A program made the position numbers and the translations under genes. DNA of 64,000 bases from Lineus longissimus (Eukaryota > Nemertea > Pilidiophora > Heteronemertea > Lineidae). The stretch is taken from positions 11,147,501-11,211,500 of the forward strand of contig NC_088323.1 of the NCBI RefSeq assembly GCF_910592395.1. The letters run 5' to 3'. This document shows, one piece after another, positions 1-64,000 of the stretch. The notes under the pieces are model-generated. The model was given only the letters and a program-made list of their open reading frames with translations. It was not told the DNA's origin and searched no databases. The first letter of the stretch is position 1; every line of letters begins with the position of its first letter.

Positions 1-340
1 TCAAGTTTGGTGCGATCTGATTTGCCGTTTGGCCTCCAGGGAGGGGGCCAAATCCTAAATTCTTCAAAATGCCGTTATTCCTAGTAATGACTTGCCCGAT
101 TGGCACCAATTTTATATCATAGGTACATCTAATTCTAACAACCATTCAATGTGTCACCCGGGTCTTCTTTGATTTGACCTACTTTTCAAGGTCACAGAGG
201 TCGAATGTACTGTAAATTGGCCATTTTGGGGAAATTGTAATTGCTTGGACCTACATCAAACCTAACACTACATGACACAATACCATGCTCTTTATCCATC
301 TTTCCTCCACATGAGGTGAGCACAATGGCCCTGGCCATTT
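1..340 (+). repeat. 3' end of a 301-bp-monomer Helentron-like element
   Basis: This is the terminal part of the repeat family that is complete at 11559-12650. By eye it matches about 12312-12650 with only a handful of substitutions. It contains the monomer core with TTCAAGGTCACAGAGGTC near 186 and ends in the family 3' signature: GGTGAGC, then the hairpin AATGGCC-CT-GGCCATT, then a T run. It is cut by the window edge. The near identity to a copy 12 kb away points to recent amplification or duplication. Confidence 0.8.
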
Positions 341-1539
341 TTTTTCTCTTCCATGATGATCCCAGACTGTCCGCATCGTTCTGTGACTTGCTGGTTTGTG
401 AAATCAAGCGCATCGAAGCATTGGAGGTCTATCATGTTTCAGGCCGTATTCAGAAGGACCTTTTGATCGTTTGAATTTCTTACTATTGCCGCATGGGATG
501 CTCTGGTTTTGTGCATACAGTTCAGCTTTAAGTTACACACCATAAGGGTAGCCCTCGAGCATATGATTTGATCATGACCACTTAGAAATGTAGCTATTGC
601 CTTCATGCAGAAGGTAGAGGGTGGCCCATTTTGTATCCAGGGGCAAGTCTCAGTTCTTGAACAGACGACTGACAAAAGTTCTACCACCCAGTTATGCATT
701 TTTCCCAAGTCGCCGTAGTGGTTGTCATTTGTCATTTGTGATTGGCCAGCCATGTGATACACGGTGGTAGGATTACAAGGTACTATGTTACAAATAATCG
801 CACTGATGTGGATTACACAATTTCATGTTTGTGATGGATATATTACAGCTTATAAGAGGTATGTGATCACTGCGTGTTTCTTGCAATTTGGTGAGTTTTG
901 ACTTTTATTTGAATGGGACCAATCAGCTACCACACATAGAATGGCTTCCTTTTGTGATATGATTTGCATAACATGATACCCCTGGCAAATAGCTTTCCTC
1001 AGATGAAATAGATATTCATTTGAGAAGCATTAATTATCAATTGTCCTCAGTTCAGTTCATCCATGTAACCCAAAAAGGACTTTATCCGTGATCAGCCTAT
1101 AACTTATAATCTCAGTTCATGCAATATTTGGAAAAAGGCACACCTTAGACGTCTTGGAGGTGACCAATTCTAAACTTCGTCAACCCCCACAGTATGATTC
1201 AATAGCAAAGTGACTGATTTTCTTAATTTTGGCATTTGGATGTTATGGAGCATAAGAGAGAAATGCCACCTTCTTCACATCTCGCTCGATGGATAGTACT
1301 TGATTCGTGTGGAAACCAGTCCACTGAGGGTCAATACTAGTAATTCAGACCCTATTCATTCTACATGTACATAACCACATTTTTAAGAAATTAACCAATA
1401 AATTAACCAAGTATGAGCCATAATAGAGAGCTGGACTACTTCAATCTATAATTGACCACAAATGGTGGCTGTTCCAACAAGTGTTTTCTCCTGTTCACAT
1501 AGCTGCTTTCTGGCCAAGTTAATTTATTTTCCCTAATTA
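341..1539. other. Unique-looking intergenic sequence, no feature recognised
   Basis: I see no credible coding exon, inverted repeat or tandem repeat here. The reading frames are short and show no domain. The sequence is moderately AT-rich and may be upstream sequence of the small gene starting near 1806. Confidence 0.5.
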
Positions 1540-1573
1540 TGACTCCAGCTCCTCCCTCTGGGAGCTGGAGTCA
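1540..1573. repeat. Perfect 13-bp stem-loop
   Basis: TGACTCCAGCTCC at 1540-1552 pairs perfectly with GGAGCTGGAGTCA at 1561-1573 around an 8-nt loop. It sits about 230 bp upstream of a TATA box. It could be a transposon 3' hairpin, a structured upstream element or a small-RNA precursor stem; nothing in the sequence decides between these. Confidence 0.6.
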
Positions 1574-1598
1574 GTATTGTTTTCGCTCAGGTTTCTCG

Positions 1599-1840
1599 TC
1601 CAATCACGTGACCTCTCTAACACTCGATAATGCACTCTTTTCGTCCACTGTTTTAGGCCAATCTTCGGCATGAACATGAAATCTAATAAGCGCAGTACTT
1701 AAATCAGATGTTTCTTTCGCCTTGAAAACATTCCTGGGTAAAATCCATTGAGATTAGCCGAGTTAATCTACTTTTTCCGTGCTTAAAATCTCTGCCGCTG
1801 AATTCTATAAATAGAAACTATTAACATCGCGGCAGTGTGG
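1599..1840 (+). promoter_or_regulatory. Putative TATA promoter with upstream CCAAT/E-box
   Basis: A canonical TATA box (TATAAATAG) lies at 1806-1814, 57 bp before the first ATG (1871). About 200 bp upstream, near 1600, CCAATCACGTGAC combines a CCAAT box with a CACGTG E-box. The spacing suits an RNA polymerase II promoter for the two-exon ORF at 1871-2278. The assignment rests only on motif and position. Confidence 0.45.
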
Positions 1841-1870
1841 TTCCCATTGTGCGCCCTCCCACTTCACACC

Positions 1871-2278
1871 ATGTCAGGAAGTTTTACGGAGAGGGAGGGC
1901 GTGCGGTAAGAAGAATGGCCAAAATGACGTCACGTTTTCCTGGCAATGCCTCTTGCCAGACCAGTCAAACATTGGGAAAGCATCTTTAATTCAGACAACG
2001 TTAGAACTGGAAAAACGAATATGTTAATTTGCAAAAGTAAAAGCAGATTTCACCACTAACCAGTCAAATCAGAATACGACGGCGCAAAATGTTCTCGCCT
2101 TCCTCCTGCTAAAAAAACCTTGTTCCCGCACTCCTATTTTAATTTATGCCCATCGTTCAACTAGTCTTCTCTCCCCAGGTGCCTCACGGACCTTCAGGTT
2201 CCCATACTCAAGACCAACTCTTACGATATCGCCCTCAAAACTACCCTGGAGTCAAGAATTCACAGGTGCTGCCTGTGA
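1871..2278 (+). CDS. Small two-exon ORF downstream of a TATA box, function unknown
   Basis: Exon 1 (1871-1905) starts at an ATG in ACACCATGT context and ends at a strong donor (CG|GTAAGA). A pyrimidine-rich acceptor (TTCTCTCCCCAG) ends at 2178. Joining them in phase 2 keeps one frame open to TGA at 2276-2278 and gives a 44-residue basic protein that begins MSGSFTEREGV and ends RIHRCCL. AATAAA sites follow near 2441 and 2717. I recognise no domain, signal peptide or membrane segment. The promoter, splice pair and open joined frame agree, but a protein this short could arise by chance, and exon 2 could continue through another donor (CACAG|GTGCTG) at about 2265. It could also be a fragment of a longer gene or a non-coding transcript. 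Confidence 0.35.
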
Positions 2279-2848
2279 AATCTCAGTTCTAGTTTTACAT
2301 TGATGTTGATAAATAACAATGCTTTTTATCATGTCAATGTTATTATATGGTTGATCCTGTCACTGACTGCCTTTTGTCTGGCTGCGGCATAATTTTTCTT
2401 GCCTTTTTAAGAACCTTTACTTTTTCACATGATTTGTCTAATAAAATCATCGATTCCAATGACATTTTCTCTCGCACCTACCTATATTGTACTAGGACCT
2501 ACAATCTAACTTAACTATATAAGTTTCGTTTCAAAAGTTATTTCCAACTGTGTAAAATTTGACTTGGTCAAACGTACGTAAGCCAACTTGGTAAGTGACC
2601 ATCCCCTTTATCGCAGATATTGACATTGTATAGTTATATTTCTTGATTGAGTGCATTGTAAAACTATTCTTAATGATTAGTCATACACTGTGCCTATTTC
2701 ATGGTGCATTTGAGAATAATAAAGTAATTTTTCAAGTATGAAAAACATGATTGGAAATCGGACTGCATGGCTTGTGCATATTGTCGTGGGAAGATAAGAT
2801 GCCGTCAATTTCTGAGCACATGAGGTCGAGCCAGAAACCCACAATATA
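2279..2848. other. AT-rich intergenic stretch with possible poly(A) signals
   Basis: No ORF or repeat is recognisable. AATAAA hexamers near 2441 and 2717 on the + strand could serve the small upstream ORF. Confidence 0.4.
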
Positions 2849-3353
2849 CTCTAGTTACTTCTCTCTAAGCCCGGTCCGACAGGTTCATTAACTCTTGGCA
2901 TAACCGGCCCCAATACACAATGGACTGAGCAGGGCCTTTGTGGATTGGCTGGCATTTGTCGGTTGTCGCTGGTGGTGGCAAGTTGATTGACAGTGGTGGA
3001 TAATTTTTATTTTAATACGATGACTTGAAACTGATCATGGTGACCTATCCACGAGACACTATCCTGTATTGTGTGGTGGATCCATTTCTAATCAGTCCAT
3101 GTGGTATTGGGCTACGGGGTGGTTCAGAAAAAATGCCCAAAGCAAATTGCCAAACTCTTATGCTTGTGAGAAAATCTTCGAAACCACCATGTACATGTAC
3201 ATGTAGCCGTATGGAAATACGGTTCAATGCTTCTGTCCGTATTGATTTTACAGGAAGACTAAAAAAACAATCGTTTTCATTTCAACGCTCAATGTATTAT
3301 AACCACTAACACAATGCGTTTTAATTCAGAATTTAATCACAACACTGACAATA

Positions 3354-3426
3354 GGGAGGTTTCGCAAATTCGCCGGACTACGAAGTACGAACTACGAATT
3401 TCTACTTCGAATTTGCGAAACCTCCC
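3354..3426. mobile_element. Tiny TA-flanked hairpin MITE
   Basis: GGGAGGTTTCGCAAATTCG at 3354-3372 is repeated in perfect reverse complement at 3408-3426, and both ends are bordered by TA. The whole unit is about 75 bp and would fold into a single hairpin. TA flanks and size fit a minimal mariner-type MITE; no coding capacity. Confidence 0.6.
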
Positions 3427-4011
3427 TAATAGCTTAGGCCTAAAAAAAAATGCTGCGTTTCGGATCACCTCAATAATAAATTTTAGGGTAGGACGGTCGG
3501 AAGATTATTTTATTTTATTTTTTTCCTCAATAGTACTTTATGATTGAAATTCACACTCAAAAGTACTGTTTGTTGCTCGACGCATTTGCCGTCGTGAATT
3601 TCGAAGCCTACGCATATCCTACCTGCTTATAATCAGGCCTTTCAATTACATCTTTTGGGATACACCTTCTAATTTTTTACCCTAATTTGGGCTCACCCTG
3701 TAAGTCTTAATTTGGGCTTAAAATGACGCGTAACGCCAATTTTTGAGAAAGAGATTAAGAGAAAATACTTTAAATATAGCAGTTTAGTAGTATTTCATGC
3801 AATTATGGCAAATACTACTACACAATAACTATTTTATGGCAGTATAAAATACAACCTAAAATTCCATTATTTTTTTATTTTTTTTTTAAATCTAGGGTCG
3901 GGGCTTTTCGGTAGGGTCGGTCGTGCGACCCGAAACAGAGCATTTTTTTTGTTTAGGCCTTACAGATTCCCTCGTGATACGGACACATTTCATGTTCTTA
4001 GGCTTAGTCAA

Positions 4012-5336
4012 TCACTCAATGTCAATTTCGTGTTCAGCAATGTCCACCAATTCAAGTCCTGGCTCCTGTTCGTCCTCGTCCAAAGCATTCAGGGGTCCAG
4101 CGTCGATGGGTGCAGGGCGGAATGCAGCCTCAAATCCGTTTACGATAACCTGCTGATCTACAGCTTCCCAGGCTTGGCTTACAATGTTTACAACGTCTCT
4201 TAGTCCTATCCTATCGCACTGGCCGGCTTCATTCGTGTTGTCCCTTTTCCAGTTCTTCCACTGGGTTCGTGCGTGGCACTTAAAAGACTTCATGACAGCG
4301 ACGTCAAGGGGCTGCACAAGAGACGTGCATCCTGCCAGAATGAATTGAAGAATGCCAGCCATCTCGGTCACTCTCATGCCAAAGCCTTCCGTTTGATGGA
4401 CACGGTATCGGTCTACAAGGAGAAGAAACTCGTCGGGCTGCTGCTCAGTGACGTGCGGTTCGAAAACTTCATCGAGCCAGTGATGAACAGTTTCCTCCTT
4501 CATCCATCCCGTCGCAGAGGAGGTCACCTTGACGTTGGCAGGCAAGTCTTCTTGCAGTAAGGCATTCAGCTGATGGACAAAGCCTCTTCTTGGGAACGTA
4601 ACGTGGGCATCTAATTTTCCGCCAGTTGCTGTGATGCAAAGCGTGACTGTACACCCCAGTTTGGTGTTGGACCTTGATGTTCGGACGTCGAAGGACTAGG
4701 CTCCCTTGGTATTTGCAGTGTACATCGGTCGGATCTCAAAAAGGAGAAATGTCTGGTCCATATTGAACACGACTCTCATCTGGATGTTGAAACGGTCGAT
4801 GGTACCAGTTGCATCATTTCGGAAGACTTCAACTCGGGCTGCAGCATCAGCAGGCAACGTCGTGGTGTTGTTATTAGTTTTTGGCAAGGTGATCCTCTTC
4901 CGCTTCATAAAACCTTCCACCCAGCCAACGGATGCATGGAACTCATGGTACTCGGGTCTTGCTTGGACTATGGCCTGTCTCCGGTTCTCTGGTGTCTCAT
5001 TCCACCATTCATCAAATATCGTCATGGCTTTCTCCTTTATGTCCTGGATAGCAAGAGGAACCTTTCATGGATACGATCTTCAACCAATGGCCAGAGACCA
5101 ACCAGTCGCTCTTTCACAGTTCTGTCGCTGCCTCTGCCGTCTGCTTCTTGATCTTGTAGGTGTTGTAGATGCCACTTTCGGAGAGTTTGGACTGGAATGT
5201 TGTAGTTTGCCGCAAACTCTGTCATGGTGTTGACGGTGCCATTCAGCAGGGCTGCCTCTAGGTCTCTCAGATAGGCGATTTTCTCGTGGACGGAATAGCT
5301 CCTCCGACGTTTTGGCAATGGTTCTTGAGGTTCCAT
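4012..5336 (-). pseudogene. Pogo/Tigger-like transposase with two disabling lesions
   Basis: The product would bind the element ends and move it by cut-and-paste in the nucleus. The start at 5336 opens a psq/HTH-like region (EKIAYLRDLEAAL, then NYNIPVQTLRKW). A CENP-B-type HTH follows (ASVGWVEGFMKRKRITL), and then a DDE_1 core. The three acidic positions of pogo enzymes are visible: NMDQT, LVDRYRVH and QPLDV. The frame is broken twice. Near 5040-5055 a 1-nt shift links the first block to IKEKAMTIFDEWW. At 4696-4698 a TAG replaces what in relatives is probably a Trp codon before SFDVRTS. The acidic C-terminus ends near 4012. Two simple lesions and intact termini suggest recent inactivation. 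A related core lies at 43274-43888 and a related N-terminus at 29852-30300. Confidence 0.85.
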
Positions 5337-5994
5337 GTCGATTATTGAAGTCTGTCTGAGGATAGGGTAGTTGGCATCGGTTTATATAGGGCCAAAACCC
5401 CCAATATAGTGATAAAGTAAAAGAAATAGACAACATTTTTTGTGCCTTAATTGAACGCCATACATCACTCATGTCACTTCTTTATTTCACTGATGACTAC
5501 ACTGTTTCATCACTCATGTCACCTTTTACATCGTTTCCAGAAATAAAGCACCCAGCGTTTTCTTATAAGGTACATTACACTGACAATGACTGATGTCTAG
5601 GATTAGGCCTGGCAAAGAATCACACATGTGAGAATGATCCTTTATTTAAGCATAGAAACACCGAGTGTAAACAGTACAGCCTAAACATCGTTTTAGAGTA
5701 AAACAGAAAGTTAGCATGCACTTTTTTGAAATACCCTGTATAGGCATGCGTTTTGAATCATCCAGTCAATCAAAGTGCAGATTTTATGAACCCATGGGCC
5801 TAATTGTTTGAATTCTTCCTTTGAAATAGACACGGTCTAGACCACTAAGCCATGACCATGCATGGCCATCAGTGGGCGACGTGGTGCCATTCACACATTG
5901 GTCAATCGTGTTGAATAGAGTCGAGAACCACGTTATTGTGTAGGCTATGCCTTGCATATTCGAAAACCGGGCTTAGAGAGAAGTAACTAGAGTA

Positions 5995-6330
5995 TAATAT
6001 GTATCCTTGTTATGAGTACCTATCATAAAAATATTATCGAAAAACAAGTCAATAATAAGCGAGATATTGCACTTTTCACTTCAGAATCAGATCCGACCGA
6101 AATTCGGCGTCGGAGGTTATCAGATGAAGGGAGTCTCATGAACCAAATTACAAGTTCATAATTTAAGTGATTAAGAAACGTGCCATGGTTACACTCAAAC
6201 GGCTTATTTACGCTACTTGACCTCTGTGACCTTGAAAAGTAGGTCAAATCAAAAATCAGCAAAATGTGTGATGTGTCCTTGTTAGGAGAACCTATCATAT
6301 CAAGAAAAGTTGGGGTTTTTTAACATAGTT
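5995..6330 (-). repeat. 301-bp-family fragment, inverted
   Basis: Read on the minus strand this contains the monomer signatures, including the TTCAAGGTCACAGAGGTCAA core (near 6222-6241) and the 'tcctaacaaggacacatcacac' type segment. It directly abuts the TA at the pogo right end, so the pogo element probably inserted into or beside it. Confidence 0.7.
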
Positions 6331-7260
6331 TTTTTTAAACATTTGCCTCCGTTTTGGTACTTTTCAGTCAAGTATTCAAGGTACCAAAGATTCCCCATCA
6401 GCTATCACAACGCACTGATATTCTTGAGTACCGAGTCTAGTAGGCTCAAATATTTTTAGTAAATCGCCACATTTTTGGCACTGCATACATTTGTGTACAC
6501 AAGACTACAATAGGGGCAATAGGGGTCAATATAGGCAGGGAGAATATGATTCAATATCATGTCTGCATTGCAGAATGACATGACGTATGTGCACATCATG
6601 GCAATACAACATGCATGCATCAGTCTGTGACAGTGTGACACTGTGACACGCATGCATCAGTCATTGACACCATGATTGTAGCTAATAAGGCCCTTTGCCA
6701 GATATGCATGTGTTGGGCAAACAAACCATCTTTCAATAGCTCTTCATGGTCAGATTGATCGAGACACCAGACATTGGTAAATAATTTTTTTAACAAACTT
6801 TCCTGCGGAATTATGTTGGACAAATGATACAATAAAAACTGGGAAAGTAATAAGGATGATTGGTAAACTTTAAGTATGATATGATATGATATTACACGAG
6901 CCGCTGATCGTGCACAATGGTGGAGGTGATTAAATTTTTTGGTCAGGAACCGGCAGACAACAGGATCCGAGGTAAATTAGGGTACGGTCCGAAATTAAAC
7001 ACGAACTGAAAAAATATCAAGTACGACCCAAGAATTATGACGATACGAGCCATGGGATTTAGGTGACGATCGGGAGTTTGGACTGCGATTCATCGGGCCG
7101 ACCTTGGCCAGTACAGTGCTAGGACACGACCATTGTTCAATTCGATGACAGTACGACACAATACTTAATTCTGGTACTATCTGTACTACAGCACGTTTCC
7201 TAACCGGCATTAATTCTTAGCCATCAAATATCATTAGACTCTTAACCGTTTACTCTTTAT
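6331..7260. other. Intergenic, no gene recognised
   Basis: Short ORFs only. A local dyad of GTGACA/TGTCAC words occurs near 6625-6660. Nothing else supports a feature. Confidence 0.4.
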
Positions 7261-7615
7261 CAGTTGGAAGAGAACACTGTTGCCCGAGAGAAAGTCGAGT
7301 GAGATGCTCTGACGCGACTGATGTGTAGTTTCAGTTGGAAGAGAACAACATTGCCTGATAGAAAGTCTAGTGAGATGCTCCAACACGACAGATTTGCAGT
7401 ATCAGTTGGAAGAGAACAATGTTGCCTCAAAGAAAGTCCAGTGAGATGCTCTGACATGACTGATGTGCAGTATCAGTTGGAAGAGCACAATGTTGCCTCA
7501 GAGAAAGTCCAGTGAGATGCTCTGACATGACTGATGTGCAGTATCAGTAGGAAGAGAACAACGTTGACGAAGAGCAAGTCCAGTGAGATGCTCCCACACG
7601 ACTGATGTGCAGTAT
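7261..7615 (+). repeat. Tandem array, five units of exactly 71 bp
   Basis: CAGTTGGAAGAG-type unit starts fall at 7261, 7332, 7403, 7474 and 7545, an exact 71-bp period, and the fifth unit ends at 7615. Units differ by point changes only. The array stops where the retroelement-like sequence shared with 36569 begins, so it may be part of that element's 5' region or its target. There are no unique spacers, so it is not CRISPR-like. Confidence 0.9.
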
Positions 7616-9770
7616 CATTTTATGTCGTTCATACTCTACCCAGGTCATATTTTGCATGTGTAATCTTATCGGACACAGCCGAGGAAAAATTAATCAATTT
7701 ATAATAGAAAAATGATTAGCTAGTTCACGTAGCTACACCTAGGCGGCGCCCCAATACAGCCTCTGCCTCGTGAAAGCCGCCATTACTCATATTTTTTCCT
7801 TGGCGCTTTGTTGCACAATTCGCCGAGTTTCTCCCGTAAATACAGCTAGATTAGAGCCGTTTCGGGTTGAAGAAGGACCTTCCGGGGACACCTTTCAGTT
7901 GAAGGTATTCTCTGGACGCGTGTGAGATCGTTCCTTTTCCATTTTCTCCCCGTTTTTTATCTTTGTGAGTGGTTTTTATCCACTTGAATTATATAAAGTT
8001 CCAGTATCTTCACGTGACCCAAAAAAGAAAAAGTTCACCCTGCTGCGTAGCTGTGGTGTATATATATAAAATTGTTTTATATTATCAGAATATATTAGGA
8101 TGGTTTTATTCCAGTCCTTATTATCTTCGTTTCCTTTTTCTCTGGGGTTTCCGCAGTGCCTCCGAATTGGTGATCGCCGGGTGTCCGGTGTGTCGGGAAT
8201 TCATAGCCCCCACCCCGTTCCTTCCCTGGGTCAGGGTACTGACAAGTCGGTCCCTGTTGGGTTGAGCAGTTCTGCCCCCGGGGTGACTTCTCCTTCTCCC
8301 GGTACTTCTGGGAAGAAGTTGAAGAGGTCTGTGCGGAGAGGGCCTAGAAAGCCTGGTCGGGGGAAGTCTTCGTCTCCCCCCTCCCTTTCCTCCGCCGGGA
8401 CCCCCGCTCTTCAGCGGCGAGGTCCCCGGGTCTCTGGAGAGGTTTTGCCCTCACCCGACCCCGTCCCCCAGGCTGGGAACCCCGCCTTCGGGGCTGTACC
8501 CCCTGGGGAGGTCTCGTCGTGGAGCATCGGATCAGGGTTTGGGGTTTGACCAGTTCCTCCAGCTCTCCAACGTTGAGAACCCTGGATCCGCTCCCAGCCT
8601 TTTCAGGCCGGTGAGCAGCGCCTCCACGGGTATAAGAGCCGTCTGTCCTTACAGATGTGCTCCCCTGTCCCCCTCCGGGGCTTTCGATGGGGTTGCGACC
8701 GCTCACATCCTTGGGCGTAACTGGGACTGCCAGTCCCCTCTCGTCGTCTGCGGTTGCCCCGGGGGACCACCATCCCTTCGCCATTGGACGGGCGGCACGC
8801 CCGACATCTTGTCCCTCCCTAGGGACGATGGTTCCTCCTTTGGCATCCCCTGGTGGTGCAGGGCCTCAGTTCACCGCCCCATCCCTGCCGCCCTTTTCCT
8901 TGCCGGGAGGTGTCTTGCCTGGTGTAGGGGCTTGGCGAGGGCGCATTGTGCGCGGGTGAGGGATCCACGTGTCCGCCCGCCTTGGGTGCGGTTAGGCTGA
9001 CCATTTTGTCGGTACGCCCCCACCCTGTCCCGTCTGGTCATGCTGGGGTTGAGGACGGGTCGGTTTCACTGACTCGCTCCCCCTCCCCCCTCCCATGCCT
9101 GCCCCATGGGAGACCTTTCGGGACCCTCGTCCAAAATTATCCGCTGGCCTTACGGCTGAGGCAGATGATTCAGCGCCTCACGGATCACCTGGGCAAGCGG
9201 CCTGTGGCTTTTGACCTAGGTCATCAGCCTATGGAATGCGAATTATCCGACTCACATTCCCCTTCTGGCCCGGCCTCGCAGGCCGATTTCCCCTCGGGGA
9301 GTGAGGACCCCACCATGGTGGCGGGCATGTGCGATCTTCGCGCTCTAGTTTGGCAGTATGTGCCGCTAGTCTTGTCCTCTCCCGACGCTTTACCCCGCGC
9401 TCGGTCGAGTCCTCTTCGATCTCTTCCGGGATTCCTCCGAGCAGGAACCGGACGCGGTCCAGGACAGGGCATTCCAAGAATTGCCCCCGTCCCGGCCCTG
9501 ATTCGAGCCTCCACTTGGTTGGACTCGGCTCTCACGGACACAGCTCCGTCCTGCGGGGGTCACCAGCGCGCCTTGGTCTCGACTTTACCGTCGACCGGAC
9601 CGGGCGCCTGGACACAGGCTGGGAAGTGCTTCACCACCTCTTCCCCCCGAGCCTTGCGTATCGTCCCGAATACTATCGGGTCTCTCCGTCGGGATCTGAT
9701 CCGGTGTCTTTGCCACGTGACTAAAGCGTCATCAATATCTTATGCAAATGACCTTGTGAGCTATAAATAG
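7616..9770 (+). mobile_element. Retroelement-like sequence with GC-rich Ser/Pro-rich gag-like region, copy 1
   Basis: The segment from TTTTATGTC near 7620 to about 8535 matches 36569-37500 at roughly 85-90% by eye. It comprises a leader of about 480 bp and then an abrupt change to very GC-rich sequence. In the latter, one frame (8100-8549) encodes a Ser/Pro/Gly/Arg-rich chain with GTSGKKLKRSVRRGPRKPG, and similar low-complexity frames run to about 9725. This composition resembles the gag-like ORF1 of DIRS or LTR retrotransposons, but I see no zinc knuckle, protease, reverse transcriptase or recombinase. A 5' fragment of a retroelement is the best guess. A GC-rich host exon family is the alternative. 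Confidence 0.45.
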
Positions 9771-11558
9771 TAACTTCGCGGGATGCTATTGAGCATTCAG
9801 AAATATAAAATTGCCATGCACTACCAGAAGCCTACAGAGGCCTTAAGACCTCAGGGAGCCAGATATGTGCACATTCGTTTCATTATTCTAAATCTACCTA
9901 AGGCCAAACAAAAATATACATTTTGTTCCCATGACCGGACCAACTCAATTTTTAGGTGCCGACTCGACCCAATTCATTGGATTAGGAGTAAAACTAAATC
10001 CTAAGATCTACCGACCGCTGACCGTATATCCGAAAAACGCCAACCCAAAAGAATTTTATTCTAAACATAATAATGATATTTTGGATGAATATTTACTGTG
10101 TTGTGAACTTGATTTCAATTGGGCCTTATGGTTTGGCCGACTTCAACATTTCATCACACAAATAGATCGTTAAACATGCAGCCCATATTTCAAAAACCTG
10201 CAGCTATAATATTCAACATCATTTTTATTTCTTTGTGTCCAGCACAGAATACTCTTTCCAATGCAATATAGTAGGAAAAGTAATTCCTTCCCACTATGGA
10301 GATATTTACTTAAATATCTTACAGCGACTATGATTTGGTAACTCTTCCAGACCACATGGTGTATCAACGATCTTTTCCTGCTACATTGTTGCAATGGGTG
10401 GCTTTTCATAGCCCTGTTAATATAGGCAGGTCAGTTATGTCTAAAAGTAGCACTGTGGACTGCAGCGGCTGCTTTGAAGTTTTAATCGAGCAGTGTGTGT
10501 TGAGGGTGCATAAATTATTGCCATGGCAACGCTTATCAATCACTCGAGGTGGCAGCTTTGAGGTTTTAATGTCTACGGCCGCCGTGCTGACAATGTTTTT
10601 TGGCAGCATGGTACGGCAGGATCATTCAAAGGGCAGGGCCAAGTATACCGGTATAGGGCATATGGTGCACAAAAGCCATGCGCGGCGTAGTGCCCTTTGG
10701 GCAAGACTACAGTTACACAATGGCGAATCTTATAATAGGGAGGGATGATTCGGCCTACAAAAATGTCTGGGCCGACCGACAGAAACTACCGTTAGCGGTG
10801 ATGGGGCCTGCCCGAGACCATCACATTATTCTCTGGTAGGCCGCGTTAATAGCGTATTGGAGATTCTATGCGGTCGGCCCATATAAAAGCCCTAGGCCTA
10901 TAGGCCGAGGCCTACAAAAAATGGTACGGTAGCATTCAAGCATTTGAAATACTAGCATATACCCGTGGCGCGGGCTGTTCGAGGTATAAAAATTGGATTG
11001 TGTGGGTGTTTGTATGTTGTGGGTTTGGTGTAAATGGGGTGCTGGTTTGTGGGTAACACTTTTTTGATGAGTCGAGTGTAATACTTCTTGAAAACGGAAC
11101 TATGTAACCATGTACATGATGTACAGGCGTCCACAATGCTAAACCAATTCTCCGAAAACCAAGATGGTGCAGACTGGTGATGTACTCGATATCAACCAGC
11201 GATTAGCGCCAGAATGGTTCAAGTTACCGGTGTGTGCGTAAATCTTGTCTCCCATTGGGAACATTCCACTGTTTTTCTGTGTAAAATGTCTCCAGTGTTG
11301 TTGTTGTTGCTAACAGTAAACTATGATGCGGCCTCACTGGAATCCCCTACTTACTTATACTTCTAACAACAACAACAAACAACTACTGCAACTACCAACT
11401 ACTGTACATGATGTGATCATGAAAACTGGACTACAAAATGCATGATATTGTCGCAATGACTTTATTCAAAGTACTCAAACATACCTATTAACCTCCCTTG
11501 TGTAAAACTACATCATGTCAGTTGATAATGGATGACAGTAGAGGTGAAACCAGGCTTA
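9771..11558. other. Intergenic, no gene recognised
   Basis: The longest frame (10335-10748 +) is 137 codons with no recognisable domain, and it lies where GC content rises. AGGCCT palindromes cluster near 10890-10915. The sequence 11280-11400 has CAA/TTG-rich simple stretches. I find no supported exon. Confidence 0.4.
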
Positions 11559-12650
11559 TTGGCTCACCGTTAGGGGAGTCTATTCGATAGCCCTGTGTCC
11601 GTCGTCGTCGTCGTCGTCCGTATCCTGTGTGGCACGTTTCTTAACCGCTTGTGCTATGAACTTGAAACTTTGTACACATGACCCCCTAGGTCAGAGGTAC
11701 TCTGACACTGAATTTCGGTCCAGTCTAGTTCATGACTTGGCCACCAGGGGGCTAAATCTTAAAACATAAGAAGTGTAATATGTCTCTTATTAATGATCCG
11801 TTTTCAATAAAAAAATTATGGTAGGTACTCCTAGCAAGGATACATCACATATCATATGGGTTTTTGATTTGACTTACTTTTCAAGGTCACAGAGGTCAAA
11901 TGGTGTAAATTGGCCGTTAGGATGTAACGATGGCACGTTTCTAAACTGCAATGACTATTGATCCCAAATTTGGTACACATTTACCTCTTAGTCAGGTGAT
12001 CTTAGGGACCGAAATTTGGTCCAATATGATTCACCACTTGACCACCAGGGGGCAAAATCCAAAAACCTTAAAAATGTGATTATTCCTTAACTTCTTGCCC
12101 GATTGCCACCAATTTGATATCATGGGTACATCTAACCACCATACAGTATATGTCACACAGGTTTTTAATTTGACCTTCTTGTCAAGGTCACAGAGGTCAA
12201 ATGGCGTAAATTGGCCGTCAGGCCGTAACTATGGCACGTTTCTTAACTGCAATGACTATTGATCACAAATTAAGTACACATGTACCCCTTGGTCAGGTGA
12301 TCTCAGGTACCGAAGTTTGGTGTGATCTGATTTGCCGTTTGGCCTCCAGGGAGGGGGCCAAATCCTAAATTCTTCAAAATGCTATTATTCCTAGTAATTA
12401 CTTGCCCGATTCGCACCAATTTTATATCATAGGTACATCTAATTCTAACAACCATTCAGTGTGTCACCCGGGTCTTCTTTGATTTGACCTACTTTTCAAG
12501 GTCACAGAGGTCGAATGTACTGTAAATTGGCCATTTTGGGGAAATTGTAATTGCTTGGACCTACATCAAACCTAACATTACATGACACAATACCATGCTC
12601 TTTATCCATCTTTCCTCCACATGAGGTGAGCACAATGGCCCTGGCCATTT
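11559..12650 (+). mobile_element. Complete Helentron-like element with 301-bp tandem monomers
   Basis: The head is TTGGCTCACCGTTAGGGGAG followed by a (CGT)n stretch at about 11606-11624. Tandem monomers follow: the marker GCACGTTTCT recurs near 11634, 11935 and 12236, a 301-bp period. The tail is GGTGAGC then the hairpin AATGGCC-CT-GGCCATT at about 12633-12648. Head GGCTCACC and tail GGTGAGC form a short inverted repeat. Short subterminal inverted repeats, a microsatellite, tandem core units and a 3' hairpin are hallmarks of Helentron-associated elements. No protein is encoded. Confidence 0.7.
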
Positions 12651-13045
12651 CATTAAGGTGTTCAACGCTAAGTGCAACTCGTCAATTATAATAGTGATAT
12701 ACGGCCTAATTAGGAGAAACTGTCTAGATGTATATGTGGACTGTTCAATCTCATTTGGACTTGCAGATAGTAACCGAAAATCACCACAAAATATGGGCGA
12801 AAAACACGTCCGTCTTCTACGAAAATAAATAAAAGAGTGAAACAAAAGTATCGCTTGCGCATTTCGTGTGCATTTTGTTTGAAACGAAGTACGTTTCCAG
12901 TTTGTTTGATAATCCATTTTCGTTTGCATTTCAAACAAAGTGCATTTTCTGTTTGTTTGAAACTCATTTCGTTCGCATTTCGTTTCAAAAGAAGTGGTTT
13001 GATGCCCATTTACTGCGAGCATTTGACAATCGTTTGACAAACATT
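12651..13045. repeat. Degenerate simple repeat of GTTTGAAA/CATTTCG words
   Basis: From about 12850 to 13030 words such as CATTTCG, CGTTTG and GTTTGAAA recur in a loose pattern, consistent with an old tandem repeat of roughly 60 bp. Overlapping ORFs on both strands are a by-product. The Kolobok-like element starts immediately after. Confidence 0.35.
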
Positions 13046-13049
13046 TTAA

Positions 13050-14439
13050 AGTCCTAATAGATCCAAAAAATGAAAATTCCCTCATGTGTTGATTGTATCC
13101 CACTTATCAATAAATGTCTATTTATATTACATGTTTCGCCTCGGATTTCGTTTTTTGTTGACATTATTCGCAAGAACCCAGCCGCGCGCCGAAGACAGCC
13201 GCCTAACTTTGGCATTCTGCCAATCTGGCCGATGACGTCACCAGAGGGGACTACCTCCGCCATTGTTTGTGCACAATGGATGCAATGTACAAGAGGAGTG
13301 ATTGAAAATGCCGAATTACTGTGTTGTTGGGGGATGTAAAAGCATTCCGAACAGGGAATTACAAATTACAGTTTTTCGATTCCCAAGTAATCCAGCTGTT
13401 TGCCGTCAGTGAGTCCGGTTTGTCAAGCGGTCCAGAGTGGATTTCACCGAGCCAAGTCAGTTGAGTGTCGTGTGTTCGCTGCATTTCGCTGAAGACCTAT
13501 GACACACCTATGACAAGTCCCCTAATTATAAATACCGTACCCATAAACATAAACCTTTCATTCAATCCACTTTCATCAAAATCTGTTGAAGATTCTGTGA
13601 CTGCCAGAGCTTCAGATCTTTACTTCAAAACTCAAACACCAAGGTCAGGAAACGAGGACATGACAACGCATCTTCTACATAACATATGGCTCTTATTATT
13701 TCTTTTTAATTCTCACGGATACAAATGCAGATGCTACGCGTAAAATCTGGAAAGATACAATGAACAAACAGACATAAGATCACTTACTTTTGAATAGTAT
13801 ACCATATAGTGGCGCCATCTATCGTTTTGAGACAACAACGCAAATGCATGCAGGCTACTGCACAACCACATGGCCGCAAATGACAGCTCGGGACAACCGC
13901 ACTAAAAACGACTTTTTACTTCGTTATGGGCAAGTTATGTCATATTAAGACAATCTGAGATAGGGAGGGAGTTCTTATACATCGTTTTATCCTTGTTTTA
14001 GGATATTTACCTCTTTGGTTTCCCTTAATTTTGCTTTTGTAAACATTTGAAATATGACATTTGTCTTGTTACGCAAAGAAACTCTTAACAGTCCTGAGCA
14101 TGCGCAGATGACTTTCTATTTCCGTATCCGGAATAAAGGCGCGAAAATTGATAACAATTATTATAAACGAATTTAAACTGAACTTCATGCGCATTTACAG
14201 ATTCTGAGTAGAAACTGGATGAATCGCTCGAAAGATCGTCGTATCCCATTCATAAATTAACACGATGACCTAGTTTTTTGCCGATCTCGGAGGAGGGCTT
14301 TTTGCCGATTAAAAGACGGTATTTTCGCTTTTGGGTGAATAATTTTGAAAAATTACGGCTACGATATGAATTGTTTCTATAATACCTTTCTCACTACGGC
14401 AAAAGTTAAGCTTCGACGGTCGTTGGATCTATTAGGACT
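13050..14439 (+). mobile_element. Kolobok-like DNA transposon with TTAA target duplication
   Basis: AGTCCTAATAGATCCAA begins at 13050 and its exact reverse complement ends at 14439. Both ends are bordered by TTAA (13046-13049 and 14440-14443). Inside lies a THAP-domain ORF (13308 onward). TTAA target sites with a THAP-type DNA-binding domain are known for the Kolobok superfamily; piggyBac also uses TTAA but does not normally carry THAP, and P elements make 8-bp duplications. At 1390 bp, with no visible catalytic core, the copy is a decayed or internally deleted derivative. Confidence 0.75.
13308..13565 (+). pseudogene. THAP zinc-finger domain of a transposase, broken by stops
   Basis: From ATG 13308 the frame reads MPNYCVVGGCK, the typical start of a THAP domain, a C2CH zinc-coordinating DNA-binding module. 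Cys5 and Cys10, then Cys56 and His59 (CSLHF), fit C-x4-C-x45-C-x2-H. The FRFPSNP segment occupies the usual conserved Pro position. A TGA at 13410-13412 sits where THAP proteins have an invariant Trp, so it is probably a TGG to TGA change. A second TGA follows at 13500-13502, after which the frame stays open to 13565. It lies in the TTAA-flanked element and presumably supplied the DNA-binding part of its transposase. It cannot make a full domain as it stands. Confidence 0.8.
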
Positions 14440-14538
14440 TTAAGGTCGGTCGTGTTTGTTTGGGTGCGTTTTCAAATTTTCATTTGGTTGTAAGCATTTG
14501 TTTTCAAACGCTTTCAAAACAGCTGTATAAACGTTTTT

Positions 14539-14855
14539 TGGCTCACCGTAGGGGAGTCTATACAACACCGCTGCATCCGTCATCCGTTGTTGTCGTCTGT
14601 ATCCTGTTTCAAAAACAGTGACACGTTTCTTACCTGCTTAAACTATGAACTTGAAACTTTGTACACAGGACCCCACAGCTCAGGTGACCTCTGACAATGA
14701 ATTTCAGTCCGATCTGACTCTTGACTTGGCAACCAGGGAGCCAGAAGTGGAAACTTAAAAAGTGTGATATCTCTCTTATGAGTGACTCGTTGTCGATAAA
14801 ATTTTAATTGAAAATTTTCCTAGCAAGGATACATCACATATCATCCAGGTTTTTA
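14539..14855 (+). repeat. 301-bp-family element, 5' part only
   Basis: It starts with the family head GGCTCACCGTAGGGGAGTC followed by CCGT/GTCGTC-rich sequence, and continues for one monomer to TACATCACATATCATCCAGG, where the similarity ends. The 3' hairpin is missing, so this copy is truncated. Confidence 0.75.
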
Positions 14856-16814
14856 GCTACACTGGCTTTGCAGCTTATGGTTTGTACTGGAGCTGGCCGA
14901 AAGTAGTTCCAGCAAAATAGTTGCATTTTCATCTGAATTTCCTGTAGCTGGGCCAGGAAATGTGCCAGGATACCAATATGTTTAACTCTTGTTTCGATAG
15001 GATTGTAGCTATTCACAGCAGAAAGACTAAACGCCCCGTAATTGGCAGAAATTGTCGTCTGGTCAAAACTTGCAAAACGGCCCCAATCCTGCCTGTCTCT
15101 GTAATGTACTGAATGCGCTACACATAAGGTATTGCCCTAAGGCATTGGAGCTGAGGCTGATAATGTGATGGCCATTTTGCGAAAGATAGATTTTGGGCCC
15201 AAATAGACTTATCAAATATGGCTTCCCGTGGCGATCATGGCACATGCATTCCGGACTATAACTGCTGAATAAGACAACCAATGGCGTTCAATTCTCTGTG
15301 GCGTGATTGGGTAGGTTTGGGGAGGTGCCTTATCAATTTTGGGTCTGATCTCAAATCTGAAATGGCCACCTGGCTGCCCTTGTGGTGGTCTTCCATTACA
15401 GAAATACATTATACCACCAAGTCGTATCAATGCAGCTTCATAATGTATAATATGTACAAGCCACATTCTCAGGTAGAAATGCTTGACAACTGCACCATGC
15501 AACCATTGATAACTTGTCGATTTACCATACCTTGTTGTTATTTGTGGAGTGTGGAGTGACGGGCGTGTATTGCTACCGCTTTGCAGTACACTTGTTTTAA
15601 AAAACGTTCTGGTGCATGTTATGTATCAAATTAGGACATTGTGCTTTCTCAACTGAAGTCAGCCTTTCAGTAAGTGACTTTCGCCAGATGTCCTTGGTTA
15701 TACATGTCCTTCTGTTTTCTTTCAGCGACGGGTAACCACATGAAGTCCAGTCTGTTGAACCAAGCATCAAGTGACTCCGAATTGACCAAATACAAGACAA
15801 ATGTATTGTCCAATAGTTTATCGAATGTGGGCAATGATCTCATACGTCGGAATCAGGAGAGAGAATTTTCTGGCTCAACGAAAGGTTTTCTGTTCCCGCA
15901 GGTGGCATCATCTATGAAACATAATGTTTCGGAAAAAGTTGCCCAGGTAGGTAGCTGTAGCTGTTTTACATCAGCTCTTTTTCTCATCTCATCATACAGC
16001 GACCGTCTCTGTTGTGTGTCAACAATGGTAGCACATTTGCCCAACATTGAATCCAGAAAGTTGAAACTCTTGTGTTTTTTACATCATGACTTCTCATGTA
16101 GTACAAGTAGTTTGGAGTCGACCTACTTTCTGGAGTCAAGGTAGTAATCTTCAAACGCCTTATTTTGTCAATATCTCATAAACACCGATGGCCGGAATAA
16201 TTTTTCCTGTGCGTGCTGCTAATGAAACTACATGAAGTAATATCTAGATTTTTGATTGGCTTCTTTTCAAGGAAAAACTCAAAAATATTGTTAAAGGTGT
16301 CATGTTTCATCATTACTTATTTATTTATCTATTGCAACCACCGCAAGGGAGAATTGTCATATAAATTTAGATCAACAGATTTGCACACGATACACTAAAT
16401 AAAATGCACGTACTGAACAAAAATATTGACAATACACAATAAATCAGTACAAAAAAAATAGTGCATCATATATTGAAAGGCTCGTGACAGAAGTTTCACC
16501 ATGGAGTGCTCAGCTGGGCCAGCCATGTTTTACCCGCTACTGAGGAGGAGTTGACGATCCCATTCTCTGCAGTAGTGGCAAGTGGCAGACACGAAGAGTT
16601 CCTTCACTCTGAAAGGACCAGTTTAGTTAGCGCAACGCCAATCGAAATTATAGAATCGAGCAGGATACCCCCCTAGTGATCCATTTAGATAGAAAAGCAC
16701 AATTAAGGGATGGGAAGTATTAAAACGTAATTAATATGGTTACACTGATTTTGTCTGCACATTGGACTTCCGCATATCCGGACTCTTTATTTTTGATGTG
16801 CAGACACTGTTTAA
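14856..16814. other. Intergenic, ORFs of unknown meaning
   Basis: The most protein-like frame is on the minus strand at 15853-16047, which reads through QQRRSLYDEMRKRADVKQLQLP. It lacks a start context or recognisable domain and is closed by stops on both sides. The plus-strand frame 15674-16144 is probably its shadow. I cannot assign a gene. Confidence 0.3.
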
Positions 16815-17525
16815 GGTCTCGTTAGGGAGTTTTTCCCAAATGTACGCGATGATGACGTGCCCCATTAACAGGACGTAACATCTATTTTAAACTGTGTTTC
16901 CAAAGTATATGCATGAGGACAACCCATTTGTGTCGTATATCACTGGAAACGCCCGATTCCACTGATTCTGCAGGATGTTAAATCGGGCATTTTATTTCTT
17001 TAAGTAAATCATAAGCGTCGCATTTGCTCCTAGCTCTGTTCACCATCCCAAATGGCAATATTGCCAATTGGGCCGGACAATCACGAAAAACCCCAAATAT
17101 TATACATTTCTTCCTGAATATTTCTTACAGAGACCATTCTCCCATGAAAGACAGTTGCTTACGCTACACAAAAATCAAAAAAAAATCGAGGGTCAACCAT
17201 TGAACTTTTGAGATATGTTGAATTTTGCACAAATCAGCAAAAAACACACCAACTGGCACTGGACGGCATTGCAACACGGGGCCGACGCACATCCCAAGTT
17301 CAGTGTACACAAACGTCGGCAACAACAATATAAATGCGTAGTTTCTTGTTAGTCGCCTATTGAGTAGCGCTCAAGGTTTCAGAAACTCCAAAAAAACATG
17401 TCTTTGCCAAAACAACTGCTGAATCAACGCTGACATACTGTAAGGACCGAGAAATCAATGATTTTAGGAACTACGGTTAGGGGTTGGCCGCGCATGAATA
17501 ACAAAAAAAACTCCCTAATGAGACC
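16815..17525. mobile_element. PIF/Harbinger-type non-autonomous element
   Basis: GGTCTCGTTAGGGAGTTTTT at 16815 is matched by its near-perfect reverse complement ending at 17525 (one G/A difference). Both ends are flanked by TAA (16812-16814 and 17526-17528). A 3-bp TWA target duplication with G-rich termini is the PIF/Harbinger signature. The 711-bp interior has no coding frame. Confidence 0.75.
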
Positions 17526-19362
17526 TAAATTTGATGCGTAGACACATATTATATAAGCATCTCTTGATGTTGACAAAGATTTAGGTGTACTTTTCAGTTG
17601 ATGTTTATTACTGTCATAAAATTATTCTTTTCTCAAATAACCTTCACATATTTCACTATGTGTCCAAAATTTGGTATAAGGACCCCTGTTACGATATTTA
17701 GATGTCTCCAAAAAAATAGGTCAGTTTGAAATACTTCTCAATGTCTCTGAAGTCAAACTTCACTGACAATCAAAATTTCACTGACAGTGGCAAGCTTATA
17801 AATCATTAAGATTATGAGTGAGAGGATTATCACTATCCCGCGTGGAGCGCCACTGGACGGAGGTCAATTTTTGAAGCCGGTTAAAAATCCATTGATTTTA
17901 GTCTTTTTCTGCCTGGCCCTAACCGGGAGCAGCTGCCACCCAGCGGCCTTCGACCTCAACAAGATCAGAATGGCGGATAGAGAAATGAAAAACGATTTTC
18001 TCTGAATTTTCTCTCGAATTTCATCAAATTTTAGGCATGGGAGGAGAACCTTTTTGGCTCAACGGAAGTGATAAATGTCAACGTCTATGAGCAGCTAGTT
18101 AGATTATTCTAACATCAATCCGAAAAGTAAAAAAAAGGTGTTGTGTTTGGTGTATTCAATTTACACTGTGCGGAATTTCGTTGAGCAGTGCATTGAGATC
18201 TTTAAAATAGAAATAGGAAGAACATTTGATACCTATAATTTCGGCTTTGGTGGGTCATGGCGCATGGGCCCAACGCTCATAATGGCGGATTTAGGCCCTT
18301 GGGCTCCAGTTGACCTTGGCTATTTGCAAAAATGTATGTCTGTACAAAATTGCAGCTCTTCCTACCCTGTGTTTGTGTTCCTCATAGGCTGCATCATATA
18401 TCTAGTCTACCAAGGGCCAAATCATTAGTGTGGGCACATGTTATTTTAATAGACAACAGAAACTATCATGACCTTGAAATGCACAGAGGCCTGAGTGCAC
18501 TGGGCCTGTGCATTTGCTGTACATCTCAATGGCTACTGTACTGTTGCGGCTAGAGCCTAGGGTTATGGCAGTCTATATCGGAGGGTTAGGGAGGTGGTAG
18601 GGGGTAAGATTGGGGGTAGGGGCAAGGTTAGGCTGGATGGCCATTCTGGGTGCAGGAATGAGGGGTAGGGGTAGGGGTAGACCCACATGGGCGACGCCGC
18701 CAGGAGGCAGGATTGCCGAAGGGTGGGTCATTTTCCAAAGAAATCGAGGGCACAATCGGCATGATTTAGAAATATCTTTTTACCCAGGGTATTCATGGGC
18801 AAAATTAAGGGGGATCCCAGAGTAAGATAACTATTTTATGATCCCTTTTCTCTCCTGAAAAGATTGGTCTAGTTTAACAGGGGGTATGATTTCTCCGGTA
18901 GTTAAGTCCATTGTGTCAAGAATTTTAAAGGCATTCACACTTGTACCGTTACCACAACTGGATCATGATTTTTATTCATTTCAGAGTACTTACAAATCCA
19001 AATGGGAGTCATTCTCCCTTTGGAACTGCTGTCCACAGTTGGTTTTTCCCTGTTGTAGATTTCAACAGCTTTCAGTCTGAGTAAGTATAAAGAAATGAAA
19101 CAATAGGCAGCATATGCTTGTTCTCTTTAGAGTTGGGATCAAATGGTCCTGTTTCAGAATTACTATTTCTATTAATCAGACATCCATGACATATATATTT
19201 TTGATGGCATTTTGATTTTGTTTTCTCAAAACACCCACTTTCAGTTCAAGGAACACTTTTCTAAATTGGTTTTAATTTTAGTAGAGGTCTGCAATTGAAA
19301 AGAGTTTATGTTGTGTCAATATCTGTGCATGCCGTATTAACAATCTTTGGTGTTTATTTCAG
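17526..19362. other. Intergenic, possibly upstream exons of the bromodomain gene
   Basis: One segment is bounded by good splice signals: acceptor CATTTCAG just before 18985 and donor CTGA|GTAAGT at about 19080. Its open frames do not join the bromodomain exon in phase without a stop, so I do not call it. A G-rich stretch with GGGTAGGGGTAGGGG lies at about 18585-18690. Confidence 0.35.
18585..18690 (+). repeat. G-rich minisatellite, potential G-quadruplex
   Basis: GGGGTAGGGGTAGGGGTAG-type runs and related GGTAGGGGGTA words repeat over about 100 bp, with many closely spaced runs of three or more G on the + strand. Confidence 0.6.
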
Positions 19363-22300
19363 TGGCAACAGCTTCCATGATGGAGTCCGAGTGTCTGGAA
19401 TTGCTCCAGAGGGTTGCCCACTACAGAGGAGGAAGAATGAATAGAATTAAGATTGACCCATCAGTTTGGTTTAGATTACCAGGTAAATATCACAAATCAG
19501 GCCGGAGAAATCGGGCATGATATTATGAATCTTATTCAATCTTAGGTTTTTGACTCAGTTGCCTACAGGTGTTCGAAGATATTATGTGATTGCCTACCCA
19601 GAAACATCATGTATGTATTGTGGATAAACACTTGACAGTCTGTACTCAGATGTCCACAAAAGACAACTGGTATTTTCTGACACTTTGATAGCCACTGCAC
19701 ACTGCTTTGAAGAAATGAGATGATCAGAGCTCACTTCTAATACACACACTGAAGACGGCAAGTTAATGTTGCACTTCCACCACCACCCAGCTTTGCAATT
19801 TTGTGAGATGCCCTGGCACCTCCTGTAGTGTAGCTTATAATGTCCATTATTTCTTTATTGCTATCATCCTGTTTCAGTGAATAAAGATGATGCGCAAGGT
19901 TACTTCAATTTGATTCAGCACCCAATGGATTTTTCAACCATCCAAGGGAAAATAAAGGTGGGTAGCATTTGGATAATACTGTGGTAGCTCAAACAATGTT
20001 TGGGAAATTCAACCCATGAAGAAGTGAATGCTAAGACCCCCCCCCAGAGACACCAAATTGTAGACTGGTCGAAAATGCTAGTCAAATCATTGTTCACTGG
20101 TCCCAATTGGTGTGGTTGATTCCTCTAGGCCTCATAAGGGTGGCTGTGGTTGACTGGCATCTGCCTCTCACGATGTTCTGCTGCTGAATGACGTCACAGC
20201 TTCAATCTGGTTGCTCCATGATGTAATGATGTTGTGTCCTCTGGCATTCTCTGTTGGCCTCGAACAGTAGTGTTTTTAAGCTGGGTGGGCTGCATCATAT
20301 TGGAAACTCACAACTTCTCACTTGCAGATCACTAAATCCTATCACTTCCATTTCAGAGTGGTCAGTATAAAGACATTGAGGACTTTCATACAGACATGCT
20401 CCTCGTCAGAGATAATTGTGTGAAGTACAACAGAGATCCAGCAAGTCAGATTCGGGTTGACTGTGACACTGTCTTTGGCTTCTACACTGTGGAGTATGAT
20501 AAACTGAGGAGCAGGAAACCAGCAAAGGTATTATAGAAATGATGTACATGTACTGTTTCCCCCAAGAAATATTCTTCTCCTGTCCAAGGCTAATTATACC
20601 AGACCTGTGTAGCTGATGTCGCACAAACTGCTTTCAATGCCCTCTGAAGTCACTTCTTAAAATCACAGTCTGACCATTCTTTCTTTTATTTAGCCTCTTA
20701 TAGCAAGAGTACCAGTACGCTGAATATTCCCCTGTCATCATTAATTTAGCTTGATTTGATTGTACCTGTAATATCTTCAATTTTAAAGGGATAAAGTGAT
20801 CACTGCATTTTTAGTTCACATGTGGTCACAGATGTCAAAGTCATATGACACAGCAACTTGGGCTGTCTAAAGTGATTCATTTCATTACATTGTTCATTTC
20901 ATCCACCGGCTGAACACAATTTATTACCGTATCCTGACCTTTCATCACTTTCGGTTCCAGATAAAAGCTACCGGAACTGGCTGGGATATCGGAATGTATA
21001 GGTGTGCACAGAAAGAGGCAAAACTTGACATGGCCCATGCCAGTGCCATGAAAGTGGTGCAAAGCCAGTTTGAGAAGCTGGATGATGACATCAGGGAAAA
21101 GGAATAGTGTATTCGTGATTTGACTGCTGAGGTATGTTATCTTAACAGTAATTCTACAACAAAAGACAGCAGTACTCTACGGGTATCTCAGTCTGAGATA
21201 TATTATGTTACACTGAAATTTGTTACCTTGTCACATATAATTTTGTTGCAAAGCCAGCCTTGAGGAGCAGTGTAGGCCTATACAATCTTTCTGATACGTA
21301 CAGGCAACCATTACCAGTTTTGAGCCTCAATCAAGAACTGGTATCCTGAACAAACGTTTATATTGCCCTCTTAGCAACATTTTTCATCCCTTGGGACCCC
21401 CAATGGGTTGTTGCGGAAAAATGGAAACAACCGGTAATCAGCATCGAATACATTAGGCCTTCAGTTCTTTGGCACTCAGTTCTTGAAAGATGCATTTATC
21501 TGTATGTGCTAATTTTGTTTGGTTTCACTTTAAGATCGAATGGAAGGAAAGACTGAGAGCTGAATTTGTACCCCCGGTTAAACTAGACCAATATGTTCAG
21601 GTAGAGATGAAATCGAAACTACGGTGTGTGACGAACCTGACCCGTGTTCTGCCAAACGACTCTGCGAGATGCTACCTGAGCAAAACAACCATGACTAAAC
21701 GAGTTGACGAAACATACAAGGCATTGGAACCAATTCATGGAGCTGATTCCAAAAGTGTGCAGGATAGACTGTGGCTGACGTTGGTTAAAAAAGCAGGGAA
21801 GGGAGCCATTCAAAAGTACTATTCAAATTTATCGAGACCCAAGGAAGTCAGAGTAACAAAGCATAAGGAATGGGTAACGGAAGCAAATGTGTTCCGGTGT
21901 GTCAAATACATGTATCGTAATGGTTCAATATCCAGTCGAAAATACACTTCATTGCGGCAGGCAGATCTCAGTTTCGAATGTAGTGGTGATGAGCTGATGA
22001 CATATCAGGAACTTTGTTCATATGTTGAAAAGTATTTGTAAAGAGCTTCAGGTTCATGAAGTTGCAGGTGTTTCCTTCGAAGACACCCTCCTGAAGATAG
22101 CATCAGTCTATTTAGAGATAGATGAGAAGTTACAGGTCAATAGGCAATCTTTGAATTGGCTGAAGAAGGAAAGAGTCTATTTTTCGATATCTGTTGGGGC
22201 AGATGGTGCTCCTGCCTCGAAGTTGAAAACGCACAAGTCTGTTCTATTGTCTTTTCTGAATTTGCCTGAGAAGGTTAATAGCTGCATGTACCAGTTTTTG

Positions 22301-23680
22301 TTGTTCGGGGCTGATATTCCTGAGGACCATGCTTCTATTCTCAACTATGTTGCCGAAATAGCTTCAAACATGGAGTCCATTGAGAAGAAAGAGTTCATGA
22401 TTGGATCCACTGTGGTCAGGTTTACTATTGAACTTGTTCCGGGTGACTGCAAGTGGATAGCCACTGCTTGTGGCGAGCTCAGCAATGCAGCTACCTATCC
22501 ATCCAGTTATGGCAATGTGCGAAAAGATGACCTGTCAAAGCTTGACGGAAGTTTAGGTGGCAGTGAATCCACCTGGAAACCTTGGTCATATCTTGATCGA
22601 CTAGCCGTGGTAAAAAAAGTGGCCTTGAAAAAACAGGAGGCCAGCAGGGGTGATGTAGTGACTAGATACATTGCATCCTTGCATTCTAGGCAAGAACATG
22701 TACCTACACTTGGCATTTACTCGGAGCACTGTTATATCGATTCTCTTCATCTTAAAAATAACATCTGTGCTCAGCTTCACCAGGCTATTTTGACTGAAGC
22801 CCTAATACTAACTGATGATAAGGTCATCAGGGGTGGCATTGATTTTAAGAATAATGCTTTCATAGAATCTCCCTTTGGCAGATACCTGGTTTGTCTTCGG
22901 GATGAAGTTCACGCTGGTCGTATTTTCATACAGGTCAGAAGGTGGTTTACAGAGAATTGTGCCGCTCTGTCAAAAGGTTCCTGTGGCACAAGGCTTCTTG
23001 GTGTAAGGTTTACAGGAGAAGACTCCTTCAAATTTTGCCAGGGTTACCCCTGCTTGATCAAGGCTGTGGGACAAAATGGGACTCCTGATAGACAATGCAG
23101 ACTCCTGGTATTTCACTTTGCCTACACGGTTGTGCGCGAAGCTATTGGTCTTGCTTCAAAGATCAAATTCAGTCAGTTTGAACTGCAACGATTGCAGACT
23201 GTTTGTCGACAGTACCATGCATGTCACGTTCTTTTGATGACTGGAGCAAACTTGACAACTTGGCATCTTGGATATGTTGTTCGATTTCATGCGGAGGTTC
23301 TTTATTACCGCTTAGGAGTTGGTCTAGGTACCAATAATATGCAAGGACGGGAGGCCAAGAACAAACAATTGAAGGAGTATGCGAGATTCAGTACCCCCCA
23401 GAACAAGTGGGGTATGATATTCCGGCATGAATATTTTGATCTGTATTGGCTCAAAGAGCATGATATGGATGTTGTTGTGAAAGATTTGGTGAAGAGTAGG
23501 TCCAGAGATAGATATCACATCAATCCAAATGTGAAAGCTGACATGTGTAAGTGTGGTTTAGCCACTGAGGGTGCATGTCTATTCTGCAATCATCCCACAA
23601 TGAAGCTGATTGAAGAAACCTGTGAGAAAAGACGAATCTCACCAGAAATGAGGAAGGCACAGCGTGATGTTGTCTGGTAG
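19363..23680 (+). CDS. Bromodomain-DDE transposase-like fusion gene, 5+ exons
   Basis: Exons 19363-19482, 19878-19957, 20357-20527, 20961-21131 and 21535-23680 are all bounded by AG/GT sites. Introns are 395-433 bp with phases 1, 0, 0, 0. From ATG 19377 the frame runs about 890 codons. Residues ~1-120 form a bromodomain, which reads acetyl-lysine on chromatin. YFNLIQHPMDFSTI is the ZA loop/PMDF signature, and Asn87 in NCVKYN is the acetyl-lysine-binding Asn. The pattern is closest to BRD7/BRD9. A Lys/Glu-rich linker leads into the large last exon with a transposase-like core. Two defects interrupt it: TAG at 21105-21107 (codon 168) and a 1-nt shift near 22033. Phase agreement across the TAG-bearing exon argues that it is a true exon. 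The 5' start may lie further upstream. AATAAA occurs at 23775. Confidence 0.7.
19377..20527 (+). CDS. Bromodomain exons (three exons)
   Basis: The domain is assembled from 19377-19482 (ECLELLQRVAHYRGG to VWFRLP), 19878-19957 (NKDDAQGYFNLIQHPMDF to GKIK) and 20357-20527 (SGQYKDIEDFHTDMLLVRDN to KLRSRKPAK). Joined in phase they show ZA loop, helix A, DFHTDMLLV helix B, the Asn of KYN, and helix C (CDTVFGFYTVEY), with no stop. Length is within the normal 100-120 residues. The usual WPF shelf is replaced by VWFRLPV, as the FFAFPV stretch is in BRD7/9-type domains. Acetyl-lysine binding is inferred from the retained Asn and Tyr. This is the best-supported host-type coding sequence in the window. 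Confidence 0.85.
21535..23680 (+). CDS. Large transposase-like exon with candidate DDE triad
   Basis: The exon opens after a clean acceptor (CACTTTAAG|ATC) and encodes about 715 residues. Residues 1-166 are basic and helical. A frameshift near 22033 (dropping one T restores the frame) leads into a second open block that starts at 22022 in the other frame. Numbered from 22022, the candidate catalytic residues are Asp61 (SVGADGAP), Asp142 (LVPGDCKWIA) and Glu444 (MQGREAKNKQL). A CYIDSLHLKNN stretch at 237-247 lies between the last two. A C-terminal CKCGLATEGACLFCNH (C509, C511, C519, C522) is a probable zinc ribbon. The order of elements parallels RAG1/Transib enzymes, although hAT-like or other DDE folds with a long insertion are equally possible. 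I do not recognise the exact family. Catalytic activity is unproven. Confidence 0.65.
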
Positions 23681-23689
23681 AAAGGCCTT

Positions 23690-23960
23690 TGCATTCCTGT
23701 TAACCGTTAACACAAAAAGTGCTATATCTCCTTAATGCATGGATCAGTGCCAAATTTTTATCATAGGTACATCTAATAAAGCCACATAACATAGCATACA
23801 GGTTTTTGATTTGACCTATTTTTCAAGGTCGCAGAAGTCAAATCGTGTAAATTGGCCGATATTGGCACATTTTGCAAATAATGAAGCTTTTGACTTAAAA
23901 CTTGGTACAATTGTACCTCCTAAAGATTCATGCACTTGATTGGGAACAACATTTACATAG
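23690..23960 (+). repeat. 301-bp-family fragment
   Basis: It shows the monomer order (TATCTCC..., ATCATAGGTACATCTAA, GGTTTTTGATTTGACCTATT, TTCAAGGTCGCAGAAGTCAA, TGGCCGATA) without head or tail. It sits about 10 bp after the stop codon of the fusion gene and supplies an AATAAA at 23775 that could act as its poly(A) signal. Confidence 0.65.
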
Positions 23961-24480
23961 TGTTGGCTGTCGTCATGTCACGATGCATTGTAACTCTGAC
24001 GGTTTTACATTAGTGTAACTACATGTAATGGCAAAAAGCTGTGAGCAGTTAAAGGTGGATTGGAATATCCTGTAATGGCCAAATTTCTATGGAATGTGCA
24101 TTGATAGCCCTGCATCAGGTTTTAATGGCACTGCCTTGGTCAATAGCCACTGGTGTATAATACAGGAAAATGATATTTGTTGTATTGTTGTACAAGGATT
24201 CATATTTGCCAGATTTACATAGATTATCAAAAGGAAATGAGTTCAGTTGTAAATTGGTTGATTGAAAAACGTGTCCCAAATGTCAAGTTTTGAATGCTCA
24301 ATTTTATTGTCCACAACTTCTTAATGTGTTGAGGGTTAAAAAAACAAGATCCCAGACATTAAAAAAATTCTAATAATAAAGTCATTATTTAGTTATTTCA
24401 ATTTTCAATTTTAAACTATTTGAATTTCCCACCACACACAACTTTAGATTAGTTCCACATGTGGCCGCTAGGGATTTTTT
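23961..24480. other. Intergenic, no feature recognised
   Basis: AT-rich sequence without a credible ORF or repeat. Confidence 0.4.
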
Positions 24481-24515
24481 GATGACGTAGATCAGGTCAG
24501 TCAGAACAAAGCAAG

Positions 24516-24881
24516 ATGGCATACAGTTCAGAGAGTGAGAGCAGTGAATTGGAGGATGTTTTGGTCGATACAGAAGGATATTTAAACGTTTAGCCGTACA
24601 TGTTCGAGCCATTAATATCACTAGATCATAATGAGAGTGATCATTCGGACGAAAGTGATTAGAATTTGTGGTTAATCAATTTGCATGGCAGACATGCCGA
24701 TATAGCAAAGAAGACATTGATAGACGGTTGCAGATGCATAACATGTATGATTTTTGAACAGACTAATGTTGCACAATATTGTTTCGCCTCGTCTGTGTTG
24801 TATCGCCAGTTATGTCATGACGCTGAACTACTATTGAAATGTGACGGTATTATGCACAATCATCTTGACGTGACGATATAA
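24516..24881 (+). pseudogene. Broken acidic/cysteine ORF, possibly P2X7-tail-like
   Basis: From ATG 24516 one frame runs 122 codons, interrupted only by TAG at 24591-24593 and TAG at 24660-24662. It starts MAYSSESESSELEDVLV, a Ser/Glu acidic leader. After the first TAG comes PYMFEPL, and after the second a cysteine-bearing stretch with GCRCITC. An acidic leader, a Y-x-FEP motif and a C-x-C-x2-C cluster recall the family of invertebrate proteins resembling the cytosolic tail (ballast domain) of P2X7, but the later Cys/His pattern is not clear. A THAP ORF faces it from the opposite strand. Alternatively it is an unrelated transposon ORF. Confidence 0.35.
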
Positions 24882-25056
24882 TGCCGTGCAACGTTAGATA
24901 GGCCTAGATGTCAGATGACAATAATCTGTCATTGACAGTGGCTGTCACTGACAATGACCTGTGTCGCTGTCACCTTGCTATGGCTGGAACGCAAAAAGAC
25001 ACTATGCAGTATCACAGGCCCCAATAGGGCCTACACATTATGTATAACAACCGACC

Positions 25057-25362
25057 TCAGCAGCCTCGGGCATTAAATGCAATTGACATGGTTGGAAAAG
25101 CTGTTTTTAACAAGTGGCATTTAATATTCAGTTGGATGCATATATCCGGCTTCATGTGATAATCCGTATCGATAAAGTGATCACTGCAAAGTTTGGCCGA
25201 AGGCCCAGGCTTCCAACACTCCAAACGTTTGCACTTCCGAATCCACAGCTTCCTCCTCTCTCGTTCAACTGGCTTTGGAAATTCATGAAAATGGGTCCCA
25301 TCCGTCATTCGATTGTTCTTTGTGCTATCCTTGACACAATTCGGAGCCACACAATACACCAT
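25057..25362 (-). CDS. Intact THAP-domain protein, 101 aa
   Basis: The ORF starts MVYCVAPNCVKD at 25362 and ends GC then stop at 25057. It holds a complete THAP domain: Cys4, Cys9, Cys59 and His62 (LCSDHF) fit C-x4-C-x49-C-x2-H. Pro29 (HEFPKP), Trp40 (RRKLWIRKC) and Phe63 are in the conserved positions, and an AFPTM box at 88-92 matches the AVPT(I/M) closing motif. THAP domains bind DNA through this zinc-dependent fold. No catalytic or coiled-coil region follows, so it is either a stand-alone domain protein, the first exon of a longer gene running toward lower coordinates, or the leftover DNA-binding part of a transposase. Its reading frame is undamaged, unlike the copy at 13308. Confidence 0.75.
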   Translation of the reverse strand: MVYCVAPNCVKDSTKNNRMTDGTHFHEFPKPVERERRKLWIRKCKRLECWKPGPSAKLCSDHFIDTDYHMKPDICIQLNIKCHLLKTAFPTMSIAFNARGC

Positions 25363-25825
25363 AGTGAATGAAACACATTACTTCCAGGTGTGCATAATTA
25401 ATTAAGGCCCTCCTGCTTTTATGATTGGATGACATGTACAGATAACCTGATCTACATCACAACTTTTGCTGAACCCGCCGCCTGGCTCTAACAAGCCTGT
25501 TGCTAGCCTGATTAGGTAATCAAGTTGTCAAACACATAATTGGCTATATCTTCAAAATGGATGGAGCTAATTAGTCTCCGCCATCGGCTGAGACTTTTGT
25601 ATTAGGGTATTATTCTCTTCAAGTTATTCTCCTCAAGAAATTATTCCAGCAAACTCTCGTCTCCAGGTGAAAGCTTCATATGTACATGAACACGGCAATG
25701 CATTGCAAAACATCGATAAAACGAGGGTGTCCATGAACTAAGAAGTCAATCTGGGTTACAGCCGCGAAAGTGCTATGGGCATGCATAGCGCAATACATGT
25801 AAATTTTTAACCAATAAACCTCGCC
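25363..25825. other. Intergenic
   Basis: No gene recognised. ACCTGATCTACATC at about 25446-25459 is an inverted partner of GATGACGTAGATCAGGT near 24481-24497, so the convergent ORF pair between them may lie within one decayed unit. Confidence 0.3.
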
Positions 25826-26546
25826 GATGACTGGTGCCCCGCGTTATGTGTATTACATATTTGCTGCACATATGGAGGAACATAATGGATAAAGACCAGG
25901 GACTAGTCTACACCATCGAAGCATTTTCTATAATACCGGTATAAAATATAATATAATATTTGGAGTTTATGGGCTATGAAATAAGAAAAAACGGCAGTGA
26001 ATTAAAGCGGCTGAGTTTCAAGAATGTGTTCTTCCCTTCTGGACACTTTATGTTGCCTTGATCAGTCGTATTTCGCACATAAACCATCGCTCCGCTGAAG
26101 TGAAAGTGCGATGTTTTTGTTTTGTTTTGTTTTGTTTTGCATGGCTGTGTGCATTCACGGCTGATCAAACCTCGCCATACCGGCACGATGACTGGTGCCC
26201 CGCGTTATGTGTATTACATATTGGCTGCACATATGGAGGAACATAATGGATAAAGACCAGGGACTAGTCTACACCATCGAAGCATTTTTCTATAATACCG
26301 GTATGAAATATAATATAATATTTGGAGTTTATGGGCTATGAAATAAGAAAAAACGGCAGTGAATTAAAGCGGCTGAGTTTCAAGAATGTGTTCTTCCCTT
26401 CTGGACACTTTATGTTGCCTTGATCAGTCGTATTTCGCACATAAACCATCGCTCCGCTGAAGTGAAAGTGCGATGTTTTTGTTTTGTTTTTGTCAACATG
26501 CATGGCTGTGTGCATTCACGGCTGATCATCCATGCACTGGATTTTG
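25826..26546 (+). repeat. Tandem duplication of a 361-bp unit
   Basis: GATGACTGGTGCCCC at 25826 recurs at 26187, and the following 350 bp are nearly identical between copies, apart from small changes and a length difference in a GTTTT repeat (about 26115-26140 versus 26476-26492). Two copies only, head to tail. No coding frame is shared convincingly. Confidence 0.85.
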
Positions 26547-27551
26547 GTCGGAGAGCATTTTTAGTTCCTGGACGTATAGTTAGTCCACGTTATTCGGTGA
26601 AAATGTGCTGTAGGCCTACCGACGTGGATCTATAGCACTTTCCACAGTATGTGGCGAATTTAAGTCGGCCTGTGGCTCATATCTTTATTTACCTCTTGCA
26701 GTAACCATGTCATCGCCGCCATCGTCATCATCATCATCAGCTTCACCCTTGAAGATAACGTACTCCACAACCACAAATTACACCACCCCTTCAAAGTAAA
26801 CTTCATCACCAACTTCAATGACATCATCCCCATCACCCTTGAAGAGATCGTCCACAAGCTCAAATCACACTACCCCTTCGAAGAAAACATCGTCGTCGTC
26901 ATCGTCACCAGCCACGCCAAGCAAACAGGATGTTGTCGTTGGAACGCAGCATAACAACAAACGGGCCATTTCAACCAAATGGCAATAAAAACAATAAAAG
27001 TCACCCAAACATTTTCGGGATGAGTATAGGCCTACTGCAAACCTAATCGCAATCATAACTATTGTCAATGATATATATTGCTTGAAATACACCAGCAATC
27101 AATAAACCAAATTAATATTATTCATTTATATTTATTCATTCATTCCTTCCATTCATACGAAGCGCACATTCAACTGCGGCTTCACATCCCTTCCTCAAGG
27201 GCTCATCTCAAAATGTCCTTATGAAAAAGACGACATAATTCGGTCTCCCCCTTCACCCCTCCCCGCTCTTGCAACAAAACTAAACAAATGTCCCATAATT
27301 CTTCAGAACATAAATTTATATCACTCTCAACCCCCTCCCTACCACTAAGACCACATTATTTCGTCTTTTTCCCCTCCAATCAACCGAATCGATCGTCTTA
27401 TCCCAACATCCACTCTCACCCAGACAATTTCTCAATCCCCCTTCCATTCACAATGCGAACAATACCCCTACAATGAGGCGGAGACTCCAGAGTCTGCTAA
27501 GACTCAACTGACAATTCTAGTTGCATTTGGTTTTCTGTATTGTATAAAGTG
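26547..27551. other. Intergenic with simple-sequence stretches
   Basis: CAT/CGT-rich trinucleotide tracts occur at about 26708-26750 and 26890-26910, and AT-rich and pyrimidine-rich sequence at 27100-27480. Small ORFs here follow the repeat composition. Confidence 0.4.
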
Positions 27552-27895
27552 TTAGGTACACTTTTGAAATCGTCTTACAGCAGAAAATGGCAAAAAACCT
27601 TGAGTTATGGCCTTTAAAATTTGGTGTTGTTTTGAATAGTCTTTCTTGTACATGTACATGCCTGACACTAGTGAGATGTGGCAATGAACACCAGGAGAGG
27701 TTTCAACTTCACAGATGTCAAGACTGCCATGTTCAAGGGACATTTCTTTCCAGATGACATCAGCACAATCCATATGATCACCCTGCATCCATGTCAGCAT
27801 TGCTGGAACTTTGGAAATGCCTCCTATAATTTGCATTTCTAGGACATTTGCCCCCTGAACATCTGCCCACTGGATGTTTGCCCCCTGACACCCCA

Positions 27896-28190
27896 AAGGA
27901 TATCACTGTGTCTGATATAGATCCTTCAGGGCGGGGGGGGGGGGCAAATGAACTAGGGGGAGATGCATTTCCCCGCCTCCTCCAGATACAGTAGCAGATT
28001 CTTATCTTGAATCTGATTCTTCCGCAGTCTGTTGATTTTCGGACATTTGCTCCCCTGATGAAAACTGACTGATATTGGTTTATCTGAAGTCCTTCAAGGG
28101 GGGAGATGTCCCAGGGGGTCAACTAATGTCCAGGAGGGGGGGCAGATGTCCAGGGAGAATGTCCAGGAGGGGGGAGGGGGAGGATGTCCT
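27896..28190 (+). repeat. G-rich imperfect minisatellite
   Basis: Words like ATGTCCAGGAGGGGG and GCCCCCTG recur, with a run of 12 G at about 27933-27944 and several G-runs at 28098-28185. Low-complexity ORFs on both strands (27552-28359) come from this composition. Confidence 0.6.
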
Positions 28191-28312
28191 GATACCCAGT
28201 TTGTTAATTTGGTCAATCCTTGCTTTTCTGGTAGCATCCAGGAAATTGGAGGAACAAGACACTTGCTGGAGATCCATTCATTCAAAGAAAGGAAATAGCA
28301 ACAAAAACGTTT

Positions 28313-29168
28313 TTACTGGGCAATACCATATTTATTCAACACCTCATATCCAGATGTGAGGGAGAGTCTCTTGGTGTTGCTATGGTACTTCAGGGTGAAG
28401 GGGTGGCTCTCATTCACGAGGATGCTCAACTTATTTCCCTGAAATGAAAAGGAACAATCAATCAGTATCATGAGATTGAAGTCAAATGCACTTACATCAT
28501 GATATTAGAGTGTCTCACATTACATTTAAGTTCATACTCTATCAATTAAAGCCTGCTAGCAGGATCTTTACTACACCAATTGGCCATCATGGGAATGTAG
28601 GGAGTTATTCGTGCATTCCAACCCTTGTCACCTTTATTCACACATCGGGATAAATTTTAGTCCGGAGGAGCCTGGGATGCAATTTACCTGTCGGTCTGTC
28701 TTCCTCAGCAGGCTATTCCTTTCTAAACCCTCTACCCTGCCCCAGAAGTTAAAAAGGATCACCACCTTCTCTGCGCTGGTGATGGTGTGTCGAGGTGGTT
28801 CTTGTCTCTCTAACTGTGGTCCGGAATGAGTTTGTCGTCATCAGGCCCCGGATCTGGTCGAAGACGCAACTTGGTACATCTCTGTAATGAAACAAGAATT
28901 GCAATACATACAGCTAACATTCTAAGTGGTGGTGTCCAGGGAAACAGCTACCATATTGGTTCGGGGCGGACAAAGACACCATTTTTCCTGTTGCCTGCCC
29001 CCCCCCCCCAAAAAAACGTTTTTCTCTATTTCCGTTGAGAATAAAGAACTCATGAAGCTCATGAACCTACTGAGCAATTCGCAGACTCTTCCGTGGACCA
29101 TCGGACCTCATCATGCGGAGGATCTGCTTGTGAATGAGCCTGATCTCATCCACAACCATAGGATAACT
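28313..29168 (-). pseudogene. Unrecognised multi-exon gene fragment
   Basis: Three minus-strand segments look like exons. 29168-29070 follows a CATTCCAG acceptor and reads SYPMVVDEIRLIHKQILRMM and on. 28881-28688 follows TTTCATTACAG and ends at donor CAG|GTAAAT. 28438-28313 follows TTTCATTTCAG and reads GNKLSILVNESHPFTLKYHS and on, to a TAA. The last two join in phase 0. In the middle segment the first 22 codons (RCTKLRLRPDPGPDDDKL...) lie in a different frame from the last 40 (AEKVVILFNFWGRVEGLE...), so a 1-nt indel or an extra splice site must be invoked. I recognise no family. Codon quality and splice signals suggest a true gene or a recently dead one. Confidence 0.4.
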
Positions 29169-29851
29169 CTGGAATGACAAAAACATATGGAAAATATGGA
29201 AAGAAAAAAAAAATATGCGCGGCAATTTCTTCACAGGGAGGGGGTTAACAATTTGGGCAATAACTTTCTATAGTAACATTTCTTTCTAATCCAAGTAGGC
29301 CGCACAGAGGGCCTGCACCATCTAAAGGTCAAGGGTACAATCTCAGTTATTTCGTTCGCACCTCCACCCCCTGGACGTTAGGCCCCCTGTGAGTACTAAA
29401 CCCGCAGTTATATCAAACCAATTTTTGCGCACTCTGGCGGGCTGCTTCCCGCTTCCCGCTTCCCGCCACGTCAATTATGTCAATCAATCAAATTTCAGGC
29501 GGTATAGGTGGTGATGTCATTATTGCAATTTGGTACCATGCCAGGACACGGCTAATCAAAGTTAGTAACTGTTTATACAGCTGATTAGAAAGCAATGCGT
29601 AAGTGGCTTATGACAACATGTTATTTTCAATTTTTGATTGATTAGACTTTGCTCTTTCATAAACACAATGTAGAAGCTGACGTCAGTGTTCGCCACCTCT
29701 TGCAAATTACCATTCGGAAGGCTTCGGTAACTGTCGGCTTGGGATCAATATTTCCCTTTCTAAGCTCGGGAATGACACAAATAACCTAATTGACGTAGGC
29801 CTACTATGCTTTTGACGTCTCTGTATAAATTGGAAATTAGAAATACAACTG
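29169..29851. other. Intergenic
   Basis: Nothing supported. An A-rich run is at about 29203-29215, and a short CTTCCCGC triplication at 29448-29466. Confidence 0.4.
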
Positions 29852-30300
29852 TCAGTTCATTAACTCCTTAATTTTTATGAAGTGGTGAAACCAACCGCTT
29901 GATGCACAAAAGTGATGAAGAATTGGCATAGATTGTCCAATTTCCTCAGGCCGATCTTCCGTAAGTGCATCCCACCGAATTTGAAACAACCCGTCGCCTT
30001 TTCTTGGACGTCGCGAACGGTTACAGACAGACGCTTTTCTCTTTGGTGCAGCAACCATCGATGAAGGTCATCTTCCACATTTGGCCACAGCTCAACCAGT
30101 TTAGGTTTCACTTTACGTGCATCACCATTATTTGCCTGTTCCAGGTGGGCCCTATTCCATCGTCTAATCATTTCGACGGGTATCCTGTAGTGGTCAGCAA
30201 ACTGATGGAGGCTGTTGACTGTCCCATTTGCTAGGGCCGTTTCTAGATCTCTGAAATATTGCAGTTTTTCTGTGATACTAAAACTTCTTTTTTAGGTTTT
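29852..30300 (-). pseudogene. Pogo-like transposase N-terminal fragment
   Basis: Reading leftward from about 30285, the frame gives KLQYFRDLETALANGTVNSL and then HYRIPVEMIRRWNRAHLEQ. This parallels KIAYLRDLEAALLNGTVNTM and NYNIPVQTLRKWHLQHLQ of the pogo enzyme at 5037-5336, so it is a second, diverged lineage of the same family. The frame continues to about 29875 and then dies; the CENP-B and DDE parts are absent, and I find no terminal inverted repeats. The 5' edge is cut by the hairpin at 30293. Confidence 0.65.
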
Positions 30301-30324
30301 CGTTTTTCTAAAAAACGAAAACCT
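30293..30324. repeat. Long perfect hairpin (element head)
   Basis: TAGGTTTTCGTTTTT and AAAAACGAAAACCTA pair almost end to end around a two- or three-base loop. It interrupts the pogo fragment and is followed by pyrimidine-rich sequence and then repeated units, the same layout as the heads of the Helentron-like families in this window. Confidence 0.65.
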
Positions 30325-31250
30325 ATTGCTTTGCTTGTGTTTTTTCTTTCTTTTTTCTACGGATTTTTGTGCAGAGCAAATCTCAGAGATGGTGATAGCT
30401 GTAGATGTGGAACTTATTTCATATGATAGGCCCAAGTCTGAAGTTGATCCTCCTTGCCCTAATTACGAAATTCATTGAGGGGGTCGGCCGCTAGGGGGCG
30501 CTAAGTGAAAATCTAATAATGGCTTTTTCTCCATAATGCGCACTCCGATTTGAACGAAACTACTTTCAACTGATGCAGAATCTTGTTGCGCATAAAATAT
30601 TTAGGGTGGCGACCCAAAATTTGTCAACAGTTTTGACGATAGATGGCGCTGACTGAAAAAAGGGGGCAAACACCAAAATGGTAAAATATCGGCACTGCGA
30701 GCCTTTGAGTTTATTCTAGTGGCATAGAACAATGCCTCCCTATGATGCCCAGGGAATATATAGGTTTTGGTTGCGATCGGATATTCAATATGGCCTCCAG
30801 ACCAGCCATCTTGTTTTTCTTACAAGAGCTATAACTTCCGATATGCGAACTCCGAATTGAATCAGATTAATTTCATCTGATGCAGAATCTCATTACCCAC
30901 CAGATGTTACCGACGAAGTCACGTTATAGTTACAGGTTTTGATAATAGGTGGCATTTAATGCATTTTTTTACTTTTTTTCACTAACCGCCCTCTATCGTC
31001 GAAACCGTTGACAAAATCGGGGTGACGTGTCTCCTGATGTTTTGTGCGTATTAGAGTTCCGCTTCGGATAAAGAAAGTTTCATGCAAATCGGGGTTGGCG
31101 TAAGGGAGAAAATGCAATTTTAGCATGAAACAATATATATTAAGTGGCAACGCAAAATTTGTCAGTAGTTTTGACGATAGATGGCGCTAACTGAAAAAGC
31201 GACAAACACCAAAAGGGTAAAATAACGGCACTGCGAGCGTTTGTGGAGCT
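30325..31250. repeat. Repeat units sharing a GATAGATGGCGCT core, mixed orientation
   Basis: About 100 bp at 30607-30710 (TTTTGACGATAGATGGCGCT, then CAAACACCAAAA, then CGGCACTGCGAGC) recurs at 31150-31245. Related units with TGATGCAGAATCT occur at 30575 and 30880, and an inverted relative at about 30980-31125. GGCCGCTAGGGGGCGCTAAG is at 30486-30505. Confidence 0.65.
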
Positions 31251-32205
31251 TACTCCTTTTAACGCCAGGTGGTGTTTGGTTTTGGCGAATGGTAGATCCT
31301 GAGCAAGCCTAGATACCTACCCTTCTAACCCTAGCGGTGGGTTCTGAAACCAAACTAATGACGCGAATCACATTGGGTCTTACTAATTTGCGACCCTATT
31401 CAACACTCTAAGACAACTTTCCACAACAGTTTTTTTATTGCAACGGGTAATCCTTATCAATTTTTTAATAATCTACAAACTGGATTTTAATAAATTGTAT
31501 ACATTTTGTGGCATTTATTGATAGTTTAGATAGTGATTTGAATCGAGAGCCATGTTGTCGGTTACTGTCGCAATTTAGTAGGCTGTCATTAACAATTCGC
31601 CATTTTGCATTCGACATTCGATTTCGACTGGGTCGGTAGGTAATTAAGTTTTTTCTCGAAAGAAATCAGCAATTGTGGAAGTGCAAAGAGGCACAGGCTA
31701 CTGATTTTACTTTTGTAGTATTGACCAGCAAAGTTAACTTCGTCGCTTTTTTAGCGGTTACCCTAGGTTAGGTAGGTAAACCGCAGGCTGTCCAACGATG
31801 TCGCGTGGCCGGGCAGCGTCGGACAGCGTCTTCGTCACTCGTGCACGTGGTCGTGTGTGTGTGTGTGTGTTGTGGCGGCGTGCTGCGTGCATTGCACTGC
31901 ACTGTGCGGGATCATACAGTCAAACCTACTGTATTAAACCAGAATTGATGAATGCACCAAGAACATCTTCTTCAAAATAAAAAGTCAACAAGTCAAATCG
32001 AAAGCATCAAGAGATTCATGGTTTTATTCATGAGATAATTATACATAAATACTGTTGGTATGTGACAGTTGCCTTTTTAGACGTAATACATTAGACGCAT
32101 CATCCCAACTGTTCTTTGGCCAACTTTTTACTCTTAGCACAGTCAGAATTCGCTCTGCTCATTCGAAATCCTGTTAATTGACCTCAAGCACAACAAAATG
32201 ACGGT
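31251..32205. other. Intergenic
   Basis: No supported gene. A (GT)n tract lies at about 31850-31870. Confidence 0.4.
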
Positions 32206-32209
32206 TTAA

Positions 32210-32537
32210 AGGGGCACTGCATTCAATCGCGAATCGGTTTCAGCACGAGCACCATAGAGGGAGGCGCCTATCGGCTAGGAATGAAACTAAGAAACACGTT
32301 ATCTAAATTGCCATTGTTACCTGTATTAAGTCTATTAAACTTTCTTCAGGAAAGCATAATATCCCATTAGAATGTTTGAAGAAGCTGTGTGGAAGCTTTG
32401 ACGGCAATACATCACTGAACAAACTGCATTGCTGGGTATTTTAGATACGTTTCCTGTAGTTCCATCGTTTTACCGATGGGCACCTCCCTCTACGGTGGTC
32501 GTGCTGAAACCGATTCGCGATTGAATACAGTGCCCCT
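32210..32537. mobile_element. TTAA-flanked MITE with ~60-bp inverted repeats
   Basis: AGGGGCACTGCATTCAATCG starts at 32210 and its near-perfect reverse complement ends at 32537, with pairing over about 60 bp (a few mismatches). Both ends are bordered by TTAA (32206-32209, 32538-32541). AGGG termini with TTAA target sites fit a Kolobok-type MITE; piggyBac-type is less likely because the ends do not start CCC. No coding content. Confidence 0.8.
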
Positions 32538-32650
32538 TTAAATGACATTTCATATTTTGACATGCAGACAAAACGCACGTGTTTACAACACTACGTAGAT
32601 CGCTTTTTCTCCTATATGCTATATTCGATTGAAATGGGATTGGTTTCATC

Positions 32651-32929
32651 ATGGAGGATGCAGAAATAAGAAGGCGCACAAAACATACTGGTCTGTGTCG
32701 GACTGAGCTCCGAAAGCCAAATTTATTGAGCAATAGCCCACTGGGTTCTGGTGTCACATCAATCTCTCCATTCTCCTCTGACATGTTACATCATGTGACC
32801 TCCAGGTGCCAATACCAGTTTCCCCAAACGAAAACCGTCGATCTGGCTTTGCCAGTTCTAGTCTCTAATTCAATTGCTTGGGGGCTTCTCTACTGCCACA
32901 GCTCACCACCGCCAGATCAACATTGTTAA
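32651..32929 (+). other. ORF of 92 codons, doubtful
   Basis: The frame starts MEDAEIRRRTKHTG and ends near 32929 inside sequence shared with the pogo derivative at about 43855. Overlapping it on the minus strand is a 104-codon frame starting MSEENGEIDVTPEPSG. Neither has a recognisable domain or splice context. Confidence 0.15.
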
Positions 32930-33306
32930 TAGTGCCAAAAGAGGACACTTTTATAAGCCTGTGTACATGTATCTCTTGTCTTGTCTCGTCCTTTCAGAAC
33001 GAATACATTTCAGTAATCAAGTGAATGTTTAAAAAGGGCCTTTTGTGTTCATCCCTTACCTGTCCTGCAATACGTTACTACCTACAATTCTGATCAATAA
33101 AACCAGTTGTAATTTTTCATGAAATAGATAAGGCCTTAGTACTAATGTAAGTGAGATGGCTTCCCAGACCAAGGCACAATAGCCCTGCAAGTGCACAGAT
33201 TGTTGCCTTCTATTGGTTCCTATGACACAAAAGAGGTCATGAAAAAATATGATATGGGCAGGTTTATAATATTTGCTGGCATGGTGGTTCAGAGCCGAGC
33301 CTGGAG
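32902..33306 (-). mobile_element. Pogo-type element, one end only
   Basis: This matches 43850-44228 (the right part of the pogo derivative), including the CTTGTCTTGTCTCGTCCT segment, the CCTATGACACAAAAGAG segment and the inverted-repeat end at 33306 next to TA. The other end is missing, so it is a truncated copy. Confidence 0.7.
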
Positions 33307-33311
33307 TATGT

Positions 33312-33975
33312 TCATGGTAGGTACTTGAAGCAAGGATACATCACATGTCATACCAACTTTGATTCAACCTATACACTATACATGTAACATGTTTCTTAAC
33401 CAGGATGAATTCCTAACCACCAAATATCTATATGGTGAGCACATTGGCCCCTGGCCTTTTCATTAGTGACTTGTTTTCTATATTTTTATAGTAGGGACTC
33501 CAAGCAACGATACGTCACATGTCATGTTGGTTTTTAATTTACCGACTTTTCGAGGTTAAATGGCCTAAATCGGTTGTTAGGTTTTAACTGCAGCAGATTT
33601 CTTTACTGCAGTGACTATTTATCTCACATTTGGTACAGATGTACAGTACCGTATAGTCAGGTGATCGCGGGGACCAAAGTTTGATTTGATAGGATTTGCT
33701 TGGCTACAAGGGGGCCAAATCTGAATACTTAAAAATGTGATTATTGCCAAAACTGCACGATTGCTACCAATCTGATATCATGGGTACATCTAACAACCAT
33801 ATGGCATTATATGTCACATAGGTTTTTGATTTGACCTACTTTCAATGTCACAGAGGGTAAATGGTATAAAATTTCTATTTGGCTATATTACACTGAAGCA
33901 CGTTTCTTAATCAGCATGAATTGTGTACTAAATATCTATACGGTGAGCACGATGGCCCCTGGCCTTTGCATTTTT
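33312..33975 (+). repeat. 301-bp-family fragments, two tails in tandem
   Basis: Two copies of the family tail (GGTGAGCAC..TGGCCCCTGGCC) occur at about 33434-33462 and 33938-33966, with monomer sequence between them. Two truncated or rearranged copies lie head to tail. Confidence 0.7.
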
Positions 33976-36568
33976 CGCTACGGTAGGAGACTGATATGGA
34001 ACTGTGCCGTTTCTCAGGCGTTGGTGTATAAATTTTAATATAACTTATTGGCTTTTCAATTGCAACTAACAACAAAGCCAGTGAAAAAGTTGCAGAACCT
34101 CACCAGTTTCCAAATGTAGTATTATTCAACTCTTCAAGTGGTTTCTTGTAAAAAAATTCATTCTGTCTCCCAAATATTTACAGAAAGTCAGTCCATGTGA
34201 AGCTTTGAAAGTGAGTAAATAGTTTCATGTCTGCTCCACTGATTTAGTTGTCATTTTACTGTCAACAGCTTTCTGTAAATATATTTTCAAAATTTAAGGT
34301 TAGAGTTCATATTTATTCCCAATATTATTTGAGTTTTCTTGTCTATTCTTGTATTGTTAACCCTTTTGGTACAGAGGACTTCTTGAAAATGGCCCTCTTT
34401 TTTGCTAGGCCTGATATTGGCCTGGTCAAATATCGATTTCTCTTAGATGCTGTAAGTGTGAGGAGTGTCATTTGGACAACTTTTGAACAGGACAACCAGT
34501 TTCTTTTTGCTTGCTGTCACATTTCCACATGTACCTAAGGGGTTAAACATCAGATTCTTAATCAAATTGTGTGATACTGGTTTCTTAGGTTATGACCCAT
34601 GTTGGAGTCATAACCATGCATGATGGCCATGTATTTGCCGTAGTGTCTTTCCTTTCATTAATTGTAATTTGGCACTTAGGTTTTGATTGCAGTTTGTGTC
34701 TTGCTTGGTATCAGCGGGTATAATCAGCCGTGTCATCGTGAAATGTGGTTGAATTGACTGACTTATGCTTTTCCTGGAAAATTATGGAAAAGCTTCATAT
34801 TTTGACAGCTGCTGGATTAAAGTGTGTTTAATAAAAAGCAGTTTTTGTTGATAAAAATAAAAGTTTTGCTTAGCTCAGAAGCTTATTTTGGAAATTTCGT
34901 GCTATTGTCACTATGAACCCCAGATCTCATATTATTCTCATATTTCAATCGTATTCTGTATCGGCATTGCAATCTCTCATAAATCAGTAGGGGCGCCTAA
35001 TTGCCTAGACTCTCTGCAGCTAGAGTTTCTCGTTATTTCTCAAGTTCCGCAGTACGACCATAAAACGACACTTAACGAGAAAAATCTATCGCATTTGGTA
35101 GGATTAAAAATTTACCTTGCAATCTCTAGGGCGCGTTATGATAAAACAAAGAACTGTTTTCTTGCAAACTTTCAGTTCAAAAGTGGACCAAAAGGAAAGC
35201 TGACATTGAAATATGTGAATGCTGTGGGAAATTCATGCAACCTGTTTATTTCCCTCGATAATCTATCATGATGTATAGACAAGATAGATGCTGATTTATT
35301 TGTGGATGTTTTAACTTATAAAGTTTTGCGGAGAAGCATACATCTAAAAACATATTAGCACAGTGTCAGTTATTTTCAAATTCTGTGCCAACAATATGAA
35401 AAGCTCTTATTGCTACGACATGCCATAAATATTAAACATGCATGGCATTGTCGCATATCACTCTGACATGATCTATTGCAAACAAGCAATATCCAGAAGC
35501 TGTGATAAAAAAAAGTCTTTGCGGAGAGCTTTACGTAAATAGAAACTATAATATCAACAAATGAAATCTAAATGTGAACTTCTGCAGTTGGAATGCCAAG
35601 GTCGGCATACTACTTTTAGAATGGGAACTGCACCAAAAAAGGATTAGCGTTTCGTTGGTGCTACTATGAATCTGCCAGTAAGCTATAATGTTGATGTAAA
35701 AGTATTTGAAAACAGTGATGTAGAAAATGTTGTTCCTTGTTTGAAAGTTTGAAAGAGATTTTGTGACGCTTTGAAGCCCGGTAGCAGTCGAGTGGTTACA
35801 GTGCCAAGCATCAGACCCATTCGAACCATCAGTTTAAATCCCTTCTAACCCACTTTTCATGATGGAAGACATTGTAAGTTATATGCTGTCGGATAGATGG
35901 AGCACTGGGGTGGTGGCTGTAGCCTTCTTTCCACTCAAAATGTGTCCTTTGTCTAGTTGTCGGTGTTTTTTGCTATAAGTGGTATTGCAATGGGGCTCTA
36001 TTCCCTTTGAACTATTAATGTTACCAGATAAGCATTGTGTAAAATGATTATTTGTCCTCAGGACACTTTATCCTAGGTCATTTGAAACAATTACACCGGC
36101 ACTTTGCATGTTTGTAATGCAACGATTACAAAATTTCAACCATCAATAAGATCCTATGTTTAAAACAGCATTTGTAATATATACAGTTGGAAAGTAGTAA
36201 GAGTTTAAATTGGAACTAATAAAGTTTGAACACACATATATTTGACCTTTAAGCCACATGATGTGAGAAGCTAAATTTATTGTATCACCCCAGAGCTTTA
36301 ATCGGCTGGATAAGCATAAATTTCCTGTAGTAACAGCAGATTAGTATCTATACCTTGCATCAAGGAATGTATACACAGTAGGTATATGCAGTGTATGTAG
36401 CCATACCCATCTACCTTACCCTGACATCTTCGATAGTGTTATACATACACTTCCTTACTCTAAAAAAGGGATGGACATTGAGATTTATCCTGTATCTTGG
36501 AAACAGGCGAGATGATAGGGTATCAGTCGTTGTCATTGTTTATCAAGCAAATGCGTACTTTCCGGATT
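33976..36568. other. Intergenic, one possible tRNA-derived SINE trace
   Basis: The longest frame is 34888-35271 (+), 127 codons, with no recognised domain. Near 35776-35860, GTAGCAGTCGAGTGGTTACA resembles a polymerase III A box and GTTTAAATCCC a B box about 50 bp later, as in tRNA-derived SINEs. No cloverleaf can be drawn with confidence, so I do not call a tRNA. Confidence 0.3.
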
Positions 36569-37680
36569 TTATGTCATTCATACTCTACCCAGGTCAGACT
36601 TTTGTATGTGTACTCTTATCGGACACACCCGAGGAAAAATTAATCTATTTATAATAGAAAAATAATTAGCTAGTTCACATAGCTACACCTAGGCGGCGCC
36701 CCAATACAGCCTCTGCCTCGTGAAGCCGCCATTACTCAGTACTTTTTCCTCGGCGCTATGTTAAACATCTCGCCGAGTTTCTTCCTGAAATTCTACTAAT
36801 TTAGAGCCATTCAGGTTAAAGAAGGACCTCCCCAGGACACCTCTTACTGGAAGATATTATCTGGACGCGGGTGATATCTTTCCTTTTTCTTTTTCTCCCC
36901 GTTTTTTGCCTTTGTGAGTGGTTTTTACCCACTCAAAATTTACATCAAGTTCCAGTATCTTCCCGGGCTTCTGGTCACGTGACCCAAAGAGAAAAAATAA
37001 GTTCACTGCGGCGTAGCTGTATATATTATTACTTTATCAAGAATATATTAGGATGGTTCTATTCTAATCCTTCTTATCTTCTTTGCTTTTTTCTCTGGGG
37101 TTTCCGCCGTGCCTCCTGGCCCTCCTTCCCTTCCAGATTGGTGATGGCTGGGTGTCAGGTGTGTCGGGGATTCATAGTCCCAACCCCGTTCCTTCCCCGG
37201 GTCAGGGTACTGACAAGTCAGTCCCTGTTGGGTCGGGCAGTTCCGCCCCGGGGTGACTTCTCCTTCTCCCGGCACTTCCGGGAAGAGGTTGAAGAAGTCT
37301 GTGCGGAGAGGGCCTAGAAAGCCTGGTCTGGGGAAGACTTCGTACCCCCTCCCTTTCCTCCGCCGGGACCCCCGCTCTTTAGCGGCGAGGTCCCCGGGAC
37401 TCTGGAGAGGTTTTGCCCTCACCCGACCCCGTCACCCAGGCTGGGCACCCTCCCTTCGGGGGTGTGCCCCCTGGGGAGGTCTCGTCGAGGAGCATCGGTG
37501 CCCCTGTCTTAGGGATGCTCTGCGAGACTTCGTCCGCCCCCCTTTCTTCAGCTGGCAGGACTCCCGTGGGGACTCTGGACGTTTTACATCCCGATCCCTC
37601 GGGCGGCACGGATCAGGTGGAGTTTCAGACTCACGAATACTTCACAGAGGATATCTTGTCTGTACTGGGCCTCAGCTACT
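36569..37680 (+). mobile_element. Retroelement-like sequence, copy 2
   Basis: The leader (36569-37050) and GC-rich coding-like part (to about 37500) match copy 1 at 7620-8535. The frame 37253 onward repeats GTSGKRLKKSVRRGPRKPG. After about 37500 the two copies differ, this one having a shorter Ser/Pro-rich stretch. In this copy the gag-like frame is shifted relative to its 5' part, which suggests decay. No enzymatic domain is visible. Confidence 0.5.
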
Positions 37681-37987
37681 AATATTTACAAGCATTTATA
37701 CCGTATCTCTGTAGCTTATTGGTAGCTCACTGTGGGATGAAACAATATGTCAAGAAACCTTCACTGTTTGATCTTTAAATGTATGCCATCGATTAATCTG
37801 AACAGCCAAACAGTGCTAAAATTTGACCTTGACCTGGATGTGTCAATTCGGGGGTGACGCTGCCCCAGGCCTTGTAACACAGTGCAAAAAACGGTTTGGA
37901 AAGTAGAAACGCCGAGAAAATATCATACAGTCAACCGTGTGTTATTGCAATTCCTTACACACAAAATACACTACAAAGATGTTTCAG

Positions 37988-38041
37988 AAACTATGGACAG
38001 GCAGAAGCACCATGCTGCCAGGAGAAGAGGGACCATCTCAA
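37988..38041 (+). other. Candidate start exon
   Basis: Between an acceptor-like GATGTTTCAG and a donor AAAG|GTACAA lies AAACT then ATG, encoding MDRQKHHAARRRGTISK. The splice-like borders are good, but no partner exon was found. It may be a chance find. A nuclear-receptor-type AGGTCACAGAGGTCA lies just after it (38064-38078). Confidence 0.2.
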
Positions 38042-38566
38042 AGGTACAATACACTAATATTCAAGGTCACAGAGGTCAGACTCAAATTCCACCTATAGTG
38101 GCATGTTTTGCCATTTTCCTAGGCTCTTCAATTTTATTATGTCGACACCCAAAGGCATATCTTCATGTTGACATAAACTTATGTCAGTTTAACCTACTTT
38201 TCTGGTGTAAATAGGTGCAACGTGAAAAACACTAAAAAAAGCACTTTTAAACCAATATATTTAACACTTAATATTGCACTGAACTACTTATAACATATAC
38301 ATGTATCAACTTGAAGCTCTTGGTGTCTTCTTTCATTTACTGCATAGCCATCCAAGATATATAAAGCATCAACAAGTTCCCATCCCAGGAAAAATTGAAT
38401 AATTCCCACCTTGCCCAAAGCAGAAATAATAGGCGGAAACACACATGTAAATTGAATTTCAGAAGTTTATCTCATTTGCAGAGTTAGCAATCATGGGACA
38501 AAGCCTGGGCAATGATTTGAACTCATTTTTGGCTCTGTTTTTAGTCTATGATTGTTTTTACCCTTC

Positions 38567-39215
38567 AGCCCAAATGGGCTAGAGGGGTATTGTCGTCACT
38601 TGCGCTGTCCGTCCAGGCGGGCGGGCGTCTGCTACTTGGTTTTGGTCGATTTCTAGGAAAACAACTTTGACAATCAATTCAATTTTTGGTATGTACATTG
38701 GGGGTGACTAGAGGAAGGTTCCTTTCGAAAACCGGCGCGTTCTGATTCTCAATATGGTCACCAGGGCAGCGTGCTTGAAATCGGTTTCCGTCAATTTCGA
38801 GGAGAACCATTCGTCTGATTAAATTCATTTTTTGTATGTATGTTGAGGGTGACTATAGGGAGGTTCCTTTCAAAAACGGGCTTGTTCTGATTATCAATAT
38901 GGCCACTAGGGCGGCGTGCTTGAAATCGGTTTCCGTCAATTTAAGGAGAACCGTACGTCCGATCAAATTCACTTTTGGTATGTTCGTTGGGGGTGACTAG
39001 AGGAAGGTTCCTTTCGAAAACCAGCTCGTTCTGATTCTCAATATGGTCACCACGGCAACGTGCTTGAAATCGGTTTCCGTCAATTTCGAGGAGAATGGCT
39101 TGGAGGATGGAATCAATTTTTAGTGGGTGTAGGCCTAATGCACTAAGCCAACTTCACCATTGTCTCACCTTCAACCTTAATAGGCTGAGGGGTTATGCTC
39201 GCTTTGCGATGATGT
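38567..39215 (+). mobile_element. Helentron-like element with 145-bp tandem units
   Basis: The head is ACCCTTCAGCCCAAATGGGC, a small palindrome, followed by GTCCGTCC-type sequence. Three core units follow: AGGTTCCTTTC recurs at 38716, 38861 and 39005 (145 and 144 bp). The tail has GGCTGAGGGGT, an inverted partner of the head ACCCTTCAGCC, then a TCGC-TT-TGCGA hairpin and a T run. No coding frame. The design matches the 301-bp family though the sequence does not. Confidence 0.6.
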
Positions 39216-42139
39216 TTTTAGTCCATGTACAACCACTTCAGCCACTGAAAATCTGTTAAAAGAATGCTCCCGCAATTTTGGCGTGTTGTCTTGTGGACGC
39301 GCCTATCATGCGCAAAATGAATGATTAATGTTCTTTGATGATATCAGATGGTGCCTAAATCGATTTCAAAGAGATCGTTGTCTGGAGATCGCTAGTGTTG
39401 TAATGGAATAGGGGAACCCGGTGTGTGTCACAGGGGACTGAATGGGCAACTGGGTACACTCGGTCTGCGGCTTCAAAGAGGTAAACATAGTCGTTGAAAA
39501 ATGTTGACCTTGACCTAATTTTCCAAAGTCACTGAGGTCAATTTCTCTGTAACCATGATGGTAACCATACTCCTGTTATTGACCACAGGCGAGCTCAAGG
39601 CCCCTGGCAGTTTCATTCAAAATAATCATCTGTAAATTTGTTCGGGGTAAGAAAAGGTAAGATAACATCATCTGGCAGTTCTTCGGAAGGTCCATAGTTT
39701 TATTAGTAGCTTGGCCCCTGGGGTCCAAATTTACCCCTTTTCAAAAAAAATACCATTGTTAAACACTCAAGTTTATACAGGGACTATAGGCAGGAGCAAC
39801 TGGGTTAAATTGGCCATCTACGGTTGACTGAAATGCGCAGTAAGGGGACTGGGACATGTTAGATTCAACACTACATATATTCATTGTACAAGCGTGAATA
39901 TTTTTGACGTACTGTGAGATGGGAGAGACCCCTATTGGCGTCATTGTGTAACTTTATAATGCCTACCCAGCTGTTGCCTATAGTTTTCCTTTGATAACAT
40001 TTTTGTAGGTTTTAACAAGTTTAGATTTTTTAGGGAGTTCAGATTAACCCCTTTTCAGAAAATTACCATTACTGTGTAGTTTGATAGTTTGTTAGTAGGT
40101 TGGATTGACAAGTGACCATCAAAATGAACATTTGATGTCCTCCAACAGATTTAAAGCTGAACTCCATAGAAGGTGCCACTGCCAGGTTTAAATATGCACA
40201 ATGGTCGGCCACCATCTTTTAATCCACGGCGCTCTTCATGTTAGGCTTGACATGTGAGAAGTCGAGTCTAAATGTTACTCTTTTAATCAGTTCAAGTATG
40301 AGAAGTGTTTTTACATTTTTTTCAGTCGAATTATAGAATGATATTACAATGTGTATATCTAATCAATCAATTTATCAACATAAATCATTGAACATCATGT
40401 TCATGAAACTGCAAGCTTAATAACAAACTTCCCGCCATATTAAAAAAGAACACGCTAAATGCATCAGGAGTGTGAGTGGGAATATGCATAACTAAATTTC
40501 TTGCTATCTGGCAGCATTCGTCTTTTCAGACCTCATCATTCCACATTTAAGGAAGCTCCAATGTGTCAGTTTATAACTGCCGCCTGCAGTTGTCAGGTCT
40601 ATTATTGTGTGAGGTTGCTTAAAATTGAGTGGGTTTAGCAGTGCTTGGCTTTCATAAATATGAAATTTTGCTTTGCAATGCTCTGCGCGCCGGCAAAGTT
40701 TGTGAGCCTTGTTCTTTACTGACTGAGGTGGAATTAGATCAAATTTGAATATTCTTTATGCTTGAGATATCAGCAGATATTATGTACCGAATTAATACGC
40801 CTTCTCCTACACCATGACTGATTATCCTCCTTCTCTTGAACACTGATTTTGAGGATAGAAACCTGTCGAAATGCCTGAAGCAACGGGCTTGAAACCATGT
40901 TGACAACATATTTAGCTTATACCATTTTTCTGACAGGCAACAAACATGCACTGCACAGACTGAATATTGTTGTTATCTCAGCCAAATATGAGCAGGTTAG
41001 CGAGATAAATCTATGATATGGTGTATTACCGGTCTGCAGTACAGATAGGCCTACTGGCTGTCATGATGGGTGTTATAATGTTTGGTGCTGCCACCTCGCC
41101 AAATAGTATGGCATTGCACTGACATTATCAATTGCTGCCCTCTAGCGAGAGTCTCCTACAGCAGCTTATGAAAAAAGGTTAAACGGCCTTTTAAAAAAGA
41201 AATACCTGTGCATTCCGGAGGTGCCCCACCTAAGGAGTGTGCCTGGCGACTTTCTTGTCAGTCAGACAAAACACAAAGTCTTGATTCTTGTATTGACACA
41301 AACTGAATCCCGTTGCTCCAACCAAAGAACATTTATCAATTGCACCACAATCATAGAGGGGAGCACTAAAAGCAACAAATGTACAACATATTAATTTCAA
41401 CACCTATGACTTGTGATGTCTCCTAAAATACCTGACTGATTGTGGTTTGCACAGTTTTGTTGCAAGTCTTGATGATGAAGATTCTGATTACAGTGAAATG
41501 CGTTATTGTCTTCATTATGTAATCCACCATTTAAAAAAGGTCCAGAAAAATGCTTATTTATTTTTTCGGTCTTGTTAAGTCAATATGTCTGTTAAATGCA
41601 GTTTGTGGTGTCTTTGCACCGTTATACACACTGTTATCTAACATGTCACAATCAGGATGTGGCCAGTGGTCCTCGTGGTACATTTTCACATCTGGTGAAG
41701 TCTTGCTTTCATGGCCCACCAAAGCTCGGCCAAAGTTTGACCAGTGAGCCAGATAGGCTGTTTCCTTTTTATCTTTGTATGATATGACTTTGTTTAACAG
41801 TGCACCTGATTAATTTTGCAGGCTAACATGAGTTCTCCAGAAAAGGTAACTTTCATTCCTAAATTCTGACAGTTGAAATTCTTTTTAAAGAACCCATATT
41901 TAAATTTACTTTTGAAAATCATTTTCTATAAAGCTTTTAAAAATCAAGGACAGCCTCATCCATGTGCCACCATTCCGCATGCTCTGGTTCCACATTCCAA
42001 GTTTAGTTTTTTTCCTTGCAAAGATCCATCAGATGTTACATTCCAAACTTCTGGTTCCACAGTCCATGCCAAGTTCCATTTTCAGGACTTGTTACTGATT
42101 GTCGTGGGATTTTCAATCATCCAGTATGTTAAGTAGACA
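39216..42139. other. Intergenic
   Basis: A 301-bp-family-like tail (GCGAGCTCAAGGCCCCTGGC) is seen near 39588-39610. A 24-bp segment between TTTTGCAG and GTAACT at 41822-41845 would encode MSSPEK as a micro-exon, unsupported otherwise. No gene called. Confidence 0.35.
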
Positions 42140-42290
42140 GGCAAAATATTCTTATATAAAATTCATGTATGCGTAAATCTAATTCTATATAAATTGTATA
42201 TAAAATTTGGCGATAAAAAATTGATATAAAAAATGGGTATTTAAATTTTATATGAATTTTATATAAAATGATATAAAAATGGGGGTATTT
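42140..42290. repeat. TATA/AAATTTTATATGAA AT-rich repeat
   Basis: TATATAAAATT and TTTTATATGAATTTTATAT words repeat and self-pair over 150 bp. A related stretch is at 53150-53240. Confidence 0.55.
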
Positions 42291-42773
42291 GTAACCCGGT
42301 CTAATTGTAGCCCTGGGCAATGTTTTTGATGCATATTCCGGTAACAAGGGAATTATGCAGCTAACGCAAGCATGTATATGAAAGTGGTGAATCTTGGGTA
42401 TCACAACATAAATAGTTTTGGATAATGCAACATGTAATATAAGAGCTTTGGCTCATTACCAGAAATAATGGGAATCCCAGTGCACGTGCACTAATTACCC
42501 TACAGTGGAATTGTAATGGAGCGACAAACTAAATCTGTGGTATGCATGTACTGATTAATTATATTCAAATTGCCTTTAGTACAGCTGTAGTACAGTTTAC
42601 AAGCTACCTTCTCTAGAAATTTCAGTAACTTTGGAGAACATTTTCTGGTGTCACCTTTGGGTTGAAAATTTGGCTGGTTTGACAATAGATACTATGGTTT
42701 TATAGTAGAAACAGCAAGGAAAGTAGCCGAGAAGGCAATGTTTGACCTGTGTGTGACAAAAGGTGGGCATATA

Positions 42774-44228
42774 CTCTAGACTCGGCTCTAAGACACCATG
42801 CCAGCAAAAACTAGTGAACCTGCCCACATTATATTTATTCATAGACTCATTTATAGTTATTCCTTTGTTAGGATTCATCATAGGCCTTGATTGGTGCGGG
42901 GATTCTCTGAATGACAAGTCACCGGGCAAGCCACGCTGTTGGTCATTATGAAATCACAGGCCATGTCGATGGTTGTCATAAACTGTTACGCACACTGTTA
43001 TTCTTCAAGGTTCAATTAGGCCTATTAAAGGTATAGAATTAGGATACAATGACCGGGCCTGAATGGATTATTTGGTTCAAGACTAATGAACCAATACAGA
43101 ATGTCACAAAATGAATGTCACCATTTTCTTTTTCGGGGATGCGCCTCTCCGGAGTCTTCTGAATCACTTCCTTGACATAAAATTCTTATAATGATTTCTT
43201 GGCCAATTGGCAATAAATAGCCTGGGGCGAATTAAAGAAAAATACACATTTTCACTTATGCACTCTCTGTATTCTAACTTAGAATAACACTGAATTCAGA
43301 CATTGACTGGAAACTAGAGTTGTCTTCTACAATTTCAACAACATTCAGTCCCGCGTTTTCGTCATCCAGGTTAACGAAGTTTTGTGGTCCATCCTCAATG
43401 TCGTCATCATTCCTGAACACCGCCGCCTCGAATCCATTCTCGATAACTTCAGGAGTCACAGCATCCCAGGCATTGCTGATAATGTTTGTAACGTCTAGTG
43501 GTGAGACAGGCGGACACCGACCCTCCTCATCTGTATTCTCGACTTTCCAATTTTTCCAAGCCTTCTTGGCGTGATTTTTGAATGATTTCATTACACTGAC
43601 ATCCAGTGACTCTGCAAGTGAAGTACATCCCGCTGGAATAAAGTCAAGGATCCCTCCCATCTCGGTGATGTCACCTCCAAATTCCTCGGTCCTGTGAACT
43701 CTGTAGCGGTCTACAAGCAGGAGAAACAGTTCGCAGTGGTCGGCCTCGACATGGGGTTGAAACACGTGTTCAATCCAGTGGCGAATGGTTTCCTGCTTCA
43801 TCCATCGAGTACCAGAAGAAGTGAAACGTACATTGTCTGCACATAGTACATAAATCTGCCAGATCAACATTGCGAAAAGTGCCAACACGAAACATCATAA
43901 AAGCCTGTCTACACGTAACTCTTGTCTTGTCTCGTCCTATTTGGACTCCTCAATTTCAATGACCAATGATTAAAAGGGCCTATGTGGTATTCATCCCTCA
44001 TCTGTCATACAATGCATTATTACGGGCCCACCCTAGGCTAGCTATCAGTCGTTCTTCATGGAACAAGGCCTTGGTACTAGTCGATGAAATAGACACGGCT
44101 TCCCAGACCATGGCACAATAACCCGACCATTGCTATTGGTCCTATGACACAAAAGAGTAATGAATAAATATCATGTGGGCAGGTTCACTAGTTTTTGCTG
44201 GCATGGTGTCTTAGAGCCGAGTCTAGAG
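42774..44228 (-). mobile_element. Pogo-type element, internal deletion derivative
   Basis: Inverted repeats of about 72 bp (CTCTAGACTCGGCTCTAAGA inward from 42774; reverse complement ending 44228) are flanked by TA on both sides (42772-42773, 44229-44230). The 1455-bp element keeps only the C-terminal part of the transposase on the minus strand. Termini share CTCTAG and CTCTAAG words with the element at 2849-5992, showing a related family. Confidence 0.85.
43274..43888 (-). pseudogene. Pogo-like transposase, C-terminal half
   Basis: After about 30 unrelated codons the frame reads VRFTSSGTRWMKQETIRHWI, aligned with VKVTSSATGWMKEETVHHWL of the copy at 4012-4545. It keeps the second acidic site (LVDRYRVH) and the third (LDVSVMKSFK, though QPLDV has become ESLDV) and an acidic tail. 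The HTH domains and the first catalytic Asp are missing, so it cannot be active. The frame is otherwise open for 190 codons. By eye identity to the other copy is about 60%, so these are distinct lineages rather than a recent duplication. Confidence 0.8.
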
Positions 44229-44540
44229 TATTTCTAATTTGCCTATAGCAGGTGAGGTTAATTTCATCATAAGGAAATATATTCTGGAGTTTGGGGGTAT
44301 TTGAATGAAATTTTCTCGTGTCACCTCTGCCCTTTTTGACCATCAAAATGCACAAAACTTCTGTGTCATACTTAAAAGCTTTAATTTATGTTGACAAAAT
44401 CGTTAACAATATTAAAGATACTCATTTTACTTGGCCAGCAATGACTTTATCTCATATTTTCTTCATAAACATGTTTTTATAAGCCAATTTTAGCTCAGCT
44501 GAAAAGCTGAGCTATTCATATGAGTAAATGGTAGAATGAG

Positions 44541-44545
44541 TGTCC

Positions 44546-44580
<35 letters not shown>

Positions 44581-44582
44581 CG
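44541..44582 (+). repeat. (GTCT)n microsatellite
   Basis: About ten tandem GTCT/TCTG units directly after the palindromic head at 44497-44518. Confidence 0.9.
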
Positions 44583-44980
44583 TTAAACAGGCACGTTTCA
44601 AAACTATGGCGGATAGGCGATAGATTTTCCCTCTGAGGCGTTGAGACCCTTCAGGACTCCTGAATAGACCAAATGTGGGTCCGGCAGGATGAGCGGTTTG
44701 GCCACTAGGTGGCACCGAGCGAAATTTTCCAAAAACTTTTCCAGCAGCTGATTTCTCAGTTGGGGATCATGAATCAAATCTAATTTTATAGAGCAACGCT
44801 TTCTCTTTCATTATCAATAGGCGTAGTTCATGAATTTCTCACCAGGTGGTGTTACTGGCGCAATTCAGTGAGCACCCCCCAGGAAGAGCATTTTAAATTT
44901 CGCGCGAGTTATCCCACGTCCAATCACACGTGCAGCGAACGTCACGTCTCGAGTCTGCGCAGTTCAGACGTAAGGAGACC

Positions 44981-45760
44981 ATGCTATGGAATAGATCGCG
45001 TTCTGTCAATTCAGAGGTAAGTTCTCATTAAATTCACAATTTCATAGGCGATAATATTTGGCTGCTTGTGTTATTGCATGTTGATGGCATTAGGGAAGGC
45101 TTGGATTGTTTAATTGGATGTGATTAATTTGAAATAGTTCGTCGACGATCGTTGAAAAACGATCTGCGAAATGCAGCTTGGTTGGTCTGAGAAACGATGT
45201 CAAAGTCCGGCTTTAAATCATGGATTTCTCAACAAATAACTCTTGTCACATAGCAGAACTAATGTGAATAAACAAGACAATAATAAACATCGTTCTGATA
45301 TCATCGGGTAAGGTTGCCAATGTACATAAACAGTGTAATTGAGGATCGACTCCGGCGATTTGAAATGTCAACAAACAATAAATGCGATAGCTGATACACA
45401 CTGACACATGCACACTGTACATAGCACAATGCTTCAAACGGGGCCGATTCATCACTCTTATCACAATGTATTCCCAATCATATCAATGAACTTCCTTGAT
45501 CATTCGGCCCTAGCGCCTTATCAGCTGTTGTTGGCCTTGTATTTGATATAAAACTTGGCTAGCTTACCTATTCTATCAAAATTAAAATGTTATCTCCTCA
45601 TCATGTTTTGCAGGACAGGAATGATCTGCAGCTGCATTTGAACATATTTGGTGACCACAGATCAAAGATGACCAAGAGAGAGGATCGAGCTATGACTTTG
45701 CACATCCCATCGACTTCGGTGTTCACCAGTGCAATCATCAGAAGAGCCAGGCAATTCTAG
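44981..45760 (+). CDS. Two-exon small gene, 60 aa, function unknown
   Basis: Exon 1 (44981-45016) encodes MLWNRSRSVNSE and ends at a textbook donor (GAG|GTAAGT). Exon 2 (45614-45760) follows CATGTTTTGCAG and continues in phase 0 with DRNDLQLHLNIFGDH to RRARQF and TAG. AATAAA lies at about 45804, 44 bp after the stop. Upstream 44890-44980 is CpG-rich with CCAATCACACGTG, similar to the CCAAT/E-box pair near 1600. The product is small and basic, without signal peptide or membrane span, and I recognise no family. The promoter-like sequence, consensus splice sites, kept phase and poly(A) signal together favour a true transcription unit. It lies inside a possible Helentron-like element, so it may be element-borne. 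Confidence 0.45.
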
Positions 45761-46142
45761 TATTCAAGTATTTCATTCTGTAATACTTAACTCAAAATTT
45801 ACTAAATAAAGAAAACAGCATGTGGCAGTTGGTTAAAAAAATCAAGTCTATCTGTTTAAAGTTTTTACTTGCTATCATATATCAACATTTCAGTGGTGGC
45901 ATTCTGCTAAGATTTGTTAAGAGTTTCACTTGACTTAAGCAGGGTGTACACTAGTAAAATATTAGCAACATTTTACCAACATTTTACCAACATTTTTACA
46001 ACAATTTTGCAACAAGCCCTTCAAGGCCCTGTGTTCACTAGCAACAAAATTACAACAAATTAGCTACATTTTTACAACATGTTGGTAAATTGTTGCAAAC
46101 TTTTTAGTGGGAACAAAGGGAAATAGGTATTTTGGAGGGAAA

Positions 46143-46271
46143 ATGGATGATTCCAAGGAGAGAAGATGTGTTTTGAGTGCTTCTGCAGCAATTTTAGCTG
46201 TCATTGTTGAGAGACGGAAGAGGCGGCGAAATAACCAAAGAGAATATGGACCAGGCCCTGGATCAAAATGA
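46143..46271 (+). pseudogene. Harbinger-like transposase N-terminus, truncated
   Basis: The frame MDDSKERRCVLSASAAILAV then ERRKRRRNNQREYG stops at TGA 46269-46271. An alanine/leucine-rich helix followed by an Arg-rich stretch is how many Harbinger transposases begin (…RRKRRR…W). The catalytic domain is absent. Identification rests on this pattern and on the enclosing element. Confidence 0.4.
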
Positions 46272-46559
46272 GGGTGGATGATGGGGCATACCACTGCCTG
46301 TTAAGGCCGCGTATCCATAGGGTATGCCCTTGTGTAGTGTGGCGTTATGGCGTAACAGCCTTGTGACCTGGCACTGTGCCCTGCGTCTCCATTGGATAGC
46401 AGCGGTCAATCGCGTTTATCCGCACGCTGTCATTATTTCAGAAGACAATTTTTTATGAATATTGAAAATGAAAATACAAGTAACTTGTATTTTCACTTGC
46501 AACATCAAATTGACATGTACATGTATATAAAACCTGACTTTTAAGCAACAAATTACAGG

Positions 46560-46646
46560 TTCGTGCTTGTTATGATAATCATCAGTTTCGGGGTCCCAGA
46601 GTAGTTCCCGTTGATGAACCTCTTGAATTAATTTCGCCTCAGACAT
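46560..46646 (-). pseudogene. MADF/Myb-like protein N-terminal fragment of Harbinger element
   Basis: MSEAKLIQEVHQRELLWDPE continues as TDDYHNK, matching the opening of MADF domains (LI..V...P.LWD.....Y.) that Harbinger elements encode as an accessory DNA-binding protein. The match ends near 46560, where a deletion or intron begins. It runs on the strand opposite the transposase remnant, as usual for two-gene Harbinger elements. Confidence 0.5.
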
Positions 46647-47535
46647 TGCTTCCGTGTTGTTCACTCGCAAAAGAATGGACATGTTCAATCCCAATATGGG
46701 CCTATATTCCCAATCCACAGTGCATATATGCCCGCAATGTGACACGGCATAACCTATGGGAACGATCAATAACACCAACAAAGGTTCATTGTCCGTGTGG
46801 CGCGCCAGGCGGTAAAAAGGGAATGTTGTGCAGGGCACGGAACAGCCTATGGATACGCAGCCTAAAGGAGTTGCGGCTGACTGACAAGCCGTCATACAAA
46901 AACTTCCAGAAAAGGTTTCATCACCCTCCGAAGCAAGACACTCACTTGAGAGTTGCTATACCTGCTTCTTGTTCAAGTCACATGAACTCCGGTAGATCAC
47001 ATGACGCAAATCCTATTTCTGATTGGCTGAAGAGTTTGCAACATTTTTACAACATGCAACAAAGAATTGCATTGCATTTAATTTGCAACAATTTTACAAC
47101 ATGTTGTAAGACGCGTTTTGCTCTGTACACACTACGCAACATTTTTGCAACATTTGTTGCAACTGGAAATGTAAAAATGTTGCTAATATTTTACTAGTGT
47201 ACACAGGCCTTTAGGCAATAATAGAGTTGGGTAGAGCATTTTGTTAATGTTACCCTTTTAGTTAGGGAAACTGGTGCCTTCTGCATTAGGTGGACCCCAC
47301 TTACTCATCTGTCAGACCGGCCTCACACGTCGGCAGTAGAGTTTAAGGTCCAGTCTGCGAGATTTACCCATTTCTACCCAGCCAAAAGCGGGTGATTGGG
47401 CTAGTCTCTCCATGTGATTCAATTCGCATGGATTCTTGTGTCCCAGTGCTGAAAGGATCCCTCCCCAAGGGCAGACTACATCCGGTGGCACTGAAGTATG
47501 GAAGAAAGACAGAAGACGACCAATTTGCGAAAAGG

Positions 47536-47555
47536 ATCATCATCATCATCATCAT
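47536..47555 (+). repeat. (ATC)n microsatellite
   Basis: Six tandem ATC units. Confidence 0.85.
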
Positions 47556-47817
47556 GGTAACAGCTGAGGATGAATCATGTTGCTGTGTGTAGAATTGATG
47601 GTCCAATATAGGTTAGGTTATCTGTTTGCGCACACATTGCAAGGGTGGAGCTTGCTTGAAGTAGATTGCACCAGTCTACCGTAATTCACTGTTACACATC
47701 CAGAAGCTAATATCCTTAGGCTTTGAGTCCTTAGTTTAGTAGAGTTTGACGAGTAATGTAATATATACGAACAACGCAGCAACAACTCAGCTGAGCGCCA
47801 GGCCCTTGGGCCTCTTG

Positions 47818-48628
47818 TTTACCTTTTGCTGTGTATTTCTGAGCAATCATGCATGTGGGCTTTATAGGGGCCTATATCCACGCTTGAGTGATTCCGCAGA
47901 ATAGGAACAGTTGCGCCCCAATGGAGGGCCTATTTCTGGTATTTCCAGCAATGTATAAGAAGTATCAGACATACGCCCAACTTTTTGCAGGTATGAATTT
48001 TCCATACTTAGAGCATTGATATATTTGAAACTTGGTTCAGGTGATCAGTATTGAGTGTAGAGAATGTTGTATGCAGCATTTGATGTAATTATGAAAATTT
48101 TTCAGAGACACTTTTCTGACTGAGGTACCCTCAGGGTATTTGTAGCCCCTATCAAAAGCTCATTATATCCTGTCATAAATCATGATAATGCGGGTTTCTT
48201 TATTCATATACCTGAAATACATTATTTGATCATAAATCTATCCTATTTAGATACAATGTTAACCTTTTATGTACCGACAATGATACATTTGAGGTTTCGT
48301 ACTGGTTTATCGAACATTATTCGAAATAATGTTAATATTTTCAAAGTTACTGGTGTCTCTGGTTAAAGCCACACCTTTGACTAGAAAGCAGCATTTCTTA
48401 TGGTAAATTGCATTACCATTAAGTGGTGCCAGCTATAGTTGGTGTTGATACATGACATGCATATACCTCAAATTACTGTTTTTAATGGAGCACGACAAGA
48501 CCGTCAGTCAGTTTAGAATATCACAAGCTATTGTCTGACACAAAGTGTAATGTACAACAACAGAGGTGATATTAATAGAACGTTGTGTTTTTCACCAGTT
48601 TAAAATCAGTCTGATTTGTGACGATATT
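47818..48628. other. Intergenic
   Basis: AT-rich, no gene or repeat recognised. Confidence 0.4.
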
Positions 48629-50012
48629 GTTGGGTCGTCGCTAACGCAGTGCAGACCCTTTTTGTCAGTTTTTCCATGGATATGTGTGTGGCAGCATATG
48701 CCTACATACCATGCCTAGCAATGGCCATTTTTACTTAGAAAAAACATTTTAATCATTTTTTTCGAAATTCGCTTCCTACGCATTGTGCGAAATACATCAA
48801 GCCTCTTTGTCACCAATTTTCAGCAAAATTGGAGTAAAAGTGTAGGCGGTGAATCGGTTTGTTTCAGGTCAATGGCTTTGGCCAATCGGGAATGCTATGC
48901 AAAACACCATTCTGTATACGTGACCACGCACACGAAAACATGCCCCAATAAAATCGCTTATTGCACCCAACAAAACCACAGACAATCAAATATCTCACGC
49001 GTATCACGTAACTAAGACTCTTATTAGATACGTACTTCTGTATCTCTCCGTGTCGTTGTGTTATTATTTCATAATCACCGATGGAAGTTGGGAATTTTCG
49101 CTAAATGTCAGCGTGCGATCGCCATTTCCTGACGTGTTTACAACTTGTCAGAGGCGGAGCGTAACTCAAAAATTAGCATCAGGAGTATGTATATTCAAGC
49201 TGACGGCGCTGCCTTATTCTTTCTACAATTGCATGTTAATGATTGTAAATCAGCAGGCGTGACCTATACATGTTCCAGACTCCATGTCACGTGGTTAGCC
49301 CATCTGCTGTGTCCAATTTGCACGCCAAAGAAATCACAACAAATTCAAATCTCAGGCTGCATGTTGATTGGCTGCAGACTGAGTGAACAGGCAATATCCA
49401 ATTCGCCTGCCGTGAAGTGTGTAGCCCTTCGCAAAATAGTGCAGACAAACATTATCAAAAAAGGGAATTAATTGACCGAATATGACGTATCTTTTTAACG
49501 GAATCTCAATTTCTAAACATTTTGAAATTTTCTCTAGAGAGAAAATGCAATATTTTTGCTGGATAAAGTATTACAATTTTCTTGTAATAGTGATTAAACA
49601 TTTGGGGCCAGGGTAATCATTGGAGCATAGTAAAATGTGGAATGATTAGCCTGCATGTCAGATCAGTTCAGTGGTCTCCGTTTTTCGATATCTTGCACCA
49701 TTTAGGAGCTAGAGGCCTTCAAATTTGGCACTTCCCAGCAAACGTGGTTCTAACAATAAAATATTCAAGTCTCTCATCCCCCTGTCGCCACTGCGCAATA
49801 CTTTCAACCGCTGCAACTACAAGCAAACAAGAAGCAGCTATCCAAGCGGCCACTATTGCCCAAAGACACAGTCCATTATAATTCACAGATCACAACACTA
49901 CTGTTGTAAAATGTTTGCGTCCACTACTCACAGCGATCCGACATATTCCTTCCCATGTTGTGGTATCTTAGAGTCCTAGCCAAGACAACGACCCATATTC
50001 GCCTAACGGCTT
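48629..50012 (+). mobile_element. Helentron-like 1.3-kb element, copy 1
   Basis: From GTTGGGTCGTCGCTAACGCA to CTAACGGCTTG it matches copy 2 (51285-52579) at about 95% outside a variable middle (49654-49946 here). TGGGTCGTTG near the 5' end and CAACGACCCA near the 3' end of the family are inverted partners, and a GCC-TAAC-GGC hairpin precedes the terminus. Two frames (48785-49015, 49145-49471) are open in both copies but show no domain. Confidence 0.7.
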
Positions 50013-50688
50013 GTTTAAATTGTTGGTAAGTGATTACATCGAACATCCCTTAATGTGTTCAATAAATGCCGTTTGATACCAGCAAAATCTTGTCGTCCAC
50101 CTAGATTGGAATAATATGCAAAGTTTTATTACCAGCAAAGACCATAAACCTGTGAAAAAAGTTTTCTCATACTTAAAAAAAAATTATATTTTTTAAATTT
50201 TAGTCAGAGGCTACAATTACCCCGAGGCCATGGGGTATTTGTTGCCCCTGACCAGGAGTCTTGTATTGTCTCTCAGAGGCATTGTTTTAGATTAAGTGTC
50301 CTAAATTGTAGGCTGTAAAATGTCTGAACGTCACAACAATATATACGCAACGTGTACTTTTGCATCTTGCCGTTCTGACTGTATTGCCTGAACGTGAACA
50401 TGAATGTCAGTCGTGGCAACCTTTGGTTGACTTTGCTCTGGTTGAGAATGCGATAAAGTAGCTGACATTTCAAATGAAACGTCGGTTACTTTATCACTTG
50501 TGCGAAAATTAACGTGGCGTATCTCACTCTCAACATGGTGAGGAATGGGATATGCCATCGGCTTTCTCAGTTCTGCTGACTTATTTGACAACTGGGAAAT
50601 CTTCTTTTTCCTTCATTTCTTAGGTTAGGAAATCTTCTCTTTCCTTCATTTCTTAGGTTACGACTTTTTAGGTTACGACTTTATTTTT

Positions 50689-52960
50689 GGCTCACCGGTA
50701 CGGTAAGTCTATACAACACCGTAGTATTTGTCGTCCGTCATTGTCGTCGTCCGTTGTATCCTATTTCAAAAACAGTGGCACGTTTCTTATCCAATAGGGC
50801 TATGTACTCAAAACTTTGCAGGCATGACCCTCCTAGGTCAGATGACCTTTGACACTGAATTGCGATCTGGTCTGATTCTTAACTGGGCCACCAGGGGGCC
50901 AAAACTGAAAAACATAAATAGTGTGATATCTCACTTATTAGTAATTTGTTTTTGATGACATTTTTATGCTTGGTGCTTCTAGCAAGGATGTATATCACAT
51001 ATCAGACGTGTTTTTGATTTGACCCACTTTTCAAGGTCAAATAGGTCAATTTGCCGTTTGAGTGTGACTGTGGCACGTTTCTTAACTGGTAGGGCTATGA
51101 GCTTGGAAGTTTTTATGCATGACCCTCTAGTTCAGACTACCTCTGACAGCAAATTTTGGTCTGATGTGATTCTTGACTTGGCCACAAGGGAGCCAAAACA
51201 CAAAAAGTGTGATATCTCACTTATTAGTGATTTGTTTTAGATGAAATTTTTATGGTAGGTACTCCCAGCTTAGATACATCACATGTTGGGTCGTTGCTAA
51301 CGCAGTGCAGACCCTTATTGTCAGTTTTTCCGTGGATATGTCTGTGGCAGCATATGCCTAGATACCATGCCTAGCAACGGCCATTTTTACTAAGAAAAAA
51401 ATATTTTTAATAATTTTTTTCGAAATTCGCTTCCTTCGAATTGTGCAGAATACATCAAGCCTCTTTGTCACCAATTTTCAGCAAAATTGGAGTAAAAGTG
51501 TAGACGATGAATCGATTTGTTTCAGGTCAATGGCTTCGGCCGATCGGGAATGCTATGCAAAACACCATTCTGTATACGTGACCACGCACACGAAAACATG
51601 CCCCAATAAATTCGCTTATTGCACCCAACAAAACCAGAGACAATCAAATATCTCACGCGTATCATGTAACTAAGACTCTTATTAGATAAATACTTCTGTA
51701 TCTCTCCGTGTCGTTGTGTTATTATTTCATAATCACCGATGGAAGTTGGGAATTTTCGCTAAATGTCAGCGTGCGATCGCCATTTCCTGACGTGTTTACA
51801 ACTTGTCAGAGGCGGAGCGTAACTCAAAAATAAGCATCCGGAATATGTATATTCAAGCTGACAGCGCCGCCTCATTCTTTCTACTATTGAATGTTAATGA
51901 TTGTAAATCAGCAGGCGTGACCTATACATGTTCCAGACTCCATGTCACGTGGTTAGCCCGTCTGCTGTGTCCAATTTGCACGCCAAAGAAATCACAACAA
52001 GTTCAAATATCAGGCTGTTTGTTGATTGGCTGCAGTGTACAGGCAATATCCAATTCGCCTGCCTCGAAGTGTGTAGCCCTTCGCAAAATAGTGCAGACAA
52101 ACATTATCAAAAAAGGGAATTAATTGACCGAATATGACGTATCTTTTTAATGGAATCTCAATTTCTAAACATTTTGAAATTTTCTATCGAGAGAAAATGT
52201 GATATTTTTGCTGGATAAAGTATTACAATTTTCTTGTAATAGTGATTAAACATTTGGGGCCAGGGTAATCATTGGAGCATAGTAAAATGTGGAATGATTA
52301 GCCTGGCACGGCGAGGGTGTGCTGTGTCCAGGAAATGGCGGTAAATGGGTTGTTCTCGGGCCGGGTTTCTCTAGCGGACTGATATCCGAGTTCGTCACAA
52401 TAAGCGATGATATAGGTCTGTGTTCACTGGAAAAAGATGCGTGTCAAAGTGTCGAAATATGTAATGAATTATTTCATGATGGTTTATTTTGTTTTTTTAG
52501 TGACATTCGTGCATCCTTCCCATGTTGTGGTATCTTAGAGTCCTAGCCAAGACGACAACCCATATTAGCCTATGGCTTGTCATAGAGGTTTTCGATTTGA
52601 CCTATTTTTCAAGTTCGATGAGGTCAAATGGCGTAAAATGGCGGTTTGAGCGTAAATGTGGTACGTTGCGTAACTGTTAGGGCTATGGGCTTGAAACTTT
52701 GTACACAAGACCCCTTAGTACTGAATTTTGGTCTGATCTGTTTCTCGACTTGGACACCAGGGGGCAAAAAGTGAAAACCTAGAAAGTGTGATATCTCGCT
52801 CATTAGTGATTCGTATTCGATGAAGTTGTTATGGTTGGTGCTCCCAGCAAGGATACATTACATATTATAAAGGTTTTTGATTTGACCTACTTTTCAAGGT
52901 CCATTGTCAATTAAGTCGTTACCTAAATACCGGTGAGCGCAATGGCCCCCGGCATTTTCA
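50689..52960 (+). mobile_element. 301-bp-family Helentron-like element, interrupted
   Basis: The head GGCTCACCGG at 50689 is followed by GTCGTC-rich sequence and monomers marked by CACGTTTCTT at about 50777 and 51075. The element is split at 51284 by copy 2 of the 1.3-kb element and resumes at 52580 in exact register (ACATCACAT before, GTCATAGAGG after). It ends in CCGGTGAGCGCAATGGCC and a TTTTCATTT flank near 52960. Without the insertion it is about 980 bp. Confidence 0.75.
51285..52579 (+). mobile_element. Helentron-like 1.3-kb element, copy 2, nested
   Basis: This starts GTTGGGTCGTTGCTAACGCA and ends CAACCCATATT, then hairpin AGCC-TAT-GGCT and TG. It lies inside a 301-bp-family element whose sequence reads through on either side with no visible target duplication. 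The variable middle (about 52306-52512) is unrelated to that of copy 1, although both flanks are about 95% identical. Confidence 0.75.
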
Positions 52961-53149
52961 TTTCCTTCTGCGAAAATTGGAAAAAGACTTTCTCTTGGCT
53001 CAATTTCTTTTGCAATGAAAATAATAGCAGAAATGAGGAATGAGGAGCACCTGCAGTCCCTGAGACATACAACCGAAGCTCTATACTCCTAATTGAGAAC
53101 ATCATAACGAATGGAATGAGGAGCACCAACAGTATATACCACTATAGAA

Positions 53150-53240
53150 AAATTATAGAAAAATTTCTATATGAATTTCATATAAGGATTTTTATATAAA
53201 ATTCCTGTATAAAATTTATATAAATATATTTTACTCACAA
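53150..53240. repeat. AT-rich TATATAAAATT repeat, second locus
   Basis: The same word set as at 42140-42290 (TATATGAATTTCATATAA, TTTATATAAAATT), able to self-pair. Confidence 0.55.
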
Positions 53241-55457
53241 ATTTTGCCCATGTAATGTTTATATAGCATTTTGGACTTTGTTGGGCTGGTTTTTCAAATT
53301 GCTGTAGGTTTTTCTAGAAAGTTACCTGTTTCTAGAAGGCAATGCAGCCTTCAGTGTGCATATCTGACCTTGACAACTATCAAAGTCTTGCTTTTTGTTT
53401 TTACATACCATATACAGCAAGTTTTGATGCTTTCTTTGGAATATGTGTGCAGAATGCATTTCATAGGTTTCCAACCCTAATATACAGTTCGTTGATTTGT
53501 AAGAGCATTGACAAGTTGTCTTATCACTTGAACTCATTGAAATGATGTTGAGAAAGTAAGTGATGTTTTAGCTTGGAGCCTTTCATCACTTCAGCTGCAA
53601 TTATCAGAGATAATAATATTTTATTTCATCTTTGTTTCTTCACTTAAATGATCATCAGCACTATCAAGGCCATAATAATCAAGCCTCTACAGCCCAGTTA
53701 CCTTCCACTGTCCAGTAAAATTGCCCATCATTGAATTGCTAAAAAATGGAAAAGTTCAAAGGCTGACTGATTAATCATGCTATTCTGATTTCAATTGCTA
53801 CTGGACAATGTGAATCTCCAGTGCAGCAATTATCTTTGTGCAAGTTGATGACGATCTGTGCAAAGGCTATATTCTACACCGGTATAGTAAGAAATAAAAA
53901 AAACGTGTGCTTAGCATCGGCATCAGAGATGACATATATGTGACCTGCCTTGCAAAAAGGTACCTCGGCGCGGTAATGCAATATTTGAGAAATATGAATT
54001 CAAACTTAACGCACCAGACACATGGGTGGGCAAAAATTTGTTCTACAAGGGGTGCTATTTTTAGTGCTGTATACAATTTGGGGAATCCCCAATTACTGTG
54101 TTTTTGGTGGAGCATCGTGAATTCTTTCCGATTTGACTCTTTGACTTTTGAAAAGTGCATCAAATTCCACCAGATTTTGGATGAGTAACGAATTGATACA
54201 ATTGGGACCTTCATTCTCAAACTTTATGAATATTTTGGAAAGATTTATGGAGGATTCTGTCCAGTAAGTAACCATAATCTCGCATCGAATTAAAACCTGC
54301 GTGTATAGAAAGTATTATGGGGGGAATAAATTGGGAGACTAGCGGTAGAAATAAGTTGGAGTCCAGAGTTCTACTCACTTCATATAATTGACAAAACTTG
54401 CATAGATATAATACATTCACAATAACAGATGGGAAAACCAACTATATGTGTTCTGCCCAGTCTGGAGTCCAAAACCTGAATGACCATATACAATCTTTGA
54501 TTTACCATGAAAACTATAACAACACAAAATCACCAAGGAGACATGATACAAACTTTGACAAATCAAACATGTTTCTGATTGAAAGACTTATACTAATTAC
54601 ACTTGCCAATCAAGTGTCTCCAATTCGTCTGAACATACTTGATTAATAAAACAATGACCTTATAGTGAAAGAGTTAAACCCTCAGTAACCATTGTTTTCA
54701 GAATTAGCTAACTAGTTTTGTGTTTTGACATGTTCGATATGTCAAATATTCATGACGGGCCGCAATTGCAAATATCAAAAAAAAATTCTATTCAATGAAA
54801 GCAAAAGTAATTTTTTGTGATTGTTTTGTATTCCATATACTAAAATAAAACATTTTTATGAGAAGAATCATTTTGTATAATGCTCTGATAAAGCTCGGTA
54901 GATAAGCAAACATGCACACAGGAATCACTAAAAAATGTGTGCGCTTGAACACCCGTTCTCACTCTGCATTCAAATGAATGGATAACCACTATAATTGCTC
55001 CTGTTAAGTTTTTACTCTGGCACTGTAGCACTCTATCAATAAGGTCCTATCAAAGCTTGCTAACAAGGAAGATCTATTTTCTTGAGACACTTGGCCTGTT
55101 TGGTATCAAATTGAAACTTTATGAAATTATGAAGAGTCTGTGGTGTCTCTCTTAGTCCTGACCTTGCATTTACTTGTTGTCCCTATCTTTTGACTCTGTA
55201 TCTTCTGAACTGGTTTGTCACAACATATGAAAAAAATGATGTACGCATAGATCTAGGTTAGTAAGTATAGGTTTGTCACCACCAACACTTCAAAAAAAGT
55301 CCCAACTGCATATTTGTTTCCTTAGGTCGTGACCATGCATTTACTTGACTTGTCTGTCAGCATTTACACTGCAAAAGAATTGAAGTGAACGTCCGGACTT
55401 ACTAAGACTTACCGATTGTCCCTAGGTTGTCACCATGCATCAACTGTACTAGTTTAA
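53241..55457. other. Intergenic
   Basis: Only short frames, none with a domain. No repeat family recognised. Confidence 0.4.
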
Positions 55458-55738
55458 CCCTCGCTGCATGACCCCCGAAAATTGGTGGTTTCAGACCCCC
55501 CAAATTTTGCGTGACCGCCGGTTACGAATCGTCCTGTTTTTATATAGCTTTAACAGTAGACTGCCATCTACATTTATGCTACGACATTAATCTGCTTGAA
55601 CAGAGCTGACAGAAAGAATAGATTGCACCAGTTGGATTCCCCAACTGGTGGAAGACGTCACAGCAGACGATAGAACCATGGCGGCTGGTGGTTTCACGCT
55701 AAGCACAGGCGGTGTAATTATGCCCAGCAGCGAAAGGG
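55458..55738. mobile_element. piggyBac-type MITE with TTAA sites
   Basis: It starts CCCTCGCTGCATG and ends CAGCAGCGAAAGGG. The ends are imperfect inverted repeats (CCCT..CGCTGC), bordered by TTAA at 55454-55457 and 55739-55742. CCC termini with TTAA duplications are the piggyBac hallmark. The 281-bp interior is non-coding. Confidence 0.7.
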
Positions 55739-56261
55739 TTAAAGTGTAAAGGTTCTGACTGCATTTCCTGGTTGTCTACTTGGTTATGATGTGACAGTCC
55801 AAGGAGGAGTGAACTCGTTATCTCTCCCATTATATCCAGTTATATCAAGTAAATACTTGTGCGTATATGTACATATACTACCAGTTGGATTAAGTAAAGC
55901 GCTCTTGTGGACAATACTCTAGTTTTACTGGCATTTTCCATATTTCGAAGACAACAGTTAGAGCAAAGATTTTGATTCGAGTAAATAGATGTCACTTTGA
56001 TAACAAGATGGTGGTATAATATCTCTATTTCGCTAAGGTGTTGCTTACCGGCAGGCATTTTCTCGTCAACTGACAAATGTGCTATGTCTCTGTGGACCTA
56101 AGACAGAGCGGTCTGATTTTTTGGGGGCTTATTAGAAGTCACGAGGGGAAGGCTAAATTTAAAAATCAGTGCCATACAAGAGTCAGTATGGCAGCTATCT
56201 TGAATTCCGTTTTATTGTGGTTCCTTGGGAGATATTAGGGGAAGATTCCTCTCAAAAATTG

Positions 56262-56690
56262 GTACATATCGTACGGGTTTTGATTTGGCCTGCTTTTCAA
56301 GGTCACATAGGTCAATTGGCATAAATTGGCCGTTTGAGTGTGACTATGGGACGTTTCTTAAGCACTTAAGCTCTGAACTTGAAACTTTGTACGCATGTTC
56401 CCCTATGTCAGATAACCTCTGACGCTGAAATTCGGCTTGATCTTATTCTTGACTTGGCCAGCAGGGGGCCAAAACCGAAAAGGTAAAAGGTGTAATATCT
56501 CGTTTATTAGTGACTTGTTTTCAATGATATATTTATGGTAGGGACTCCTAGAAAGGATACATCACATGTCATACTGACTTTGACCTATATACTATACATG
56601 TAGCATGTTTCTTAACCAGGATGAATTCCTTACCACCAGATAGCTCTATACAGTGAGCACAATGGCCCCTGGCCTTTTCATTTTGTGGTT
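56262..56690 (+). repeat. 301-bp-family element, 5'-truncated
   Basis: It contains the TTCAAGGTCACATAGGTCAA core, the CACGTTTCTT-equivalent (GGGACGTTTCTTAAG), TGGCCAGCAGGGGGCC, and the tail CAGTGAGCACAATGGCCCCTG. The head is missing. Confidence 0.75.
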
Positions 56691-57139
56691 TGAGACAAGA
56701 CCACAATTGATTTTTTAAGCCTTTTAGCAGTTAAATTGTCAATGTTTGACCGCGACGCATCAAATAATGCGTGGTGCTGTGAATCTGAAATTTAGATTAT
56801 GTTATTCCGGACAGTCGGGCAAGTAAATGGTGAAAAATAAACTGGTGATTGACCACGGAAATTTTTTGATAATCGACAAATTAGACAGACTTTGATATTT
56901 CCACTCTTTTCAGCCAACTGGCAGAAAAAACTCAAAACACGCCCCCTATTACCCAATTAGCAAAATTCGAAATTAATTTTTTCATCAAATAATTTCTTTA
57001 TATCTGTAGACTTGCCACAACAAATATTTTTTCAATACCTCTCCAAATATGTACTTGAGAGTTAAAAACATGCACTCGTCTAATTGATAGGCCTCGACCC
57101 TCCAACCTATGAATATTCATTAGTGGTCTTGTCTCGTTT

Positions 57140-57640
57140 ACTAGAGGTCATTAGAAGGTTCCTTTCGAAAAGCATAGCCACCATGGCAGCCATCTTTAAT
57201 TGTGTTTCTGCTCGATAACTGACAGACGCCTAGGGCAAATTACCCCAATTTTTCTTAAACATTTGTGTAAACAGTTTTTTTTCTCAAACATTTGTGTAGT
57301 CTCTTTTCAAAAATGGCCACCATGGGATCCATCTTGAATTATGTTTCTTCTCTATAACTGGCAAACGCCTTTGCCATTCAATTCCAACTTTTTATGGTCA
57401 CTGGAGGATGCTTCATTTCCATAATCAGCACCGCCATTTTACTGAGGGGGCCACAAAGATGGCTATCTTGAATTTTTCTTTACCCTCAATAACTGGCAAA
57501 CACCCTAACCCTTCAATTCCTACTTTCTCCCGTTCATTGACAGTCCCTAAGGATGCTTCCTTTCCATATTCGGCACCTCCATTTTTCCGATGCGGCCGGT
57601 GTGGCAGCCATCTTCAATTTCATTTCTGCTCGTCTTGGCC
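57140..57640 (+). repeat. Diverged tandem repeat, unit ~140 bp
   Basis: CATCTT-AATT-TTTCT...ATAACTG-CA-ACGCC recurs near 57190, 57331, 57466 and, partly, 57609, spaced about 135-143 bp. AAGGTTCCTTTCGAAAA at about 57156 is shared with the 145-bp units at 38567-39215, so the two arrays may be distant relatives. Confidence 0.55.
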
Positions 57641-58213
57641 GTTTTATTACAACTTTTTTTGATACAGTGGAAGTCACTAGAGAAGGACTCAAAACATTTC
57701 CATCGAGACTACTACTCCTTTCCTGTACAGCAAGCACAAACCCACAGTTTCCTCTTCATCACACACATACGGAGAACACACAGTCGGGGGCATATGCCAC
57801 GCTTTACGTTGCACTTGTTACTTGTTGCAATCATGCTGGTCACTCTTTGGAATTGGCCAGGATCAGCTGGCTGAAATCTTCTGTCTTTGATCATTTGTAG
57901 GTCAGTAGATATCCTGCTCCCTCAGTTAATCCAAAACAGGTTCTTCCAAGTCTATTGTGGCCCTGTAAAGTAATACACTAAATAGTGGCAGGTGTCTTAT
58001 TTAGAGCAATTTGCGGATAATGTGGAAATTTGTTCCGACTGGAAAAATTGCATGGGATTTTTTAAATCATGTAAATTTACGTTCTTTAGATTTTTGAGAA
58101 ATTTTGTGAGAAATTGGTTGAAAAATTCAACCACTTAACTGTGGTGGAGCGATATTTCGGTCTAATGACGTCATGTGGCAATATGCCATGTGCAACGATG
58201 CATGATGCAATGC
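57641..58213. other. Intergenic
   Basis: No supported feature. Overlapping ORFs of 60-115 codons carry no domain. Confidence 0.4.
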
Positions 58214-58250
58214 ATGGCGTCTGGAGCATCTCGTAGTGAAGTGGTTAGCG
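58214..58250 (+). other. Candidate first exon
   Basis: ATG at 58214 opens MASGASRSEVVSG and meets a strong donor (GCG|GTAAGT). No partner exon joins cleanly. A frame at 58796-58987 (AIIAILSALIKAEFDSLLQD) follows an AG and might belong to a transposase, but its phase does not fit. The segment TAGTGAAGTGGTTAGCGG also resembles a polymerase III A box, so a SINE origin is an alternative. Confidence 0.2.
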
Positions 58251-59658
58251 GTAAGTGATGATTTTGGAGGGGTTGAAGAGCATGGTGATGCCCCCCCTTT
58301 CAATGTCTCACACAATCTCATTCCTCTTTCCAGAAACATTATAATGTAAGTGATTCCTTTAACACCCTTTGCATCATTTCTTCTCTCTTTATACATTCCA
58401 AGGAGATCACCCAAATTTGCTGTCACTCAAGTCACTAAAAACCAACATTTTAAAAGCATCTCATTGCCTCAGGTAGGCTGTCTCTTATATCGAGCAATAC
58501 CATATTGTACTTTATGGATACTATTCCAGGTCTCTGTCCATTAATCCCCTTATTCGGCCTTCCAGTGATATACTGTTGTGGAAAAAAATATCATCAGTTC
58601 ATCTGTTTAAAATATTGCAAATGTTTTGAATGAAAATTTATATCCGAGTACATGGTGTAAAAGTATTAGAAATCATTCAAGAGACTAGATGCATTGGAAC
58701 TTTAGGGCAGTTCTCCCCAGAGGACAACTTTAAGAACTTCTGAACATGCTCTTTACTCGTTACAAAGATACTAGATCTCTATTACTTTTTAGTATGTGGC
58801 AATCATTGCAATTTTGTCTGCACTCATTAAAGCAGAATTCGATAGTTTGCTCCAAGATGATGAGGAATATTGCATATCGCTCTCCTTTTTCAGAATTTCT
58901 CTTCGATTTTCATCGAGCCTACATCAGATGAATCTTTACATCATGTCCCGTCGCTTTAATCCATTCAAAACTTCACTCTATCAATGAATGCTCCAGAAAA
59001 TGATGACTTTGCGCAGGGTTTGTTCCCCATACTAGGTGTGTGAGTCTGCCATCAAAGAGTGGGAGGTTGAAGGATAGTGACGCACATAGATGCTTCAGTA
59101 TGGCGAGAAGCCAGGAAGCGAGGCTGAACAGTCAACTTGGTCACAAAATTTTTTTCTTATTTTCAGAATGCCTTATTTTTATGCATTGAATTGAAAAACT
59201 ATTCTAGAAGTCATCTGGAACTATTCATCCATGGCATTGCTTTGCTTTATTCTTTGCCAGGAGCGCCATATAGTCTGAACAGCTGGCGACAGCTCGCCCA
59301 AACATGTTTTGAGTTGCCATGATGAATGAGACAAACTACCTTGTCTTTAGAAGATCCGTTAATTTTAGCATTTTATCGATGATGTATGAAGAGATGACAA
59401 AGACCCAAGGTAAACAGGTATCTAATCTTCCATTCTCTCAAATTTCAACAATTTCATTGAGTATTAGCAGAGACAATTGTAATTTCATGCAATTTTTGGT
59501 ATCGCTATGAGAGATATGCTAAATTCTAAAAAGCCTCTAGATATGAGATTTTATACAGGTTTGGTGAGGAATATATTTAAGTGGTGAATCAAACATGACC
59601 CTGGACAACTGAATATGGCAATTTAAATCACCAGTTCCTGCCTATAGTCCCCCTTTGA

Positions 59659-60497
59659 CCCTTTCGCTGGGATGCGAACATTTTGTTCTCTTTCCTTTAT
59701 ATGCTCAGCTTAAAGTGACAATATAGGGAGCAGCTAGGCAGGCAAGATAAAATTACACAAAGTCGCCAATAGTGGTCTCTCACATATCACAGTACATCGA
59801 AATGATTAGTGCTTGTAAGATGAATATATTTAGTGCTGAATCTGACATGACCCAGGGCCCTTACTTTGTATATTAGTCACCTGAAGATGGCCAAATTAGC
59901 CCCTCGGCTCCTATCTTTAACTTCAGTTCTTTCCGCAATTTGTGCATGTTACTTTTAAAGCAAGGATTGAGCTTCATAGAGTTGTCCTAGGACTTTGAAG
60001 TAATTAAAATATTTGTTTCCATGTGGCTAGGAGAATCAGAATCTGTGGTTAATTTTTTTGCCAAAATTCTGCTAATTCATTTCAGAAACATAGACTCGGA
60101 CCCTTCAATCTGAGCGCCATCTGATTCACTATCATGGCCATTCATCATCGGAATCATCGCCAAAGTTTTCACGTTCTGAGTCACTGTCCACATAAATTTC
60201 ATCAATCACAGCATCTAATGTCATTCTAGCAAGTGGTCGCGGCATTTTGACGTTTGACACTAACTTTTCAGCCTCAAAATCACAGATTTCTTGAGAAGAA
60301 TGACCCTTTTTGTAGCGGGAAATCGGTAGTCATATGTATTGACGATCTGCTGTTGCCATCTACCAGATGCTTATGGAACTGCATATTATTTCAAAATGCA
60401 TAAAAAATAGTATTGACCAGGTCCCACAACTGCGTATGGCCACACAACGGGCATTTTAATTTTGGGGGCCGATCATCGTACATCAACATTGAAAGGG
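59659..60497 (-). mobile_element. piggyBac-type element, short decayed copy
   Basis: CCCTTTCGCTGGG at 59659 and ...TTGAAAGGG ending 60497 are inverted CCCTTT termini. The 4-bp flanks TTGA and TTAT look like mutated TTAA sites. Inside on the minus strand, 60245-60132 encodes a short acidic N-terminal ORF, about 250 bp from the element end, as expected for a piggyBac transposase start. Confidence 0.45.
60132..60245 (-). pseudogene. Acidic piggyBac-transposase-like N-terminus
   Basis: MPRPLARMTLDAVIDEIYVD is followed by SDSERENFGDDSDDEWP and a stop. Acidic Ser/Asp-rich leaders of this type open many piggyBac transposases, but no catalytic part remains, so the assignment leans on the CCC/TTAA-like termini around it. 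It could equally be the leader of another transposon protein. Confidence 0.3.
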
Positions 60498-60712
60498 TTA
60501 TTATTGCATGGCCAAGTCCGCAAGAAGGCTTACAGTCCTGTCGCAATGTTTACCCGTATTGTTGAGGATTTTTTGCTCACCGTTCTGGTTCTGGTTAACA
60601 AATTTCCACAAGGGAATATAACGTCACTTGGTCGTTGCTTCTTATGCTTAAATTTAGGGTTCCGATTCAATATTTACATATCCATATTTACAAAAGTCTG
60701 ATGTTATAAATA

Positions 60713-61187
60713 CTATTTCCTCAAGTAACCCCGCAGCTTGGTCTTGAAGCATATGAGGTTCTTGGCAGCAACTACATCTTGTGGTAGATCGTTCCATTCG
60801 TTTGATGTTCTGGGTACGAACGCGAATTGAAATATATCTACCGATGCCTGGGTTTTCTTGAATTGCTGGTCGTGGTGTTGTCTGGCACTGGGTCTTGCCT
60901 TTGGTGGGGCAGGTATGTTTTAGGGATGGCAATCTCTTCATGATGATTTTAAAGAGCATTGCCAACTGGGCCTCTTTCCTTTCGATGGCTAGTGGGGTCA
61001 AATTCAGTTCCTGGATAATCTTTGTTGGTGAGTCATTCTTTACTGTTTTGGTTTTGCAGTGTCTGTTATTAAAGACAAATCTCGCTTCACGGCGCTGCGC
61101 CTTTTAGATCATCCTTGTGAACGTTGCCTGATGCCAGACAGCTTGGGCATACGAGAGTTTGGACTTCACGATTGAGTTGAACGCCTT
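60713..61187 (-). pseudogene. LINE (non-LTR retrotransposon) reverse-transcriptase C-terminal tail
   Basis: Reading leftward from 61187, the frame gives SKLSYAQAVWHQATFTRMI, TAA (61104-61106), KAQRREARFVFNN, then LTPLAIERKEAQLAMLFKII. After a frame change near 60850 it ends FVPRTSNEWNDLPQDVV to LRGYLRK and TAG at 60713-60715. The LxYAxxVW, xxQRRxARFV and PRTxxxWNxLP motifs are standard in the region after the reverse-transcriptase core of Jockey/CR1-like elements. The copy is 5'-truncated at 61187, where the head of a 301-bp-family element begins. One stop and one frameshift make it dead. Confidence 0.75.
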
Positions 61188-62610
61188 GGCTCGCTACCGT
61201 AGGGGGGTTTATTCCACACCGCTGTGTCCGCAACCGTCGTTGTCATCGTTGTCTGTATCCTGTTTTTAAAACAGTGGCACGTTTCTTAACTGCTAGAGCT
61301 ATGAACTTAAAACTTGACTTGGCCAGAAGTGGAAACCTAAAAAGTGTGTTATCTCTCTAAAGAGTTACTCATTTTCCATAAAATGTTCATGTTAGGTGCT
61401 CCTAGCAAGGATACATCACATATCATACGGGTTATTGATTTGATCTAATTTTCAAGGTCACAGAGGTCAAATACCATAAATTGGCCGTTTAAATGTAACT
61501 ATGGCAGGTTTTGAACCGCTAAAGCTATGAACTTGAAATTCGGTACGCATGACTCCCTAGTCATGTTACCTCTGACACTGAATTACGGTCTGATCTGATT
61601 CTCGACTTGGTCACCAGGGGGCCAAAAGTAACTGAAAAGAGCAGGGGCCATTGTTCTCACTGTATCGATATTTAATGGTTAGGAATTTATCCTGGTTAAG
61701 AAACATGTTACAAGTATAGTATAAAAGTTAAATCAAAGTCGGTATGACCTGTGATGTATCATTGCTTGGAGTACCTACTATAAAAATATTATTGAAAATA
61801 AGTCACTAATAAACTTCTCAGTTTTGGCTCCCTGGTGGCCTAGTTGAGAATCATATTGGACCGCAATTTTGTGTCATAAGTTATCTGACTTCGGGGGTGA
61901 TGGGTATCAAGTTTCAAGGTGTTAGCTTTAGCGGTTAAGAAATGGCCATTGTTACACTCAAACAGCAAATTTTAGCCATTTGACCTGATTGACCTTGAAA
62001 ATCAAAAATTCATACGACATGTATTGTATCCGGGCTTTGAGTACCTACCATAAAAATATCATTGAAAAAAAGTCTGAGACTGAATTGTGGCATCATATGA
62101 TGCACTGTTTGGCCACCAGGGCTCCCTCATTTCTGGTCAGAAAAATTTGAAAAAAATATGGTTAAATATATATATGGCAATGGTGCATCATATATCCATC
62201 GCGTTATTTTTCTGACCTATTTTTCAAGGCCACAGGATCACGGTCGTCCGGCTGCACCGCCGTTAAGAGAACAGTGGCATGTTTTTTAACAGCTTTAGCC
62301 AGAGATCTCAAATTTGGTACAAATGTACCTCTTGATGACCCCTACTCAGATACCAAATTATGGCGTCATATGATTCACAATTTGGCCACCAGGGGGCCAA
62401 ACGTCAAAAGTGAAAATATGCGATTGCTCCCTCATTTCTGCTCTGCTTCTGATACATCATATAACGTCTGCAGTTTTTTACCTACTTTTCAAGATCCTTT
62501 GACGCAGGTGAGCACATGGTCCCTGGACCATTTAATCTAGTTTTGGCCCCCTGGTGGCCAAGTCGAGAATCAGATCAAACTGAATTTAAGGGTCGGAGGT
62601 TATCACAGTG
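61187..62610. repeat. 301-bp-family cluster in alternating orientation
   Basis: The plus-oriented head GGCTCGCTACCGTAGGGGGG and monomer run to about 61635. A minus-oriented tail and monomer (reading CAGTGAGAACAATGGCCCC on the minus strand) fill 61640-62095. A plus-oriented unit with tail GGTGAGCACATGGTCCCTGG follows to about 62530, then a minus-oriented piece to about 62610. Nested insertions or inversions among copies are the likely cause. Confidence 0.7.
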
Positions 62611-62667
62611 GACAACAGTACATCATTAACGCGACCGTATTTAACATAAACAACATTGCCGCGTTGG

Positions 62668-62757
62668 GTAGGCGAAGCAGGGGTAGGTGAAGCGGAGGGT
62701 AGGCAAAGCAGAGGGTAGGCAAAGCAGAGGGTAGGCAAACCGGGGGTAGGCAAAAGG
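62668..62757 (+). repeat. Minisatellite, unit GAGGGTAGGCAAAGCA
   Basis: Six imperfect tandem units of about 16-17 bp. Confidence 0.85.
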
Positions 62758-63398
62758 GGGATACACCGGATTGTATATCAGTGAACAGATTCAGCATGCC
62801 TGGGATTGCAAAGAAGTTGCAATGATCTGATAAATATTGATAATTTGGCATTTTTGATACCCCTTTGAAAAGCATGAATGCTACAGTGTCCAGAGTACGC
62901 TAATGACCTCTTTGATAATCGTAGGGAATCGTCAGGCCTTGGGCTCCTCTTATGTTAGTAGTTGTCAAACATCCCTTCAATTTGTGAGATAATTAGGTAC
63001 AAATCTCGATACATGCAAATAGTACGGTCATTAACAACGGCTCGGTGTTCTCCATTAACAACCGACCACAATTAAAGTGTACTCCTACTTGAAATTGAAA
63101 ACAAGAATAGCAAATCCGTTTGAAGGGTTTATTCTTTGGAAAAATAATGTTATTTCTACCTGAAATGTCCACTAAATGATCGTTTCTGGAATCAGGTTGT
63201 ACTCTGAAAAATGAGATCTAATCTGTGGTTGGAATGGTTTTATGGTTCAGTGTCGGTCGATTTCTGTTCTAGCCACCTGTAAATTTTCATGAATATACTG
63301 TATTGTGCCTACTCTAAGCCAGGTAATGCTCTGGCGAACTGTTTGGCCATGCACTATCAAGCATGGGTTCCGCCCCATAATTAATCAAACAGGCCTGA

Positions 63399-63480
63399 AC
63401 TCTTTCAGCCCGGAGACCGTATATATACGGTTTGCCATGTTTGATTTCACTGCCGAAAACCGTATATACACGGTTTTTCA
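63399..63480. repeat. Pair of ACCGTATATAYACGGT palindromes
   Basis: ACCGTATATATACGGT (about 63417-63432) and ACCGTATATACACGGT (about 63460-63475) lie 43 bp apart, downstream of CTCTTTCAGCCCGGAG. Paired palindromes near a transposon end could be transposase binding sites. A short frame MPEYIDDLFNELW follows at 63552. Confidence 0.5.
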
Positions 63481-63543
63481 TAATTCGAATTTCCCGCACT
63501 GTCACATGACATGTAAACCGCATAAACAAATATAGTGACTCAA

Positions 63544-64000
63544 GCAAGATATGCCAGAGTACATCGACGATCTTTTCAATGAATTGTGGTGAGTTTGGGA
63601 GTTGTTAGACGGCGCTGCAGTCAGTTAAAATGGTACGCTGTTTTGAACTGTTTCACACGGAAAAATTCTACTACAGGGGATAATAAGACAAAATAAGTCA
63701 AAACACTCTTGTAAATAAGTTACTGTTTTATTAGGTGTTCACATTCAATTTACACACAGTTATGGAGTATCAGAATAACATTTGGACAGTATTTCCAAGT
63801 ATTTTATTCAAGTTTGTTGATGTAAATACGTTCCGCCAATTCTTCGGAAATAAATTGAGGACCGAAAACATGACATTTGTCAGTGATTAGTGAAATTTTT
63901 GTATTATGGATAAAATGACTTTATACACACCATTTTGTTGCTGAAGGAAAGATCTATCAGTGGTACCAAGTTTGTTGAGGTTGGGTGAGCAGTTTTTGTT
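63544..64000. other. Intergenic to window end
   Basis: No gene recognised beyond the 13-codon frame at 63552. Confidence 0.4.

Follow-up and report, generated by a model that had tools for sequence, protein, structure and literature searches.

A multicopy DNA transposon of the nemertean Lineus longissimus with a predicted RAG1-type core and, in many copies, a bromodomain ahead of it

RAG1, which cuts antibody genes, carries a zinc-binding CxxC after its second catalytic Asp. The RAG1-RAG2 pair began as a transposon, and the reason for the histone reader in the partner protein is a matter of debate. EnSpm/CACTA elements have CACTA/CACTG-type ends and 3-bp target site duplications (TSDs), and the TSDs of P elements and hAT elements are 8 bp long. 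In bromodomains, a conserved Tyr and a conserved Asn are the residues of the acetyl-lysine pocket. Passages of PMC7204232 describe RAGL elements as convergent RAG1L-RAG2L pairs with CAC ends resembling the RSS heptamer and give a TSD of 5 bp for Transib; 5 bp is also the length given for the RAGL/Transib comparison elements in passages of PMC7204232 and PMC9435367. Here we compare with these systems a locus in a 64,000-nucleotide stretch of the Lineus longissimus genome (contig NC_088323.1, positions 11,147,501 to 11,211,500, forward strand), referred to as the window.

Structure and decay of the window copy

A preliminary description of the locus had read three exons as a complete bromodomain and had proposed a profile search of the joined exons. 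These exons lie on the forward strand at 19363-19482 (phase 1), 19878-19957 (GYFNLIQHPMDFSTI) and 20357-20527 (with the CVKYN motif); all are bordered by AG/GT, and their junctions keep the reading phase. When exon 4 was added as far as its stop, the joined sequence matched the Pfam family PF00439 (Bromodomain) with an E value of 3.6e-19 and 69 bits (cut-off, 21.7), in agreement with that reading. Linker exon 4 (20961-21131, forward strand) has related exons in diverged copies, and a relative of it precedes the core in the bromodomain-less copies L019, L020 and L021. By eye, the linker was suspected to form a coiled coil. A protein of L. longissimus in the NCBI annotation (P0001/LOC135493817) matched the window at 91 to 94%, exon by exon.

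The proposed continuation of exon 4 into a giant last exon held only in part. Exon 4 and the start of exon 5 are in phase at 21131|21535, but exon 4 contains an in-frame TAG (21105-21107, forward strand) at a codon position that is Glu in P0001 and the C7 copy, and the last exon with the predicted RAG1-fold transposase core (21535-23680, forward strand) consists of two frames (21535-22041 and 22001-23680). The exon 4 frame stops at a TAA at 22039-22041 because of one extra base at 22013 (forward strand) relative to the C7 copy; 15 nt are also missing after 22075 in comparison with that copy. Due to the TAG and the frameshift, the joined protein cannot be made from the window copy as it stands.

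The transposon-derived stretch, delimited by identity to the closest copies, spans 17837-29865 (forward strand); its 8.7 kb of element sequence are interrupted by a later insertion. The closest copies were 92 to 97% identical over 17837-24327 and 27615-29865, and they have about 100 bp (97 to 125 bp) in place of the 3.3-kb insertion (24328-27614), which contains a THAP-domain open reading frame on the reverse strand (25060-25377; PF05485, E = 1.8e-12). The C7 and C9 copies run on beyond the left border, as do the C7 and C10b copies beyond the right border, and both terminal inverted repeats are absent from the window copy. An inverted repeat search within the window itself did not find the element ends because they have been lost from this copy. 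The window contains a dead, truncated member of a cut-and-paste DNA transposon family of L. longissimus.

The element bears a second gene, ORF2, convergent with the transposase gene and present in five subfamilies. Its remnants in the window were located by tblastn on the reverse strand: exon 2 at 29079-29171 (97% to the C7 copy), exon 3 at 28685-28883 (two pieces, frame broken, borders approximate) and exon 4 to the stop at 28313-28441 (93%, borders approximate). Exon 1 has been lost, as it occupies 9186-9386 in the C7 copy and the right truncation of the window copy corresponds to C7 position 9187. ORF2 gave no Pfam match at an E value of 10 and hence no kelch or PHD match. An ORF2 match in group C (L021, 8983-9548) lies in a stretch that is 84% identical to L026 and absent from L019; therefore, this match may belong to another element.

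Element ends and kinship of the core

The family occupies at least 38 loci in the L. longissimus genome, and its ends were identified by comparing copies. Terminal inverted repeats are present at both ends (CACAGCGCC/GGCGCTGTG and CACTGTGCTGCC/GGCAGCACAGTG) and start with CACTGTG and CACAGCG, CACTG being found in group B and CACAG in groups A and C; the subterminal blocks differ between the two ends. The TSD was exactly 3 bp in five of the seven copies for which both ends were seen (it was not exact in L022 and L025) and 5 bp in none of the seven. Group B copies are near-identical to each other. In the C7, C9 and C10a copies, the bromodomain is located between the element's own ends, the left end assigned to C10a lying 3.7 kb away from the remainder behind an insertion. 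Within the diverged bromodomain branches, no ends were seen in L018, L026, L027 and L028 and only the left end was seen in L024; a blind 14-mer scan for end pairs at divergent loci gave no convincing pair. The multiple copies, the terminal inverted repeats and the fixed TSD length identify the family as a class II cut-and-paste DNA transposon.

The catalytic residues suggested in the preliminary description (D61, D142 and E444, numbered from the Met at 22022) correspond to codons at 22202, 22445 and 23351 on the forward strand, and all three were invariant across a 13-row alignment. The first candidate Asp (GADGAP, 22202-22204) maps to strand 236-247 of the predicted model of the C7 copy, the second (VPGDCKW, 22445-22447) comes directly after strand 313-324, and the candidate Glu (QGREAK, 23351-23353) lies in helix 624-636. 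In a 29-row alignment, both Asp residues were still invariant; the Glu column was outside the 90% list, with several rows ending before it. The C-terminal Cys4 cluster was likewise recovered in the window translation as CxCx7CxxC (CKCGLATEGACLFC, 23546-23587, forward strand). In the predicted model, D244, D325 and E627 of the C7 copy occupy suitable secondary-structure positions, so that the core is predicted to adopt the RNase-H fold with the candidate catalytic triad in place, which is what the proposed structure prediction had been meant to test. The best fold matches were RAG1 and Transib, both named among the earlier candidates, and model residues 128-670 aligned with RAG1 460-1006, most of the RAG1 core. 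The P element transposase and the hAT transposase Hermes matched much more weakly and belong to elements with different ends.

Sequence methods gave no such link, and the tie of the core to RAG1 rests on the predicted fold. Pfam and NCBIfam returned nothing significant, and PDB sequence searches nothing useful, for the core or ORF2; a PDB profile search with the core gave no match. Among the Pfam transposase families, there was no match for the window core or 10 relatives at an E value cut-off of 1, or for P0044, P0045, P0048 and P0051 at a cut-off of 10. Searches for relatives in prokaryotes, phages, plasmids and viruses found none at the sensitivity used.

By predicted fold, the element shares a RAG1-type core with RAGL elements (ProtoRAG and protostome RAG1L-RAG2L) and vertebrate RAG1-RAG2; like them, it has CAC ends resembling the RSS heptamer, dissimilar subterminal blocks, a convergent partner gene and a chromatin reader, which in RAG1-RAG2 is the PHD of RAG2. 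These likenesses, with a predicted fold that covers most of the RAG1 core, would suit the gain of a bromodomain by a RAGL or Transib element that is diverged but otherwise ordinary. We consider this unlikely, since the TSD is 3 bp here, in contrast to 5 bp in passages of PMC7204232 and PMC9435367. Moreover, a genome search with PF12940 gave six matches at two other places, where it detected true RAG1L, and none at the 38 loci, and hhalign of the core against one RAG1L of the same genome (a single-sequence template) gave no match. The partner gene, unlike RAG2L with its kelch repeats and, in most cases, a PHD, is small and has no Pfam match, so neither kelch nor PHD; the C-terminal motif is CxCx7CxxC, in contrast to Cx2Cx3GHx4C in RAG1L; and the CxxC of RAG1 is seemingly replaced, by eye, by PSSY/PSSF. 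In contrast to RAG1-RAG2, the reader is a bromodomain within the catalytic protein itself. Transib (HzTransib) is matched in predicted fold, which may reflect kinship, but the element differs in its 3-bp TSD, second gene and bromodomain.

Similarly doubtful is membership in an animal EnSpm/CACTA group, to which the RAG1-like fold would then be common. The CACTGTG and CACAGCG ends and the 3-bp TSDs agree with it; however, there was no match to a transposase family in a comparison that covered Pfam. No EnSpm/CACTA structure was among the structure matches to the core. We see an even chance that, next to RAGL and Transib, these elements form a third RAG1-fold transposon lineage that has a TSD length and a partner gene of its own and whose catalytic protein acquired a reader of histone acetylation in nemerteans.

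The bromodomain across the family

Many copies carry a bromodomain ahead of the core, its exons standing beside the core in four branches. In these, bromodomain, linker and core read as one spliced gene, a joining based on in-phase splice sites and on the NCBI gene models P0001 and P0004, the latter with half a bromodomain that is under the Pfam cut-off. That groups B and C manage without a bromodomain might suggest that the element has separate genes for bromodomain and transposase, which are only apparently joined. This seems very improbable, as exons 3, 4 and 5 are joined in phase 0 throughout, at canonical borders, P0001 is a single protein spanning all five exons, and all 11 Pfam bromodomain matches near core loci are upstream on the same strand.

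The absence of the bromodomain from groups B and C (6 loci examined) indicates that it is not needed for the core to move. The group A bromodomain contains CVKYN and GYFN; the pocket Asn and the ZA-loop Tyr are retained in all four branches, and L018 and L024 have Phe in place of the Tyr that precedes the Asn. The bromodomain was under purifying selection in the past, as detected over short stretches. No constraint was found within group A (pooled pN/pS of 1.24, few changes) or between L018 and L024 (two nonsynonymous changes, no synonymous change), as expected for decaying copies. Like that of the element, the bromodomains of polybromo, TAF1, BAZ2B, BRD9 and BRD4 match PF00439 and have the conserved Tyr and Asn; the element's bromodomain differs in being encoded inside a DNA transposon, ahead of the transposase.

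The host gene envisaged at first, a chromatin-reader/transposase chimera arising from the capture of a transposase by host exons, is correct in joining a bromodomain to a transposase-like core, and its bromodomain is split by introns as in a host gene and one copy is carried as a gene in the NCBI annotation, but capture was rejected by the copy number of at least 38, the terminal repeats, the 3-bp TSDs, the near-identical group B copies, the bromodomain exons adjoining the core in four branches, the broken window copy, which is a decayed copy of a multicopy transposon, and the lack of constraint in group A, and we regard it as extremely improbable.

Proposed mechanism and implications

We are highly confident of a transposon with a predicted RAG1-type core which in many copies is preceded by a linker and a bromodomain in what reads as one gene, and with a convergent gene; this confidence covers copy number, ends, TSDs, gene order, predicted-fold similarity and past selection on the bromodomain. 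The transposase would bind the CACAGCG/CACTGTG ends together with subterminal motifs, its D-D-E site would cut in the manner of RAG1/Transib, and insertion would occur with a 3-bp stagger. The bromodomain may bind acetylated histone tails and hold the complex on open chromatin, a task that would resemble that of the RAG2 PHD finger for RAG1, but in cis. We tentatively suggest, at somewhat below an even chance, that the bromodomain guides the element to acetylated chromatin.

A limited literature search found, by title, no bromodomain-transposase fusion in DNA transposons and no bromodomain-bearing transposon in nemerteans; we make no claim that the family is unpublished. The family offers a relative of RAG1, by predicted fold, that carries another kind of histone reader within its own chain, present in some branches and absent from others within one genome. 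Branches with and without the bromodomain constitute matched pairs for asking whether a chromatin reader steers landing, and the unnamed convergent gene ORF2 may stand in for RAG2. If the elements are indeed a third lineage, RAG1-type transposases would have been coupled to histone marks more than once, through the PHD in RAG2 and the bromodomain here, and this would suggest that elements of this kind repeatedly require chromatin reading, which would then not be an improvement added later for V(D)J recombination.

Anatomy of the window copy and its closest annotated relative

Exons 1 to 4 of the transposase gene lie on the forward strand of the window at 19363-19482, 19878-19957, 20357-20527 and 20961-21131, all with AG/GT borders, and are in phase with one another and with an acceptor at 21535. 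Their joined product, up to a stop in exon 4, matched PF00439 (Bromodomain) at 3.6e-19. In the last exon, two open frames overlap, one at 21535-22041 and the other at 22001-23680. This exon carries the codons of the candidate catalytic residues D61 (22202), D142 (22445) and E444 (23351), as well as a Cys4 motif at 23546-23587, all on the forward strand. The object spotted in the preliminary description, with its in-phase bromodomain exons, three acidic residues and Cys4 cluster, is real and unusual. The proposed continuation from the fourth exon into a giant last exon held as far as the phase with 21535; that last exon, however, runs in two frames, and the copy is broken. Exon 4 is interrupted by a TAG (21105-21107), and comparison with C7, a further copy from the same genome (98.0% identity, 4309 bases compared), revealed a single additional base at 22013 and a gap of 15 bases after 22075. 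The remains of the element span 17837-29865, with both tips lost and a 3.3-kb insertion inside. The window copy is dead.

The 3.3-kb insertion contains a THAP-domain open reading frame (25060-25377, reverse strand), perhaps from another transposon, and a tandem pair at 25825-26528 (unit of 361-362 bp, 97% identical over 344 bp). An 18-nt stretch, GATAAAGTGATCACTGCA, is identical at 20790-20807, inside one of the element's introns, and at 25171-25188, in the later insertion. Elsewhere in the window, a direct repeat of about 1 kb (48628-49653 and 51284-52305) is 95% identical.

The protein closest to the window, P0001 (LOC135493817), holds bromodomain and core in a single chain, contains neither the TAG nor the frameshift, and is 91-94% identical exon by exon. 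It fits the C9 copy (L013 plus L014), with an identical bromodomain stretch. In C9, the core exon of this gene is split by an insertion of about 4.7 kb with inverted ends of 29 bp (93%); therefore, the P0001 model ends early.

Genomic copies and the place of the bromodomain

A search of the 391-Mb assembly with the core open reading frame gave at least 73 matches, corresponding to at least 38 loci when matches within 8 kb were joined. Sequence was retrieved for 20 of the 38 loci, the window included (19 fetched, one of them as two pieces). The element is a transposon. Group A comprises the window, C7, C9, C10a, C10b, C17, C5, C4 and C9b; its left end, CACAGCGCCTCGAAACC, was defined by direct comparison of three copies and occurs seven times in the genome at zero mismatch, and its right end, CCTGAGGCGCTGTG, was found in five copies. 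Its C7 copy has a length of 9.9 kb. The group B copies (L020, L022, L023 and L025) measure 7.9-8.05 kb, are 98-99.8% identical and have the ends CACTGTGCTGCC...GGCAGCACAGTG. Comparison of the two group C loci (L019 and L021) placed their left start at CACAGCGCAGC, and a similar sequence in L024 was assigned as its left end by resemblance. Exact 3-bp target-site duplications (TSDs) flanked five of seven copies: TAT (C7), TCT (C9), TTA (C10a, with the left end beyond an insertion, 3.7 kb upstream), GAA (L020) and ATA (L023); the flanks of L022 and L025 showed no exact TSD. A sixth (TTT) would be that of C17 if a left end 30 kb off is its own. Four left ends were compared, and each has CAGTTC 42-43 bases from its tip; the right ends of groups A and B have GACGTCAGCGCCA in common at 62-63. 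Therefore, the two ends are unlike beyond the tips.

A genome search with PF00439 yielded 47 matches, 11 of them at most 8 kb from a core locus. Each of these 11 preceded the core on the core's own strand, with none following it or on the opposite strand; together they served 10 of the 38 loci, compared to 0.018 matches expected. Adding exon-level matches raised the number of loci with bromodomain exons to 18 of 38. At least two such exons were present at seven of nine group A loci, the exceptions being C10b, which lost its 5′ part, and C9b, which retains only a scrap of exon 1. Bromodomain exons were also found at 5 of 11 fetched diverged loci (L018, L024, L026, L027 and L028) and at 6 of the 18 unfetched ones, while a custom profile search detected no bromodomain in L019, L020, L021, L022, L023 or L025. 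In C7, C9 and C10a, an element end was located on either side of these exons; in C5 and L024, the left end was located upstream of them, and at L018, L026, L027 and L028 no element ends were identified. The four branches share roughly the same point of separation between the two bromodomain exons (profile matches end at 34-35 and restart at 30-33). The bromodomain belongs to the transposon, and the earlier reading of a captured transposase had the direction of capture wrong.

Bromodomain history and selection

In the core tree, all Lineus rows and one further row, P0002, formed one clade (100/99). The bromodomain label takes four changes, one of which is owed to P0019, probably the model of the L018 locus, which carries bromodomain exons. 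A putative single gain before the Lineus radiation, followed by losses, would explain this distribution. Between branches (C7 versus L018, L024 and L027, and L024 versus L027; 43 or 23 codons, L028 left out), pN was 0.20-0.30 and pS 0.82-1.12. As pN was well under pS, the bromodomain was kept by selection during element mobility. No constraint was visible within group A (pooled pN/pS of 1.24, few changes) or between L018 and L024 (two nonsynonymous and no synonymous changes), as expected for copies decaying after landing.

Second gene, relatives and proposed working

In five subfamilies (group A, group B, L018/L024, L026/L027 and L028), the transposase gene faces a second gene, ORF2, tail to tail. 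Group C is uncertain, the L021 match lying in a stretch not common to L019 and 84% identical to L026. In group A, ORF2 comprises four exons encoding about 205 residues; in group B, an open stretch of 142 residues corresponds to the last three exons. The group B copy L020 carries ORF2 at 8176-8625 (reverse strand). The window retains remains at 28313-29171 (reverse strand), with exon 1 lost. Searches of ORF2 gave no Pfam and no significant PDB match, and the group B form gave no NCBIfam match. The NCBI gene model for isoform X2 of L. longissimus LOC135485889 (P0051) joins Elp3-like N-terminal and radical SAM parts to group B linker and core exons, possibly as a host-transposon fusion transcript or a gene-model artefact.

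The core has relatives, with no bromodomain listed, among corals and in one sea anemone (Porites, Dendronephthya and Nematostella) and in other sequence collections; none were found in the phages, plasmids, viral contigs and prokaryote genomes searched. True RAG1-like sequences (PF12940) with stops are present in the same genome at C7:11998413-12000092 and C16:11365392-11368190, the latter about 150 kb past the window, which itself occupies C16:11147501-11211500.

RAG1L-RAG2L (RAGL) transposons are reported to share the tail-to-tail plan, with RAG2L as the second gene (PMC7204232), and ends that likewise differ from each other are reported for a RAGL element (PMC9435367). In contrast, ORF2 shows nothing resembling kelch repeats or PHD, and the TSD length does not fit Transib. 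By membership, the Lineus element is not a RAGL transposon; its predicted core fold and the form of its ends, which resemble both RAGL and Transib, suggest that it would work like them. ORF2 may be a functional stand-in for RAG2.

Going beyond what is demonstrated (the anatomy, a predicted fold and past selection on the bromodomain), a working can be proposed in which the core would pair two unlike ends, cut at the CAC border and insert with a 3-bp stagger, while the bromodomain would anchor the complex to acetylated chromatin. All four branches retain the acetyl-lysine pocket Asn of the bromodomain. Since group B, without a bromodomain, also moved recently, the reader would steer the element rather than catalyse its movement.
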